DNA from: Mesodorylaimus sp. YZB2_4
Taxonomy: Eukaryota; Nematoda; Enoplea; Dorylaimida; Dorylaimidae
Direction: 5' to 3'
Length of the DNA: 64,000 nucleotides
NCBI GenBank assembly: GCA_030248295.1
Contig: JASANH010001164.1
Span: 62,001 to 126,000, forward strand
Positions 1-64,000 of the stretch are shown one piece after another. Made by a program: the position numbers and the translations under genes. The notes below the pieces were generated by a model, which saw only the letters and a program-made list of their open reading frames with translations, was not told the origin of the DNA and did not search any database. Position 1 is the first letter of the stretch; every line of letters begins with the position of its first letter.

Positions 1-2
1 AC

Positions 3-2079
3 AACCCGTGCGGATGTCTTCCACCTCCTCCCAGCTTCGACCTACCACCACCACCCTTGCCCCCACCATCATTCGGCGACTTCGGTTCCTTATCGGAAGG
101 AATCGACTGGACATCAGCGGTGAATTCAGATCCTATGTTGGAATCGTGCCAGAAGGATGTTGATCGATGGAGCGATGGAGCGGGCTCTTTTATTCCCGAG
201 TGGACAGGGGACGAGAGCAATGAGAAGGGGGATGACTTTACAGACTTCAATCCCGAAAGGCCTCGAATTTTGGGCTTCTTGGACCAACCACTAGCAGTGT
301 TTATCACTGTGGGCGCCGCCGTGTGCATCGTATGCTTGTCCATTTGCTTGTTGGCATTGTATTGCAGAAGGTACGGAAATACTGTACGGCCTCTAATGTG
401 TTCTTTAAAACCACTAAATCATGTCTTTCAGAAAATCGAGGAGCCGAGGCTGCATTAGTTGTTGTCGTAACAGCAACAAATCTTCTATGCCCTATCAATA
501 TCGCAACGGCCACACATCCATAAATGGGCGACGGCGAAATAATAGCAACGCCAAGTTCCTGTTAGTCGTAGAAGCAGCTTCGCCAGCCACAACCACCACC
601 AGTGTCATTGCTCCAAAAATGGGCTATCGTCCAGGATACAGCTTGTCCAATGGAGGAGAGTCGAACGACGAACTTAGTGACTGCGAGCACGATCACTTTT
701 TGAACAACGGGAGTGGTTTTGGTCGGATGTCGGCGAAAGATTGGTCGTATAACCCAATGAGATCGTCTTCGATTGGTACGAATACAAAGACCAATGGGGT
801 AAGCATGATGCGAACTGCTATTGGTGCACGGGGCGGTCCAGAGTCGACCATTTAAACATTCTGTGTGATGCATACAACCTTGAATCAGTACAGGCGAGAT
901 AACACTTTATTTTTTGACATTGCTTTCTGTAGTAGCATCCCCAGTAACCTTTGCACGGTCTTTCATTCATGCTGTTTTCTTTGACAGGTGCACGCGCGCA
1001 TAAACCCCACAAACTTCAACAACGGCACCAAATATGGTGCCATCCCGACGGAGTCGCCCAACTACGATCGAGGATCGAGGCCTAGTCCGTTGCCCGTCAT
1101 TGTCGCTCGATCAGAGAATGGGAAAATGTTGACGCGTGCTTCTCCGCCCGTCGTTCCTCGCTCGGGTCAATTTGACCATTCGTCTGTGCTCTACGATAGT
1201 CATAATCCAATTTATGAAGAGATTTCATTACACGGCAAATCGTCGGAACGTTGCGTGCTTCCAAGACGGACGTCTCGGCGCGTGAGCGAAGGAGCAGGCA
1301 ATTATGTGGACAGTGGTGCTTCCAGTGCTAACAGCGACACCAACTTCCAGTTTGCCGATGGCGAGGAGGATGCAGAGGACGAGGACGCACAAAATGAACA
1401 CCCTGATCGGTACTACGCTGTGGAAGAGCCAGCTGGAGATCCGAATTCGCTAGTCGTAGTCAACAGCCCGTGTTGCAGCAGCGGACGTAGCGAATGTGAA
1501 GAATGCTGTCAAGAGCCGTCTTGTGGTGGTCATAATCGAGACTCGTGTCCATTCTCTCCTCGACCACGTCAACGACAACCGCAACAAGACATGGCCCCCG
1601 AGCAATCGATGACTCCTAGTCCCGTCAGAAACAAGTTTCTCACCAATAAAATCAATCGATCGACTCAGTCGGGCGAATCGTGTTTGGGAAATGACGAATT
1701 CTATTCCAACTGTTGCGAATGTAGCGGAAGAGAATCTGGTTACGGTACCGAAGGACGAAGACACCCAACACCTCGCCGTGTGGCAAATCGATGCGGTGAT
1801 TTGAAACCGTCTAATCGAAAGACGCAGACCATGAACAATGGGAAGCGGGGAGAGAATGATAGAGCCAAGTATCAAGCCAACGTGATACCCTCGACCAAGT
1901 TCTATACTGTAAGAAACGACAGACACTTGGAGAATGTGCAGCGATCGCCTGTTGTAGCCGCTCGTCAGTCGCCTGGTGGAAAGGGGAATGGGTCTCCGAG
2001 GTGTGTTGGCAAAAAGGATGGGCTGCAGTTGCAGGCATTGTCCTCTGATGTGCATTTGCATAAATCTGCTTTCGTCTAA
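3..2079 (+). CDS. Single-pass membrane protein, C-terminal 608 residues (5' end outside window)
   Basis: Three exons join in frame: 3-370, 432-798 and 988-2079, with GT/AG borders and matching phases, ending at TAA 2077-2079. The first exon is open to the window edge, so the start lies upstream. It begins with a Cys- and Pro-rich stretch (NPCGC, then proline runs). A hydrophobic helix follows at about residues 97-121 of the visible part, then Arg residues and a CISCC motif suited to palmitoylation. This implies an outside N-terminus and a long cytoplasmic tail. The roughly 480-residue tail is low in hydrophobic residues, rich in Ser, Pro, Arg and Asn, with an acidic block (EDAEDEDAQNE) and a Tyr motif (NPIYEEIS). 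NPCGC could be the end of a leucine-rich-repeat cap, but that is weak. I do not recognise the family. A neuronal adhesion-type receptor is possible. Confidence 0.75.
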
Positions 2080-2130
2080 TGCGCAGACAATGTATTAATT
2101 ATTACATTTGTAATTAACCATGTGAAGAGT

Positions 2131-2136
2131 AATAAA
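2131..2136 (+). terminator. Polyadenylation signal AATAAA for the first gene
   Basis: AATAAA lies 52 bp after the stop codon of the upstream membrane-protein gene, on the same strand, at a normal distance for a short 3' UTR. Confidence 0.5.
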
Positions 2137-2175
2137 TTTAGGTGAGAGTGAACAGATGAAAGGATTGTGAAAGTA

Positions 2176-2519
2176 CCTGTGAAAGAGAAAGGAATATGTC
2201 AAAACTGTGCACGACAGGTATGCTTGCAGACAATGAAGAACTGGTTGAAATGCCGAACATAGGAATGCGATCGATGTGAACGCCGGCCTCTAGCCAAGGC
2301 CATCTCGCGCCCTCACTGATTCATTCTTGAATGATACTAAGGGTGGCGATACTTGGGCATCGAAGACTGGGTTCGAACAATGGAAGCTTCTGTGGATGGC
2401 ATGATCCTATCTGGATGGGTGGATGGAGTTGATTGCGAAACCTCTTGGAAATGACTCCCCTTGTATATCCTGTAGCAATTACCCAGCTTTCTATCGAGCA
2501 ATTTTCATCCCTCAGCAAA
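2176..2519. repeat. Dispersed repeat, copy 1
   Basis: By eye this segment aligns over about 340 bp with 6991-7312, at roughly 80-85% identity in its first 210 bp and less after that. Shared blocks include CCTGTGAAAG, AACTGGTTGAAATGCC, GGGTGGCGATACTTGGGC and CTGGGTTCGAACAATGG. Both copies are in the same orientation between genes. No long reading frame is conserved. It is probably an old non-autonomous element. The GGTTCGAA core could be a tRNA-type B box. Confidence 0.75.
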
Positions 2520-2619
2520 CTCACGCACAAGCGAGTCGAGTACCCAGAATTCAGCATAGCTGCACGCATCCACACCATCTATCATGTAGACCATGATCAC
2601 AAGCGAGCATCACCCTCAC

Positions 2620-3702
2620 CTAGCCGACGGTGTACGCCTTCCAGAAGTGCACGAACTCTGGAAACCACTTATATGTAGCAATATTCGACTACAAGTGCCA
2701 TTTGACCAGCTTACCTTCGTAGCTAATGTTTCCATCCTTGTTCTTGTCCGCCATCTTGATCATCTCCTTGGCTTCGTCTTCGGTGATCGGATCCCCCATC
2801 TCCGTCATGGCTCGGCACAGCTCGTCAGCCGAGATATTGCCATCGCCGTTCTTGTCGAACTCCTAAGTAGGAAGAAAATTGATGAAAAGTTGGCCAGTAA
2901 AATGCCCTCGCAATATTTTACCTTGAACGCAGCCAAGGCGGCCTTGTCCGCGTCTGGTTGCGACCACTTCCGCCTTCGCAAAACCATCGTGAGAAATTCT
3001 TCCAGCTGCATCTCGTTGTCGCCTGAAAATAGATTCGTTATGGAGTCGACATGCACCCTAAACTCGTATGACCAACGAGACTAACCATTTTTGTCGTACT
3101 GCTTGATGAACTTGATGGCCTGCTCACGCGAGATCGGCTGATCCAACCTGGCCATGGCTTCGACCAGCTCCACGTCGGTCAGACTGCCATCGTTGTTCGT
3201 ATCCATGGCCTTGAAGCGATCGATGTAGGTTTGCATTTCGAATTCGGTCACTTTGAACCTCTTCGCCTGAAATAATCTATGTTTTGAACACCCATCATCC
3301 TTCATGAGCTTTGATCTCGCAGTCAGACCAACTTACCAGCGTCTTCGCATCCACTTGCTTGGGAAACCATTTGCCCGAGCGATTCGATTTTTCTGATTGC
3401 GATCTTTCCGATTTTGATTTCATGAGGTCCATCGGCGGAGGAGGCAGCCCACCACTACCAGCCGATTGAGGAGCTTTGGCATCTTTCGGAGGCTGCTTTT
3501 CGTTTCCTTTTTCTTTCGCAGCGCACGAACCGCAGACAATGGTCGTGAATACCAATGTCATGGCCACTATTGCTGTTCCCAGCGCGCACAGCATCAGCAA
3601 AGCCGAGTCGTCAATCGTCGCATTCCCGATCATCAACGGCGCCATCCTTTTGTACCCGACCGAACGAAACGGCGTAAGCTCACAGAGAGACAAAGCACTC
3701 AT
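2620..3702 (-). CDS. Membrane-anchored four-EF-hand calcium-binding protein
   Basis: Five exons in transcript order: 3702-3337, 3266-3086, 3022-2922, 2862-2715 and 2657-2620. All phases match, giving 277 aa. The N-terminal exon has a hydrophobic helix at about residues 36-57 (LLMLCALGTAIVAMTLVFTT), a CGSC pair, then a Pro- and Lys-rich linker. Four EF-hand loops follow with calmodulin-like spacing: DTNNDGSLTDVE, DKNGDNEMQLEE, DKNGDGNISADE and DKNKDGNISYEE. All four keep Asp at position 1 and Glu at position 12, so all should bind Ca2+. The C-terminus is VHFWKAYTVG. I chose the ATG at 3702 because it precedes the hydrophobic segment directly. An upstream in-frame ATG at 3786 is less likely. 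A calmodulin-like body behind a membrane anchor is unusual. The precise orthologue is not recognised. Confidence 0.85.
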
Positions 3703-4252
3703 GCTCTCATCGTCAGAGTTACAGTACCTACTGCAGGCTGTGTAAAGTGCACTGTGTGTGTGGTGACGTGGTAGCCTGCGTCTCAAGTGACATTACGATG
3801 AACGATATTTGCCTACCTACTTTAGGTTGGCAGCAGGATGTACTTATTTCGGGAAATAGTGTATTGTGATGCGCAGTGCCCTCTCACAACGTAAGATTTG
3901 AATTCCCGCTCCTATGGCATTTCAGGAACAAGGAGGAACTTCTAGTGGTCTCGTATTATATAGCCTAATAGCTATAAATAGCGCACTCAACCGATAGCCG
4001 AAAAGTTCTGGCCAATGGGGATGAGTTCGATCCTCGCAGTGTTATTCAGGGTTGGATCACTCTCACGATCAGATACTGACCAAAAGGCGCGGGATTCGAT
4101 CCACGTTAGGATGAATATTTTGCAGATGGGGCAAGTATCGGGCACAGTTTAACTGTGCACGTATATATTGCAAGTGCAAACTCGAGGGAATCTTCAACAG
4201 GATAGGATAATAGGGTGCTACTCGTATGCTGCTCATCGCAGTGGGTAATCAA
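3703..4252. other. Intergenic, with a tRNA-like repeat fragment
   Basis: No coding exon is visible. The one notable feature is a tRNA-like promoter pair: an A-box-like stretch at about 3980-3994 and a B-box-like GAGTTCGATCCTCG at 4023-4036. A second B-box-like match (GGATTCGATCCACG) lies at 4091-4104. This is typical of decayed tRNA-derived SINEs. Confidence 0.4.
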
Positions 4253-6358
4253 TCACTCAATCGGGCGCATGGTCAGCTGCATAATCAGATCACTATTCAC
4301 TAGAAGAGGTGAATTTTCCGCAGTTATGTCGTCCACGCTAATCTTCTTATCCATTTCCAAGTCTTGGCTGTACCTGAAATAGAGTTCCGTGCAGCATCAG
4401 TAAACCAGCAGTGAAGCAATGCAACTGCTCCTATTTGGTCTGCCATGTCTTACCTAGTCTTTGAAAATATCTTCTTTCCGAACACGGACCTCAAAATTTT
4501 CTTTTCATCAACGACTGACAGCAAATACTCGACAGGGCGTGTCTGGTCCAAAATCACATTTGAGACCAAGGTGCACCTGAACTCATCAGATGCATTGGAG
4601 AAGCCTTTTGGATGAATCTTCAATTCCCAGTCCCATGGCTGAGCTGGCGGAACAGCACTCGCTCTCGTAGTTATCTGAAAGCAACAAGACCATGATTGAT
4701 TGATACTACGGGTAGGGTTCTTGACCAACCTTTATGGTTGTCTCGCTATATCGTAGCATGCTAGGTACGTCGGGAAGTATGACACGCTTGTCCCAACGGA
4801 GCTCGGTGTAGTTCCTTAGTAGGAACTGGCTGCTTGTAAATTCCCTCGAACTGGCACGGCTACTCAAAGGTAGTGCTTGGTATTTATATGCTAACAGGAG
4901 GTGCTGCTGAAACAGTTTTTGGTACTGTTCCACCAAAGGGCATCGTTCGAGTTGGTATAGTTCGTCAGCAGTCATCAAGGGGAATCTGAAAGCGGGTGCT
5001 ATTTCAGAACACTCGATATGTCATCAAGGGCAAACCCAACCTTATCAGCGGCAGTAAGGCAGCCAAATTCTTCTCAGCCGCAGTCCCTCTGCGTTCTGGG
5101 TGCGACGGTGATTGGATCCAACGCGCCACAGCTTGCCACAATTCATATTCACTGGCCACAGTCAAATCTGAAGTCTTCAAGAATATCATCAACTGCTCTC
5201 TGTCCAATGTCAGCCATTCGCGCTCCCAATCTTGGTGGCTAATAATGTCTTGAAAATGGGCTGCCAGTATGTTCACGCATTGGGTGACCAGAGCCTGAAG
5301 ACAAAAATGTGATAATGAGGACTGACAGGAAAAAGTTGGTGGCCTTACCAAGTGGAAACACTTCGATCCATATTGAAACCAAACATGGAAGTTGTCCTTT
5401 AGGCACAGTTTAGGTATGATGTGGTTGGTCGCGTAGTCAATGCACACCTACAATGCAACCCCAGATTTTCAGCTCATATTCCTTTCAATCACACGCATAT
5501 TTGCATCACTTTGAAAGGATATCTCTTTTTTCTCTGGTCCTATAATCCCAATGTGACTTGCGAGTGCAACATTTCAGTAAAGTGTAGAATTTGAACAAAA
5601 GATTACTATGTAACTTGGGCAAACAAGCGTCTGAGTGAACTTTCGTACCTTTCTCAGACTTGGCACATTGTATTTATCCGCCAGAATCAACATTGGCAAT
5701 GCATCGTCGGGTGTGAGTACAACGTGGTTGCAGTAAAGGAAACGTAAAAAAGCTGGGAAAACTTTTGCACATAAACGATCTTCCACCAGTTCGATCTCCT
5801 GTCAAAAAAGGTGAGAAATTGCTCCAGTATAAAGCTGGAAGTATAGGTCGATGCGATGAGTCGAATAAGCTTGCGATGCGACGCTTTAGGAACCTTTTTA
5901 CATTGTCAGTTGACCCAATACTGACCCGATAATGCCAGCTTAACGGATGTGCAGGCCGAGACACTCAATCATTCGCAGTCTATGGAAGTGAAAAACTCAC
6001 CTTCTTCTCTCCGTTCCATTGCTGACTGAGCATACGCTCAAAAACTTCGCTACTTTTCACCAAAATCAACTTATGAGCGTAGAATCTGAAATGAATTTCA
6101 AATCGAACAGGAGTACGAGTACATGTTGCCGGCCAAGATGGTCCAAACTAGAAAGCTCATTACTGGAGGTGTAGCCCGCACATGATTCTCCCCAGCCTAA
6201 AAAGTATAATTTAACACCTAATTTCTTGCTTACAGTTCATCGCATACAATCAATGTCACGTCGCTGAAATTCTGGCAATTGAAGTATCTCGCGAATCCAT
6301 CCAAAGCATCCCTGTCATCTCCGTAGCAGTCCATTTCGCACACGCTGGTCAACTCCAT
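4253..6358 (-). CDS. BTBD17: BTBD17-like BTB/BACK-domain protein
   Basis: Eight exons in transcript order: 6358-6234, 6085-6001, 5798-5649, 5447-5349, 5294-5041, 4985-4730, 4674-4454 and 4373-4253. Phases are consistent throughout, giving 436 aa (human BTBD17 is about 480). The BTB domain covers residues 26 to about 135, with the typical FYAHKLILVKSS and LPMLILADKYNVPSL segments. The BACK domain follows (VCIDYATNHIIPKL to ADELYQLERCPLVEQYQKLF). A C-terminal beta-rich region (DWELKIHP, YLLSVVDEKK) matches the third domain of BTBD17. An in-frame TAA just upstream supports the ATG at 6358. Unlike vertebrate BTBD17, no signal peptide is seen at this start. One donor (AAG|GTTGGG at 5041/5040) is weak but required by the protein. 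Molecular role unknown; BTB-BACK proteins usually act as oligomers or CUL3 adaptors. Confidence 0.88.
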
Positions 6359-7458
6359 TGACAAGAATTAAACGAGCGCAAAAAAATGTCAACTAACTTG
6401 TCGCAACTGGACCGAGTCTGGATTGGGAACGAAAGGCCGAGGCGAATGTCCTCAGTCGACTGTGGTCGCGCTTGGTTACTTGCCTCGTACAAAACACTCT
6501 TACCACCCTTGTGCAAATAGGGGTGGAATAAAGAATGAAAAGTGCACTTTGCCGCCAACTCCCTTTTTCCAGGACCTGACCTATTTGGAAATGCACTCCC
6601 CGCAATAAACTAGTCGGATATGTGACAAATTGATAACGCTCCAACGAGCAGTGGACGCGCTCGAAAAATAACAATTTGTAAACTAGACAACGATCTAGTT
6701 AAAGGCACGAAGCCAAACCCAAATTGGTCGACGAAATCGTTAAGACTTTTTAGACCACCATTATACACTCATAGGGTGCAGAGTGGAACAGCGAAACTGA
6801 TGGCTAGGCCGAGCTCAGTCATAAAAGATATGAGAGGCCATGACTTAAACGCCCATTTGCCTATCTACTGTTTACGCCATGTAAACGACTGTGTATATAA
6901 TTGAAGTTTATGACAGTTACGGGCCTGACGTGTGCGCAGTAGCTGGCCCAGAGGCGAACTGGATCCTCTACTGACAATGAGCGGGGCGCACCTGTGAAAG
7001 AAAAAGGAATTTGTCAAAACTGTGCGCAACAGGCAAGCATGCAGACAATAAAAAACTGGTTGAAATGCCAAACATGGGAATGCGATTGATGCGAGCGCTG
7101 GTCTCCAGCCAAGGCCCTGTCGCACGCTCACTGATTCATCCTCAAATGATACTGAGGGTGGCGATACTTGGGCAATGATGACTGGGTTCGAACAATGGGA
7201 GTTATAACGGATGGCATGATCAGTAGCTTGCGAAAATTCTTGGCCAGGGTTCCCCTTGTATCCTATGCAATTACCCAGCTCCCTGTCGGGCACTTTTTAT
7301 TTCTTAGCGAAACGAGGTGGGCCCCGGACAGGCGTCTGTTCTCCCTTTTCGATATGCGTGCCTCACACTGTCGGACTCTAGGCTGTAAGTATTCCACGAG
7401 CCGACACGAGCAAACAAGGACAAGCAGCCAGACAACGGGCAATGGATCACGTCAGTGT
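6359..7458. other. Intergenic; holds dispersed repeat copy 2
   Basis: Between the BTBD17-like gene and the next candidate I see no exon with splice and coding support. The only structured part is the repeat copy at 6991-7312. Open frames across it are not conserved between the two copies. Confidence 0.5.
6991..7312. repeat. Dispersed repeat, copy 2
   Basis: Same-orientation partner of 2176-2519. The match starts at CCTGTGAAAG and runs through TTACCCAGCT, with several small indels in its last third. It lies between genes. Confidence 0.75.
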
Positions 7459-8274
7459 TCACGGTTCATCACGAATCACTTTTCTTCGGCCGGCGTTTTC
7501 TTTTCTTCGGCGGGCGGCGGTCCCCCTGAGTGGCAGTGTTCTGCCCTGCCCTGGGGCTTTCCACGGCTCTCGGGGCTCCCCTAGAACAACACTATTAGTG
7601 CGAATCCAACAAAACTTCATAAAACTGCCTTACCTGGAAAGGACCCAGCTGGTTGCAGGTCATAGGGACCACCTATTTGGCCCGGGACAGACGAACCAGT
7701 TTTCGACTTTTCGCTTTCTTTCTGTTGGAGCTTGCTGTCGTTATTGTTGTTGGAGTCCAAGATTACTCCAGGTTGTCGTGCCGGCCGGTGCTGTCAAGAT
7801 GTGCGTAAACCGTCGAGCAGACCTAAAACACGAGAGGGGCAACTAAGGAGTCACAGCTTCGGTCGAAAATGGAAAGTGGGCATTCTTACCGTGACGTTTT
7901 TGGGATCGTCGGGGGGGGGGGGGGGGGGCCGCAAGCGTAATCGCCGGATCGTCGGGGGGCCCAGCAGCCGTAATCGACCACGAACTCGCGTTCCTTTACC
8001 AGACCGAACTGACCAGGATGACCAGGAAGATGACCAGGTAGAAGACCAGGGGACCGTAGTGCATTGTCGACCAGAGGGCGTCGCGGCGGCCAGTGCTGTC
8101 GAGATGGTTGTAAGCCGCCGAGCAGACCTGGAACAGTCCCGTCCCGCCCGTCGTCCTCTCCTTGCTCGCAGCTCTACCAGAATGACCTGACCGACTGGAT
8201 TGCACTTTGAGAGATGCAGTGTAAAGACTCGACTTTACATTGATTTCCACTACATCCGTGTCGTCCACACTCAT
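7459..8274 (-). CDS. Possible small single-pass membrane protein; exon structure unresolved
   Basis: The first exon would run from ATG 8274 to a GTAAAG donor at 8000/7999. It encodes about 92 residues with a strong hydrophobic helix near the end (GPLVFYLVIFLVILVSSV). Downstream on the same strand, around 7630-7790, is an open stretch rich in Asn, Gln, Lys and Ser that ends at a GTAAGG donor. It is followed by an acceptor at 7581 and a short basic or Pro/Glu-rich tail ending at 7459 or 7476, depending on frame. The phase between first and second exon does not close. An 18-G tract and a duplicated 60-bp block lie between them. The gene could be real with a missing exon, or a decaying copy. Family not recognised. 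Confidence 0.35.
7911..7928. repeat. Poly-G tract (18 G)
   Basis: Uninterrupted G run on the plus strand, inside the presumed intron of the doubtful membrane-protein gene. Long enough for G-quadruplex or triplex formation and for polymerase slippage. Confidence 0.9.
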
Positions 8275-8527
8275 ATTTACTTCACTCAGAGTTTTTTAGC
8301 CTCTTCCCTCTGGCATTGTGCAGTAGAATCAATACTGATCATGCGATGATCTGGACTGAATTTCAGCGTGTTAGCGAACTGGCAATACCAAGGTTCCTAG
8401 GAGTGCACTTACCTCGTCCAGGACTGCACTCCTTACGATTAGTCTTTCCTTCCATTCGCCCTGAACCCCCCCAATCCTCCCCTCCCCCCGCCCCCCCCCC
8501 GGGGAGAAACCAAAAAAGAGTTCCCCT

Positions 8528-8545
8528 CCCCCCCCCCCCCCCCCC
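8528..8545. repeat. Poly-C tract (18 C)
   Basis: Uninterrupted C run, equal to poly-G on the minus strand, at the end of a longer C-rich block with further runs of 7 to 10 C. Confidence 0.9.
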
Positions 8546-9016
8546 GAAAAAAACCTGCTTCCGTATTTTTTTCTTTGTGGAGTCGTTCAAATACGAAGTC
8601 GTATGCAAATTGGAATTTTTGACCCCCTCCCTCCTTGTCGTATTTTGTTGTTTTGCACCTAAAACCCCTCTTTTGACGTCGTATAAATCAATACTCTTTG
8701 AGTTCCCGCGCCTGCGCAAGTGTGCGCGATCTCCTATAACATTTATTGCACGATACCAGACCAGCCGTGTGTTCAATTTTCCCGCCGTTTGAGCGAAATT
8801 TGCCGTCTCGAATTTTCTCTTATATTCTCAATACTTCAACAGGCGTGTCGTTTTGGAATTCCCATTTGAATCAAGAAAGACGATTTACTTTGGAAAAGGG
8901 AAGGTTCTTTTGTAAGAAACCAAAAGTTTTTTAACTTTTTTCGGCAGGTTACTTTTTTATACGTAGATGGGCTACGTAAAGTCTATGTACAGTAAAGGGC
9001 ACTTATATGTAGTATA

Positions 9017-9109
9017 GGGAGCAGCCAAAAATTTTTCAAGTCCGATTTCTCGATGACCCTTCGAAAACATTTTCGACCTGCCGGACTTGAAAAATTTTTG
9101 GGTGCTCCC
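9017..9109. mobile_element. 93-bp foldback element flanked by TA (MITE-like)
   Basis: Two arms, 9017-9044 and 9082-9109, are inverted copies of 28 nt with one mismatch, separated by a 37-nt loop. Each end begins GGGAGCA and is flanked directly by TA (9015-9016 and 9110-9111), the target duplication expected of Tc1/mariner-type elements. The element is too small to encode anything. It could be a mini foldback MITE or a structured RNA hairpin. The TA flanks favour transposition. Confidence 0.65.
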
Positions 9110-9749
9110 TAATCTACACAAGTACATACCCATGATCTACCCTACACCAAAATTTTGTCAAATAACTTTTACCAAGTGTGATCGGTAGATACCGTTCGTA
9201 AATATGACCCTCCGATCAAGTTATCAACTGTTTGTGATAAGAACCTGCTAAAAGGTATCCAGAAATCGTCGATTCTGAATATTACTTCTTTTAACCAAGT
9301 TTCGAAAATTATTGCCGGTAATATGTAAAAAGAGGCGAAGAGGTTTCTCAAGTTTCCGCCATAAAATATTTCAGGGCACCAGTAGGCCAACATTATAGCC
9401 TATACCCGAATTTGGAGACCAGCGTGACATCGGTTTACTGTCTTGACTAGCGCTAGGCTCAATTAAGATCGTATGCAAAAACTCATAAAAACGTCCTTCA
9501 ACTTCGAACTAAACGTCGAGCGGTACGTATAGGGTGCCGTCTCAGAGAAGCCAAATGGGGCAGAACCCTATCTAAATTTGTCGTTGAATTGCATCTATCC
9601 CAATGGTGCTCAATATTACTAGCAGCCCTTAACTACAGTACTCTGCTGTACTGCATGCTCAGATGATACCTGGCCTTTTTAGACAAGATTTTTTTCGTGG
9701 GCTCAGGTATACAGATCTTTGACAGGACCTAAAATCTTTAGGTTTGCAG

Positions 9750-11642
<1,893 letters not shown>

Positions 11643-11897
11643 CTGTTCGCTTTACTCATTCGAAATGCAATGGCTCTTGATTTCCGATTCTAATTTTCTT
11701 TTTGACGGTATTATGTATAGCTCACTGTTGGTTCAATATTCGATGGTACTTTTCGTGGAGTGATAGGAAGGCGTATTAATGCGACTTGGTGATTTATTCA
11801 ACTTTTAGTCAGTGAGCGAATCTTTCTTTGTTCATGCACATGTTAAGGAATGTACTGTGCCGTACGCACTGTCACTAAGGTGTCGTCACGGTAACAA

Positions 11898-14138
<2,241 letters not shown>

Positions 14139-15026
14139 CTCGCTAGGACAGGTGCCCCCGCTAGAGACACCAAAAGTCATTAGAATATCACTCTCACTTG
14201 GGTCGAGTTTGATAACAAGGCTGACGCAAATTGTCGTCGACGTGTGTTTGAGTGATAAGCGACAAAGAGTTCGAAGCGACTGCGTCAAGGAGACATTGCT
14301 ATCAGCTTCCACCTACGCTTGCATTGTCTGACAACGAGTGTGGTACCATTGTTTCATGTGTGCTGTGTGTCTGAGATCCGTAGGCCTGCAGCAATGCACC
14401 AAGTGTCCTGGCCCTGATAAAGATCAAGCACGAACTAATGGCAGTATGACATACATGACGCAAACTTGGCATTTCGATTTTCAGCTGCCTGCAGTCATTA
14501 GCCAATGCAACGCAGTCCCAGGTACGTGGCATCAACACCCTTCGGGAGCCTGCCATTCATCCATGAGGAAATTAGGATTTATATATTGCTTTTTTATGGA
14601 AGCACACTGGACGGTAATGAGTGCTGAGAGCGAGAGATGCTTGGCTGGAAAAATAAAGACGCTTTCAAAGAGGACATGAAAGGATATTGATGCTTTTTGC
14701 ACAATGTAGGGCCTCACACATGGCATAAAAACAGAGCCGTGCATCATGACTCCATAGTGCGAATAAGAAAAGAGTCCGCCTTAGAGTCCGAATCTCTTGA
14801 AAGACGACAATTTTTAAAAAAATTTTAGTCAAGATCTTTAGAGTTTCTATTAAACACAAATTATTTTCGAAAGAAGCCGGTATCCGACTTCAGTCCTCGC
14901 TCGTAGTCCAAAGGATGCTGATAGTGAGTGAGAATTGCAGAAAATGGCGACCCAATTACGCATAGCGCACAAATTACGCGCCTTCTAGTCTGGGGACAAT
15001 TTTCAAAAGGCAGGAAAAAAAGCTGT
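14139..15026. other. Intergenic between P450 and GPCR genes
   Basis: About 0.9 kb between the P450 start codon and the GPCR stop codon, both genes on the minus strand. No exon, repeat or RNA gene could be supported. It should contain the P450 promoter and the GPCR 3' UTR. Confidence 0.4.
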
Positions 15027-16085
15027 CTACAATCGAATTCCCGCCGCACCAGTTCTCGAGTTAATTGGCCAATTTCTGCCCCAAAACATTTTCTTTATGG
15101 CAGAACGAAATGATTCGTTAAAAAAGCTGTATATGACCGGGTTGGTCATGGTCGATGTCATGGCCACTAAATGGCATATGGCGAATGTCAAGTTGAAATC
15201 ATCACTTTTGAGAATGTAAGAATCGAACTTTAAATCTCGTGCCAAATTTACAAAGTTGAAAGGCAACCACATAAGGACAAACATGGTGACCATGGCAGCC
15301 ATCATGCGATTGGTCCTTCGTCTTCTATGGATCAATCGTCGTTCGCGTTCTGGTAGCATCTGCTGCTGGCTTTGCCTAGCCCGTATCTGCTCACCCAATC
15401 TGCTACTAATCATGAGATAGCAAGCTGATGTGCAAGCCACGGGCAGTCCAAACTGAACCACTGGCACTAAGATACCGTATATTCTTCGATCGGTTTGACT
15501 GGGCCACTGTTCTTCGCAAAATTCACCGCACACTCTCGCATAAGTGACCACTTTCATAAAGACGATCATAGGCGATGATAAAATGCTAGCCGTTATCCAA
15601 AATGCTGATACAGCTATGCAAGCTCGTCGATAGGTCACCCGAGTGATATGTGGTTGTGCGATCAGATAATATCGATCGACAGCGATCGATATCAATGTGA
15701 AGCTGGATGCGAAAATGCTACACCCTTGAAGAAAACCAATGAAATAGCACACAATCCAGCCAAACACCCATTCGCGAGTGAAGATGGTCGATATGGCCGT
15801 GATGGGCAACGAAGTGAGACCAGTGGTCAGATCAGAGCAGGCCAAATTGACAATAAATACTGTGCGCACAGTGAATGATATCTTTTCGCACAAGGCTACG
15901 TAAATGACTAGAATATTTCCACTGACCCCAAAAATACAAACTATCAAATAAAGGAAACCTAGAATGAGCTGTACGTGGAAAGCATCCGTACGATCGGGGT
16001 ACACGTCTTTTATATTGTCACAGGTCTTGAAATCAGAGTAATTGTTGGAATAATTATCGCTGTCTGGGATCCAATCTTGCGTCAT
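15027..16085 (-). CDS. Class A GPCR, neuropeptide Y/F receptor type
   Basis: Intronless 352-aa reading frame. Seven hydrophobic helices are visible. The class A landmarks are present: GNILVIY in TM1, NLACSDL in TM2, VDRYYLIAQP at the TM3 end (the DRY motif), FVLMWLPFNF in TM6 and TNPVIYSFFNESFR in TM7 (NPxxY). The N-terminus has likely N-glycosylation sites (NYS). Two Cys residues, at the TM3 start and in loop 2, can form the usual disulfide. The TM2 and TM7 sequences and the NESFR tail are typical of NPY/NPF, neuropeptide S-like and related peptide receptors, so the ligand is probably a neuropeptide. Signalling would be through heterotrimeric G proteins at the plasma membrane. The single exon contrasts with its intron-rich neighbours and may reflect retroposition or ancestral intronlessness. 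Exact subfamily is uncertain. Confidence 0.92.
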   Translation of the reverse strand: MTQDWIPDSDNYSNNYSDFKTCDNIKDVYPDRTDAFHVQLILGFLYLIVCIFGVSGNILVIYVALCEKISFTVRTVFIVNLACSDLTTGLTSLPITAISTIFTREWVFGWIVCYFIGFLQGCSIFASSFTLISIAVDRYYLIAQPHITRVTYRRACIAVSAFWITASILSSPMIVFMKVVTYARVCGEFCEEQWPSQTDRRIYGILVPVVQFGLPVACTSACYLMISSRLGEQIRARQSQQQMLPERERRLIHRRRRTNRMMAAMVTMFVLMWLPFNFVNLARDLKFDSYILKSDDFNLTFAICHLVAMTSTMTNPVIYSFFNESFRSAIKKMFWGRNWPINSRTGAAGIRL

Positions 16086-18031
16086 TTTTGAACACGTTAG
16101 CTCGATCGGGTTGGCATTAGCACGTTACCGACGGCCAACGTGCACACTTGGGCCGCTAATCTTTTAAAAACTCCGATCGAGCAGCTGAGCTTACACTGAA
16201 GTCCACGTGAACCAATAGCCTTCGTATCGCAGGTCTTTATTCCAGTCTCCTTTTACAAAATTTGCCGTTTTAGGTAAATGAACCAAAATAATAGCCGACA
16301 TTTGAATGTTGAATCTAGTAGACACCGTCAGCTCATGTTACTCTCAATGCTGGCAAGTAGGACGCTTAGGACTTTGCGCAAGAGTCCGATTTCATAAAAA
16401 AGGAAAAAATAGCGTCAGTTTGCCAATTAAACTTTGACCATATTAATGGGATGAAGCCGCCTTGAAACTAATGAACACTAGCATAGCGGGCATGGACTTA
16501 TCTCTGGCTTTTCACATTTCGTTCATTTTTCTTCTAAACTATACCCATCGCTCAGGAAATGGGTGGCAATAAAAGTTAATAGATCGACTTCTATTTATCT
16601 TTCCGCACACAACGCCTTTTGAGAAAAGCTATGTTTATTTCCTGCCTTCACTCCGAGTCGAAGAAGTAGAGTAAAGACTCGACGATAAGCGAGTCAAATA
16701 GAAAAATGGTCTTCAGTTTCGATATAATCAGCGGATTGCCTAATTTAAGATTCAGTTTCGGGTAAACTTAGATGATAGGGAACCAAAAAGATAAATATTG
16801 TCTTTAGACTAGAATCGAGCTTCCATAAAGTTTATAGCGTGCATAAACAACCGGACGCTCTCTCTCATATGGCTCAGAATACTGAAAGAAACCGAGTCCA
16901 TTTTCGGTTAGCACACTGCATATCTCGCCTAAGTGGGGCGGAGATTCGAGGGAGAAGCGCCCAAGGCCAAAGTGCTCTTTTCATAGATTCCACGTTGGTT
17001 GGTGGGGTGCCGACCATAAATTATCATCGAGGCGCACGGACGAAATGAAAAGCTGTGCGATTGTCGACAAATGGCCGCCTATATGTGATAGATGTGATAG
17101 ATGTGTATTATCAAGGCACCAGAATTTTTTTAAATTGATGGAAGAATATTGATTTTGAGTAAGGTCAGGCGAATCCTCAGGCAAAGTGGAGATATCACTC
17201 GTTGATTAGCCTCAGGGAAAGTTCATATGATTCTTCAAAATGGATTCAATTCATTCCATCATCCACACGTGTTCATCCCAAGCAGCTACAGGCGTTTGCA
17301 TGGGCGGAATGGGGGGGGGCAGCAAACAGAGCAGATGCGGAACTCCCGATCAACCAGAGGTATAGTGACCCTTTATAGCTATGGCTCGCGTGTCTATTGC
17401 TCGAAGTACACACTGATCTGCGTCACGAAATTGTAAGCACCAAACCGCCTCCTCCTTTTTTCTAGTATAAGATGTGTCAAACACAGCATATCGCGTGTCA
17501 GACAAAACATTCGAGCAGAACAAATGTGTTAATCGAGCTAGGGTTAATATGACCAAGGAGAATGGAATTTCCCTAAGCACACGGAACCATGACTGGGTCA
17601 TGTCGATTACGTGCGTAATAAGAGCAGATGAAACTGACTACGCATTGTATGACTAGGTGACTGACTTATACGAGTGGACGTCTCAATCACGCGTTTTTGT
17701 GATCATATTTTGATATCCATCGGAAGTATACGATGCTCATGAGGGCCAATCTGTTGCATTATCAAATTCTAAAGGGCTCCACTTTGGCCAAATGATGTAA
17801 AAATTTACCTGGCAGCTTCGATCATGTTCCTACCGAGTGAGGCCATGTGAGCACACAGCACGGCATTTATGCAGAATAATCAATCATCTAACTTTCTTCG
17901 GCACGTGATAAATAGACTACAAAAACTCGCACACAAAGACTGGACCAGACTAGGCCGGATGTGAATATGTCTTATAGTCATTTTACCATTTCTTATCGAA
18001 AGGTTCACTGGTGCAGGCAAGAGACTCGATC
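16086..18031. other. Intergenic, 1.9 kb
   Basis: No exon was supportable. The only notable element is a run of 9 G at about 17311-17319. The region separates the divergently transcribed GPCR and the secreted Tyr/Asn/Pro-rich gene, so it presumably holds both promoters. Confidence 0.4.
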
Positions 18032-18913
18032 ATGGTGTTTACTATCATTGTAGCTACAGTGATTTGGTGGTGGATATCATCAGTATCGACAGCACCCGTT
18101 CCTTGCCCAGTGCCTCCGAACTGTCCATTACCGACGGCGTATGTCACACTTTTTTACGTTCCATTTACTTTCTGATAGTGGTGCTTATTTAGGATGGGCG
18201 TACTGGCTCGAGGCCCGCCTGTCAACTATTACAAGCCAGCCTATTATAATGTGGTAAGCCCAAATTCTTATCAGACCCATCATAAATCCAGATCCAGATC
18301 CGGATTCAAATCCTTCTTTGCGGGGGCGGGATACAGAGGACCTCATAACACACAGGTGCTGCACCCGGCTACGGTCTAACTCTGCCCAGAGCACAGCAAA
18401 CACACCCTTCTACCCTTATAGCACCTAAGACAAGTGTGAAATCACAAGCTTCCGGGTCGCAGGCCTCTGATAACTGATACTAGTGAACACGGAAGAATGA
18501 AGGCGGAGCCGATCTTCAGAACTACCCACCTAATACAACAGGATCCTTCGGTCTTCTGCGTGAAATTCTCCTCCTAATAATTAGTTACAGCAGGGGTGAG
18601 AATGCGCCAAGACTGCTTAGCATGTAACTTCTGTGGGATCTCACAAATTTTATCCAAAAAGGCAGCGTTTTATTTCCTTTTTCAGGACTTAAACCAGCCC
18701 ATGGCTCCCCCAAATATGTTTGATCCAGGGAACAATTACTTTTGGAATCGTGGCTTCAATCCGCAGCCGTACGCCACAGTGTTTGGGGGATCGTTGGGTG
18801 ATGCTGTGCAAGGCAATTCAGGCTATCTTCAGCGTGGATTCTATCCCAAGTCGTACAACCCGTACAATCCGTTTTACTACAACCAGCCCCAACTTGAGCA
18901 GGGACTTAATTAG
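18032..18913 (+). CDS. Small secreted Tyr/Asn/Pro-rich protein
   Basis: Three exons, 18032-18138, 18193-18253 and 18686-18913, in phase, give 131 aa. A signal peptide is clear (FTIIVATVIWWWISSVSTA, then PVPCPVPPNCP). The mature part has few charges and is dominated by Tyr, Asn, Pro, Gly, Phe and Gln, with repeated short units such as NYYKPAYYN, NPYNPFYYNQP and FYPKSYNPYNP. Such composition is typical of extracellular structural, cuticular, eggshell or adhesive proteins. Family not recognised. The second intron is long (432 bp), and reading through its GTAAGC donor stays open for another 42 codons to a TAA at about 18379. An alternative C-terminus by intron retention is therefore possible. The first exon and signal peptide support this start. 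Confidence 0.75.
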
Positions 18914-21674
18914 TGCACTTTATCAACAGCGGTCTGTTCGGATCTTTTGTTGGCGTCTGTTTTTTAATATGCTCTTCGTCTTGTCAAATCCCGTGTGGTA
19001 CTATACCTTTAATGAAAGTTATAATAGTCGGGACGGAGGCAGACTCGAAAAAACCCTGTGGGTGGAAAGTGGGGGCAGCAGACGCGGAAGGCTGCAATGT
19101 AATCAACTGACCCCCAACAGCCTGTTGAGAATGTGCTCTGCATGAGAACTGTGGAATAACAACTGCAAACAATCATTAATGTGTGACTAGAATATAAATG
19201 AGAGCTCACTCCAACAGAGTGGTTTTTGCCTTCCTGACTAATCGTAAGTATCGGATAATCGATCACAAACGTGATTTAGTCCCTACTTGTCTCGTGTTTG
19301 CCAATCACGCCAAGTCATTAGATCATCGATCACGTGTCTTCGGTGTCACAGGCACAGGTAGTTGGCACCGACAATACAGGGCGTCATAGCAACGCTGGCA
19401 CCTTCAAGTACTCAATTATGTCCCGTGTTCAAGAAGCCATTGAAAGTGTGTGAGCGCAAACACGTTTCTTCGCTCCTGTTCGTCATGCACTTTTATTGCT
19501 AATGAAGACGGTCTTGTCGATTGCCTGGCACTGTACCTGCCCCGACTGGAAGTAACTAACTTAGGGCGGGTCTCTTGACACTAGTTGCCTATTCCATGGT
19601 CCGAACACTCAGTTTCGAAACAGCTATTGCGTAGCAATGTCGAAATTGGTTTTACAGTTCATTGCACTTTAGGTCGGCATTGACTTCTTGTAAGCTAGAC
19701 ATACCAAGATGAAAGTTCGTAGCAACTGTTCTCTACGAAGCTGCTTCGTCATTGATTGTTATTACTAGTTTGTGCTGGCCAATTCGTCAGGTTTCACTTT
19801 CCTAAGACCACGGATCATAATGAGCTTTCATTTTTCATGTCTTCGCTAGTTGAGCGAGGTGCTGCGCCAGATGCTCTGAGAATCCTTGCGGACTCCGGTT
19901 TATCGAGTCGCTGACTGATCGGGTGCCAATTTCAGCAGATAACGGGTTTCATATGCTCGCTTCGACGGAATCATAAAAGGATACATTTCGCTTGGGAAGA
20001 ACTTGGGATTGACTCGATTTCGTTCGACGCTATCATATGCAGGCTCGATTTCATTGCTTTGCCGTTGCTGAGAGATTGCATTAAACGCGATTAAGATGGA
20101 CGGGGCTGAGCACGGGCTGGTATCGAGGTAACAAACGATTTACTTCCAAATGGCTGCCCCATCCTCTGCGGAGCGAGCCTCTGTCATATACGTTAACACG
20201 AACCTACTAACATCGATGCACCCATGTAATTTTTTCTTTGATTATCGAAGAAGCGGCGCCGGCTGGCGGCCGTGTATGAACAGTGGGCGAAAGGGTAGAT
20301 ACACAAGCTTCGAACAAGCTAGCTAACCACGCGCTACGACGAGTGTATGTATGTTGCCGTGGACTCGAAGGCTTCGTCTCAGCGCGTACTTAGACCGACG
20401 AAAACTGCATTCCACATACGTACATATAAGGAAAAATTGATCCGTTCTCGGACGAATACATTCTCGTCTCTGGCACGGGCATCAACATTCCAATGTGCGC
20501 AGCTCGCCCTCAGTCGTCGCGCGTGGTCAGAGGAAGCTCGAGCTCTAGCTAACCAATTCCATCGGCCTCCTCGAATCAGACGCCCGCCCGCCTTCACAAG
20601 AAAATCACCGAATAAGCTCCAAGGAAAAACGGCTCGTTTCTTCTCCCGAGTACTTCCATTTTCTATTCTATACGGGAGCCTATCGAATAGTAATTTTTGA
20701 AACGCTGACTCCTTCCGCCCATCCTTTCACTCCGGCCTGAAGTGGTCCGTATAAAGCCGTGGGGAGTGAACAATGATTGCACGACGTGTATACACCGTTC
20801 GATTCTATTTCCGCCTCCTGCATTTTTTAGCCCAGCAGCATTCCCTGTTAACGTATATTTCAACCTTGCTTCCATGAATCTCCTTTTCAAGGGGCTTAGA
20901 CAGTGCAGACTTTATAATTTTTTGCCTTCATCTCGCTCTCGCTCTCCCATGAGACCACGATGGCTACACGGCGCCATACCGGGCCGTGTAATTTAGATGC
21001 GAGGGGGAAGCTATTTAAAGCAAATTCCTTTTCAGGCATGCACACCGCGGGGCATGTCTTTCCGAGAGCAGCCATTTTACACCACTTTTTGAATTTTGGA
21101 ATGCAATTTGCATCCTCTCAGCTAGATTACATATTCTTTTCAAACTGATGTACTCTATCTTTTTTTTGCAGGTAATACACTCAGGCTGGTTATACCGAAT
21201 CTTAAATTGGAATTGGAAAATTTTATTGCCATTTGTTAATCGATACCGATTTTATTGTGGCGGCAAGAGAGAAGGCGCGCTCGATTGATAAAACAGGATT
21301 ACGAAGAGTTTTTGGTGAAAATATCCTTCTCTCCGCACAAGTCCTTATCCGTGTCTGGTATCCTGCTGGCAGAGAGTACATCGGCAACAACAAGCTACCA
21401 AAACTAACTCAATTGTGTCCATTGGCCAATATCGAACGAGCAGGAGTAATATATCTGAGAAAAAGCGCAGTCCCGATTCGGTTGGGCCGATCGGCTTGCA
21501 GTGTGGCCGAGACACTGTTGCAGCGTTAACGAAATTCTTACGACACCGACTCGACTTTATTAGATTCTCCAACTGCTCTACTTTTCAATTTCCAGTTGAC
21601 GAACCGTTTTACTCGAACCTGATCGTAACTTAGTCTTCTCATCTTCAACCCGGTGAAACGAGCGCACTAGAAAA
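18914..21674. other. Intergenic, 2.8 kb
   Basis: No supportable exons. Frames here lack splice context and protein-like composition. If the synaptotagmin-1-like gene has a missing transmembrane exon, it should lie in this stretch. I searched by eye and found no candidate hydrophobic exon. Confidence 0.4.
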
Positions 21675-23495
21675 ATGGCTCAAAAATCTCAATCGAAAAA
21701 AGAAGAGGAGAAAAAGCAATTGGGGTCGTTATCATTCAAATTGGACTATGACTTCCAGAAAGGACAGGTACACACACATGCTTTATATGCTAATTATGCG
21801 AGCATCTTTCAAATTTCTCTCCGATGACCACCAGTTCACGTGACGTGTCGTGGATGAGCAAGCGTGTCGCCTTCCGAGTCCCATGTGACTCAACCCTCGG
21901 CTCGAGCACGAGACCCCTACGTCATCCGCCCTGGCACTTTCCCCCGACAGCTTACTGGCCTAGCTTATGATTAATCGGGTCTCCCTTTTTAGCTAGCGGT
22001 AACGGTTATCGAGGCCAAAGACTTACCGGCCATGGATCTCGGGGGTACGTCCGACCCTTACGTCAAAGTATATATTTTACCAGAGAAGAATAAGAAATTT
22101 CAAACGAAAGTGCATCGTAAATCGCTTAATCCAGTATTCAACGAAACTTTCACATTCAAGGTAAGACTTTATTTGCTAATTGACTCCCATCAATTAAGCC
22201 TGGTAATGGTTCGTTTAATTTAAGGTGCCCTTTAACGAAGTCGCATCGAAAACGGTTCAGTTTTCAGTTTTTGATTTTGATCGATTTGGAAAGCATGACC
22301 AGATTGGCCAAGTGCAAATTCCATTGAACAGTGTCGATCTGGGAGAAGTACTAGAAACGACGAAAGACATTCAGGCACCTCCGGTAAGTCTGGTTCTCAC
22401 ACGTCATTTCCATGTGTACCTAAAAAGTGTAGTCTTACTGTAGTCGGTTTTTTTCCGCACGAGTTAGTTTTTGTTGGGCGCGTAGAACGTGCGCCTTCCT
22501 TCCCTTTGGTAAGCCGCACTCTCAAGTTACTCGAATGTGTCTATCTGTTCGTCTGATAATGAATTCAGTTCTTGACCTTATTTCTCGAAATCGGGTCAAA
22601 TTACTGATGCAACGTGGAAAAATCCTCGACTGGGGGGTTGGACCTCGGTGGGGGGGCGACGAGGGTGAGAGAGAGGAAGCCGAGAGTTACTACTTCCGCT
22701 TCATCCGATCGAATATTGCATTCTTCGAGCCATTAGACAGACTCGTGCTGCTTGGTCTCCCCTGGGCTCGATGCCAGCACCATAAAGGTCCTTGTAAGCG
22801 GATTACCTGCCTTCGGTCAAGAAAGCTAAAAAATCGTTATAAAACTACTACTTATCGTGCTGCCCCTGACCCGACCTTATTCGCTCGAATACATCCCTCA
22901 GGCATGACAAGTAAGAATGACATTTTTTATTCGCGCAGGAAAATCGATTGGGCGAAGTTTGCGTAGCATTGCGTTACGTGCCCAACAAGAATAAGTTGTC
23001 AGTTGTAATTATGGAGGCGAAAAATCTCAAAAAAATGGATGTAATTGGAACATCAGGTAAAAATCAGGCTCGAATGGTGCAATCAGAAACAATGACCAGA
23101 ATCGTCTCTTTTTCAGACCCGTACGTAAAAATCTACTTAATGATGGGTACTAAGCGTCTAGATAAAAAGAAAACCAGCATAAAAATGAAAAATCTGAATC
23201 CATATTACAACGAATCATTCGGTTTCGAAGTAACGCCAGAGAAAATTTCTGTAAGTTTTAAATTTTAAGAAAGCTTTTTAGGTATTTGTAGTCGGCCGTT
23301 TTGTTTCAGAGAGTGCACTTGGTGATCACAGTCATGGATTACGACCGTGTTGGCTCCAACGACCCTATCGGCAGAGTCACAATTGGACCTAACGAGTCTG
23401 GCCCGTGCCTGCGCCATTGGACAGACATGTTGGCGGCGCCGAGACGATCAGTGGCGCAGTGGCACACGCTTTTACCATTAAAGGAGGATGAATAA
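21675..23495 (+). CDS. Synaptotagmin-1-like double-C2 protein (no membrane segment found)
   Basis: Six exons, 21675-21767, 21993-22160, 22225-22383, 22939-23056, 23117-23250 and 23310-23495, give 285 aa with tandem C2 domains. C2A (about residues 17-135) keeps the five Ca2+-ligand aspartates: [16 protein letters not shown] and [14 protein letters not shown]2B (about 140-280) does too: [16 protein letters not shown] and [14 protein letters not shown]2B also keeps the Lys-rich strand ([13 protein letters not shown]) that binds PIP2 and SNAREs, and ends with [12 protein letters not shown]. These are hallmarks of fast Ca2+ sensors for vesicle exocytosis. The odd point is the N-terminus: it starts [19 protein letters not shown], directly at the linker, with an in-frame TGA upstream. 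No luminal or transmembrane part is present. Either a 5' exon lies far upstream or this is a soluble paralogue. Confidence 0.92.
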
Positions 23496-24724
23496 AATTG
23501 CATATTCAAGCATATTTTATAGAGGATTCGAAGTTCTATTGATCTGCTAGTCTGTGACAGTCATATACGTGTAGTGTATCGACGACTCAGATTTGAGTGT
23601 ACAGTATATTATTAGAATACTAATAATATGCTTTCGAAGTTGATCGAAAGAGATGCGTCAGAATTTCAAAATCAAATGCGGTCCAGGGTGGCGAGATCTC
23701 CCAATGTGGCCACTCAGATATTCCGAATCAATGTTCTCGCTTTACCACACTATCAAACAAGGATAGTGCATGTGAGGGTGAGACCCATGTGCTGGAGCAG
23801 GCAGTTGAACACTCGCAAATGCATAGCAGATGTAAACTCACTGTCAGCAATTAGGTGTAGCCACTAAGGAAATCAGCCATCAGCGACAGGCTGGTTGGCA
23901 CAAACAAAGGATGACCACAGATACTGTAAAGAGACACTGGCCTGAGTCATATTTCTCTATCTTGGCTGCGCTGTTATCAAACAGACCATCAGGATTGGTT
24001 GGATCATGTTGTTTTAGCTTTTAGCCAGGGCCAGCGGTGGTGCAGTGGTTCGGCTTTGGTCTACCCGCATACTGTTGGGTAAGAAGCGGATGGGCTTGTC
24101 CAGGGTTCAATGCCCAGCGACGGAGATCGGTTTGTAAACCGTAAATCTCAAACTGCAGGTGACACCCAGTTCCGTTTGAGGTGCTCGGAGAGATGAAAGT
24201 CGAAATAGTAGATGGTCTTGGCTATCAAATGCCGACAGGGTTCCAAGCTCCACCCCGCAATTGTTCGAGGAAGCTAGTGTCTGGTCCAGAAGGGGCCATT
24301 TATGTCGATGTGTTCCTAGTGGGGACAGAGCAAGGGAGGCTGACGCACCTCCATCTGTCCCCACATCGCCTTGCCTTCCCACACGGCCTTGTTTCTAAGG
24401 TTTGAACGATAGCGAAAATGGACTTTACTCACTTAAGCGGAGTCAAACTTTTCAAATAAAAATGTTGGTTTGGCCAAGACGAAGCTCTTCTAACTCATTA
24501 TAAGTGAGTCCGAGGAAAAATTTGACATATGATCATGTATTGAACTAAACATGCTTCGGGCCATTATGCGGGCGCTGCCAAATGTTCCAGCCGTGAGCAT
24601 ACCATAAAAACTGCGCTTCGACGTTTTTCTTAGATGTTTGCATCACCCCACCATCAAAACATGGCACCGTACCACGTACACATCATTCACATCAGACACA
24701 CAAGCACATTCTAGTCATGCCCTA
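23496..24724. other. Intergenic, with SINE-like insertion
   Basis: Lies between the convergent synaptotagmin-1-like gene and the disabled BAR-domain gene. Apart from the tRNA-like element at about 24030-24140 and a possible body to about 24400, nothing is recognisable. Confidence 0.4.
24030..24140 (+). repeat. tRNA-derived SINE head
   Basis: An A-box-like GCGGTGGTGCAGTGGTTCGG at about 24034-24053 is followed about 50 bp later by a B box, AGGGTTCAATGCCCA at 24102-24116. This is the internal RNA polymerase III promoter arrangement of tRNA-derived SINEs. The region has no intact tRNA cloverleaf. Unique-looking sequence continues to about 24400 and may be the SINE body. Confidence 0.55.
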
Positions 24725-25716
24725 TCACTTCGATTTCGGTGCTTCCGCGGGCTGTGGTTTCTGCCTGATGGGAGGCTCTGACGGTGGCCTTTGCCTCATC
24801 GATAGGTCCGACGGCGGCTTCTGATCGACACCGAAGCTTGTGGACTGCCCGACAAAGACGACGTGCCGACTGAAGAGCTCGGGCTGACTTTCGATCCCAC
24901 AACACCTGGTTTCTGGATGTTCAGCGCAGGCCTGGGCTTAACTAATGCCGGGGGAGCAGGGATGTCGCTTGCGCGTATTTTCCGGGTCCTTGATCGACTT
25001 CAACGAAGCGTACAACACGCGACCATATTCGGCTTCCGGCTTGAGATATTAATCGACGGCTTTGGCGATGGCCATTTGGTAATCGGGGATGCGGATGAGA
25101 CGATCGTAGAGCAGGACTGCTTGCCGTTCAAAGTCTTTCTGGCACGCAATGGCCTCCCGACCTCGCTGCTCGATCTCGGTGGCCGCAGGCGATCGCGACT
25201 GAAATCGTAGGCCGTCGTCCTCTTTTTGTTCAAGTCGTCGAAGCCCTTCTTGATTTCCACGTACGTCGACTCCGTGAACTTCTTCAGTTCGTTGACTCTA
25301 AACCACCATCCCACTGAGGCACGACACCAAAACCAAGCACTGCCTACTTGCGCCTATATCTGGACCTGCCGCAGGAATCTGTCCTGGTACTTGTTCATCT
25401 CGGCTTCGCTCTCGGCCGCAATCTTCAGGAACGTAGCCAAAGGCGGATTGTCGTTGAAGCACCCCGCGATTCCCTCTTGCAGGGTTTTGATCGACCGCAA
25501 TCGCTCGTTGGAGTTGTCATCGGGTGGCACGAGACGATTCGGATCGGCCGTTCGATGAGATTTGTTTGATTGGGCCACTCTTCGCACGGCCTCGATCAGT
25601 GACCTGGCGTACTTGTTCAGTTCTTCGACCTTGTTCATTTGGTCGAGCAGCTCGGGGGCCAGTTCAGTTCGCTGGGCGCGCGTTGCCCACAAGTGCAACT
25701 TCTTGTATCCAGCCAT
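24725..25716 (-). pseudogene. Disabled BAR-domain gene
   Basis: Protein-like sequence runs along the minus strand, starting near ATG 25716 (MAGYKKLHLWATRAQ). Long charged amphipathic helices of BAR type follow: ELLDQMNKVEELNKYARSLI, LKIAAESEAEMNKYQDRFL, KKFTESTYVEIKKGFDDLNK and FERQAVLLYDRLIRI. It ends in a Pro/Ser-rich tail with KPPSDL/RQKPQP repeats, stopping at 24725. The frame does not hold. A shift is needed near 25194 with no possible intron. An in-frame TAA falls at about 25057, between AKAVD and YLKPEAEYG. At least one more shift is needed after about 24990, and another inside the tail. The only plausible intron junction (about 25363/25286) is also out of phase. BAR proteins bend membranes. 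This copy looks inactive, unless base errors in the assembly explain it. Confidence 0.7.
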
Positions 25717-26403
25717 AGTGCAGAACCGACTGAATAGCATCACTGCAGAACCAGCTGCAAGCAACAAAGGGAAAAAGTGACGAGACAGACCCAGAATTTC
25801 TCAGAAAAGGTGTCCACTTTTGTTCGGGAAATAAAAACTGTCAGAAAATATTATGCCTTCAGAAGATATGCTGAACAAGAATATACACTCTTAACTTTGC
25901 TAACTCAACCGACTGACTATGAGTTCCATGTGACCACGAGCCCGCGATTACTGATCAAATCATAGAGAGGAGGACGGCTAGAGCTGATTGCATTCTTCTA
26001 TCCGCTCACTTCTAATCGTACGACCAGTAATATCACTCGCACATGCAAAAATTCTTGCTTCAGGAAAGGTCCCTCCCATGATCAATCCATCTACTGTACA
26101 TACGAGGCGATTACGCAATACCGCCATCAGCCCTACAGTTGGCAAATATGTCATGTGCAAAATCAGGACTCTGATTCACTTGATTGTTGACAGCAGCGAA
26201 AACCATTACTCATAACTGGCTAATGCTCACTGTTATGAATACAGTACATGCACATTAACTTATGGTTAAGATACAGTGATAGCTCGAACGGGTTCACATC
26301 GCTAAACGACCCTTCATAGCACCGTCAGAAATTATTGTCATTAGCAAAAGTCAATTATCACGCGTACTCGTACTATGGAAAACACCACTTCAATGCTGTG
26401 CTC
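25717..26403. other. Intergenic, nothing recognised
   Basis: About 0.7 kb between the BAR relic and the stop codon of the second synaptotagmin-like gene. No exon or repeat was supportable. Confidence 0.4.
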
Positions 26404-29400
26404 TCATTTGGTTATGTTTGTGAAGCCCTCAGGAACTTCGGCCAACAACGAATGCCACATTCCGATTGGTTTTTGCTTCGATCGTAGAAAGCATTGACGC
26501 CAATGTTCGCGGCCTTCTGACGTCGGGCTGTCATTGCCCAGAACGCAAGACCCTAATAAATCATCGCTGCCGATCCTGAACACAAAAATTGCCAGGCTGA
26601 TAAGTGCATCTACAACATGCACTGGACTTTCACTCACCTATCCCAGTCCATCACTTTAATAAGTATATTTGTATTATCAATCTGAGAAAATGGGAGATCA
26701 AAAATCAATGTTTCGTTGTAGACCGGATGTAAATTAGCTCGCTTCATTGTTGTTCGACGTGTCTTCACCCGTTTACGCCCTTGTAGTTGGATCATTTTCA
26801 CATACGGATCTGCGATAGAATTTAAATTTCATGCCTGTCCTGTCTACCGCATACAAATGCTGCTCACCAGAGGCACCAGTGATATCCATTGGTCTCAAAT
26901 TATAAGCTTTCGCCACGCTGACAACCAATTTTGCATCATCAATATCGTATGATAAATACAAGAGGAGGTCGCCATAGTCGTCCTTTTCCTACAAAAAAGA
27001 TCCGTACTAGCTGTGGCTCAATTCCTAAAGGCGGGTTGACTTACATTACTGCCAATAATATGCATGGTATACTCAGTCCACGTATACAAGTCCGACTTTT
27101 CAAACAAATCGCGCATGATCACGTTCCCGATCAAGCCATGACGTTTGAAGCGATCAAAATCGTACATAGTAAACTGAAAAGGACGAGTTATGTAAGCACT
27201 CAGCTCGAAAGATCAGGTCACCTGAGAATGCCTAGTAAGTATGACCTACAGCTAATCATCAATCATCATATTCAGACAAGGCTACTCTCAGACAAGAATC
27301 GACGACAAGTCAGCTGCAGTGGCGAGGATGTCGACTCTTGGAATGCCGCTGCGGACCCTCGATCAGCCCAGTCCGTAGCCGCGTGGGTTAGACCTAGGCC
27401 TCCCCTACTCGTGCGCACTACGCTAGAGTTCAAGTCGCAGCCAAGTAAATCCTTCCTTGCGACTGTGGCCCTTGCTTGGTGATATGAAAAAATAGGAGCA
27501 GGAACACGCAAGATTACGAATATCATTATAGAATTCACCCTACTCATGAGATAACGTGACTTTCTTTGCTGCTCCTCTTCTGAGTGCACTAGGCACTTTC
27601 GCAGCGTGTCTGTCCTTTAGTGGCTCAGTTAGTAACCTTAATGAGAGGTCATCTTTTCCGATTTGTTCTCCTGCTACGAGTGCATGCATCCGTGACATAT
27701 TATGCCAATTTCACACTCCAATGGCCTCCTTTGCAATGCAACTTACTTGGAGCATTCTGGATGAAAGGCTGTTGTATGGCGCATCGAACGAGAACATTTC
27801 GTTGAAGTCTGGATCTAACGTTTTTCGATAAATTTTTGTTTTGCAGTGATATCGTTCGGGCAGCAAATACAGTTTTATATACGGGTTCATTGGCGAAGGC
27901 GAACGGTCCTGAAAAATAAAGTTCTAATTACTTTTTCGGATGTTTGTTAATTCGACAAGCTTTTATCCCGTGTTGTGAAGAATGTCATGCGTGTCAATCA
28001 GACATTCGAAAGAGCGACATGTAGTGTACGTAGATCGATGCATAGATGAGATGAGCGCCTGGTGAGAGTTCTGTGATGATAAATATCCTGGCTACGCTTT
28101 TAACACTTGTATCCAGCATTAGCTTGGTATCACGGCTCACTCAGTCTGATATTGATTATTGCATCTGCACACTATCATACGGCGACAACTCCTCCGTCCT
28201 GGCTCCTCTCTCCCACATGGTGCTTTGTAAAAGCTTTCTCCCGGGAACATAGACATAGCCAAGCATCTTTTGTCCCACCCCCAGTATATCTTTGGCTTTT
28301 TCATTATATCGAAATTCTCTTAGGTGTGAAACACTTGTTTGCATATGCTACGAAAGCAATTTTTGACGAATGGCCTTTCTTTTTCTAAATGTAATTGGTT
28401 CCACAGCCAAGCAGACAATCCGTCATCGGTCTTCTTACGCACAGCAGTTGTTCTCACTAAACCATTCCCACGCTCTAAGCCCACTTATAAAGGAAATAGG
28501 TTAGTTTTGTTCTGTATACGAGTAAAATTCAAGCAAAGACTCGTTCAACTTTGGTTTTTTGAGAGAAAAATCTTGGTGAAAAAAATGCATTGGAATACAG
28601 AGTCCCTGTTGCGTGTAGAGAACGACTGAAGTGCAATTATTTAAGTAATCCATCTTGTGTAAATTTTTTAAAAGTCTCTTGATGACCTGAGATCAGCCCT
28701 GGCTTTGAATTTTAGACCTCGCCCCACTTTGCCATCTTGACTGGACTAAAGAGGGCGGGTTAAGGTTGATCAGCAACAAAACTTTTTTCAAAGTCGAAGG
28801 CTGAAGCTTACCTTGCCGACTAAATGGTTCGCCCTTATCAAATGGACCATGAGCACTCTGTGAATATAATCGTAGCGTAGGGCAAAAGTTAGCGTCCCAC
28901 GAAAGCAGCCGGTGTGATTCTTATCGTATCCGATATCATAATGTAGCACCGAGCGACGTTCGATTTCGTCCATCAAGGAGTCCCCTCCACTGTTCAAGAT
29001 GACTCGCCCGTTGGTCTCCCCATCGGCAATTTCGTGATTGGTGGCCGACGTGAGATTGCCATTATCCAACAGGCTTTGGTACTGATCCATTTGTTCGAAT
29101 TTGCGTGATTCGATATATGATTGCTGATAGCCGCTTGATAGCCGCGGGCCCAGTCCGCTGCTGGCTGTGCCTTCGCTAGAACGCAGTCCGTCCGTCCAAG
29201 TAGTCTGTCTGCTGGAAACAGGGGGCGAAGTTGTGGATGATTGTTCGTCGATGGTTGTGACCACGACTTTTGGCTGGCCGTTCATACCTGACCAACATAG
29301 AAATAAAGGCATTTTTGTAGAGAGATTGAGTCGCAGCTGCATTCACTGCTTGAGAAAGAAACTCTGAGGCTTCGCGTTTCACGCAACTCGCTTTTGCTGG

Positions 29401-31966
29401 CCTTTTTAGCCAGGGGATTACAATCAAAACGAGATGGTTCAGGCCTCGACCACGGCTGTCAATAACGAGCAAACAGATCAGAGACGCGAGGGAGAAGAGG
29501 GCAAGTAAGTAAAGTCTAGTTTATGCTTGCCCAGCCGAGAAACCAGGAACGAGTCGGACGCCTGACTCTAGCCATACTGCTTGTCGGACGCCATACTGCT
29601 TGTCAAACGCACAGCCGTATCATTGGTGATAAATTAGCAGAACATGCGTCAGTCTATGGTGCATGCGGACAGTGGGCAAATGGGCTTGGACAATAGGATT
29701 AATGAACTGACTACCGAAAGGGATTTCCGCCTACGCTTTCCGCCATACAGACCGCGCAAAAGACCATCTGCGTTTCTCAATCTTTTTCTCAAAAGGGAAA
29801 GTTCATAAAGCTCTTTTGACAATCTTCGACGTCCAAAGCCACCGAGCTGAGAGAATTAAAATGCACCAGTTTGGCAAGAATGCGATCCCAAATTAGCGAT
29901 AAGTTTAAATTTCTTTTTCTCGAGTTAGCTGAACACTATTATGGGATCGATAAAAACATCTACCAATACGAAACACGGCTAGCCTTGGTCGCATCTAGCC
30001 CATCTCTACTCACAGTCTTACTATAAGGATAGTCAACAAAAAGTGCAAATTAATAAATGTTTCTTGAATCCCCCTAAACCACCCTAAACCAAGTCCATGA
30101 TCACTCGCCGTTTTCCACCTAAACGATCCATCGTTTAAGCACCAGGCTCCAAGCTAGAGTGTCTCTATTCCATTTCATCGTAGCACCTCTTATAGAGAAG
30201 GAAATGAGCCAGCAGCCATAATCTCTCTTTGTCTCCGTCATTCCTTGCTCACGATCGACCGCTGGAGCTGACAACCCTCATGGCTACTAGACTGGCAGCA
30301 AACGGCGATAGACCAGGCCACTCCTCCCAAATACGACCCGAGAACGCCTTGATGGCAGAAGCTGGCAAGATAGTGGGACATCGCGCCGTGCTCTCGAGAA
30401 TTATTTCGGACATCTTTCGGAGAGAATTTTGCAGTTTCGAACTGAACTTGTAATCTACGGGCCATCACCTACGTCACGTCAAGTTAAGCAATCGGAGACA
30501 CTTTTCATTCGACCTATCCTAATTCTACCAACTCTCCTCCAAGTGTGACATCGCAAGCACAAACCGATGCCACAAAAATCGCGATACCAGAGATTGAGAA
30601 AGAACCAATTTCCTATAGAACCGGAAATTTCAAATTGCGGCATGAAGTTTTTGCTTTTAGCTGTAAATGTTGAAAAGGGATAGTTAGCTAGGTGACGTGG
30701 TCGAACAAGACAGCTCGATAGGCTACGCTGAACGAAAATATTCGTGGGGGATAACACGGAGGAACCCGGAGTTAAAGACAATCAGCCAACGGGCTTTAAC
30801 CTAATTAGCACAAAGTGACCGACCGTCCTACAGCCGTTGCTAAAATGTTGGAATCAAAAGGTCTCATTAGGCACCATGCGAGCAACTGACAAAGCGCTTT
30901 TTGATCCATACTTAAATCTTTCAAAAGCCAATTCTTTTAGGTTCTATCCGTGGGCTTGCCCGAAGAACTGGCCCTTTTCGAATCGCAGTCCCGCCCAGCC
31001 AATAAGCGATTGCCTGACACGCAAGGCGTAAACTAATCAGCTTTATTACAATAATTTTGAATTCTAGAGACGGCAGTCTATTCGGTGCAATATAAGCTGC
31101 CAAGTCTTGCCCGCTTGATTTTAAGGTCGGCATACTCTTAGAGGCACCCGAATGCAAATCGTCCAAATTAAACCAGCTTAATCGAACGTGTGGAGCACGC
31201 CTGTTCGTCACATTCGAGCTGGTAAGACAAGAAAACGGATATTTGTCTCATTCAGTGCGGGAAGGACAGTAAAATCTATAAGACAAGGATATCCTGTCCA
31301 TTAGTGCGTTTACAGCATGCACAGCGTCTGCCTCGTGTAAACATTTGATGGTTTAGCACAGAAGCAGACTGGATAACAAGCCACAGATTATTAGGATTAC
31401 TGTGCGGGCGGAACCCTAGGCAACAGCTGTTCAGGGTATTCGTGCCTTTTTTTGTTAACAAGCTGAGTTAGTTCAGACAAAGACGGACAATAGCCTCGTT
31501 TGCGCTCTCCACAACGCAAGACCACCAAAAGCAAGACGAGGCCTCAATGTTCATTGAACCGAAACTGATTCTATCCTACGCTAAGGCCAGCTGATAGCGG
31601 TGGCATAAATGAAATACGCGCACTTACCCATTTGTTTCAAGGCCACGTATCCATCTTCGTTCGTCGAAGATATTTTGATCGTCGGAACGGAGCGACGAGT
31701 TTTAAAACATCTCTTTCTCCAACAATGGGCTGTACAGTAGACCAATATTCCAATTACGACCAAACCCGAAACGGCCAAACACCCGAGTAAAATATAAACG
31801 GCGCCCATATCCGGCGGATTACTTCCTTCAATGTGAGATGAAGGAGAAGCTTGAACTTCTGGTCGTTCTAATGCTTGTGTTGTGGGTGTTGGTCGACCTT
31901 GTATTGGAACGCTGACATTTGAAATAACGTCGGTTTGGGCACCTAGTCCATCGTCAAGTTTCAAGG
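26404..31966 (-). CDS. Divergent synaptotagmin-like protein with membrane anchor (5' exon missing)
   Basis: Seven exons in transcript order: 31966-31628, 29287-28812, 27908-27747, 27173-27045, 26988-26868, 26809-26638 and 26575-26404. All phases agree. The first visible exon starts mid-codon at an acceptor, so the initiator Met lies on an unidentified upstream exon. It encodes a Thr/Pro-rich luminal part, a transmembrane helix (VYILLGCLAVSGLVVIGILV) and a Cys/Arg-rich stop-transfer region (HCWRKRCFK). A long Ser/Thr-rich linker follows, then C2A (GTLTFALRYDYIHRVLMVHL onward) and C2B (LYLSYDIDDAKLVVSVAKAY to KPIGMWHSL). In C2A the usual DPYVK is NPYIK and the last Asp of the DFDRFxxHD motif is Gly, so C2A probably binds Ca2+ poorly. 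C2B keeps MDITGASDPYVKM and MDWDRIGSDD, so it should bind. Probably a vesicle-trafficking protein. Class not assigned. The 2.3-kb first intron is unusually long here. Confidence 0.88.
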
Positions 31967-32782
31967 CTAAAAAGATGAGCGCAATTTTAACGATTACAAG
32001 CAAAGTGGCACAATTATCACAGCAGCAATGGCTTTTCAGAGCGTCCAGTCAGAATAGCACTGATGCACCGACACGTGCACGGACGTATCTGTTTTCAGAC
32101 AATAAGCTTTAGTCGGGTTGTGACTGTTTTTCCCCCGCATAGAGGGCAGAGGTCACATTGACTCAAGGATTATGCATGGATGTTATGCGTGTCGATCGAG
32201 ATACCTCCAACTCCTAGGCGACAATTCTGTTCACCTTGTGCGCAAGATTGAGCCCCCATCGAATAGCGTGAAAGACAAGGTGGAACTAGCACCTTGTGCT
32301 CCGCTCGGCCATAGGCAATGAGTTCAATAACGAAAAAATTTCAACCGGCGAAAGTAATGAAGTCACGGAGAGTGTTATTTTTGCCATGTTTTCAAGACGT
32401 AGGATCAGAATAAAGCTGCAGATTGGCCAAGTTCTAAGACACAAACGCTCAGAAACGCAGCCAAGGATTTCGTGATACTATTGGCTACTCTGGTGAAGAT
32501 GAAAAAATCAAGCACAACTATGAAGGCCATGCGTGACCATTGTAGAGTTTATAAACACATAAGCACCCTGGATATGAACACTCGGGCAGCAAAAGCTGAA
32601 TTAGCACGTACGGACGTTCAGATCAGACGTTCCTTGGACGGTCACGTGATCTTATACCAAACACTCAAACACTATTGACGTCCGTTTAGCATGAGGAATG
32701 CCGTGTCCACATTAGTAAAACATTTTCTATCGGTGCAGAATTCGTACGAGTTATAGTGACCCTATGAGATCGGGACATTTAT

Positions 32783-32798
32783 GGGGGGGGGGGGGGGG
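32783..32798. repeat. Poly-G tract (16 G)
   Basis: Uninterrupted G run followed by CAGCAGACG. The shorter run at about 17311 has a similar right flank (CAGCAAACAG), so the two may share an origin. Confidence 0.9.
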
Positions 32799-32821
32799 CA
32801 GCAGACGTCAACAGCTTGCAG

Positions 32822-33205
32822 ACCACCCGGCAGCCGGCAGCTTCCGTGCTTTTACCTGTGCGAGATAGTATCAAGGATTCGGAAGCACCTATCGGGGAAG
32901 AGGACGACGAATGGATGCAAGTTCGACACGGCGACTATGTAGCTCGGGTCAACAATCGCTATCTACAAGAAGTCCTTCCCCAGCATGGACCCCGCCGTCG
33001 GCATTAGCTTCGTTTTCTTTTGCTCCTCGCGTTCTAAGTACTCCCCTTTTTCCTTATGGCACGCCTCGTCGTTGGCGTCAGTAGCTAATGAAAAAAGGTG
33101 ATTGAAATAAACGTCGTCGGGCGGCGACGTTCCATCGGTTGTCTCATTGTCGCCGCTATCGTCGTGTTTCTTCTCGCTGTCGCGACAAATAAGGCAGCCT
33201 ACTGA
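32822..33205 (+). CDS. Weak candidate: acidic exon plus C-terminal hydrophobic tail
   Basis: An acceptor-like CTTGCAG at 32821 opens a 61-codon frame to TAG 33006, with protein-like composition (GEEDDEWMQVRHGDYVARV). Slightly downstream, in another frame, a basic patch (GRRRS) followed by CLIVAAIVVFLLAVAT and a stop at 33203-33205 looks like a tail anchor. I could not find splice sites joining them in phase. They may be exons of one small membrane protein with unseen parts, or chance. Confidence 0.2.
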
Positions 33206-34449
33206 TCGAGAGCCTCAAGCAGCCTTCTCAGAAGAGCCTACATGTTATCTTAAAGAAGACACGTGTAGAGAAAACGAAGCAAGGTTTTTCATGGCTCACT
33301 TTCCGGAGGCCCTTCTCGTGAAGAAAAGACCTAAGAATTTATAGCGTTCACAGTCTGGTCTTTGCTTACTTTGACGATGATGGCGAACATATACTACAAG
33401 CCGAAAGCAATAATGCTTGATGCTAACACGCTCCTGAGATTCTCGCGAGACTCTTGTCCGATATAATATAATTTAGCTCCTCGTTTTTCAACATCGCCTC
33501 TCACCCTTCCTCTCAAATGAGCATGACTTTGTATGGATAACGTAGGAAAGCGAATCTCTAAATCTTCCACCGGGTCCTTAGATTGGTTTCTTGTTCCCTA
33601 TGAAATCCTTCCACACTTCCTTACCTCAAAGTTTTCTTTGTCTCACAGCATCCCTATCAGAGTCTAGCATAACGCCTCCCTTGATAGGAGTGAAAGAACC
33701 AGCAAGGAAAAAACCATGGCCTTCCTAAATAAAAGCAGGGGCCTGGCTCGAAAGCGTAGGAAGCCTATGAAAACGTTTTTCCCGGCTATAAATAACCTGA
33801 ATACAATTACGATTGAACAAAGCCAAGTTAGGGGAACTAAAAGAATGATAGGCCTCTACGAACTGTAATTTTTACTTGAATGAGTGAAAGTTAATTTACA
33901 ACTGAGGCGCGGGCCTTTTGAAGAAATGTTGCTATGAGAACAACCCTGTGCTTAGAACAAATACCTGTGATTCAACGAAGACAAACAGTTCTGCTGGTTA
34001 TTCCAAATAGCTTATTCTTAAACGATCCTCGAGCTCTGATCTTGAATCTAGTTGGGTTGGAAAGCGGCAAGAAAAGGAAGCAAAAATAAACGCTGCCACC
34101 CAAGTTAGAGCCCTGCAACCAATGGCTCCCAAAAATGGGCGTGGATGCAACAGTTGATCAGTTCAGAATAGACATACGATTATATGGCACATAGCTATTC
34201 TAGTCCCCGATGTCTAGCTATCAAAATAAATCTCCTAGTAAAATGACCGTTATCACAGCGCTAAGGACTTCTTTACCTGCCAAGAAGGAAAAATTCGGAC
34301 CCCATAATAAGCTTAGATAATCACTATCACCAGGCGAAGAACTGTTGAAATGAACTGGCATTTTTACGAAAATCAAATATGTGCAGATTGTAGCAAAGCA
34401 CCGAGAAAAGTTCGATTCTGAACAAATTTTGCTATTGTGGATGTTTTAC

Positions 34450-34468
34450 GGGGGGGGGGGGGGGGGGC
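34450..34468. repeat. Poly-G tract (19 G)
   Basis: Longest uninterrupted single run in the window, in the gene-poor stretch. Confidence 0.9.
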
Positions 34469-37400
34469 GCGAATATAATTACGTATTCCAACCTGCACAC
34501 CTGCACGCTGAATATTTGATTAAATGTGTACTCTCGTCTCTCGAATAGTTTCCTGTGTGCGAAAGTGCTATCTTTCATTCCTGCTGTCGAAACGGAAGTG
34601 CTTCACATAATGTTATTGCACAGGGTGACATTATGTTCTTCACATTCACCCCTGCTGCTATTGAAAGTCCGCATGATTACAGTAGCACACCATGCGAATA
34701 ACTTGCAATAAAGGTTACCTAGCGTCAATTGCGACTAGCGCCCCAGGCGACTAGGCTAAAGTGAAATAAAAAGTGACAAATATTTGGCTCACATATTGAA
34801 CCCGGATGGATAAAAATTTTTAGATTTCAAAGCAAAAAATTTATGGTCTAGTACGATTGCACCTCAGCACATTTCTGCTGCTCATATTTTATAGCGATGC
34901 TTTTCGAATTATCAATCATCAGTAATAACAAACCTCAGATCCCTATCACCGGTGCGATACGAAAGAAGCTCCTCGGACTAGAAAGCTTTTTTTTAACTTT
35001 TTAGCCAATATTGATTTTTGTGCATGTAGGCTCGTCTCATGATAGTAACGAGCCATGGGAGGTATTGGATATGGAGCTGTCAAGAGACTGCTTGGGGATG
35101 TAATAAATTTTTAGTTAGCAAAGGAAAAAGCAAAATAATGGATGCCCGATCAACATGACTGTCCTTTGTGATTCAACATCCTCCTGGGCAAGTTGTTTGG
35201 CCCAGACAGATGTGACATTCATGATTGAACGGTGTCATCATGAGAAAAAGGAGCAGACCCCTTTTCCCTTTTATGTCTTTGTCAAGGCATGCAGGTCGTG
35301 TTCTCAAATACGTAAGACTGCCTGTGCTTTTGACATTCCCGCATGTGTGTCTGATCCGCCACGCACGTCACTGGCTGTAGATACCGAGGAGACGATCGTG
35401 CAGCTCGACTAGTCACAAGTTATATGACACCCCTGGTCGAAACTATCCTTGTTTCACACACTCATCAGACGAGTATCCGAGCCTAATTAGTAGTCGCAGC
35501 TAGTGATCAAGCCCCTGTAGAAACAAGCTTATGCTGACTTCCTTCTTTTTTCATAAGATAATACGCCGAAAGGTCAAGTGACATTTTCTTTTTGCATTTC
35601 TTAGTATAGAGTCAACACTAAAATGGTGTAAAACAACTCGACTTCGTCATGCTTATCACCGACCGTTTGTTGTACAGGAAAAAGCACTCATTTTACGAAG
35701 CAGAAAATATCGATTTTTCTCTACCATATCAGGGAGAGAGGCACGGCTATGGTGTCACGAGATGGTATCCACGATGTCGCCTGTTGCTCAATAGGGTGCA
35801 CTCGTGATTTGATTATAAAGAGCTCAAAAATCCGTATCAGTGGACTCAAAAATATCGGTGGATGTAAGGCATTCACCCAAACTCAAGGAAAACTTATAAC
35901 AAACGAGGAAGCCCCCTTGTGGATGACAAGCACTACGGTCATAATTCGAACCAAACTCACCTTCGGAGACAGTCTGAATATCAGAAGCCATATTTTGAAG
36001 TTCCTGTGCTTGTCAAAAAATGTCCTCCGGGTGTTAGCACACGCCAATAGGACTGCACTCGTGCAATCCCTATCAGAACGTCGTTTTTCGAGCCCTAGTC
36101 AGGGAATATAATGCCTGAAAAACGGCATCATTTGCCGGGGCCATTTCTCGAGAGTCGTCGAAAAAACAAAATTGGTATTATTCGCGGCCAATTAGATCCA
36201 CGATTGGTCCGAACGTGTTTCCCAGCTAACTGGCCCGATATTAATGTTTGCTGCAATCACAAAGCGATAGGTTGCCATAAGAGCACATTGAACAATAAAT
36301 TGTGAAACACTCGGATAATAATCATTCGCGCAATGTTCAAGTCGGGTTTGATGATCAGTAAAGTCATCTGTGGTCGAGCTCATCCAGCAAGGGGGTTTGA
36401 TGGAGACCGCCTTTCACGGACGGAAGACCTTGTTCCCGGCCTGTTAGCATTAACGGTCATGGACATGGCAGCTAACTCGTCGCCCAAGCAACACCTTTGT
36501 CTCCGGCCTTCCTCTTTTTCTCTTGACGCTACTCGTCTATAAAATTCAATAGCACGCTACCTGCCGCAGCTGGGCGGGCTCGCCGTCACGCTGGGCTTTG
36601 TCCACTGATCAGAGTCTAAAAGAATGCCCACGATATATGACCATTTCTCCACTACCAATGGCATTTGAGGACCGGCAACGTCTGGCCTGGTGGTCCCCAG
36701 GAGATGAATAGTGATGGGAGTAAGTGCCAGCTCTTCTCTGATTATGCGCCCGACGGTAGACCTACTCGTAGCTAGATACAAGCGAAACAGGCTCGTCCTT
36801 GCTGTTTATTTCCGGTCGGCATAAAATGACGACTGTCGAAACTATGCCGCGCTAGTTGGACGACCGACGAAGAATGGGGCAAAATCTCCACAAAAACCCA
36901 CCCCTTTTTCGCAATAAAGCAGAGCGCTTTGACTCCAACGGCGCACTGGAGAACTATATAGTCAGTAAGCGCTAGTCAAGGAAAAGAAACTGGAAGAGGG
37001 AGAAACAAAAAAACAGATCGAAACCGAATTCGCGTGATCGCTAAAAGACCACTCTCGAGCACCTGCCCCTAGTGTAACTTCCAACTGGCAGTCACCAACA
37101 CGCAAGGCTGTCAATTTCAGCCCAACAAATTCAATGATACAAAATTGGATAAGGCTTAGTATCGAGCGAAACACGAGTCAGCAATACTCGATTACCTATG
37201 CCCAGACGTAACAAAAGGAACCCTCCGTCAAAATGCATAATTACTACTTCCTCCCTACTCCAACAAGTAAATTCAAGAAGCACTTATCGTAGCTTTCGAT
37301 TTTGTTTCAAACAATTAAAAAACGTACTGGCATCGGGACTCCAGCAATGCACGCGTCAGTTGTCGTGGCTAGCATAAACTTAGCAGCTATAAATGGCTGA

Positions 37401-38769
37401 CCCACGCAAGCACGGGTATAATTTAAACGAAATTACCCTTTACAAAAACCTTTTACGATTGGACATTTCAGGGAGACTTGTATTTCGTGGTGAATGGCAA
37501 TGTTTTGAAAAGTTGCCCCCCCCCTGATTTTTATAATTCTTAGTCTTTCGATCATTCGTCATGTCTCCTGGTCTCCCGTGAGCCAAATCCGTGCGCCTAT
37601 CACTGTTTTGCGAGACAGAGTATGGCACTGGTGCAGCAACCTTCAACTTGGAACAATCTCCCAAAGAATGAGGCGCAAAAAGACGAATGGTCGTCTCGGC
37701 GCCAGCTGTCTTCTAGCGAGTCTGCGTGAACAAAAATCAATTGCAATTTTGATTTACTAAAACTTGAACAAACCGACCGAAAAACCCGCTTAGATAGCTT
37801 TTCCCACCCGACTGACATCCGAGCTTACACTGTAGATGGCCAGCCATCTCCTAAGACAACGGCCCTCTTGGAATGGAATAATGCTAAGAATGGTTTTTTT
37901 TCTTTTCAAGTCCAGAAGGAAGTCAGAAACTCGTCATCACAATTTCGAGAGTGGTTTGTTTCATTGTGCATGTGCAGCGTAGGCAAACCTCGCCCCTGTC
38001 ATGACATTGTGGAAATGGCGTCCTCCATTGGGCACTCCACGAGGACCAACAGTCGCTCTACTTGCTCGTACTCGAGTTGATAAGGCGTAAGGAGAGTCCA
38101 TCTTGTACTCTCTTTGGAGGACGCGTAAAATGAAGTTAGATAGGCAATAAAATTTTCTATCGCGAAGGCGCCAGTCGACCTCATTTTCTGCAAATAAGCT
38201 GAAATAAGAGGCAGGCATGTTTCCTAGCTCGTCTTCGTCTCTTTAGCCTTTCTAAGGGAAGCTATAATCGAAAGGAAAGAGGGCCTTGAGTAAGGTTTAG
38301 TCAACGAATCTCGTCTGGAATCTAGGCAGAAGAAAAGACTTCCGGATCATTGTGCAGCCTCAGACGTGATTGAGCTTTTTAATCAGTTCTTCCAGCAAAG
38401 CAGACTTGTCTTCCACAGTAGCGAAACGGAGTTTAGATTTGACATTTCGATTGGCCCTAAATAGGGCTCAGGATTCAATTTTTCAAAAAGACCACGAAAA
38501 CACTTCGCCCATCTTCGAGGGAGTCAGAAGATGTTTTTTTTGTGATACCACCAGCAAGATCAACTGGTTCATATCATCCAATACAAAATACGTTGGAATG
38601 CAAGGGCCAGTTGCAATTCACAAAAAAGATCAAATTATCATATGGCATCAAAAAATATGCATTAAATACTTTAGTACATCCAGTTCAGTTAGCAGACTCT
38701 ACACTCATAAGTTCAATGTTATCGTCCATTTTCCATTTTCGTTTGGATTTTCTTGGAACCATCTTCCGA

Positions 38770-41700
38770 TTAAGTCGTGCTATACTTGGGCGATGGTGCT
38801 ATGGCGATAGGTTGCTTGCCAGTAGTTTTCTCTTTCGCCAAAGCACCTTTTCGATACTTTTTTATCTCCGGATTATGATGCAAGGTGATCCACAAATAAA
38901 ATCGATTGCGTATTCGCTTACGTCGACCTGTCTTAACCGACTTTGGGCCACTCGATTTCGAACCAGAACCTGAAGTAGCGGAATCCCCTGAACAAAAAGG
39001 TCTTAATCCCTTAAAGGCCTTACTGCCTTTCGATGCGATCGATGCGACCATGAAATTACGTTCGGGCGATGCTTCCACATCTCTTAGCATGAAATAGACG
39101 AAAGCCAGCATGGTCGGATTGGTCAACGCGCTCTCAAGCCTCAGGAGTCCTATGTATGCCATGAAACCTGAAAAGACATGTGTACAGACTTGGTTACCGT
39201 TTCCTAATAGCACCTACCAGCGTCACATTTTTCAAAATCGCGAGACAAAGCGCAGCGATCAACCCTGGGCAGTATCCACAAGCAGAAACCAATTGCCCTG
39301 AGCACACGCATCAAACAAGTCACCAAACCCAAAGCCGCATTGGGAAAAACCATGAAGTACTGCAAGTTGACAAAAACTGACCTAAATTGGGAAACCAAGT
39401 TTTAAAAACCAGAATTTGTCTGAATTCTTCGCTTACCGATTATCAATTGCCAAAACGCGTTTTCCATGTTCATCGCGTTGTAAGAAAAAGAAATGCACAA
39501 TAAGATGTTGTGCGATCAGCATGATGATCACGTAGACGCAAAGTGTCCTAAACAGGGATTAGCATCAAAAGCCACGATACTGAATGGCTGGCAACTCACC
39601 CCACTGTGATAATTCTTTGGCTAGCTGCCGAATACGGGTTTTTTATCACTAATCCGACAATTGCTCCGAATCCCGCTGTCGTCAAAAATATAACGATACT
39701 TTGGACAAAAAACCCTAAAATATTAGATTACGATATTTTGCAACGAAGCAAGGTGAGATATTACGGTTCACCCCAAACGACAAAGGCGAATTGGCAGCCG
39801 GCATAGCGAATCCCATGCACCTATGTATAAATCGTGCAATCACGTGAGTCATATGAAATGCACTGCAGCTTACGATCACGTCGCGTGACGAATGGTGATA
39901 ATCTGGCAGTTCAAGATCATGACCTCGATACAAAGTCAAGAGATTCGTCCGGTGTTCTTTCAATGCGCTCAATAATGTGATAGATGTCAACGAGTAGGAT
40001 ATGATTACCGAATAGTACATCACAACTAAACGAAGAAACGATTTTCCAGCTTATTGTAAATAATAGCTTCTCTGTCCCCCGCTTGAATTCTCTAAGAGTA
40101 CAGCCCAAATGGGAGTCGAGCCCTCCCAGAAAAGGGCTCGACTTTCGCCTGGGTAAAAACAATTATTGTCAACTTATGTGTTCCTCAGCCCGCGAGTGCG
40201 CTGTGCAGTGCTTGGCTATGGATTAAGTGCGATATGACATAAAAGCCTATACTGTACATATAATACACAGGAGAACACTTTTAACTCACTCATGTCCCTT
40301 GGACTGGGCTCCTTTAAAATCGGAGCGATATCCCTTAATATCCGCGGGTTGGGGGGGGGGGGGGGGGGCGGGGGGGGGGGGGGGAGAGAACTTTTCGAGT
40401 GGCTCCTAGGCTTGGCCCTTTTAAAATGCTATAGACTCGGGGTAACAAGGTAGGATCCTTACTTTTGACTGCAGCGCTCACATTGAAGTTTTGGCCAATA
40501 GCAAGCATCATTACGGCTCCATCCCTGATATAAGGAAAACTCGAATTGTCCCCGATTCTCACCAACGATCCAGACGTGACAAAATCAGCGAACGTGACAT
40601 TAGTGCCTCTATGCGTGTAATCAAAGATCGATTCTGCCAGGAATAACGAGTCTAGAGTCATGACCGCAATCTGAAAAAAGCGCAAACTGCATATATTAGA
40701 CTCACTGTCAGATGAAGCCACTCCGTACCACATAGACCAGCAACATGGAGACAAACACACCCGACAGGATACTGACCGAATAACGGAACCCTAAGCAATC
40801 CATAATTGTCTAAAAGGTCAGCTAGGACCAAAAAGAATCAGTATTTACCCTTTACAGGGGTATAAATCCTTCGAATTGACTTCGTGATTAGTTCCTTCAT
40901 TGTTAGCTTCTCCGGCTGTGGTTCCACTGGCTTCTGATACAGCTGTCGAACGTAGAGCAAATAAGAAAGATCAACGCGATTAGTGTTTTTCTAAAATAAA
41001 AGGATAAACTCAAGTGTCTCAAGTGAGCTAATGCACAAAAGCGATCACGTACGTTTTTCCATAATTTTAAGGCGAAGCGATAGGGATAAACGATGCACAA
41101 GTATAGCAGCCAAAAGAGACATGGTAGAAATTTGACAAAATTTAAAGCCCCGTGAACCTGGAACCAATATCTTAAGATTAGGTAGGTTTTATAAGTCGGG
41201 CTTGAAAGTACTTACCACCGTGATCGCATCGATCACATTGGCAAACGCATTTTCGCATGGATAATTCAAAAAAATGAACGACACAGTGAACGCCCACACG
41301 TACATTGTACTGATTGCATAACCTGAACATTCCATGCACATTACTACAGACCTCCCACCCCGAGTATAATGCTCACCGATTACGTTATCGGACGTGATTC
41401 CGGCAAATATCGGGTAGCAAATAATGCCAACCAACATGCTCGCAATCATTCGCAGCCAGACTGTAGGTGCAAGTTTAGACGCACTGTACTGTATAATGCC
41501 AAAATGTGAAAGAAGACGTTGACTTACAATGAAGAAACGTGTTCACACGACTGGAATCGATACCAAATAGCATATTGCCGAGAATAATCTCGTGCAACAG
41601 CCACACAGTTACACTGAATCCGCCAACGAATAAGACTCGATTGTGTTTATCCTCCAAAAAGTTAATCGGTCTAAAACGCAGTGAATGTTACAGAGCGGGC

Positions 41701-42063
41701 CGCAAAGTGGCCACTGAAGTATGGCTTACTGAGGCAAACCTGGACGCCCACGCAAGCAATTTAAGTACAGCCTTCGACGACGACGCAGAAAGGCGAAAAC
41801 AATGACACAAATAAACTGAAAGCACTTAAAGCTTGTTTAGCTAGAACGAGCAAAACCCTTGATCTTACCCCAGTAAGAAGCATTAGTTGATACCAAAGAA
41901 CTTTTTCGAAGCCAGCAGTTCGAACACATCTGAAAAAAACAGACAATAGCACAGTAGAAATGTTCGTACCAAAAAAGAGAACCGCAAATTACTCCAAACT
42001 AATTGTTTCGTTGTACTCAGGAGCAAGGAGCATAGTATTGTTGTAGAGCGAGTTCAAGTCCAT
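38770..42063 (-). CDS. STRA6: STRA6-like retinol transporter/receptor
   Basis: Sixteen exons in transcript order: 42063-42017, 41929-41869, 41815-41730, 41670-41528, 41460-41377, 41322-41216, 41157-41053, 40990-40849, 40790-40729, 40670-40463, 40025-39874, 39820-39772, 39714-39600, 39547-39437, 39381-39218 and 39167-38770. Every phase closes, giving 677 aa (human STRA6 667). STRA6 is a multipass plasma-membrane protein that moves retinol from its carrier into cells. Anchors recalled from vertebrate STRA6: RGRPGLPxPxxFL after TM1, RIYTPxxGF, EHRTNLLTLYRG, YAGCQFAFVVWG, LTNPTM and WITLHHNPEIKKYRKGAL. Hydrophobic helices occupy the matching positions. The first donor (GA|GTAC) is weak. The sequence between these anchors is very diverged, as expected for a distant invertebrate homologue. 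Retinoid binding itself is inferred. Confidence 0.9.
40114..40143. repeat. Short hairpin in STRA6 intron
   Basis: Arms 40114-40124 and 40133-40143 are perfect 11-nt inverted copies around an 8-nt loop, inside the 437-bp intron between 40463 and 40025. No function is evident. Confidence 0.6.
40351..40384. repeat. Poly-G tract: 18 G, C, 15 G
   Basis: A 34-bp almost pure G block inside a STRA6 intron. In the STRA6 pre-mRNA, which is minus strand, it is poly-C. It is the strongest G-quadruplex candidate of the window on the plus strand. Confidence 0.9.
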
Positions 42064-42178
42064 TTTGGGTTAGAAAGATATGGCACTAATTTGAACCTGT
42101 GCTAAATCACTCGCGACTGCCTTCATCAGTGACAGTGAGTCCTTGGGGATCGGAAGTCAAGAATGTAAAGTTTGCGGT

Positions 42179-42208
42179 GCCTAGAAATACAGTACTGTAT
42201 TTCTAGGC
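42179..42208. promoter_or_regulatory. Perfect 30-bp palindrome upstream of STRA6
   Basis: GCCTAGAAATACAGT at 42179-42193 is followed at once by its exact reverse complement at 42194-42208. It lies 116-145 bp upstream of the STRA6 start codon, in the presumed promoter or 5' UTR. A dimeric transcription-factor site, an RNA hairpin or a tiny foldback insertion are all possible. Confidence 0.6.
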
Positions 42209-43265
42209 GAACCCTATGTACGTACAAAGGATATGTGTGCGAAGTGCGAAGCGCGCGAGGCACTGAAAATGCATGATTCTATCGCCTCACATAAAAAGTC
42301 CGCAGCATGAAGCTGAAGAGAGAAGGGCTGTAGTCCAACCATGCAATACCGATCTATCATACAGTATTTTTAATCAAGAGGCTAGTCAAAATAGGACTCA
42401 GTTCGAGTATTTTAAAACCACGGATCTAGGCAGTTTGGAATATAATCCTAAGGAAAGATGTTCCTGGGCTTACTCCAGTTGCGTCCTTCCCCCCTCTGCT
42501 GCCGCTGTACACACCTATCGCTCACTCGAACTCGCCGAGATTGCCTCGAACCAAACTCGTGCACCCGATGGCACATAGCTGAGTGCGAGAGTTATGTACG
42601 GGCTGGAACTAATGCCCAACAGTTTCACAGCGAGAACATGGGGTCGTGGCGCGTGTGCTATGCATCAGCCTCTCACACCAGGTGCGTAGTTATGGGCGAG
42701 TGGTCGACACGGTAAATCAATTCTTGTGTAATGTTTCCCTTCTCCCTCGAGTGCGCTGATAAGCGTTTGGCGATGTGGTAAAACAGGAGAACATGCACAC
42801 AGCGTGCAGAATACGCAGTAGGATATCGTAGCTTCTGATTTGTATCCTCGGCGGCAAAACCATTATGTGACTAGGAGTACCTAAATCAGATGATCCATTT
42901 TCGCCTACTGTTTGACTTCCTGCTGATTTTCGCCCCCGTATCTCTTGTATTTTATCATTACCAGGTGCCTTTCTCAGAGCCTCATGCCAGTGCGAAGCCC
43001 ATATCAAATACTTTTGTGCAGGAATATACATATTGGAACTGTTTGAAATCCTACAATGTAAGGACCCTTTTTGCATCCTCCTCACTTTCAGTATACCCCG
43101 TTTCAGTATACCGCGAGAATTTACGATAATTGTTTAACGCTTCGAGACGCTTGCGATCAATCTCTTCCTTGTCACCCTTGCCTGAATTATAGGCTCTCGT
43201 CGGCTACGTATACAGTAAATCTCTTGGGCCCTTGTGTCCCAGCCGCGTGGTTTAGCTGGTTTGGT
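42209..43265. other. Intergenic upstream of STRA6
   Basis: No supportable exon. A short imperfect tandem repeat (TTTCAGTATACC-type unit, twice) lies near 43087-43111. Confidence 0.4.
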
Positions 43266-43407
43266 TCATTCAGCAGGTGTCACGGCGCCCACGACCGCGC
43301 ATATCCGATTTTGAAGATGAGGGTAAAACACGAAGATGAACATGTACGACAGGCAGATGGTGACACTTCCGACAGAAGTGTATTTTGCACGAAGCTTCGT
43401 ATAAGCC
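43266..43407 (-). CDS. Weak candidate: terminal exon of a small membrane protein
   Basis: After a good acceptor (CTTTTTAG at 43408) an open frame of 46 codons runs to TGA at 43266. It contains a basic entry (AYTKLRAKYTSVGS) and a hydrophobic helix (VTICLSYMFIFVFY), then PHLQNR. The layout loosely resembles the C-terminus of mitochondrial ATP synthase subunit f (basic, hydrophobic, then HLKxxR). I could not join upstream exons convincingly. Treat as tentative. Confidence 0.25.
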
Positions 43408-43820
43408 CTAAAAAGCCTACAGGTTAGGGTTTGAAGAGAGCAGCCACTTTTTCCCATTGTCAGACACATCCTGCGACAAGATGGGATCTCATCGTCAGTT
43501 GACATGGCCACTTTAGTGATTCCACATAATGGGGTCAATAGTGACATTTTGTCTTCTTACGATTAAAGCAAAGCAGCCTCATCATGCCCAAAACCACGCC
43601 TTACAGACGGTGATAAAGTCTGAAGAGTCCAATCAGCAACTTGTAATGTAAACACCAGCATCTTCTCTCAAAGCCCAGAATGCTCTTCCCGTGTGACACC
43701 ACAAAAACACATACTCGAACACGGATTTGGTGGTTGCGCAAACCACATGTAAAAGATTTGATATCCTATAAGCTCCACAGTTAGTATGTACCTGAAACCT
43801 ATATGATATGTACTAACCAA

Positions 43821-44712
43821 TCACAGGAGTCGTTTGGCCATCAGCTGAGCTCTCACGTGCGGTGGTTTCATGTTGACGAACGGCCGTTTGCCCAAAACAC
43901 GATAATCAGCGTAATTTATGAATCGTAACAGCTCGAAATTTAATCGTTCATTCATCCGTTGCGACTGTTTGGCCGTTGCGATAGCCACGGCGTACTGACA
44001 CCCTTTCCGTTTTGCGGCTTCTATACTCAATTCTTTCATGGCCCCTCCCAACTTCAGGCATCGATAGTCTGGTAGCACAGAGGCTATGTCGTTTTTCACA
44101 AAAGCGTCTACATCCGGTGGCAGCATATCCCATATTCCACTGGCGACTATGTCCAGAAAGTCCATAATGATGACCAGCGGGTTGCTCGAATCGGCCAGCT
44201 GATACGTGTCCTGGTCAGCGTCCGAACGTCGATGAATCGAACTGATATATATTCCGACCAGGGCATCACGGGTGCTGTCAATGGCCACGATGGAAACATC
44301 ATCTTTCAGACCTGGCTCCATGAACAACTTTTCGAATACTGGCTCAGCTTGGGCATCTGTTAGTGGTTTCTCCATGGCCCCCGTCATCGGCTCATCATAC
44401 TGAAATGCAAGATTTGGAAGTTGAGAACCAAAGCGAATCAGATTTCGTTGGCATATTACTGCGACAGAGAGTTTTAGTTAAAAGCGGGAACTGAAAATTT
44501 CAACACTTTACCTTAAAAGAAGATAATAAGAGCTGCATCGCTTCTTTTCGATATTTTTCTGTGAGTGGTTGAAGTATGATTTTTTCACGCGATGGGATGT
44601 CAGTCCCAGTCGACAAGTGATCAGTGCCCGAGCCAAGTGGTCGAGCGCACAAATAACTTTGAGAAGCGAAATTAAAATGACTCAGCAATCTTCGTGATAG
44701 TTTACTGTTCAT
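43821..44712 (-). CDS. GNAT-family N-acetyltransferase (arylalkylamine type)
   Basis: Two exons, 44712-44512 and 44399-43821, are in phase and give 259 aa. The layout fits invertebrate arylalkylamine N-acetyltransferase-like GNATs: an N-terminal beta-alpha segment (EKIILQPLTEKYRKEAMQLL) followed by YDEPMT, a phrase typical of insect and nematode members. The central strands DALVGIYISSI and the acetyl-CoA loop region LPDYRCLKLGGAMKELSIEA come next, then YAVAIATAKQSQRMNERLNF and YADYRVLGKRPF. The expected R/Q-x-x-G-x-G/A acetyl-CoA loop is replaced by CLKLGGAM, so the pyrophosphate loop is unusual. It would acetylate amines (for example biogenic amines) with acetyl-CoA in the cytosol. The substrate is not deducible. 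Start at ATG 44712. The exon upstream overlaps it by 11 bp. Confidence 0.82.
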
Positions 44713-44932
44713 CGTCACCTCCAGTCACCAGCAAACGATCTTTGTTAGCAAAGGTTTCGCAGCGTTTCTTTCTGCTGCTTTTTAGCTGCATGAGAGCAGA
44801 ACGCACTGCATCGTCGGTCGGTCCCTGTAGAAGAAGGAAGCCGGTTCTCCTTTCCAAGTCTGTTCCTACGCGAGGCGAAGAACTAACAAAGCACTCTCCG
44901 CCGTCGAGAAACGTCAATACTTGCGCACGGGC
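44702..44932 (-). CDS. Unidentified terminal exon overlapping the acetyltransferase start
   Basis: An acceptor (TTTATGACAG at 44933) opens a 77-codon frame to TAA 44704-44702. It is charged and protein-like (LERRTGFLLLQGPTDDAVRS, LKSSRKKRCETFANKD, GGDDEQ end). It begins ARAQVLTFLD, reminiscent of polypeptide GalNAc-transferases, but the rest does not match that family. Its stop overlaps the ATG of the acetyltransferase in another frame. It may be the 3' exon of a neighbouring gene, or an upstream frame of the same transcript. Upstream exons were not found. Confidence 0.3.
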   Translation of the reverse strand, partial: ARAQVLTFLDGGECFVSSSPRVGTDLERRTGFLLLQGPTDDAVRSALMQLKSSRKKRCETFANKDRLLVTGGDDEQ

Positions 44933-46011
44933 CTGTCATAAACATTACACCAAAGGAAAAGAAGCATTTCGTGTTTTTCGACTTTGTCTCTGCGATTATG
45001 GATTCGCGCACAACAACACTGCAAATCAGTGAGAATAGTTTTCTGCAAAGAAGCTAAGAAATATTTTTGCATATTTTACATAATTTCTGTGACTACGAGC
45101 TCCGTGAAATGCTCAAAAAAGACAAACGCAACTAACGTGTTTAGCTACCAGTCCGTATAATCTCAAAGTGGCCAGAGGGGCCCCATGTACCTCAAAGAAT
45201 GAAAGTAGACTGCTTAAGTAGTAAACTAATCGTAATCGACATAGCAGGGAAACAGCAAATTACAATTACTACGTTTGCCCCTGACAGCTCTGGTTGGCGC
45301 GAGACTGCGCTCTGCATGCACGGTGGCGTACCCAACGGACTGGAGAACTTAAAAAAGAGTCGGCGGATCCCGATGCCCACCAAGTGTCCCGCGAAGGAGT
45401 CGTGCCCGACCCGTGTGAGTGGGTTCTGGGTAAGTCTGTGCCTGGCATCAACTCCTCCGATGCATGAACATGTTCTCGTTTAGGATTAGCATAAGTTCCA
45501 CCCCGTTACTGGTGCAACGCAAGTCTCGCCACAGTACCTGCGCCTGAAACATCAACCCGAGAGGTCGACGTACAGTACCTCTCACTCACTATCGAAACGC
45601 CCCTGTACATATTCGTTTTTGTCAGACAGCATCCAGATACTCGTAGCTGAAGACATCACTCATCATAGAGTACGATGTACAGCATCACATGCATGTCTAT
45701 CATTTTGATGCGTAAGTCCTCACACACATCTTTATTCACGTCTTATTTTAAGGCATCGATTTTCATTTCTTTGACTCATTGTCTTCCTTTATTGCTCGTA
45801 CCCCTTCTCTCTTGTTAGTATGTAATGTAATGTGTCTGTGTATCGATGCTGGTCGCTTTTTGGGTATTTTTATGAATAAAATGATCAGCGATCCCTTTTT
45901 TGTCATTTTAAGGTACGAGTACATTTTTTGCCAGCTTTAACGAGAACAGCAGTGAGCACACATATCGAAGTTGCAGAAGGCAAGAAGATGGAAGAATTTA
46001 TCACAAAGTCA
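44933..46011. other. Intergenic, nothing firmly recognised
   Basis: Contains AATAAA on the plus strand near 45873. It probably also includes a last tiny exon of the membrane protein that starts at 46980, since that gene has a splice donor at its apparent end. Confidence 0.35.
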
Positions 46012-46980
46012 TCACTTACTCATAAAGCCAGACCATTCCTCAGCGGTAAGCATAGAACTCATGGCTTGAGCCGAGTATGAGGATAAGAGTTTTGTGGTCT
46101 GCTTGGGTTGATCTGCTTTCCCAGCGTGGGACAACATATGCATTTTGTCGTCCGGAGATTCTGGGTATCCTTTCAACGTGTCCGACGATCCAGGCTCGTG
46201 CGAATCTGCTGAGCTCGAACCGCCATGCTTGCCTCTCTTTTCACCTTTCGCTTTGCTTTGCGTTTTGTCTGCCGGCGCTTCCTTCTTTATTTTCTCTTCT
46301 GGTTGACCAAGGTGACCGGTGGTCGCTTGCACTTTGGCATTAACCGTTTGACCTATTTTCACAGCCGAACTTGGTGGCTGCGGCCTTTTCGCTGAGCTTT
46401 CTTTCTTCACGACTTCGTGAAAACTCGCCTTGGTAGCTGCCGGTTCGGGCACCTTTGATTCGACTCGCTGAGATTCAGAGACCAGCTGGCAAGTATTCGA
46501 GAGATCTGTTGTCGGGCCACCCGCCTCGTTCTTGGTCGTGTCATCTATCGACGTAGCGGGAATCGTTTCAGCAATTTTAGATTCGGCATGTTTGACACCA
46601 AGTTGGCCTTTAACTTGCTTCTGCGTCGAGGGTTTTGTCTTGTTTCGACCACACAAGCAGCAGCTTGCCACGATGATGATTATTATCAGCACCAGCGCTC
46701 CACCACTACCGATCAAGGCGTATGTGATCCAACTGGGCAGACCTGACTGATTGTCCTTTTTCGTTGTCGAAAACGGGACCGACGTAATTTGCCTGGATTT
46801 TCCCGTAGACTGACTGGCAGTTAGACTGATCTTTTCTGATTTGACTGCTCGACGAGTCGATGAGGCCGTTATGGTTGGACGGGCGCAAATTTGCGAGACC
46901 AGGATGGCAATTAAGAATAATTTCACCAACGTCATGAAACCGTTCATGATCTGTCCGTCACGAGTCCAACCGCACCGCAC
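46012..46980 (-). CDS. Orphan type I single-pass membrane protein
   Basis: One 322-aa exon. The likely start is the internal Met before GFMTLVKLFLIAILVSQICA, a clear signal peptide. The Met at 46980 would add 11 residues. A Ser/Thr-rich extracellular segment of about 50 residues, suited to O-glycosylation, follows. Then come a transmembrane helix (ALIGSGGALVLIIIIIVASC) and CCLCGR. The cytoplasmic tail, about 200 residues, is rich in Lys, Ser, Thr, Pro and Glu and looks disordered. At the apparent end, ATGA|GTAAGTGATG is a near-perfect splice donor. The TGA stop at 46012 may therefore be intronic, with a short further exon downstream, for example from the acceptor near 45938. No family recognised. 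Confidence 0.6.
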   Translation of the reverse strand: MRCGWTRDGQIMNGFMTLVKLFLIAILVSQICARPTITASSTRRAVKSEKISLTASQSTGKSRQITSVPFSTTKKDNQSGLPSWITYALIGSGGALVLIIIIIVASCCLCGRNKTKPSTQKQVKGQLGVKHAESKIAETIPATSIDDTTKNEAGGPTTDLSNTCQLVSESQRVESKVPEPAATKASFHEVVKKESSAKRPQPPSSAVKIGQTVNAKVQATTGHLGQPEEKIKKEAPADKTQSKAKGEKRGKHGGSSSADSHEPGSSDTLKGYPESPDDKMHMLSHAGKADQPKQTTKLLSSYSAQAMSSMLTAEEWSGFMSK

Positions 46981-49389
46981 TTGTTACCGCTCTGATGACG
47001 AATAGAGGGTGGGTACCTGTCGCTTGCGCTAACACTTCACACTTCAGAGTCTACCAGAGCGAACAACTACTGGTTAGAGATGCTTCGTGGTGAACCATCA
47101 TCAATAACATGGAAAGCAAACCTGCTGTACGCCCCATCTGACGTGCGAAACATACAGTAGAAGAAGCAGTTTCAGCAGTCTCTCAGCCCTGGCTTGAGTG
47201 TAATCGCAAGTTTTCCAAGCAACCCGACAAGGAGCTTGGTCGTGAACGGCAGATGGCTTGGCGCTGTAATGAATGAGTTATTATGGGTCCCAGAAGAAAG
47301 GTTAGCCTGCAACATCACATTGTGTGGGTTTTTCTAAGAACAGGACAGCAGTCGAATTTTACAACAGGCTGTCGGGTCTGAGTCTTCTTACTGTTAGTCA
47401 TGACACATTTGATATGGTAAGTCAGAACCCGCGTATGAGCGTGAGTATAGTTTGTTGATGACCATTCGTCTACCATGGCGACTGCACGGGAGGACGTTGC
47501 GGTGACCGAGTCGCGAATTTCACATGCCTTCTCCACACTTGATATTTTTGCCCACTGTCAGCGAGGTCCCAGCACCAGACTGCACTCGACAAACCCCAAG
47601 ATCAGACTGCATTGTCCACTATTAGCCATCTGAGGGGCCAGTACCACGTCAACATTCTCGTAACTACCTTTTACTCACGATGGGGTCGTGTTTTCTCGAT
47701 ATTCTTGGCCAGCTGCTAGCGTGACTCTGTCCACAAATATAGAAGATTGATTCCCTCCCGACGGCTCTGATATATTGACTGCGGAAAACGAGCGGACAAG
47801 GAAAGAAGCCTTCATGAAGGTACGCAGATAAGGGTGATGGCAAGGCGAGTTGGGAAAGAAAAGACCCAATTGCACATTGGCAAAGATATTGAAAGTGTCA
47901 CCCAACCAAGAGATAAATGGCGCAAGAGTGGTCTTTTCCTCCAATTTTTGCCAATCATAGCCACTCTTATTTTTTTAACATACAGACCTCTTTTTGCAGC
48001 ACGTATGAGACGACAGACTGGCTCTGAACGTGGGTAATGTAACCAGCGCACCCAGGCGGCGGGAGATAGTCGAGACAAAACTCCGACTGGAGGTAGGCAA
48101 GTCTCGCGACTATACCTGCTCTAGAAACACCAACCGAAGAGGTTGACGTCCCAGCCAGGGGAACGTATCGATTACTCCCAACCGCCAGGCGTGCTGGTCA
48201 CAGTAATGCTCTGGGTCTGGGTTTCATTACACTACTTGACCGCTAATGAAGCCGTGTAAGGGCTTTGGACTGTTACGGGCGGGACCATACGTCAATCTGA
48301 TGTTTGCGCTGTCAGTGCGAACAAGTGGATATAATCATAAAGGCGGCGACGGCTAATTCCATTTTATTAGGGCCCAGATGGGTTGGTCTTTCATCCTTTC
48401 TAATTACCGGACCGTTTGCGCAGGAGTGAGCTCGCCAAGAGTCCTCCCCGCGGAGGGAAAGGAGTAGATTATAAATCAGGGATGGCGATTCCTTGTAAAC
48501 AGGTTGGTCGGCGGGTGAATAGGGTACTCGAAACGCAGTGAGTGCTAACGGGGAGGGGCTGCAAATAACAGCATTCTCAATTGAAAGGTTACGAGTTGAT
48601 CGGTCCCATTTCTGGACTAGGCACCGTGACGGCCCTGTTAGGCAGTGGGTAGAAGTCGGACGAAAGAGCGCAATAGAAGCAACGAGCCAACTGAAAATGA
48701 TGGATGCAATTCAATCGGCGGCTGCCGGTGGGAGGCATGGCGAGCTTGGAGAAAGCGAAAACACATTGCTCGGGCAACGGCGGCGATTGACGGCCATGCA
48801 AGCTCTCTAAAGAACGGATATATTGGCTAGGACGATCATCGCTGACGGATCTAGTACTTTGGTTGGTCCTAGGTACCATTCGTTTAAGGTTCCAGCGCCG
48901 CGCCGAAACCGGCCAGGCGCTATTACGAATCAATATTCGAGCACAAGGCGGGAGAAATTGATAGATGCTGTCCATCTAAACCGTGCGTCCGACTAGGAAT
49001 TAGCGCGTGTGCTGAGCGAGTTCGACGTAACCTCTGCATACTTCGATTTGAGACACAACTCGTGAGTTGGCTCGGCTCACCGCTGATGCGACACTCGGCT
49101 GGCGACAAGCCGACTGATGCGAAAACGAATGGGCCCTATTCGCCCTCCTCCCTCACGTCAACACGTGAAAGTGCTCAAGCAGGTGCCGCCCCGGTGCCCC
49201 TAACGGCTAGCACGAAGAACATCGGCTAAAGGGCATGAACGAGCAGCCGCCGAGGTTTCAAACGAAAAGCTGCCACCGAACGTGTCCAGTTGCTTGAAAA
49301 GAGACTAGCCAGCCGTGTTGCCACTGCCGCCCTCGGAATCCACTAAGCTTCGACTGACCTGCGATTACAATCTTTACTCATGTAATCGA
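46981..49389. other. Intergenic, 2.4 kb
   Basis: Lies between the divergently transcribed orphan membrane-protein and Ly6-like genes. No exon, RNA gene or clear repeat could be supported. Confidence 0.4.
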
Positions 49390-50559
49390 ATGCAGATTTG
49401 CCGACGGATTATGAGTGCATGTCCGCGGTGCCAACCGTCATCGCTCATCATTTCGTCGTGGCTAATTACCCGCCTCCTACTTCTCTGCTCCCCTCTCCGA
49501 CTCCCATTCACCCAAGCCATTCTTTGTAATAGCCAGTACTGCCCCAGTTACGGCAGAAAGCCCTGCCAAGCCATATTTGAATGCGATTTTGGCGTGTGCT
49601 ATAATAAATATATCTTCGATCGGTCATTGCACGAGGTCCGATACGTGGAAAGTGGATGCTCGACCGAATTTCATTCGTCAGCTATCGGAAAATGTGTGGG
49701 GGATGCGAAAGAGGGTTACACTTGCGCCTGTGACGCGGAACCCTTTTGTAATTATAACCACAGACAATTGGAGGCGAAGGACTCGCACCGACGAGCTAGC
49801 ACGTTCCAATTACGACACTTATCATGTTTGTACTCCAGCGATAACAGCCTGTGCTTCGAGCACGGATTCTCATCCATTCCGTGCAATGTGAGCAGCCGCT
49901 CTCATTGCGTGGTTGAAAAAACTGCTGGCAACGATGCTGTGCTCCAAGGCTCTGTCGACTATGAGGGATATTTTGAGCGGGCGGCCGCATTATCGGCCAA
50001 TCCTGGAGAGTGGTTGTGCGAAGAATTGGATTACGAACGACGTTGGCGATGTACTTGCCGGAGTAACGAGTGCAGTGCCAAGCCCATATCCGACGCAGCG
50101 ATCCCTCGCAAGATCGATAGATCGGTCGCTTCCGTGCTGTGTCGTGATTTTGATAGCACTCTCAAGGACGATGGCACTGGCGCTAATCGTACTTGCTACG
50201 GCCATGTGTGCTACGCCGAATACGAGCGTACTGTCATGCCATTAGTGGCCATGGACGAGTCTGAGAAACACGATCCCGAGACCAGAGTGAAGGACGTGCG
50301 TTTATCGCTCGGATGCAGAAATTTTAGTCGCCCCGATCTGTTTTACGCATGGGCTTACAATAAAGCCTATGGTTATAAACAAAGGGGTCAAATGTTCTGT
50401 CGATCAAAATTGTGCAACGATTTCACTCCCCAACATTTCAAAAACGTATCCTTTCGCTTGGAAGCCTCAGCCGCACGGTCATCGACGACGTTGCTGAGTA
50501 TGGCATCCATGCTGCTCGTCCTACTGGCCACTGCATTCTTACCATTGTCCTCAGGGTAG
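49390..50559 (+). CDS. Secreted or GPI-anchored protein with three Ly6/three-finger-like modules
   Basis: Single exon, 390 aa from ATG 49390; the Met at 49411 is also possible. A signal sequence (SWLITRLLLLCSPLRLPFTQA) precedes a Cys-rich ectodomain. Three modules of roughly 80-110 residues can be outlined. Each starts with a Cys-containing strand and ends with a C-x-C or C-x(n)-C cluster: LCNSQYC to CACDAEPFCNYN, LSCLYSSDNSLCF to CTCRSNECSAK, and VLCRDFDSTL to FCRSKLCND. The last cluster matches the CN-type ending of Ly6/uPAR folds. N-glycosylation sites are visible (NVSSRS, NRTC, NFS). The C-terminus ends in a hydrophobic stretch (LLSMASMLLVLLATAFLPLS) without a basic stop, fitting a GPI signal. 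Probably a cell-surface ligand or receptor. The specific family is unrecognised. Confidence 0.75.
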   Translation: MQICRRIMSACPRCQPSSLIISSWLITRLLLLCSPLRLPFTQAILCNSQYCPSYGRKPCQAIFECDFGVCYNKYIFDRSLHEVRYVESGCSTEFHSSAIGKCVGDAKEGYTCACDAEPFCNYNHRQLEAKDSHRRASTFQLRHLSCLYSSDNSLCFEHGFSSIPCNVSSRSHCVVEKTAGNDAVLQGSVDYEGYFERAAALSANPGEWLCEELDYERRWRCTCRSNECSAKPISDAAIPRKIDRSVASVLCRDFDSTLKDDGTGANRTCYGHVCYAEYERTVMPLVAMDESEKHDPETRVKDVRLSLGCRNFSRPDLFYAWAYNKAYGYKQRGQMFCRSKLCNDFTPQHFKNVSFRLEASAARSSTTLLSMASMLLVLLATAFLPLSSG

Positions 50560-51249
50560 CGCCATATTATCACGCAATACTCAACCAGTTGATCGATTAC
50601 GTGATTCATATGTAAATAATGTATATCCGTGTAGGGATAGACTGTTTAGGGCAGGTCGACTCTTTCATTCACTTTCTCTTACCTTACTGCTTACAGATCG
50701 ATTAGGCGCACCTTTCTTTGTACAGTATAAGCATCTCCAGTTAATGGCGCTAAAAATGGCAGGAATGGGTGTGTGCGCATGATCTAGGTCGATAACTGTG
50801 AGAGTAGGTCGCTTTATGCCGCGGTGTGTCTATGACGTGACTGTAGTTTTACGCCCGTACCTTGGCCTGTGGTTTCGACAACCAAAAACTGCTAGTACAG
50901 TCAACCTTAATTGTTTTTGGCAACTTTTCAATTTTTAGAAACTGAAAATGCTCAACTTGTTTTGAGAACTAGAAAGACTATGAAAAACCTGATCCCCTAA
51001 CGGGAATCGAACCCGCCCTACTGTGATTACCAGTCTAGTGTTCCAGCGGGTTCGACTTCCGCTCGGGCCTCATGTTAGTCCATCCAGTCAAGCTGGTTTC
51101 TTTCCTATGCCTGCACTCGATAAAACGGCACAACCAAAAAACAAACCACCCAATACTGGTTTATACCCTAAATAACGTGATGAGCATTGACAGTATTTGC
51201 AATAAAGCTCACAAACACTACAACCAGAAAGGAACCTATTCATGACGGC
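50560..51249. other. Intergenic between convergent genes, with a degenerate tRNA-like piece
   Basis: Separates the Ly6-like gene from the ABCD4 stop codon. It includes the tRNA-like fragment at 50996-51075. Nothing else is recognised. Confidence 0.4.
50996..51075 (-). repeat. Degenerate tRNA-like sequence
   Basis: On the minus strand a good T arm (GCGGGTTCGATTCCCGT) follows an anticodon-loop-like ACTGGTAAT and an A-box-like GCCCGAGCGG. The 5' acceptor strand that should pair with TAGGGGA is absent. The anticodon stem does not close. This is a tRNA relic or SINE head rather than a working tRNA gene. Confidence 0.45.
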
Positions 51250-54200
51250 TTACAATCTGGAAATTGTGTTCCTACTTCCACCGAAGCTGCTGTTTCCTTC
51301 TGCGCTACTTGCGTGTGTTAGATTGGGGTCATCCGCGATTTCCGACATTGTCCATCCCCCGAGTCCATCCAAGTGCAAGCGTGTGGTATGATAAGTTCGC
51401 AACGTGCGTCGATGGCCAACGCTAACGTACGTGATTCCAAGCTAGAAGAAAATCAATATAATCTCAATTTGCATCTACACTGTCTCAAATCCTAATTCTA
51501 AAAGGTTATTCAAATTTTAAGTTAAAAATAGATTTTTCACCTCATACAGCTTGCAATAAATCATATCTTCCATGTCCGTTCCAACAGCACTCGTAGCCTC
51601 ATCCAAAAACACGACCTCCGGTTTATGAAAATACACCCGCGCCATGCTCAACCGTTGCATTTCGCCAGGCGATAACGCATCGTGCCTAAAACAAAACAAT
51701 GCTGGACGCCAAGACATGAAACATCTTTTCTACGGTCTTACCAGTCCCCGTCTGGCTGACCGTCCAGACCACCGCATCGCTCAATCAAATGGTCCAACCG
51801 AACGCTGAAGAGAGCTTCCACGATCATCGCATCAAATTCTGCCCCTAAAACCACTTCAGGCATTACAGACCTAAACTCCTTAACTGTCTTTACCTGCAGG
51901 AATAAACCCAGCTCGATACGGATACACCACTTGTTGTCGCAAACTCCCGCTCGGAAAGTATGGCTTTTGAGGTAGAAATATCACGTGACGAGGCGAGCGA
52001 ATGACATTGGATGAAACGACACCTGCAACGACAGCTGAGCAAATTTTCAAGTAATGCACATTAAATTTTCAACCTACCCGACTCAGTCTTCCATAATCCG
52101 CACATGACTCGCAAAACGGTTGTCTTGCCACTGCTACTTTCACCCGTAATCAATAACCTGGTTCCTTTGACAATATTGAAAGATAGTTCTGCAAAAAAGG
52201 AAATATCTCTCCCAGATTCGAGTTCATTCTCTCTCATAGCAGAAACTCACCATGCACAAGGAAAGTATCACGTCCTGGAGCTCTATACGATACAAAATTC
52301 AACGAAAAATAGACATTAAGGTCAGCAACGTCCAAACGCGGATTGGGTAAGAAGCTAAAAACAAAATCATAACTTTGGGCATGAATAACTTTAGGCACAA
52401 CTACCTGTACCCGTTTGGCACCGATTTCGGGGATTGCGAGTCGTCGTAATCGTCCTTACTGACGTGATACGCATTCAGAAATTCCACTAGCTCGGCTACA
52501 CTGTAACACAATCTAGCTTTAGCTGCAGCTCTATTACAAGACAGTGCAATCATACCGGTGAGTCGTCCCGGCCATATTACTGACTTTTGTCGACAAGTCG
52601 ATTAAAGTTGAAAATGAATTGATGAGGTACATGTAGTAGAACGAATTCTACAAGAGAAGACTGTTAGCTCCGACCAGTAGAATTGTGCAGCTACTGATCG
52701 TGTACAGACTCAGTCAGCCCCCCCCCTGACCACGATCACAGCTCCTACTTACCCGACTGACAATGCCAGTCAAATCCACTGGATCCACGTCATCATACAA
52801 GTGCAGCAAGAATATGGCAATGGCCAGCACCAAGTAGCTGAGTATGCCGCCAAAATAATCGAACAAGCTGGTCGATACTGAAACAAACAGCAAATCAATT
52901 GAATCTACCACAGCTCACCAAGTATTCACAGTTGAGTGGAAATTGCCAACTAACAAGGCGTTGCTGCGTATTGACCAATGTTTCGAGCTTTTCGTTTGTC
53001 AAATAGTTTTCCAGTGGCCCTGATTGAAAGAATGCGATCGCCTCGGAGTGGGATCGCACAGCTACATGTTTGTACCTAAACAATAAAATAGCATACAGTC
53101 CGGACGAGCTGCAGAGGGTCAACTGGCAGTCGATCCTCTGCACGGAGCCGGAAGCTGGGGGGGGGGGGGTGTCACCTGTCTTGGCCATGGACTAGGTCGG
53201 AAGTCTTGGATGGCTGCCATGGGTTAATGGCGTGGTGCGAAAGCTTTACTGGCTACACCCTCTGGTATTGTGGACCCAGAGATAAAAGAAAGATGTTACG
53301 ACGGTGCTTTACAGGTCAAAACCTCAAGCTCGCTCTCATTGCATCATCCTTCAATGTGATCTGATTTTTAACATCACAGATCTCTCGTTAATAAAATTAA
53401 GTCTTATTACCTGAAGTTTCCTTCCTGTTTTTCCTGTTCCACCACCAAACTGATAATAGGCGTCATTATAAAACGATTCAGAACAGTTCCTATCACAAAA
53501 TACACATATATCGCCACTGGACCCAAATACCCCGAGCTGAAATAAAATATTGATGCCTTTTCAACATTGCCACCATTCATTAAAAAATCGTAGCACCTTT
53601 GAAAAGTAAGATAAGTATAATAGCCGATGACGAACGGGGAAATGAGCAATTTTGCAAATATTTCTCCAAAAACTTTACATGTCTTTTCGACATCTTGAGT
53701 TATGCGCTGGTCCCTGAAAAATTGGAAGTTTATAATAGAAACAACTCCCCGTAAAAGATAGCTCGGCTTACACGTTATCTATTTCTTCCTTCTTCAAAAC
53801 GTTGAGCTCGTAATAAGCGAACCCTTTAAAATAGAGGGCGTGCACGCGCTGGCAGATCAGACGTCGCCAGGTAACGTATAAAATAGAAGAGGCGAATTTC
53901 ACCGTTGTCATAATCTATTAATAAGATAACAAAACGATCTCGTATGTATCTAAAACCAAGGAGATAAAAGGGGAAAGTACAACAGTTGTGAAGAACAAGC
54001 TTGATAGATGACGGGTGGCAAAGTATGGTTACAACTTTGTACTGTGGATGACTGCACTGAATTGGATTTCAGAGCTGCATGTGCAGGACTATAATGCTAA
54101 GAGAGACAAGTGATAACTTGAGAGCATGGTTTCGTAGCATCGCGAAAAGACAGTACTAAGGTTTCCTCTTTTCAATAGACTTGTCGTATACTGCATCATT

Positions 54201-54614
54201 CGCCAAAATCAACTCAAATCTTCATTAGGAATCCTCAACCCGTGCTTTGCTTATCCAGCAAAGACATATTACTCTACCCAAAACAAGCAGAAACGCGCTT
54301 ACCAAGCACTTGGCAAAAACAATGCAGACCGACTTCCACGCTATGCTATTGAACTGTGACTGACTTTTGTGCCCCAGCGCAACATAGAACTGCGAAGGCA
54401 CGATACCAAGATAATACGAAAGCACCTGATCTGAAAAACCAGAATCAGGTTGCACTTATACGAAATACATGATTTTTCTAAGCTTACCCAAAACGCTTGC
54501 AGCTAAAACATAAAATGACAAGAAAACGGGTGCACTGATAACTGCTGGGAACATCATTTTCAAATGAAGCCAAAATCGGCGAAAAAATACGCGGTCTAGT
54601 TTGAAAGTCCTCAT
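51250..54614 (-). CDS. ABCD4: ABCD4-type half ABC transporter (lysosomal cobalamin export)
   Basis: Fourteen exons in transcript order: 54614-54488, 54430-54303, 53914-53772, 53713-53411, 53075-52930, 52877-52753, 52647-52556, 52500-52405, 52354-52251, 52188-52078, 52022-51894, 51844-51742, 51685-51541 and 51441-51250. All phases close, giving 647 aa (human 606). The membrane domain carries ABCD landmarks: [30 protein letters not shown] and [15 protein letters not shown]. The nucleotide-binding domain has Walker A GESSSGKT, a signature in ABCD form ([13 protein letters not shown]), Walker [12 protein letters not shown] and the switch His in SVGHR. In animals ABCD4 homodimers work with LMBD1 to move vitamin B12 out of lysosomes. 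Inserts versus human are an acidic loop before the NBD (SKDDYDDSQ) and a longer Ser-rich C-terminus. The start Met opens [15 protein letters not shown], with no peroxisomal-type N-terminal helix, which agrees with lysosomal ABCD4 rather than ABCD1-3. Confidence 0.95.
53085..53320. repeat. Possible dispersed repeat inside ABCD4 intron, with 13-G tract
   Basis: Lies in the 335-bp intron between 53411 and 53075, which is several times longer than its neighbours. It shares GGAAGTCTTGGATGGCTGC and GTGGACCCAGAGA-type blocks with the P450 intron at 12640-12960. It includes 13 consecutive G at 53157-53169. Probably a fixed insertion of a low-copy element. Confidence 0.35.
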
Positions 54615-55686
54615 TTTTTAAAAATTCGTCTTCTAGGTTTCCTATTCTTGCTAGCGCGTGAGAAAAAGCATTTTCCAACAAGCGCAGCTAAAATAACGCA
54701 CTAGCTGCAAATTAGAGCCGAAATTTCTCACTTGCCGCTTTTTAGCAGACAAACTAAAAGCATGCGCGGTAAATTTGAATTTCTACTTGTAGAAGCACTA
54801 CATAGCATGCTTCAAATTGTGCAGCAGAAGAGGCAGGAAAACAAATTTATCACAGCCAAGAGAGGAAGAGAATTTTCGAGAAGTATCGAAACCTGCGAAA
54901 TACAAATCGAAGCACTTTGTCTAGTATTCCATGTATGACTCCCCCTCCGAGGCCATCCCTGTGCTGCAGCCTTTCTCGGGGGAAGCTTCATTCACTCCCC
55001 ATAATCGAGTCCGCCTTTCATATGCCTAGTATCAGACCAGAATTAGATTATGCCTGCACTTTGCATCCAGGCAGCTGCTTCGTACGATGTTCTATGAAGA
55101 GAGGACCCGGCAAGGGAGGACATTGTTTCGGTTTTCCATCACCTTTTTACAACCAAATGGGCTTAAGTGTTGGCCCATTCGCGATCACTTTCCATTACGA
55201 TCTGGATACCCCGTGCTTACGAGGAGGTGATAGGTACTCAATTCGAAAACGCAGTGGGGGCACAAAATTGATTGCCTGCTGGACTACGGTGCATGGTCTT
55301 TGTTGTACAAAAATGATGAGCTTTTTTCATCGACTTTCTCCATCATTTTTATCTCACCGAGACTTTGTTTACTACTGAATAGCTAGCAACGGGTTTTCAA
55401 TTTCCGATCGTCCAATCCAAGCGCGAAATGGTCAACGAATGCGGACTCAATCATTCATGATGCAGCCGATTGAGTTTCTCGGGCGCCCATGTAACCAGGC
55501 CACTTGAATAAGCTATTCAAATACTTTTAAAAGTCCAAAGACTGCGTCTGCCTTTTTTCACCTGTCTATTCCTACACTCCCCGTGCCTATATGATGAATT
55601 AGAAGGCGTGCGAGCACGACTTGTCGCATTCCAGTCTGCCAGGCAAAACAAACGATTTTACTCTCACCCATCCAGAAGGCTATCCC
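54615..55686. other. Intergenic; one uncertain open frame
   Basis: A plus-strand frame ending at about 55378, with a Met at about 54935, is open for about 147 codons and contains several Cys (CTLHPGSCFVRC, GGHCFGF). It has an acceptor-like TTTGTCTAG just upstream but no signal peptide or recognised domain. I do not call it a gene. The ABCD4 promoter should lie at the start of this interval. Confidence 0.3.
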
Positions 55687-56649
55687 TTAGGAGTAACCAT
55701 ATCCCAAACCTAGACCATACAAGACAGTAATGTGAAAGACCAGCATGTAAAGACACAAGGATCGCAGTGGTCGGTGATCTGAAGTAGCGTTGGCACCGAT
55801 GAATTGTAATCTATCGCATTGCAGGTTGCAGATGGCCCGCAATCGCTTCTCCTCCCTTTTGCAGTGGCAAGTCGAATCTCCATTCGAGCACTTGTCCAGT
55901 CGGAAGTGATGCCAACGAGACATAGTTTTTCGATAATTACCGCATAATTCTTTTTGCGAACTTGAACCAGCCAATAAAGTCATTTGCATTTTCAAAGACT
56001 GTAATTCCATGAGGAGGGCATAATCGGTGTCTTGATCCTTGGCCAGCATACTCCTACGGCATTCCTCAGTCTCGTAGTCCGAGCATGCCGTCGCGCATCG
56101 AAGACGCCATCGAGTCATCAAAGCATTAAAAAATTCTTTAGGCAATCTTACATGTTTGACGGAAAGAAATACCCGAGCCCCAATTTCGCTCGTCTCCTTC
56201 TCTGAACAATTAACATAACGGAAACAGGACGATAAGCGTTCGTAGTCATCGCAGCTGGCCATAGCTGCTTGAGGATCGGCCATAGAAGTGAAGGCGCGAC
56301 GAAAGCAAGCATCCAATTTGTCGAACGGACAAGATGAATAAAAACGTTCTCCTTGTTGCCGTTGGCCTTGCCACCCGTTTGCACCCACAGATGCGTTGTT
56401 GGCCTCGGCACGTTCCGATGATTGCAATGCTAGCATCCAAAACGTGGCTAGTCTTAAAAAGGACAGAACTTGACCAACCCTCGAGACCGGCACTCGAGGC
56501 CGAGATAACTCGTTACGAACACACGTATCAAAGTGAACTCCCGGATCATTGTGACGAATACACTCAAGAAAATGACGAAAAAACTTAAAGCCACAAGTGT
56601 AACTGGGTGTCTTGTCCTGATTGGTGTCAAGACGGCGTTTCCTGCGCAT
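55687..56649 (-). CDS. Cys-rich secreted or membrane-anchored orphan protein
   Basis: Single 320-aa reading frame. After a basic N-terminus of about 58 residues comes a hydrophobic segment (VGQVLSFLRLATFWMLALQS) that can act as a signal anchor or late signal sequence. The following domain has regularly spaced Cys residues: CPFDKLDACFRRAF, CDDYERLSSCFRYVNC, LRCATACSDYETEECRR, LCGNYRK, KCSNGDSTCHCK and CNLQC. An N-glycosylation site lies at NCS. The end is hydrophobic (LCLYMLVFHITVLYG), possibly a GPI signal or membrane tail. The paired-Cys helical pattern recalls nematode DUF19-like secreted domains, but that is a weak resemblance. The true start could be on another exon, since the N-terminal 58 residues look less protein-like. 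Confidence 0.6.
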   Translation of the reverse strand: MRRKRRLDTNQDKTPSYTCGFKFFRHFLECIRHNDPGVHFDTCVRNELSRPRVPVSRVGQVLSFLRLATFWMLALQSSERAEANNASVGANGWQGQRQQGERFYSSCPFDKLDACFRRAFTSMADPQAAMASCDDYERLSSCFRYVNCSEKETSEIGARVFLSVKHVRLPKEFFNALMTRWRLRCATACSDYETEECRRSMLAKDQDTDYALLMELQSLKMQMTLLAGSSSQKELCGNYRKTMSRWHHFRLDKCSNGDSTCHCKREEKRLRAICNLQCDRLQFIGANATSDHRPLRSLCLYMLVFHITVLYGLGLGYGYS

Positions 56650-59545
56650 GGCTTTTTACCAATACTGACGTTGAGTTCGGCACTCTCCTTGCTGCTGAGC
56701 TAGACTCGTGGCCTTTTTCGATCTTTCACTGATGACGCCGTCTCGGTATCTAGTAGCTAACACGGTCGTCTCTAATGACGATACGAGTCTGGCGATCGTC
56801 GGAAGATTGAGTTTGCTCGGCTCGGCTCGTTTCTTTCACCAAGCACATCATTGAAGACGGAGAGTAGTGAAGAAGAATAAGAGAGACCTCGCCGAAACGG
56901 ATCACCCAGCAATTTCTCAGTCCTGTTTCCCGTAAAAGAATTGGCCTTCAATAATAAGTTAGGACGCCATGCCTCATTTTTTATGAAACCACGTCAGAAG
57001 GCGCACTATTCGATCATGGCTGGACGTTTGGCCAAAAATCTGCAACTCATTAGTTTGTCAGTCAGGAGGAGAAGCAAATTCACAAAAACTCAATTCCGAC
57101 GACCTAAGTGCATGCGGTACGCGGACGGAGGTAGCGCGGCTATAATAGGAACTTGGTAATAGGAAGAACGGCTGGTTCTAGGCGGCAACTCGTTCGGGCA
57201 GTAAAGTGATGAAGAAATTATTTCCGCTCTATATTCGAAGAGCGAAGCAAGTGTACGGAAACAGGAACTATGTCACCAAGGATGGTCACAACCAATTTTT
57301 TTCTCTGTCCATAACTTCTACCAATGCAAGTAATGTTCGGCCGAGGACGACTCGGATGCCCAATCAGTCCAATCTGCTTTTTAATACGTGGCGCTAGTAC
57401 TTCAAAAAACCCTTGTCACGTCAATGACGTTTTTGCGTACGCTTGACATTTTGGTTCGAATGGGGACTTGATAACGAGTTTCGTAATCTGTTTTTGCCTC
57501 CTTGGCGCCTAAGTAGCGTACTCGTTTTCAAGAGTCTAAAAGTAATAAGGACCAAGAAATGTGTTTTGGACTTTTCGAGCGGCCAAGCGTATGCATTGAC
57601 TAATAAGCATTTAAAACTTTTGAACGCAAGGCTAACCTAAGGATCGATCAGAAGACAGACGGAAGCAGTCACTAACACGTTGGCTCTAACCAGCATCACG
57701 GACATTACTGGCCTATTCTGACGCTTGACTAGGTTGCTCGTCTTCGCCCTTTGTCCGACCGACTAACTGCCCCATTGTCACCCAAGCACGAAACGGATAG
57801 AGGACAATTACCTCGATCCTAGTTGCCACCCGCAACAGGCCACTTGTCAAAAATCACAACTGGTAAAGTGGGTAAAGTGGGTGGCCACGTGGAGCTTGCG
57901 CCGAGGGAAAGTGACGAGTTGGCACCCAAGGAACAATGCTCCTTGTCGACTGCCGCACTGCATTCTTTATGATTAGCAAGACGTAGTGGGGACGCCAACG
58001 CTGCCCCGTCCGCACTCCGTGAGCTCCCAACGCTCATAAATCCCCCGAAAGACCGCAGTCGCGGAGTCAAAGGTCGAAGACTAAATCAATGGATCAACGT
58101 CAGTGGACTTGGAGCGTGGGACCGATTTTCGAATGCCAGTCCAATAATGAATGAGGCTGCCAATACGCCTTGAGCAATGTACTTTGTCTTCGGCATGGAA
58201 ATGTGAGCGATAAGTTGCAAGGGTATGGCCTGTTTGTATCAGGGGCGAGGAAAGATTGATTAGGCGGTGCCTAATGATAAAGCTGTACACTAATATAAAC
58301 TGACCAAGGCTAGAGGCTTGGTCGCCTCGATTGGCCTTCCGTGGGCGAAATGATGATCCCTTTAGCTCATGTTGTCCTGTCTCCGTAAACCATGTTACTT
58401 CCCAGTTTGAAAAGTGCACGTGACGTGGGTTGTTTTTTATTGCACCTCATTGCCACACCAGAACACCGTACACCAAGAAGCCGTTCCATTCTGGGACTAC
58501 GTAAAAGGCATTCCATTGTCGAAAAATCGGCCTCCTAGCAATCATACCGAGGGACCGTCTTGCACAATACGGAGTCAACTACAACGTGCAGTCTTGTCCA
58601 CTCACTCATTTTATCACTCTCACTTTTGGATGAGTATCGTTTTCAAAGCCCACGCAAGTACTGTCTTAGCCTACGCGCAATCGTGTCATCTTGAACGCTA
58701 AGAGAGTCTCCTCGACCAAGCGTATCATGTTTTCCTATTCGAATACTTTATGTTGACTCAAGCGAGCATGCACATACTTGGGGACGGTTGAAGCCAGTCC
58801 GGCGTCTTTTGGTGGGCGTTTATCGCTTTTGTGGGTTTAGTTCGAATTTTACGCTATGACAAACCTTGCCATGGCTTCGCTATCACTCAAAGTTTGGCTC
58901 CGGTGGACTGGGTGAACGCGTGCCTTAGCGTTAACTCATAACTCGCAAAGTAAACAAAAAGGACAAAATCTCGCAAACGCCTTCGTTCAACTTATCGTTA
59001 GCATAGTTTGGTTTGTGTGTCAGCGAGTGATGCAGTCTTACCACTCTATCCAACCTGGCCCAGCTCATTTTAACATCCTCTGCTTATATGGTCTGGTGCG
59101 TAGCGAATAGATAACAGTCCTTCTATCACCCTGGACCCATTTCTTCCAAGGTGAGCTACCCCCCCCCCCCCCCGAGTACAGCTTGAAAAGGCTCGTGGCA
59201 GGTGACGATAGTATTTTGCAAGTCAACTCCTCTAGTTTGGTTCGCTTGTATATCTCGCTTCTTTTTAAATTCTAAACACATTCGTATAGTGGATACGAAT
59301 AAACTTGTATGCGAGCTGAAGAAGTAGCTAGTTTCTGGAAGTAACAAACTCTTTGGCAGTAGTCTACCTTCTATGGACTGATCGTGACTCGACATAGCTT
59401 GCTGTGGGAACATTCCCTGACGCACGGGTCTACTAGCTAATATTTTATATTCATACTCTGACCTAGTTTACAGGAGCTTTATAAACTACTTTTTTCCTTC
59501 TCTTTTTCAGAGAGCGAAAAAAGCGAAATTCCATCTCCGTGCAAA
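56650..59545. other. Intergenic, 2.9 kb
   Basis: No supportable exons. It contains a poly-C tract at 59159-59173 and short tandem duplications such as GTAAAGTGG at about 57863-57881. It lies between divergent genes and should hold the promoter of the Mesh-like gene. Confidence 0.4.
59159..59173. repeat. Poly-C tract (about 15 C)
   Basis: Uninterrupted C run about 370 bp upstream of the Mesh-like start codon. Confidence 0.85.
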
Positions 59546-62500
59546 ATGGGCGATCGACTGGTTTATCGTTTAGTTGGTTTTTTCAGTTTATCATTTTGCC
59601 TTGGACTTTTATTTACGTCGAGCCAGGTCGTCGAGGGACAATTCCAACAGTCCTATCCCCAACAGAGTGTACCTCAGAACTTTCCATTCCAAGCACCACA
59701 GAATCCCAATTATAATCCGTTCCAACAGCCGTACTCAGCGAATACCATTTATTCCTACGGAGGTGAGTTTCCGAGCTTCAAATTATTCGCAGTTTGTTTA
59801 TGTGCCAGTGTGAAGGCGGCGAGGCATGCTGAGCTAATGGCTATTTTGGTTTATCCTCGAGGCTCCAGCAGAAAGCCACATCCGGGTGAACTAAATTAGA
59901 TGGGATGACTGACTCACTCGTACTCGGGGGCTGGGGATGAGCAATGAGCGAGCCAAGTATGGAGAGTAGGTGGAAGACGATTCTATTTTCTGAATCATAG
60001 CATACTCAGGAACCGATAACGAGTCAATTTCACATTCTGAAACGTGAGCGGACTGGCTGCGGCCAGGGGTGCTTCAAAATCTGCTGTGCAGTTGCTGTGA
60101 GGGATCGTGCTATCAGCAAGGCTTTAGCATGCGTTCATCCGCCATCCAGACGAATGCAAGAGAGTGCGGCTGAGTAGGTAGTAACCCTTGACCCCATTGT
60201 TTTATCGCGCCAGTATTTTTCTGAGGTGGACATGTGGGTGAATAGTAGCGGGTCGACCGACCAGCGCACGCTTTAATGAGTGGTATTTTCAGTTGACCGA
60301 CGTAACCTATATCCGTACGGAGCAGGCACGCGCGATGTGAGGCTCGTGGATCGAGAAGCCCAAACGGGCAAGCAAATCGATCTGTTCACCTTCTTCCCGT
60401 ATTACGGAGGCAAGTTCAATTACTCCATCGTAAGTTAAGACCACTCGCTCGAGGTCACCCATGCTTCGAACATGGCTTTTCCAGATATCCGTCCATGGGT
60501 ACATTACGTTCGGCGACGTAATGGAAGACGGTCTGGATTTCTTGATGGGCGACGATGTGATCGACTGGCCCTCTAATCCCGACCCTGCGACCATAGCCGT
60601 TTTTGCCTGCCGACAAAAGGAAGCGGCTAATCTGCCAATGGACCAGAAGGGGGTGCATTATCGACTCGTATTCAGAAATGACATGTACAGGAACATCCCC
60701 GTCGGTGTCAGCAGCCAAATGAAGTATCAGAACTATATCGATCCGAACGGCGACTACTTCCTGGATCAGATCAAGGAAGATTTGAGAGGTGAGCAGTACA
60801 GTTGTCCGATTTTGACCAGGGTAGCATCTGGCTTTCTTTAGATGGAATGGTCGGTGCTGGAAATTTCCATCCAGACGTAGCCCTTGTGGTCACATGGGAG
60901 AACATGACTTTTTATCAAGCTTCGAGGGAAGATGCTGAAACCAAGGTGAGCCACCCTTATTTCACAGTACCAAGTGCATGCGACCGTGTATCTGATTTAG
61001 CGCGCTACTTACCAAGTCGTCTTCGCAACAGATCGAGCTGCACAGTTGAGTTACGTCATACTTAACTATCACACGCTTGGATACGCTGGTTCCGACATTT
61101 ACGGCCAGACCAAAAGAGGACGATGCAAGGTACGAATCGAACTCCTTCTCTTTAGGGTCTTTAAAGAGCGTCTAATTTTGCAGGCCCTATTCAACGGCGG
61201 TAACCAGACTGGATCGGTGCTGGTCGATCCAGTAAACTCCAAGTTCCCACTCCAATTGGCTCTGACTTCTGCCGTTCCCCACCGTGTAGGCGGCCGATAC
61301 TTGTTTCGTGTGGATGATATCGTCCGAAAGGGTGGCTGCTCCAATATGACTGCCGGCACATGTAGGAGTTTTTTTGAGCATTTCAATTTTGAGAAAGATT
61401 GCACTGACTAACTTTTCAGATCGAATGACCATTTACCCAGACTTGGTAAACGCCATGGGCGATGTGAACGTGCAAGTTAACGGCCTGTGTTTCAAACAAA
61501 CTGATGAGCCCATACTTCAGATAGTCGAGTTCCAGGTAAGAATATGACCTTCCTTTTCTGTACGGCCAGCACCTTCTCATCTCTTTTTCAGCCATCAATT
61601 TGCAAAGTAAAAAATGCAGCCATTGCTGAATGCAAAATGATTCGGTACTATCAATGGGGCACGAGATCAGTTTATTTGCAAGTGGGCACTAACAAAGTCT
61701 ATGTTGGCTCGATCTATTATGGTAAGGCATACTGTAACCGCTGTTTGCAGCATACAATCAGTCACCCACTTCAGTTCCGCCTGGTCTCGATCCGTTCCAA
61801 TTGGACGTTGGTCGCATTGAAACCTGGTTTAATAAAGTGCGTCCCCCTCAACATCGAATCGGCTGGTACCCTGGAAATTTCACAAACGAACGCAACGAAC
61901 GCATCGGGAGTTTGCGCTTGGCTTTGTGGGGATACAAAGAAAAGATGGTGGACAAGGACAAGAAATTTGTACCAGTACTAGAAAAAATTGCTATTCTCAA
62001 TTCTGGCGTGCCCAATCCAACCGATCGTAGTATAGACTACACAGTCTTTGATATGACGCCTCAAACGCCTCAGTGGGTGAACGATGGGGAACGACAGTTC
62101 TGGACGTATAGATTCGGCTTCCTTAGACTCTATTCCGAGGATCAATTAGCCGCCGGAGGAGAAGGAGGAGGGTAAGTCGGATTGTGGCCGCGTTGCGCGA
62201 GTCAGAGGGACACTGGTTTCTTCTAGTTTATGGAGTCCGCCTATTCCATTGCATTGGTGGTGGGGAACGGACAACAATAACGTGGCCAGGATCGCAGTGG
62301 ACAAGTGCATCGATTGGTACCAAGAAGACGGCATGCAATGGAACTTCATCATGGACACTGAAACGAACAGCTCGTGTCCGTGTCGTCTGGAGCAAGCCAA
62401 CATCGATATTGGCCGATACATGCCTCACCCGCGCTGCTCTCAACACTTCAGGAACCTCGGTTGTGATGCGTACGTTGGAGCGAAGGAATGCTTCTTGGCT

Positions 62501-64000
62501 GCTCAAAATGTACAAGGGTAAGAACCAGTTATTTCAAGCCAATGGCCTCCACAACTTCACTGACTTTTCAGACACTATGTCACTCACTACGGTCAAGTCT
62601 GCTGCTACGATCGCGACGGTTATTTGATGCAGACGAGCTATCAGACTGTGGTGCAGGTCGATAACTATCCCTACAGTCCAGGGTTCCCACAGAGGGCATA
62701 CGAATTTGGCACGTACCCGTTCGCCAAGCAGTTCGAGGTAAGCCGATTCCAGATTATTCCAAGAACGCCTCTAATCGTGCGTTCTTATTTCAGATCCCGA
62801 CCCTGTCCAACTACTACCACGATGTCATGCCTTACTTTTTCTGTTGCAAGTGGGTCTCGGATCATTGCCAATTTTTCTACTGGCGTCGTCCCAGCAGCGG
62901 ATGCCAAAACTACCGACCGCCGGGTGTGGCCACAGTCATGGGTGCAGGCCATTTCGTTACTTTCGATAATTTGCAATACACTTTTAACGAGCCTGGGACT
63001 TACGTCTTCTTGTTCAAACCTGAAGTACGTCTACAATACAATCGAGATCAGAGCGTGCCAACATCGCCACAAGTCTTGATCGAAATTCGCATGGAGAGAT
63101 ATCCAAACAGGATGACCGATTTCAGTAAGCGATTACGAACTAATACTAAAATCATTATCTAATCAAGACTGTAAATTTCAGGTCATCGAGACATTCCTCA
63201 ATTCGATCTCGTCCAGCCACAAAACGTCAGCGTCATCACTGGAGTGGCGATCCAAGAAGGCTCGAGCAAAGAAAGCGATCGCGTGGTGTTCAGCCTGCGC
63301 AAGGACACCCGCCGAGTCAAGTACCGATTGAACGTGCTCGTCAATGACGAGCTGCGTTATTTCGATGTGGTCAAGACGCAAAAATTCCGTGGAGTGACCG
63401 TCTACGTAAACGACTGGAAGGAAGGACAATCGGAAATTTATTGCACTTTGGAAAGAACTCGTATCGGATTGCGTATTCGAGAAAGTTATGCGGTTGAGAT
63501 CATTAGGCAAGTCAAGTTCGAGGAATCGTACGGTCTTTTGGACGTTCTGGTCTCAATTCCACCTGAATACCAATTGGTAAGATTTGAGATCTTTGTCACT
63601 TGGGTGGTATAAATCAAATGTCTTCATTCCAAGGCTCCCGATCCAACTGGTGCCATCAACTGGGACAGTGCTTTAGCCGGTCTCGTTGGCACGTTTTCGA
63701 ATACGACTCAAGACGATTTCATCGATCCGAGCACCAGGCGATCGATTGGAAGCGCATCCGGTTCCAGCGAGTCTGTTGCTCAATTTGCTAGGATGTGTAA
63801 GTCCACTGAAAATTTGTCTTTGCTATCAGGATGACATGTCGATTACATTTTAGGGAAAGTGGACAACATTCGTTTCCCAGACTTGTTCGTCTTGTTGTCA
63901 CAGGATCATGAGACTTATCCTGAGGCCTCACTCCTGGGTCCAGTTTACCCATTCTCAGGGGTGCAGAGCAGTGCAGGTTATCCTCCTTATGTTCCACAAT
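59546..64000 (+). CDS. Mesh-like NIDO-AMOP-VWD adhesion protein, N-terminal 1068 residues (continues past window)
   Basis: Fifteen exons visible: 59546-59762, 60293-60429, 60485-60788, 60842-60945, 61001-61129, 61184-61361, 61420-61535, 61592-61721, 61775-62171, 62227-62517, 62572-62737, 62794-63124, 63182-63576, 63634-63796 and 63854 to the end. All phases agree. A signal peptide is followed by a Gln/Pro/Asn/Tyr-rich segment (to about residue 75). A NIDO domain spans about 110-300 (DLFTFFPYYGGKFNYSI, QVVFATDRAAQLSYVILNYH). A module of about 300-440 follows, then an AMOP-type Cys-rich domain at about 570-725 (CIDWYQEDG, CPCRLEQA, CCYDRDG). A VWD-like region starts near 770 (FDNLQYTFNEPGTYVFL). 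This order matches Mesh, which organises smooth septate junctions in arthropod gut, and relates to vertebrate SUSD2. The transmembrane segment and sushi/C-terminal part lie beyond the window. Function in junctions or adhesion is inferred from family. Confidence 0.92.

Follow-up and report, generated by a model that had tools for sequence, protein, structure and literature searches.

The gene described here raises the question of whether a STRA6-like protein of a nematode is a retinol receptor in the vertebrate sense or a receptor of the same family that serves other lipids. STRA6 has nine transmembrane helices (TM) and an intramembrane (IM) helix, with calmodulin bound on its cytosolic side; a homologue, RBPR2/STRA6L, is known from vertebrate liver and intestine, and automated 'STRA6-like' annotations exist for many invertebrates. 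According to the excerpts of a 2016 review, invertebrates lack STRA6, and the organised delivery of retinol is a refinement of vertebrates (PMC5133064). Excerpts of other papers list a PF14752 'Stimulated by retinoic acid 6-like' gene in the rotifer Adineta vaga (FUN_025721; PMC12220480), a STRA6-annotated transcript in Aplysia (PMC8195618) and, in the table of a beetle transcriptome, an entry for STRA6 (PMC9979532). The novelty that a sequence-only reading of this locus had implied for a protostome homologue is therefore not upheld, the Adineta and Aplysia genes being already in print. In the excerpt of PMC9333335, transporter profiles were run on seven species including C. elegans, and RBP_receptor is named. 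For a nematode STRA6 family we found no account in the excerpted open-licence literature on STRA6 or RBP_receptor in invertebrates, nematodes and amphioxus, which is a weak absence; no paper there linked STRA6 with tardigrades. A link to C. elegans RDY-2 was considered and dropped; in the excerpts of PMC4970718 and PMC11249921, RDY-2 serves to mark the apical membrane and its family is not stated.

Gene structure

The DNA analysed is a stretch of 64 000 nucleotides (the window; C181:62001–126000) from an assembly of 145.1 Mb in 1067 contigs. The STRA6-like gene lies on its minus strand (42063..38770), from an ATG at 42063–42061 to a TAA at 38772–38770, and consists of 16 exons with a coding sequence of 2058 bp that encodes 685 residues without an in-frame stop (Table 1). 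All 15 introns are of the GT–AG type and 14 of them measure 50–67 nt, the exception being intron 10. A splice chain built from splice signals alone gave 20 exons, was wrong in the middle of the gene and at its 3' end, and was replaced using junctions guided by homology and phase; the junctions around exons 8–10 and that of the last exon were fixed in this way. When the 685-residue protein (the window protein) was used as the query of a purpose-written spliced aligner on the DNA, an identical 16-exon model was returned. When the gene is compared with the 19 paralogue models described below, 12 of its 15 introns coincide in both alignment column and phase with an intron in 5 to 18 of them, and three have no counterpart in any; the paralogue models were built with a profile that includes the window protein, so that this support is strong and not fully independent. 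The exon chain is far beyond chance because its product matches the Pfam family PF14752 with an E value of 8.1e-74. On the sequence evidence, the 16-exon gene is real. The sequence-only reading had proposed 16 exons closing in phase, which the GT–AG introns and open frame bear out, and a full-length product of 677 residues; full length is retained and the count becomes 685, with one or more splice choices presumably differing.

Table 1. Features of the window, given as feature, positions, strand and remarks
Exon 1	41993..42063	-	start codon; N-terminal segment with N-glycosylation sequons N8 and N18
Exon 2	41869..41929	-	first hydrophobic stretch (residues 31–58) spans exons 2 and 3
Exon 3	41730..41815	-	ends in RGRPGLP(Q)
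Exon 4	41528..41670	-	
Exon 5	41377..41460	-	
Exon 6	41216..41322	-	
Exon 7	41053..41157	-	
Exon 8	40849..40990	-	ends in RRIYTPVK(G); zebrafish YIYTP
Exon 9	40729..40790	-	
Exon 10	40463..40670	-	approximately the zebrafish 289–342 segment (vertebrate RBP-docking part, TM6–TM7); divergent; sequons N311, N329 and N350
Intron 10	40026..40462	-	437 nt, sole long intron; C-tract and dispersed repeat
Exon 11	39874..40025	-	contains HRTNLLTLYRG
Exon 12	39772..39820	-	
Exon 13	39600..39714	-	
Exon 14	39437..39547	-	
Exon 15	39218..39381	-	core, with equivalents of zebrafish R511, R525, D527, E536 and D539; only exon of the gene that matches PF14752 alone
Exon 16	38770..39167	-	LxxE....NP stretch past the juxtamembrane loop, low-complexity basic linker, C-terminal RNRFYLWITLHHNPEIKKYRK, stop codon
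Palindrome	42179–42208		30 bp, perfect; upstream of the STRA6-like gene, about 115 bp before its start codon
GPCR frame	15027–16124	-	intronless rhodopsin-type frame of 365 residues; 7tm_1, E 2.4e-50
Cysteine-rich frame	49309–50559	+	416 residues; apparent repeated modules (by eye), hydrophobic ends; no Pfam match at E 0.001
Rad51 exon	10702–11181		match to Rad51
BACK exon	5004–5447		match to BACK (kelch-type)
ABC exon	53407–53778		match to ABC_membrane_2
AMOP exon	62665–63162		match to AMOP; VWD just below its cut-off
C2 exon	22921–23268		match to C2

The dispersed repeat in intron 10 is about 105 bp long and is 75–81% identical to copies in four other loci (L012, L020, L030 and L038). The inner 28 bp of the upstream palindrome occur at a single place in the whole assembly.

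Family assignment

The window protein matches the Pfam RBP_receptor profile PF14752 with 249.8 bits (gathering cut-off 25) over positions 8–604 of 605. In a search of the PDB (177 635 distinct sequences) it matches only zebrafish STRA6 (5sy1) significantly, with an E value of 1.1e-26 against 1.5 or more for each of the following three sequences. The window protein and four of its paralogues all match PF14752 and no other Pfam family. Crude hydropathy analysis shows approximately ten hydrophobic stretches in the window protein, a number compatible with the STRA6 topology. Under that topology, five of its six N-glycosylation sequons (N8, N18, N311, N329 and N350; Table 1) would fall on extracellular segments, the sixth sequon being N498. 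By sequence comparison, assignment of the window protein to the STRA6 (RBP_receptor) family is secure. STRA6-family identity had been proposed in the sequence-only reading from remembered motifs; the profile search that it asked for has now been run and, with the match to 5sy1, confirms it. The full-length homologue in a protostome-like genome is likewise confirmed by the extent of the PF14752 match, with a nematode as the host. The landmark motifs themselves agree in part: RIYTP (YIYTP in zebrafish) and HRTNLLTLYRG (HRSNLKGLYRG) have clear counterparts and HNP corresponds to zebrafish NNPSL, whereas RGRPGLP is only loosely matched by zebrafish RGLTGLLSPVNFL.

Host genome

The assembly contains 133 matches to the cuticle-collagen N-terminal domain (PF01484) and 27 to TTR-52 (PF01060), families that mark nematodes. 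Arthropod Chitin_bind_4 had no match in the assembly, in a search in which no control matched. From these sequence markers the host is a nematode, which refines the earlier 'protostome-like'. A tardigrade host, considered at first in view of the compact genome, was rejected on the collagen and TTR-52 counts. STRA6-like matches share each of the contigs C3, C8, C16, C68 and C414 with matches to nematode collagen, and on C3 less than 500 bp separates a STRA6-like model that ends at 1746073 from a TTR-52 match at 1746541. This co-occurrence speaks against contamination. The contig of the window, C181, has neither a collagen nor a TTR-52 match among those listed.

The STRA6-like loci of the genome

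A PF14752 profile search of the assembly found 30 places on 12 contigs, all above the cut-off, from which 21 spliced models were built with a purpose-written profile-guided aligner. The model on C941 agrees with the third C598 gene at 98.7% identity over 6769 bp; it is probably a haplotig and was excluded, leaving 20. Each of these has at least one exon above the PF14752 cut-off. C34 carries six of the loci, C598 three, and C126 and C13 two apiece, so that 13 of the at least 20 distinct loci are clustered, on four contigs; C3, C8, C16, C68, C181, C253 and C414 have a single locus each. A scan with a weaker intron penalty gave many noise or fragment chains scoring up to 175; once the penalty was raised, nothing but the 21 models passed the threshold of 90. 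A further candidate in the window (54405–54605; C181:116405–116605), with a score of 64 over 48 residues, was judged to be noise. A genome search with one paralogue as the query, in which 69 of 136 candidates were scored, recovered the same loci and a partial match on C390; this match, which could represent an additional copy or else a haplotig of the first C598 gene, was left out of the count. The copy number rests on the Pfam profile and this one-paralogue query, and the counts given are lower bounds. One scan of the genome_contigs set, covering 200 pattern-matching stretches, confirmed no prokaryotic relatives.

In-frame stops are absent from 19 of the 20 models. The remaining one, C34:297090, has two unless a GC–AG intron is read there, and C13:272427 showed one stop with a single-sequence query that disappeared with the profile. 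The C414 model lacks the N-terminal part, and another exon lies further upstream. These stops, together with the junctions missed by the signal-only chain, are what can be said for regarding the gene as an artefact (contamination, a pseudogene or a chance exon chain). The open 685-residue frame, the intron positions held in common with the paralogues and the nematode markers on the same contigs stand against this explanation, which is highly improbable and already largely refuted.

The relationships of the loci were examined in a quick maximum-likelihood tree with SH-aLRT support only, containing the worm loci and zebrafish STRA6 as the sole outsider. Neighbouring genes mostly group together: five of the six C34 genes (98), the three C598 genes (99) and C126 with C16 (99, inner order unsettled). 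The sixth C34 gene joins the C598 group (94), and one C13 gene joins C68 rather than its neighbour (97), C13 with C68 having a support of 100. The window gene groups with C253 (95) and both group with C414 (97). The median end branch is 0.64 and that of zebrafish is 4.14. Pairwise identity among the 20 loci ranges from 25 to 86% (median 32%), and identity to zebrafish STRA6 from 18 to 24%. The grouping and the range of identities therefore indicate old duplications and later tandem duplications. The single-gene orthology assumed in the sequence-only reading is not supported as worded, since there are at least 20 loci and the tree, with zebrafish as its only outsider, shows no one-to-one partner.

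Conserved core and variable docking segment

The equivalents of zebrafish R511, R525, D527, E536 and D539 are retained in all 20 loci. Across the loci 42 columns are nearly invariant, and 27 of these carry the zebrafish residue. According to the excerpt of PMC5954442, the retinol site lies between the IM helices and is stabilised in zebrafish STRA6 by the D539–R511' salt bridge, which links the juxtamembrane loop with the intramembrane helix; when this bridge is disrupted in human STRA6, Matthew–Wood syndrome results. The same excerpt places L323 in a lid peptide. The essential RBP-binding domain, in which three residues are essential, is placed between TM6 and TM7 in the excerpts of PMC4584289 and PMC3546623.

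When the alignment was divided into 18 stretches in zebrafish numbering, the mean paralogue identity was 0.551 for residues 491–520 and 0.536 for residues 521–550. The lowest mean pairwise identity among the paralogues, 0.098, was found for residues 311–340, within the RBP-docking part, the next lowest being 0.211; the loci vary in length here and have a mean identity to zebrafish of 0.091, and the divergence is inflated to some extent because the loop is the least certain part of the gene models. No conserved RBP-docking part between TM6 and TM7 was found among the 20 loci.

Of the 190 possible pairs, ten were chosen for estimates of substitution rates; they involve 12 of the 20 loci, the window gene not being among them. 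Outside the TM6–TM7 loop dN is lower than dS in all ten pairs (dS being saturated in five), which also argues against an artefact. The two C598 genes that form the youngest pair have dN/dS values of 0.019/0.085 in the core (461–569) and 0.535/0.959 in the loop (296–341). No positive selection was seen in the fast-evolving loop, where dN is lower than dS in every one of the ten pairs tested; relaxed constraint therefore explains the loop as well as re-tooling does.

These patterns bear on the proposal that the fold has been kept and transport lost, the protein being a signalling or matrix-associated membrane receptor or scaffold that senses carrier proteins. STRA6 is also described as a signalling receptor (PMC12953553 and PMC5549806, in excerpt), and a large family with a diverse extracellular segment would fit recognition. 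Such a role is nevertheless quite improbable for the window protein, as the strongest constraint (0.55 and 0.54, with R511 and D539 in 20 of 20 loci) falls in the intramembrane and juxtamembrane core at the lipid site.

Candidate carriers and ligands

A retinol receptor in the vertebrate sense would belong to a vitamin A pathway of the worm, in which carotenoid oxygenases produce the retinol and the receptor, binding a secreted RBP-like lipocalin, moves it. The genome has six RPE65/carotenoid-oxygenase matches (L031–L036; best E 1.6e-47), several of them in long open frames, and eight matches to the lipocalin family PF00061, and the salt bridge at the retinol site is kept. Two of the eight lipocalin matches, L037 and the similar L041, are intact open reading frames. 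The nearest PDB match of L037 is apolipoprotein D (E 1.9e-18), and no RBP4 chain is present among its 17 PDB matches at E 0.01, L037 being the one ApoD-like lipocalin compared. A third PF00061 match, L038, belongs as an exon to a gene of the fatty-acid-binding-protein type (heart FABP, E 6.6e-16) and is no secreted lipocalin. Sequence comparison thus leaves a carrier conceivable, with none that is RBP4-like among those tested. FAR (PF05823) and NPA (PF16469), both nematode lipid carriers, had no matches in an exon-by-exon genome search in which no control matched, a weak result for either family. Carotenoid oxygenases and lipocalins have other roles as well, 20 loci are more than one retinol receptor needs, and no stretch is less conserved than the RBP-docking part, so that a receptor of the vertebrate kind appears unlikely. 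The 'retinoid transporter' of the sequence-only reading is for the last of these reasons unsupported as worded. Retinol as the ligand, taken by itself, is plausible, with the balance leaning somewhat against it.

Proposed function

Judged from its sequence and those of its paralogues, the window protein is probably a receptor of the STRA6 type for lipid uptake, in which the membrane core is conserved and carrier docking has diverged. As a polytopic receptor-transporter of the plasma membrane, this nematode member of the family would receive a small hydrophobic molecule (a retinoid, a sterol or a similar lipid) from an extracellular carrier. The lipid would enter an outer cleft, pass to a site near the intramembrane helices and leave to the cell side. 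We infer this mechanism by homology to zebrafish STRA6; what is observed is the conservation of the parts. From the divergence of the TM6–TM7 segment we further infer that carrier docking has been re-tooled and that the copies may serve different carriers or ligands.

A wider reading, which is possible and on the whole doubtful, is that STRA6 in this nematode lineage forms a diversified array of at least 20 loci in which one lipid-translocation core is kept and the carrier-docking segment is swapped, the copies taking up different lipids (retinoids, sterols and environmental hydrophobics) from different carriers. If so, vertebrate retinol/RBP uptake would be one specialisation within a lipid-receptor family that is older and general in function. 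The presence of at least 20 nematode loci shows in any case that the receptor family is older than the 2016 review holds (PMC5133064) and able to diversify strongly. The loci provide a comparative set in which the residues of lipid translocation (the invariant core) may be separated from those of carrier docking (the variable loop), and they open a testable route to the ancestral ligand.

Comparison with known systems

The nematode proteins resemble zebrafish STRA6 (5sy1) over nearly their full length: a profile of five members, the window protein and four paralogues, aligns with residues 39–627 (E 1.7e-63). The likeness includes the core formed by the intramembrane helix and juxtamembrane loop, with R511, E536 and D539, and a C-terminal motif that reads R..W.L..TL.NNPSL...RK in zebrafish and R..W.L..TL..NP.L...RK in the worm. 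In contrast, the window protein is only 23% identical to zebrafish STRA6, and the TM6–TM7 part that docks RBP is without conservation in the worm loci. The number of genes differs as well, with at least 20 loci in the worm compared with STRA6 and one homologue in the excerpt of PMC3546623. The STRA6-like genes of Adineta vaga and Aplysia, compared here by description only, share the family name and a protostome host with the window gene, and that of Adineta also the Pfam family. Unlike the nematode loci, they appear in the excerpted reports as one gene each in lists, with no multigene array described there (PMC12220480; PMC8195618).
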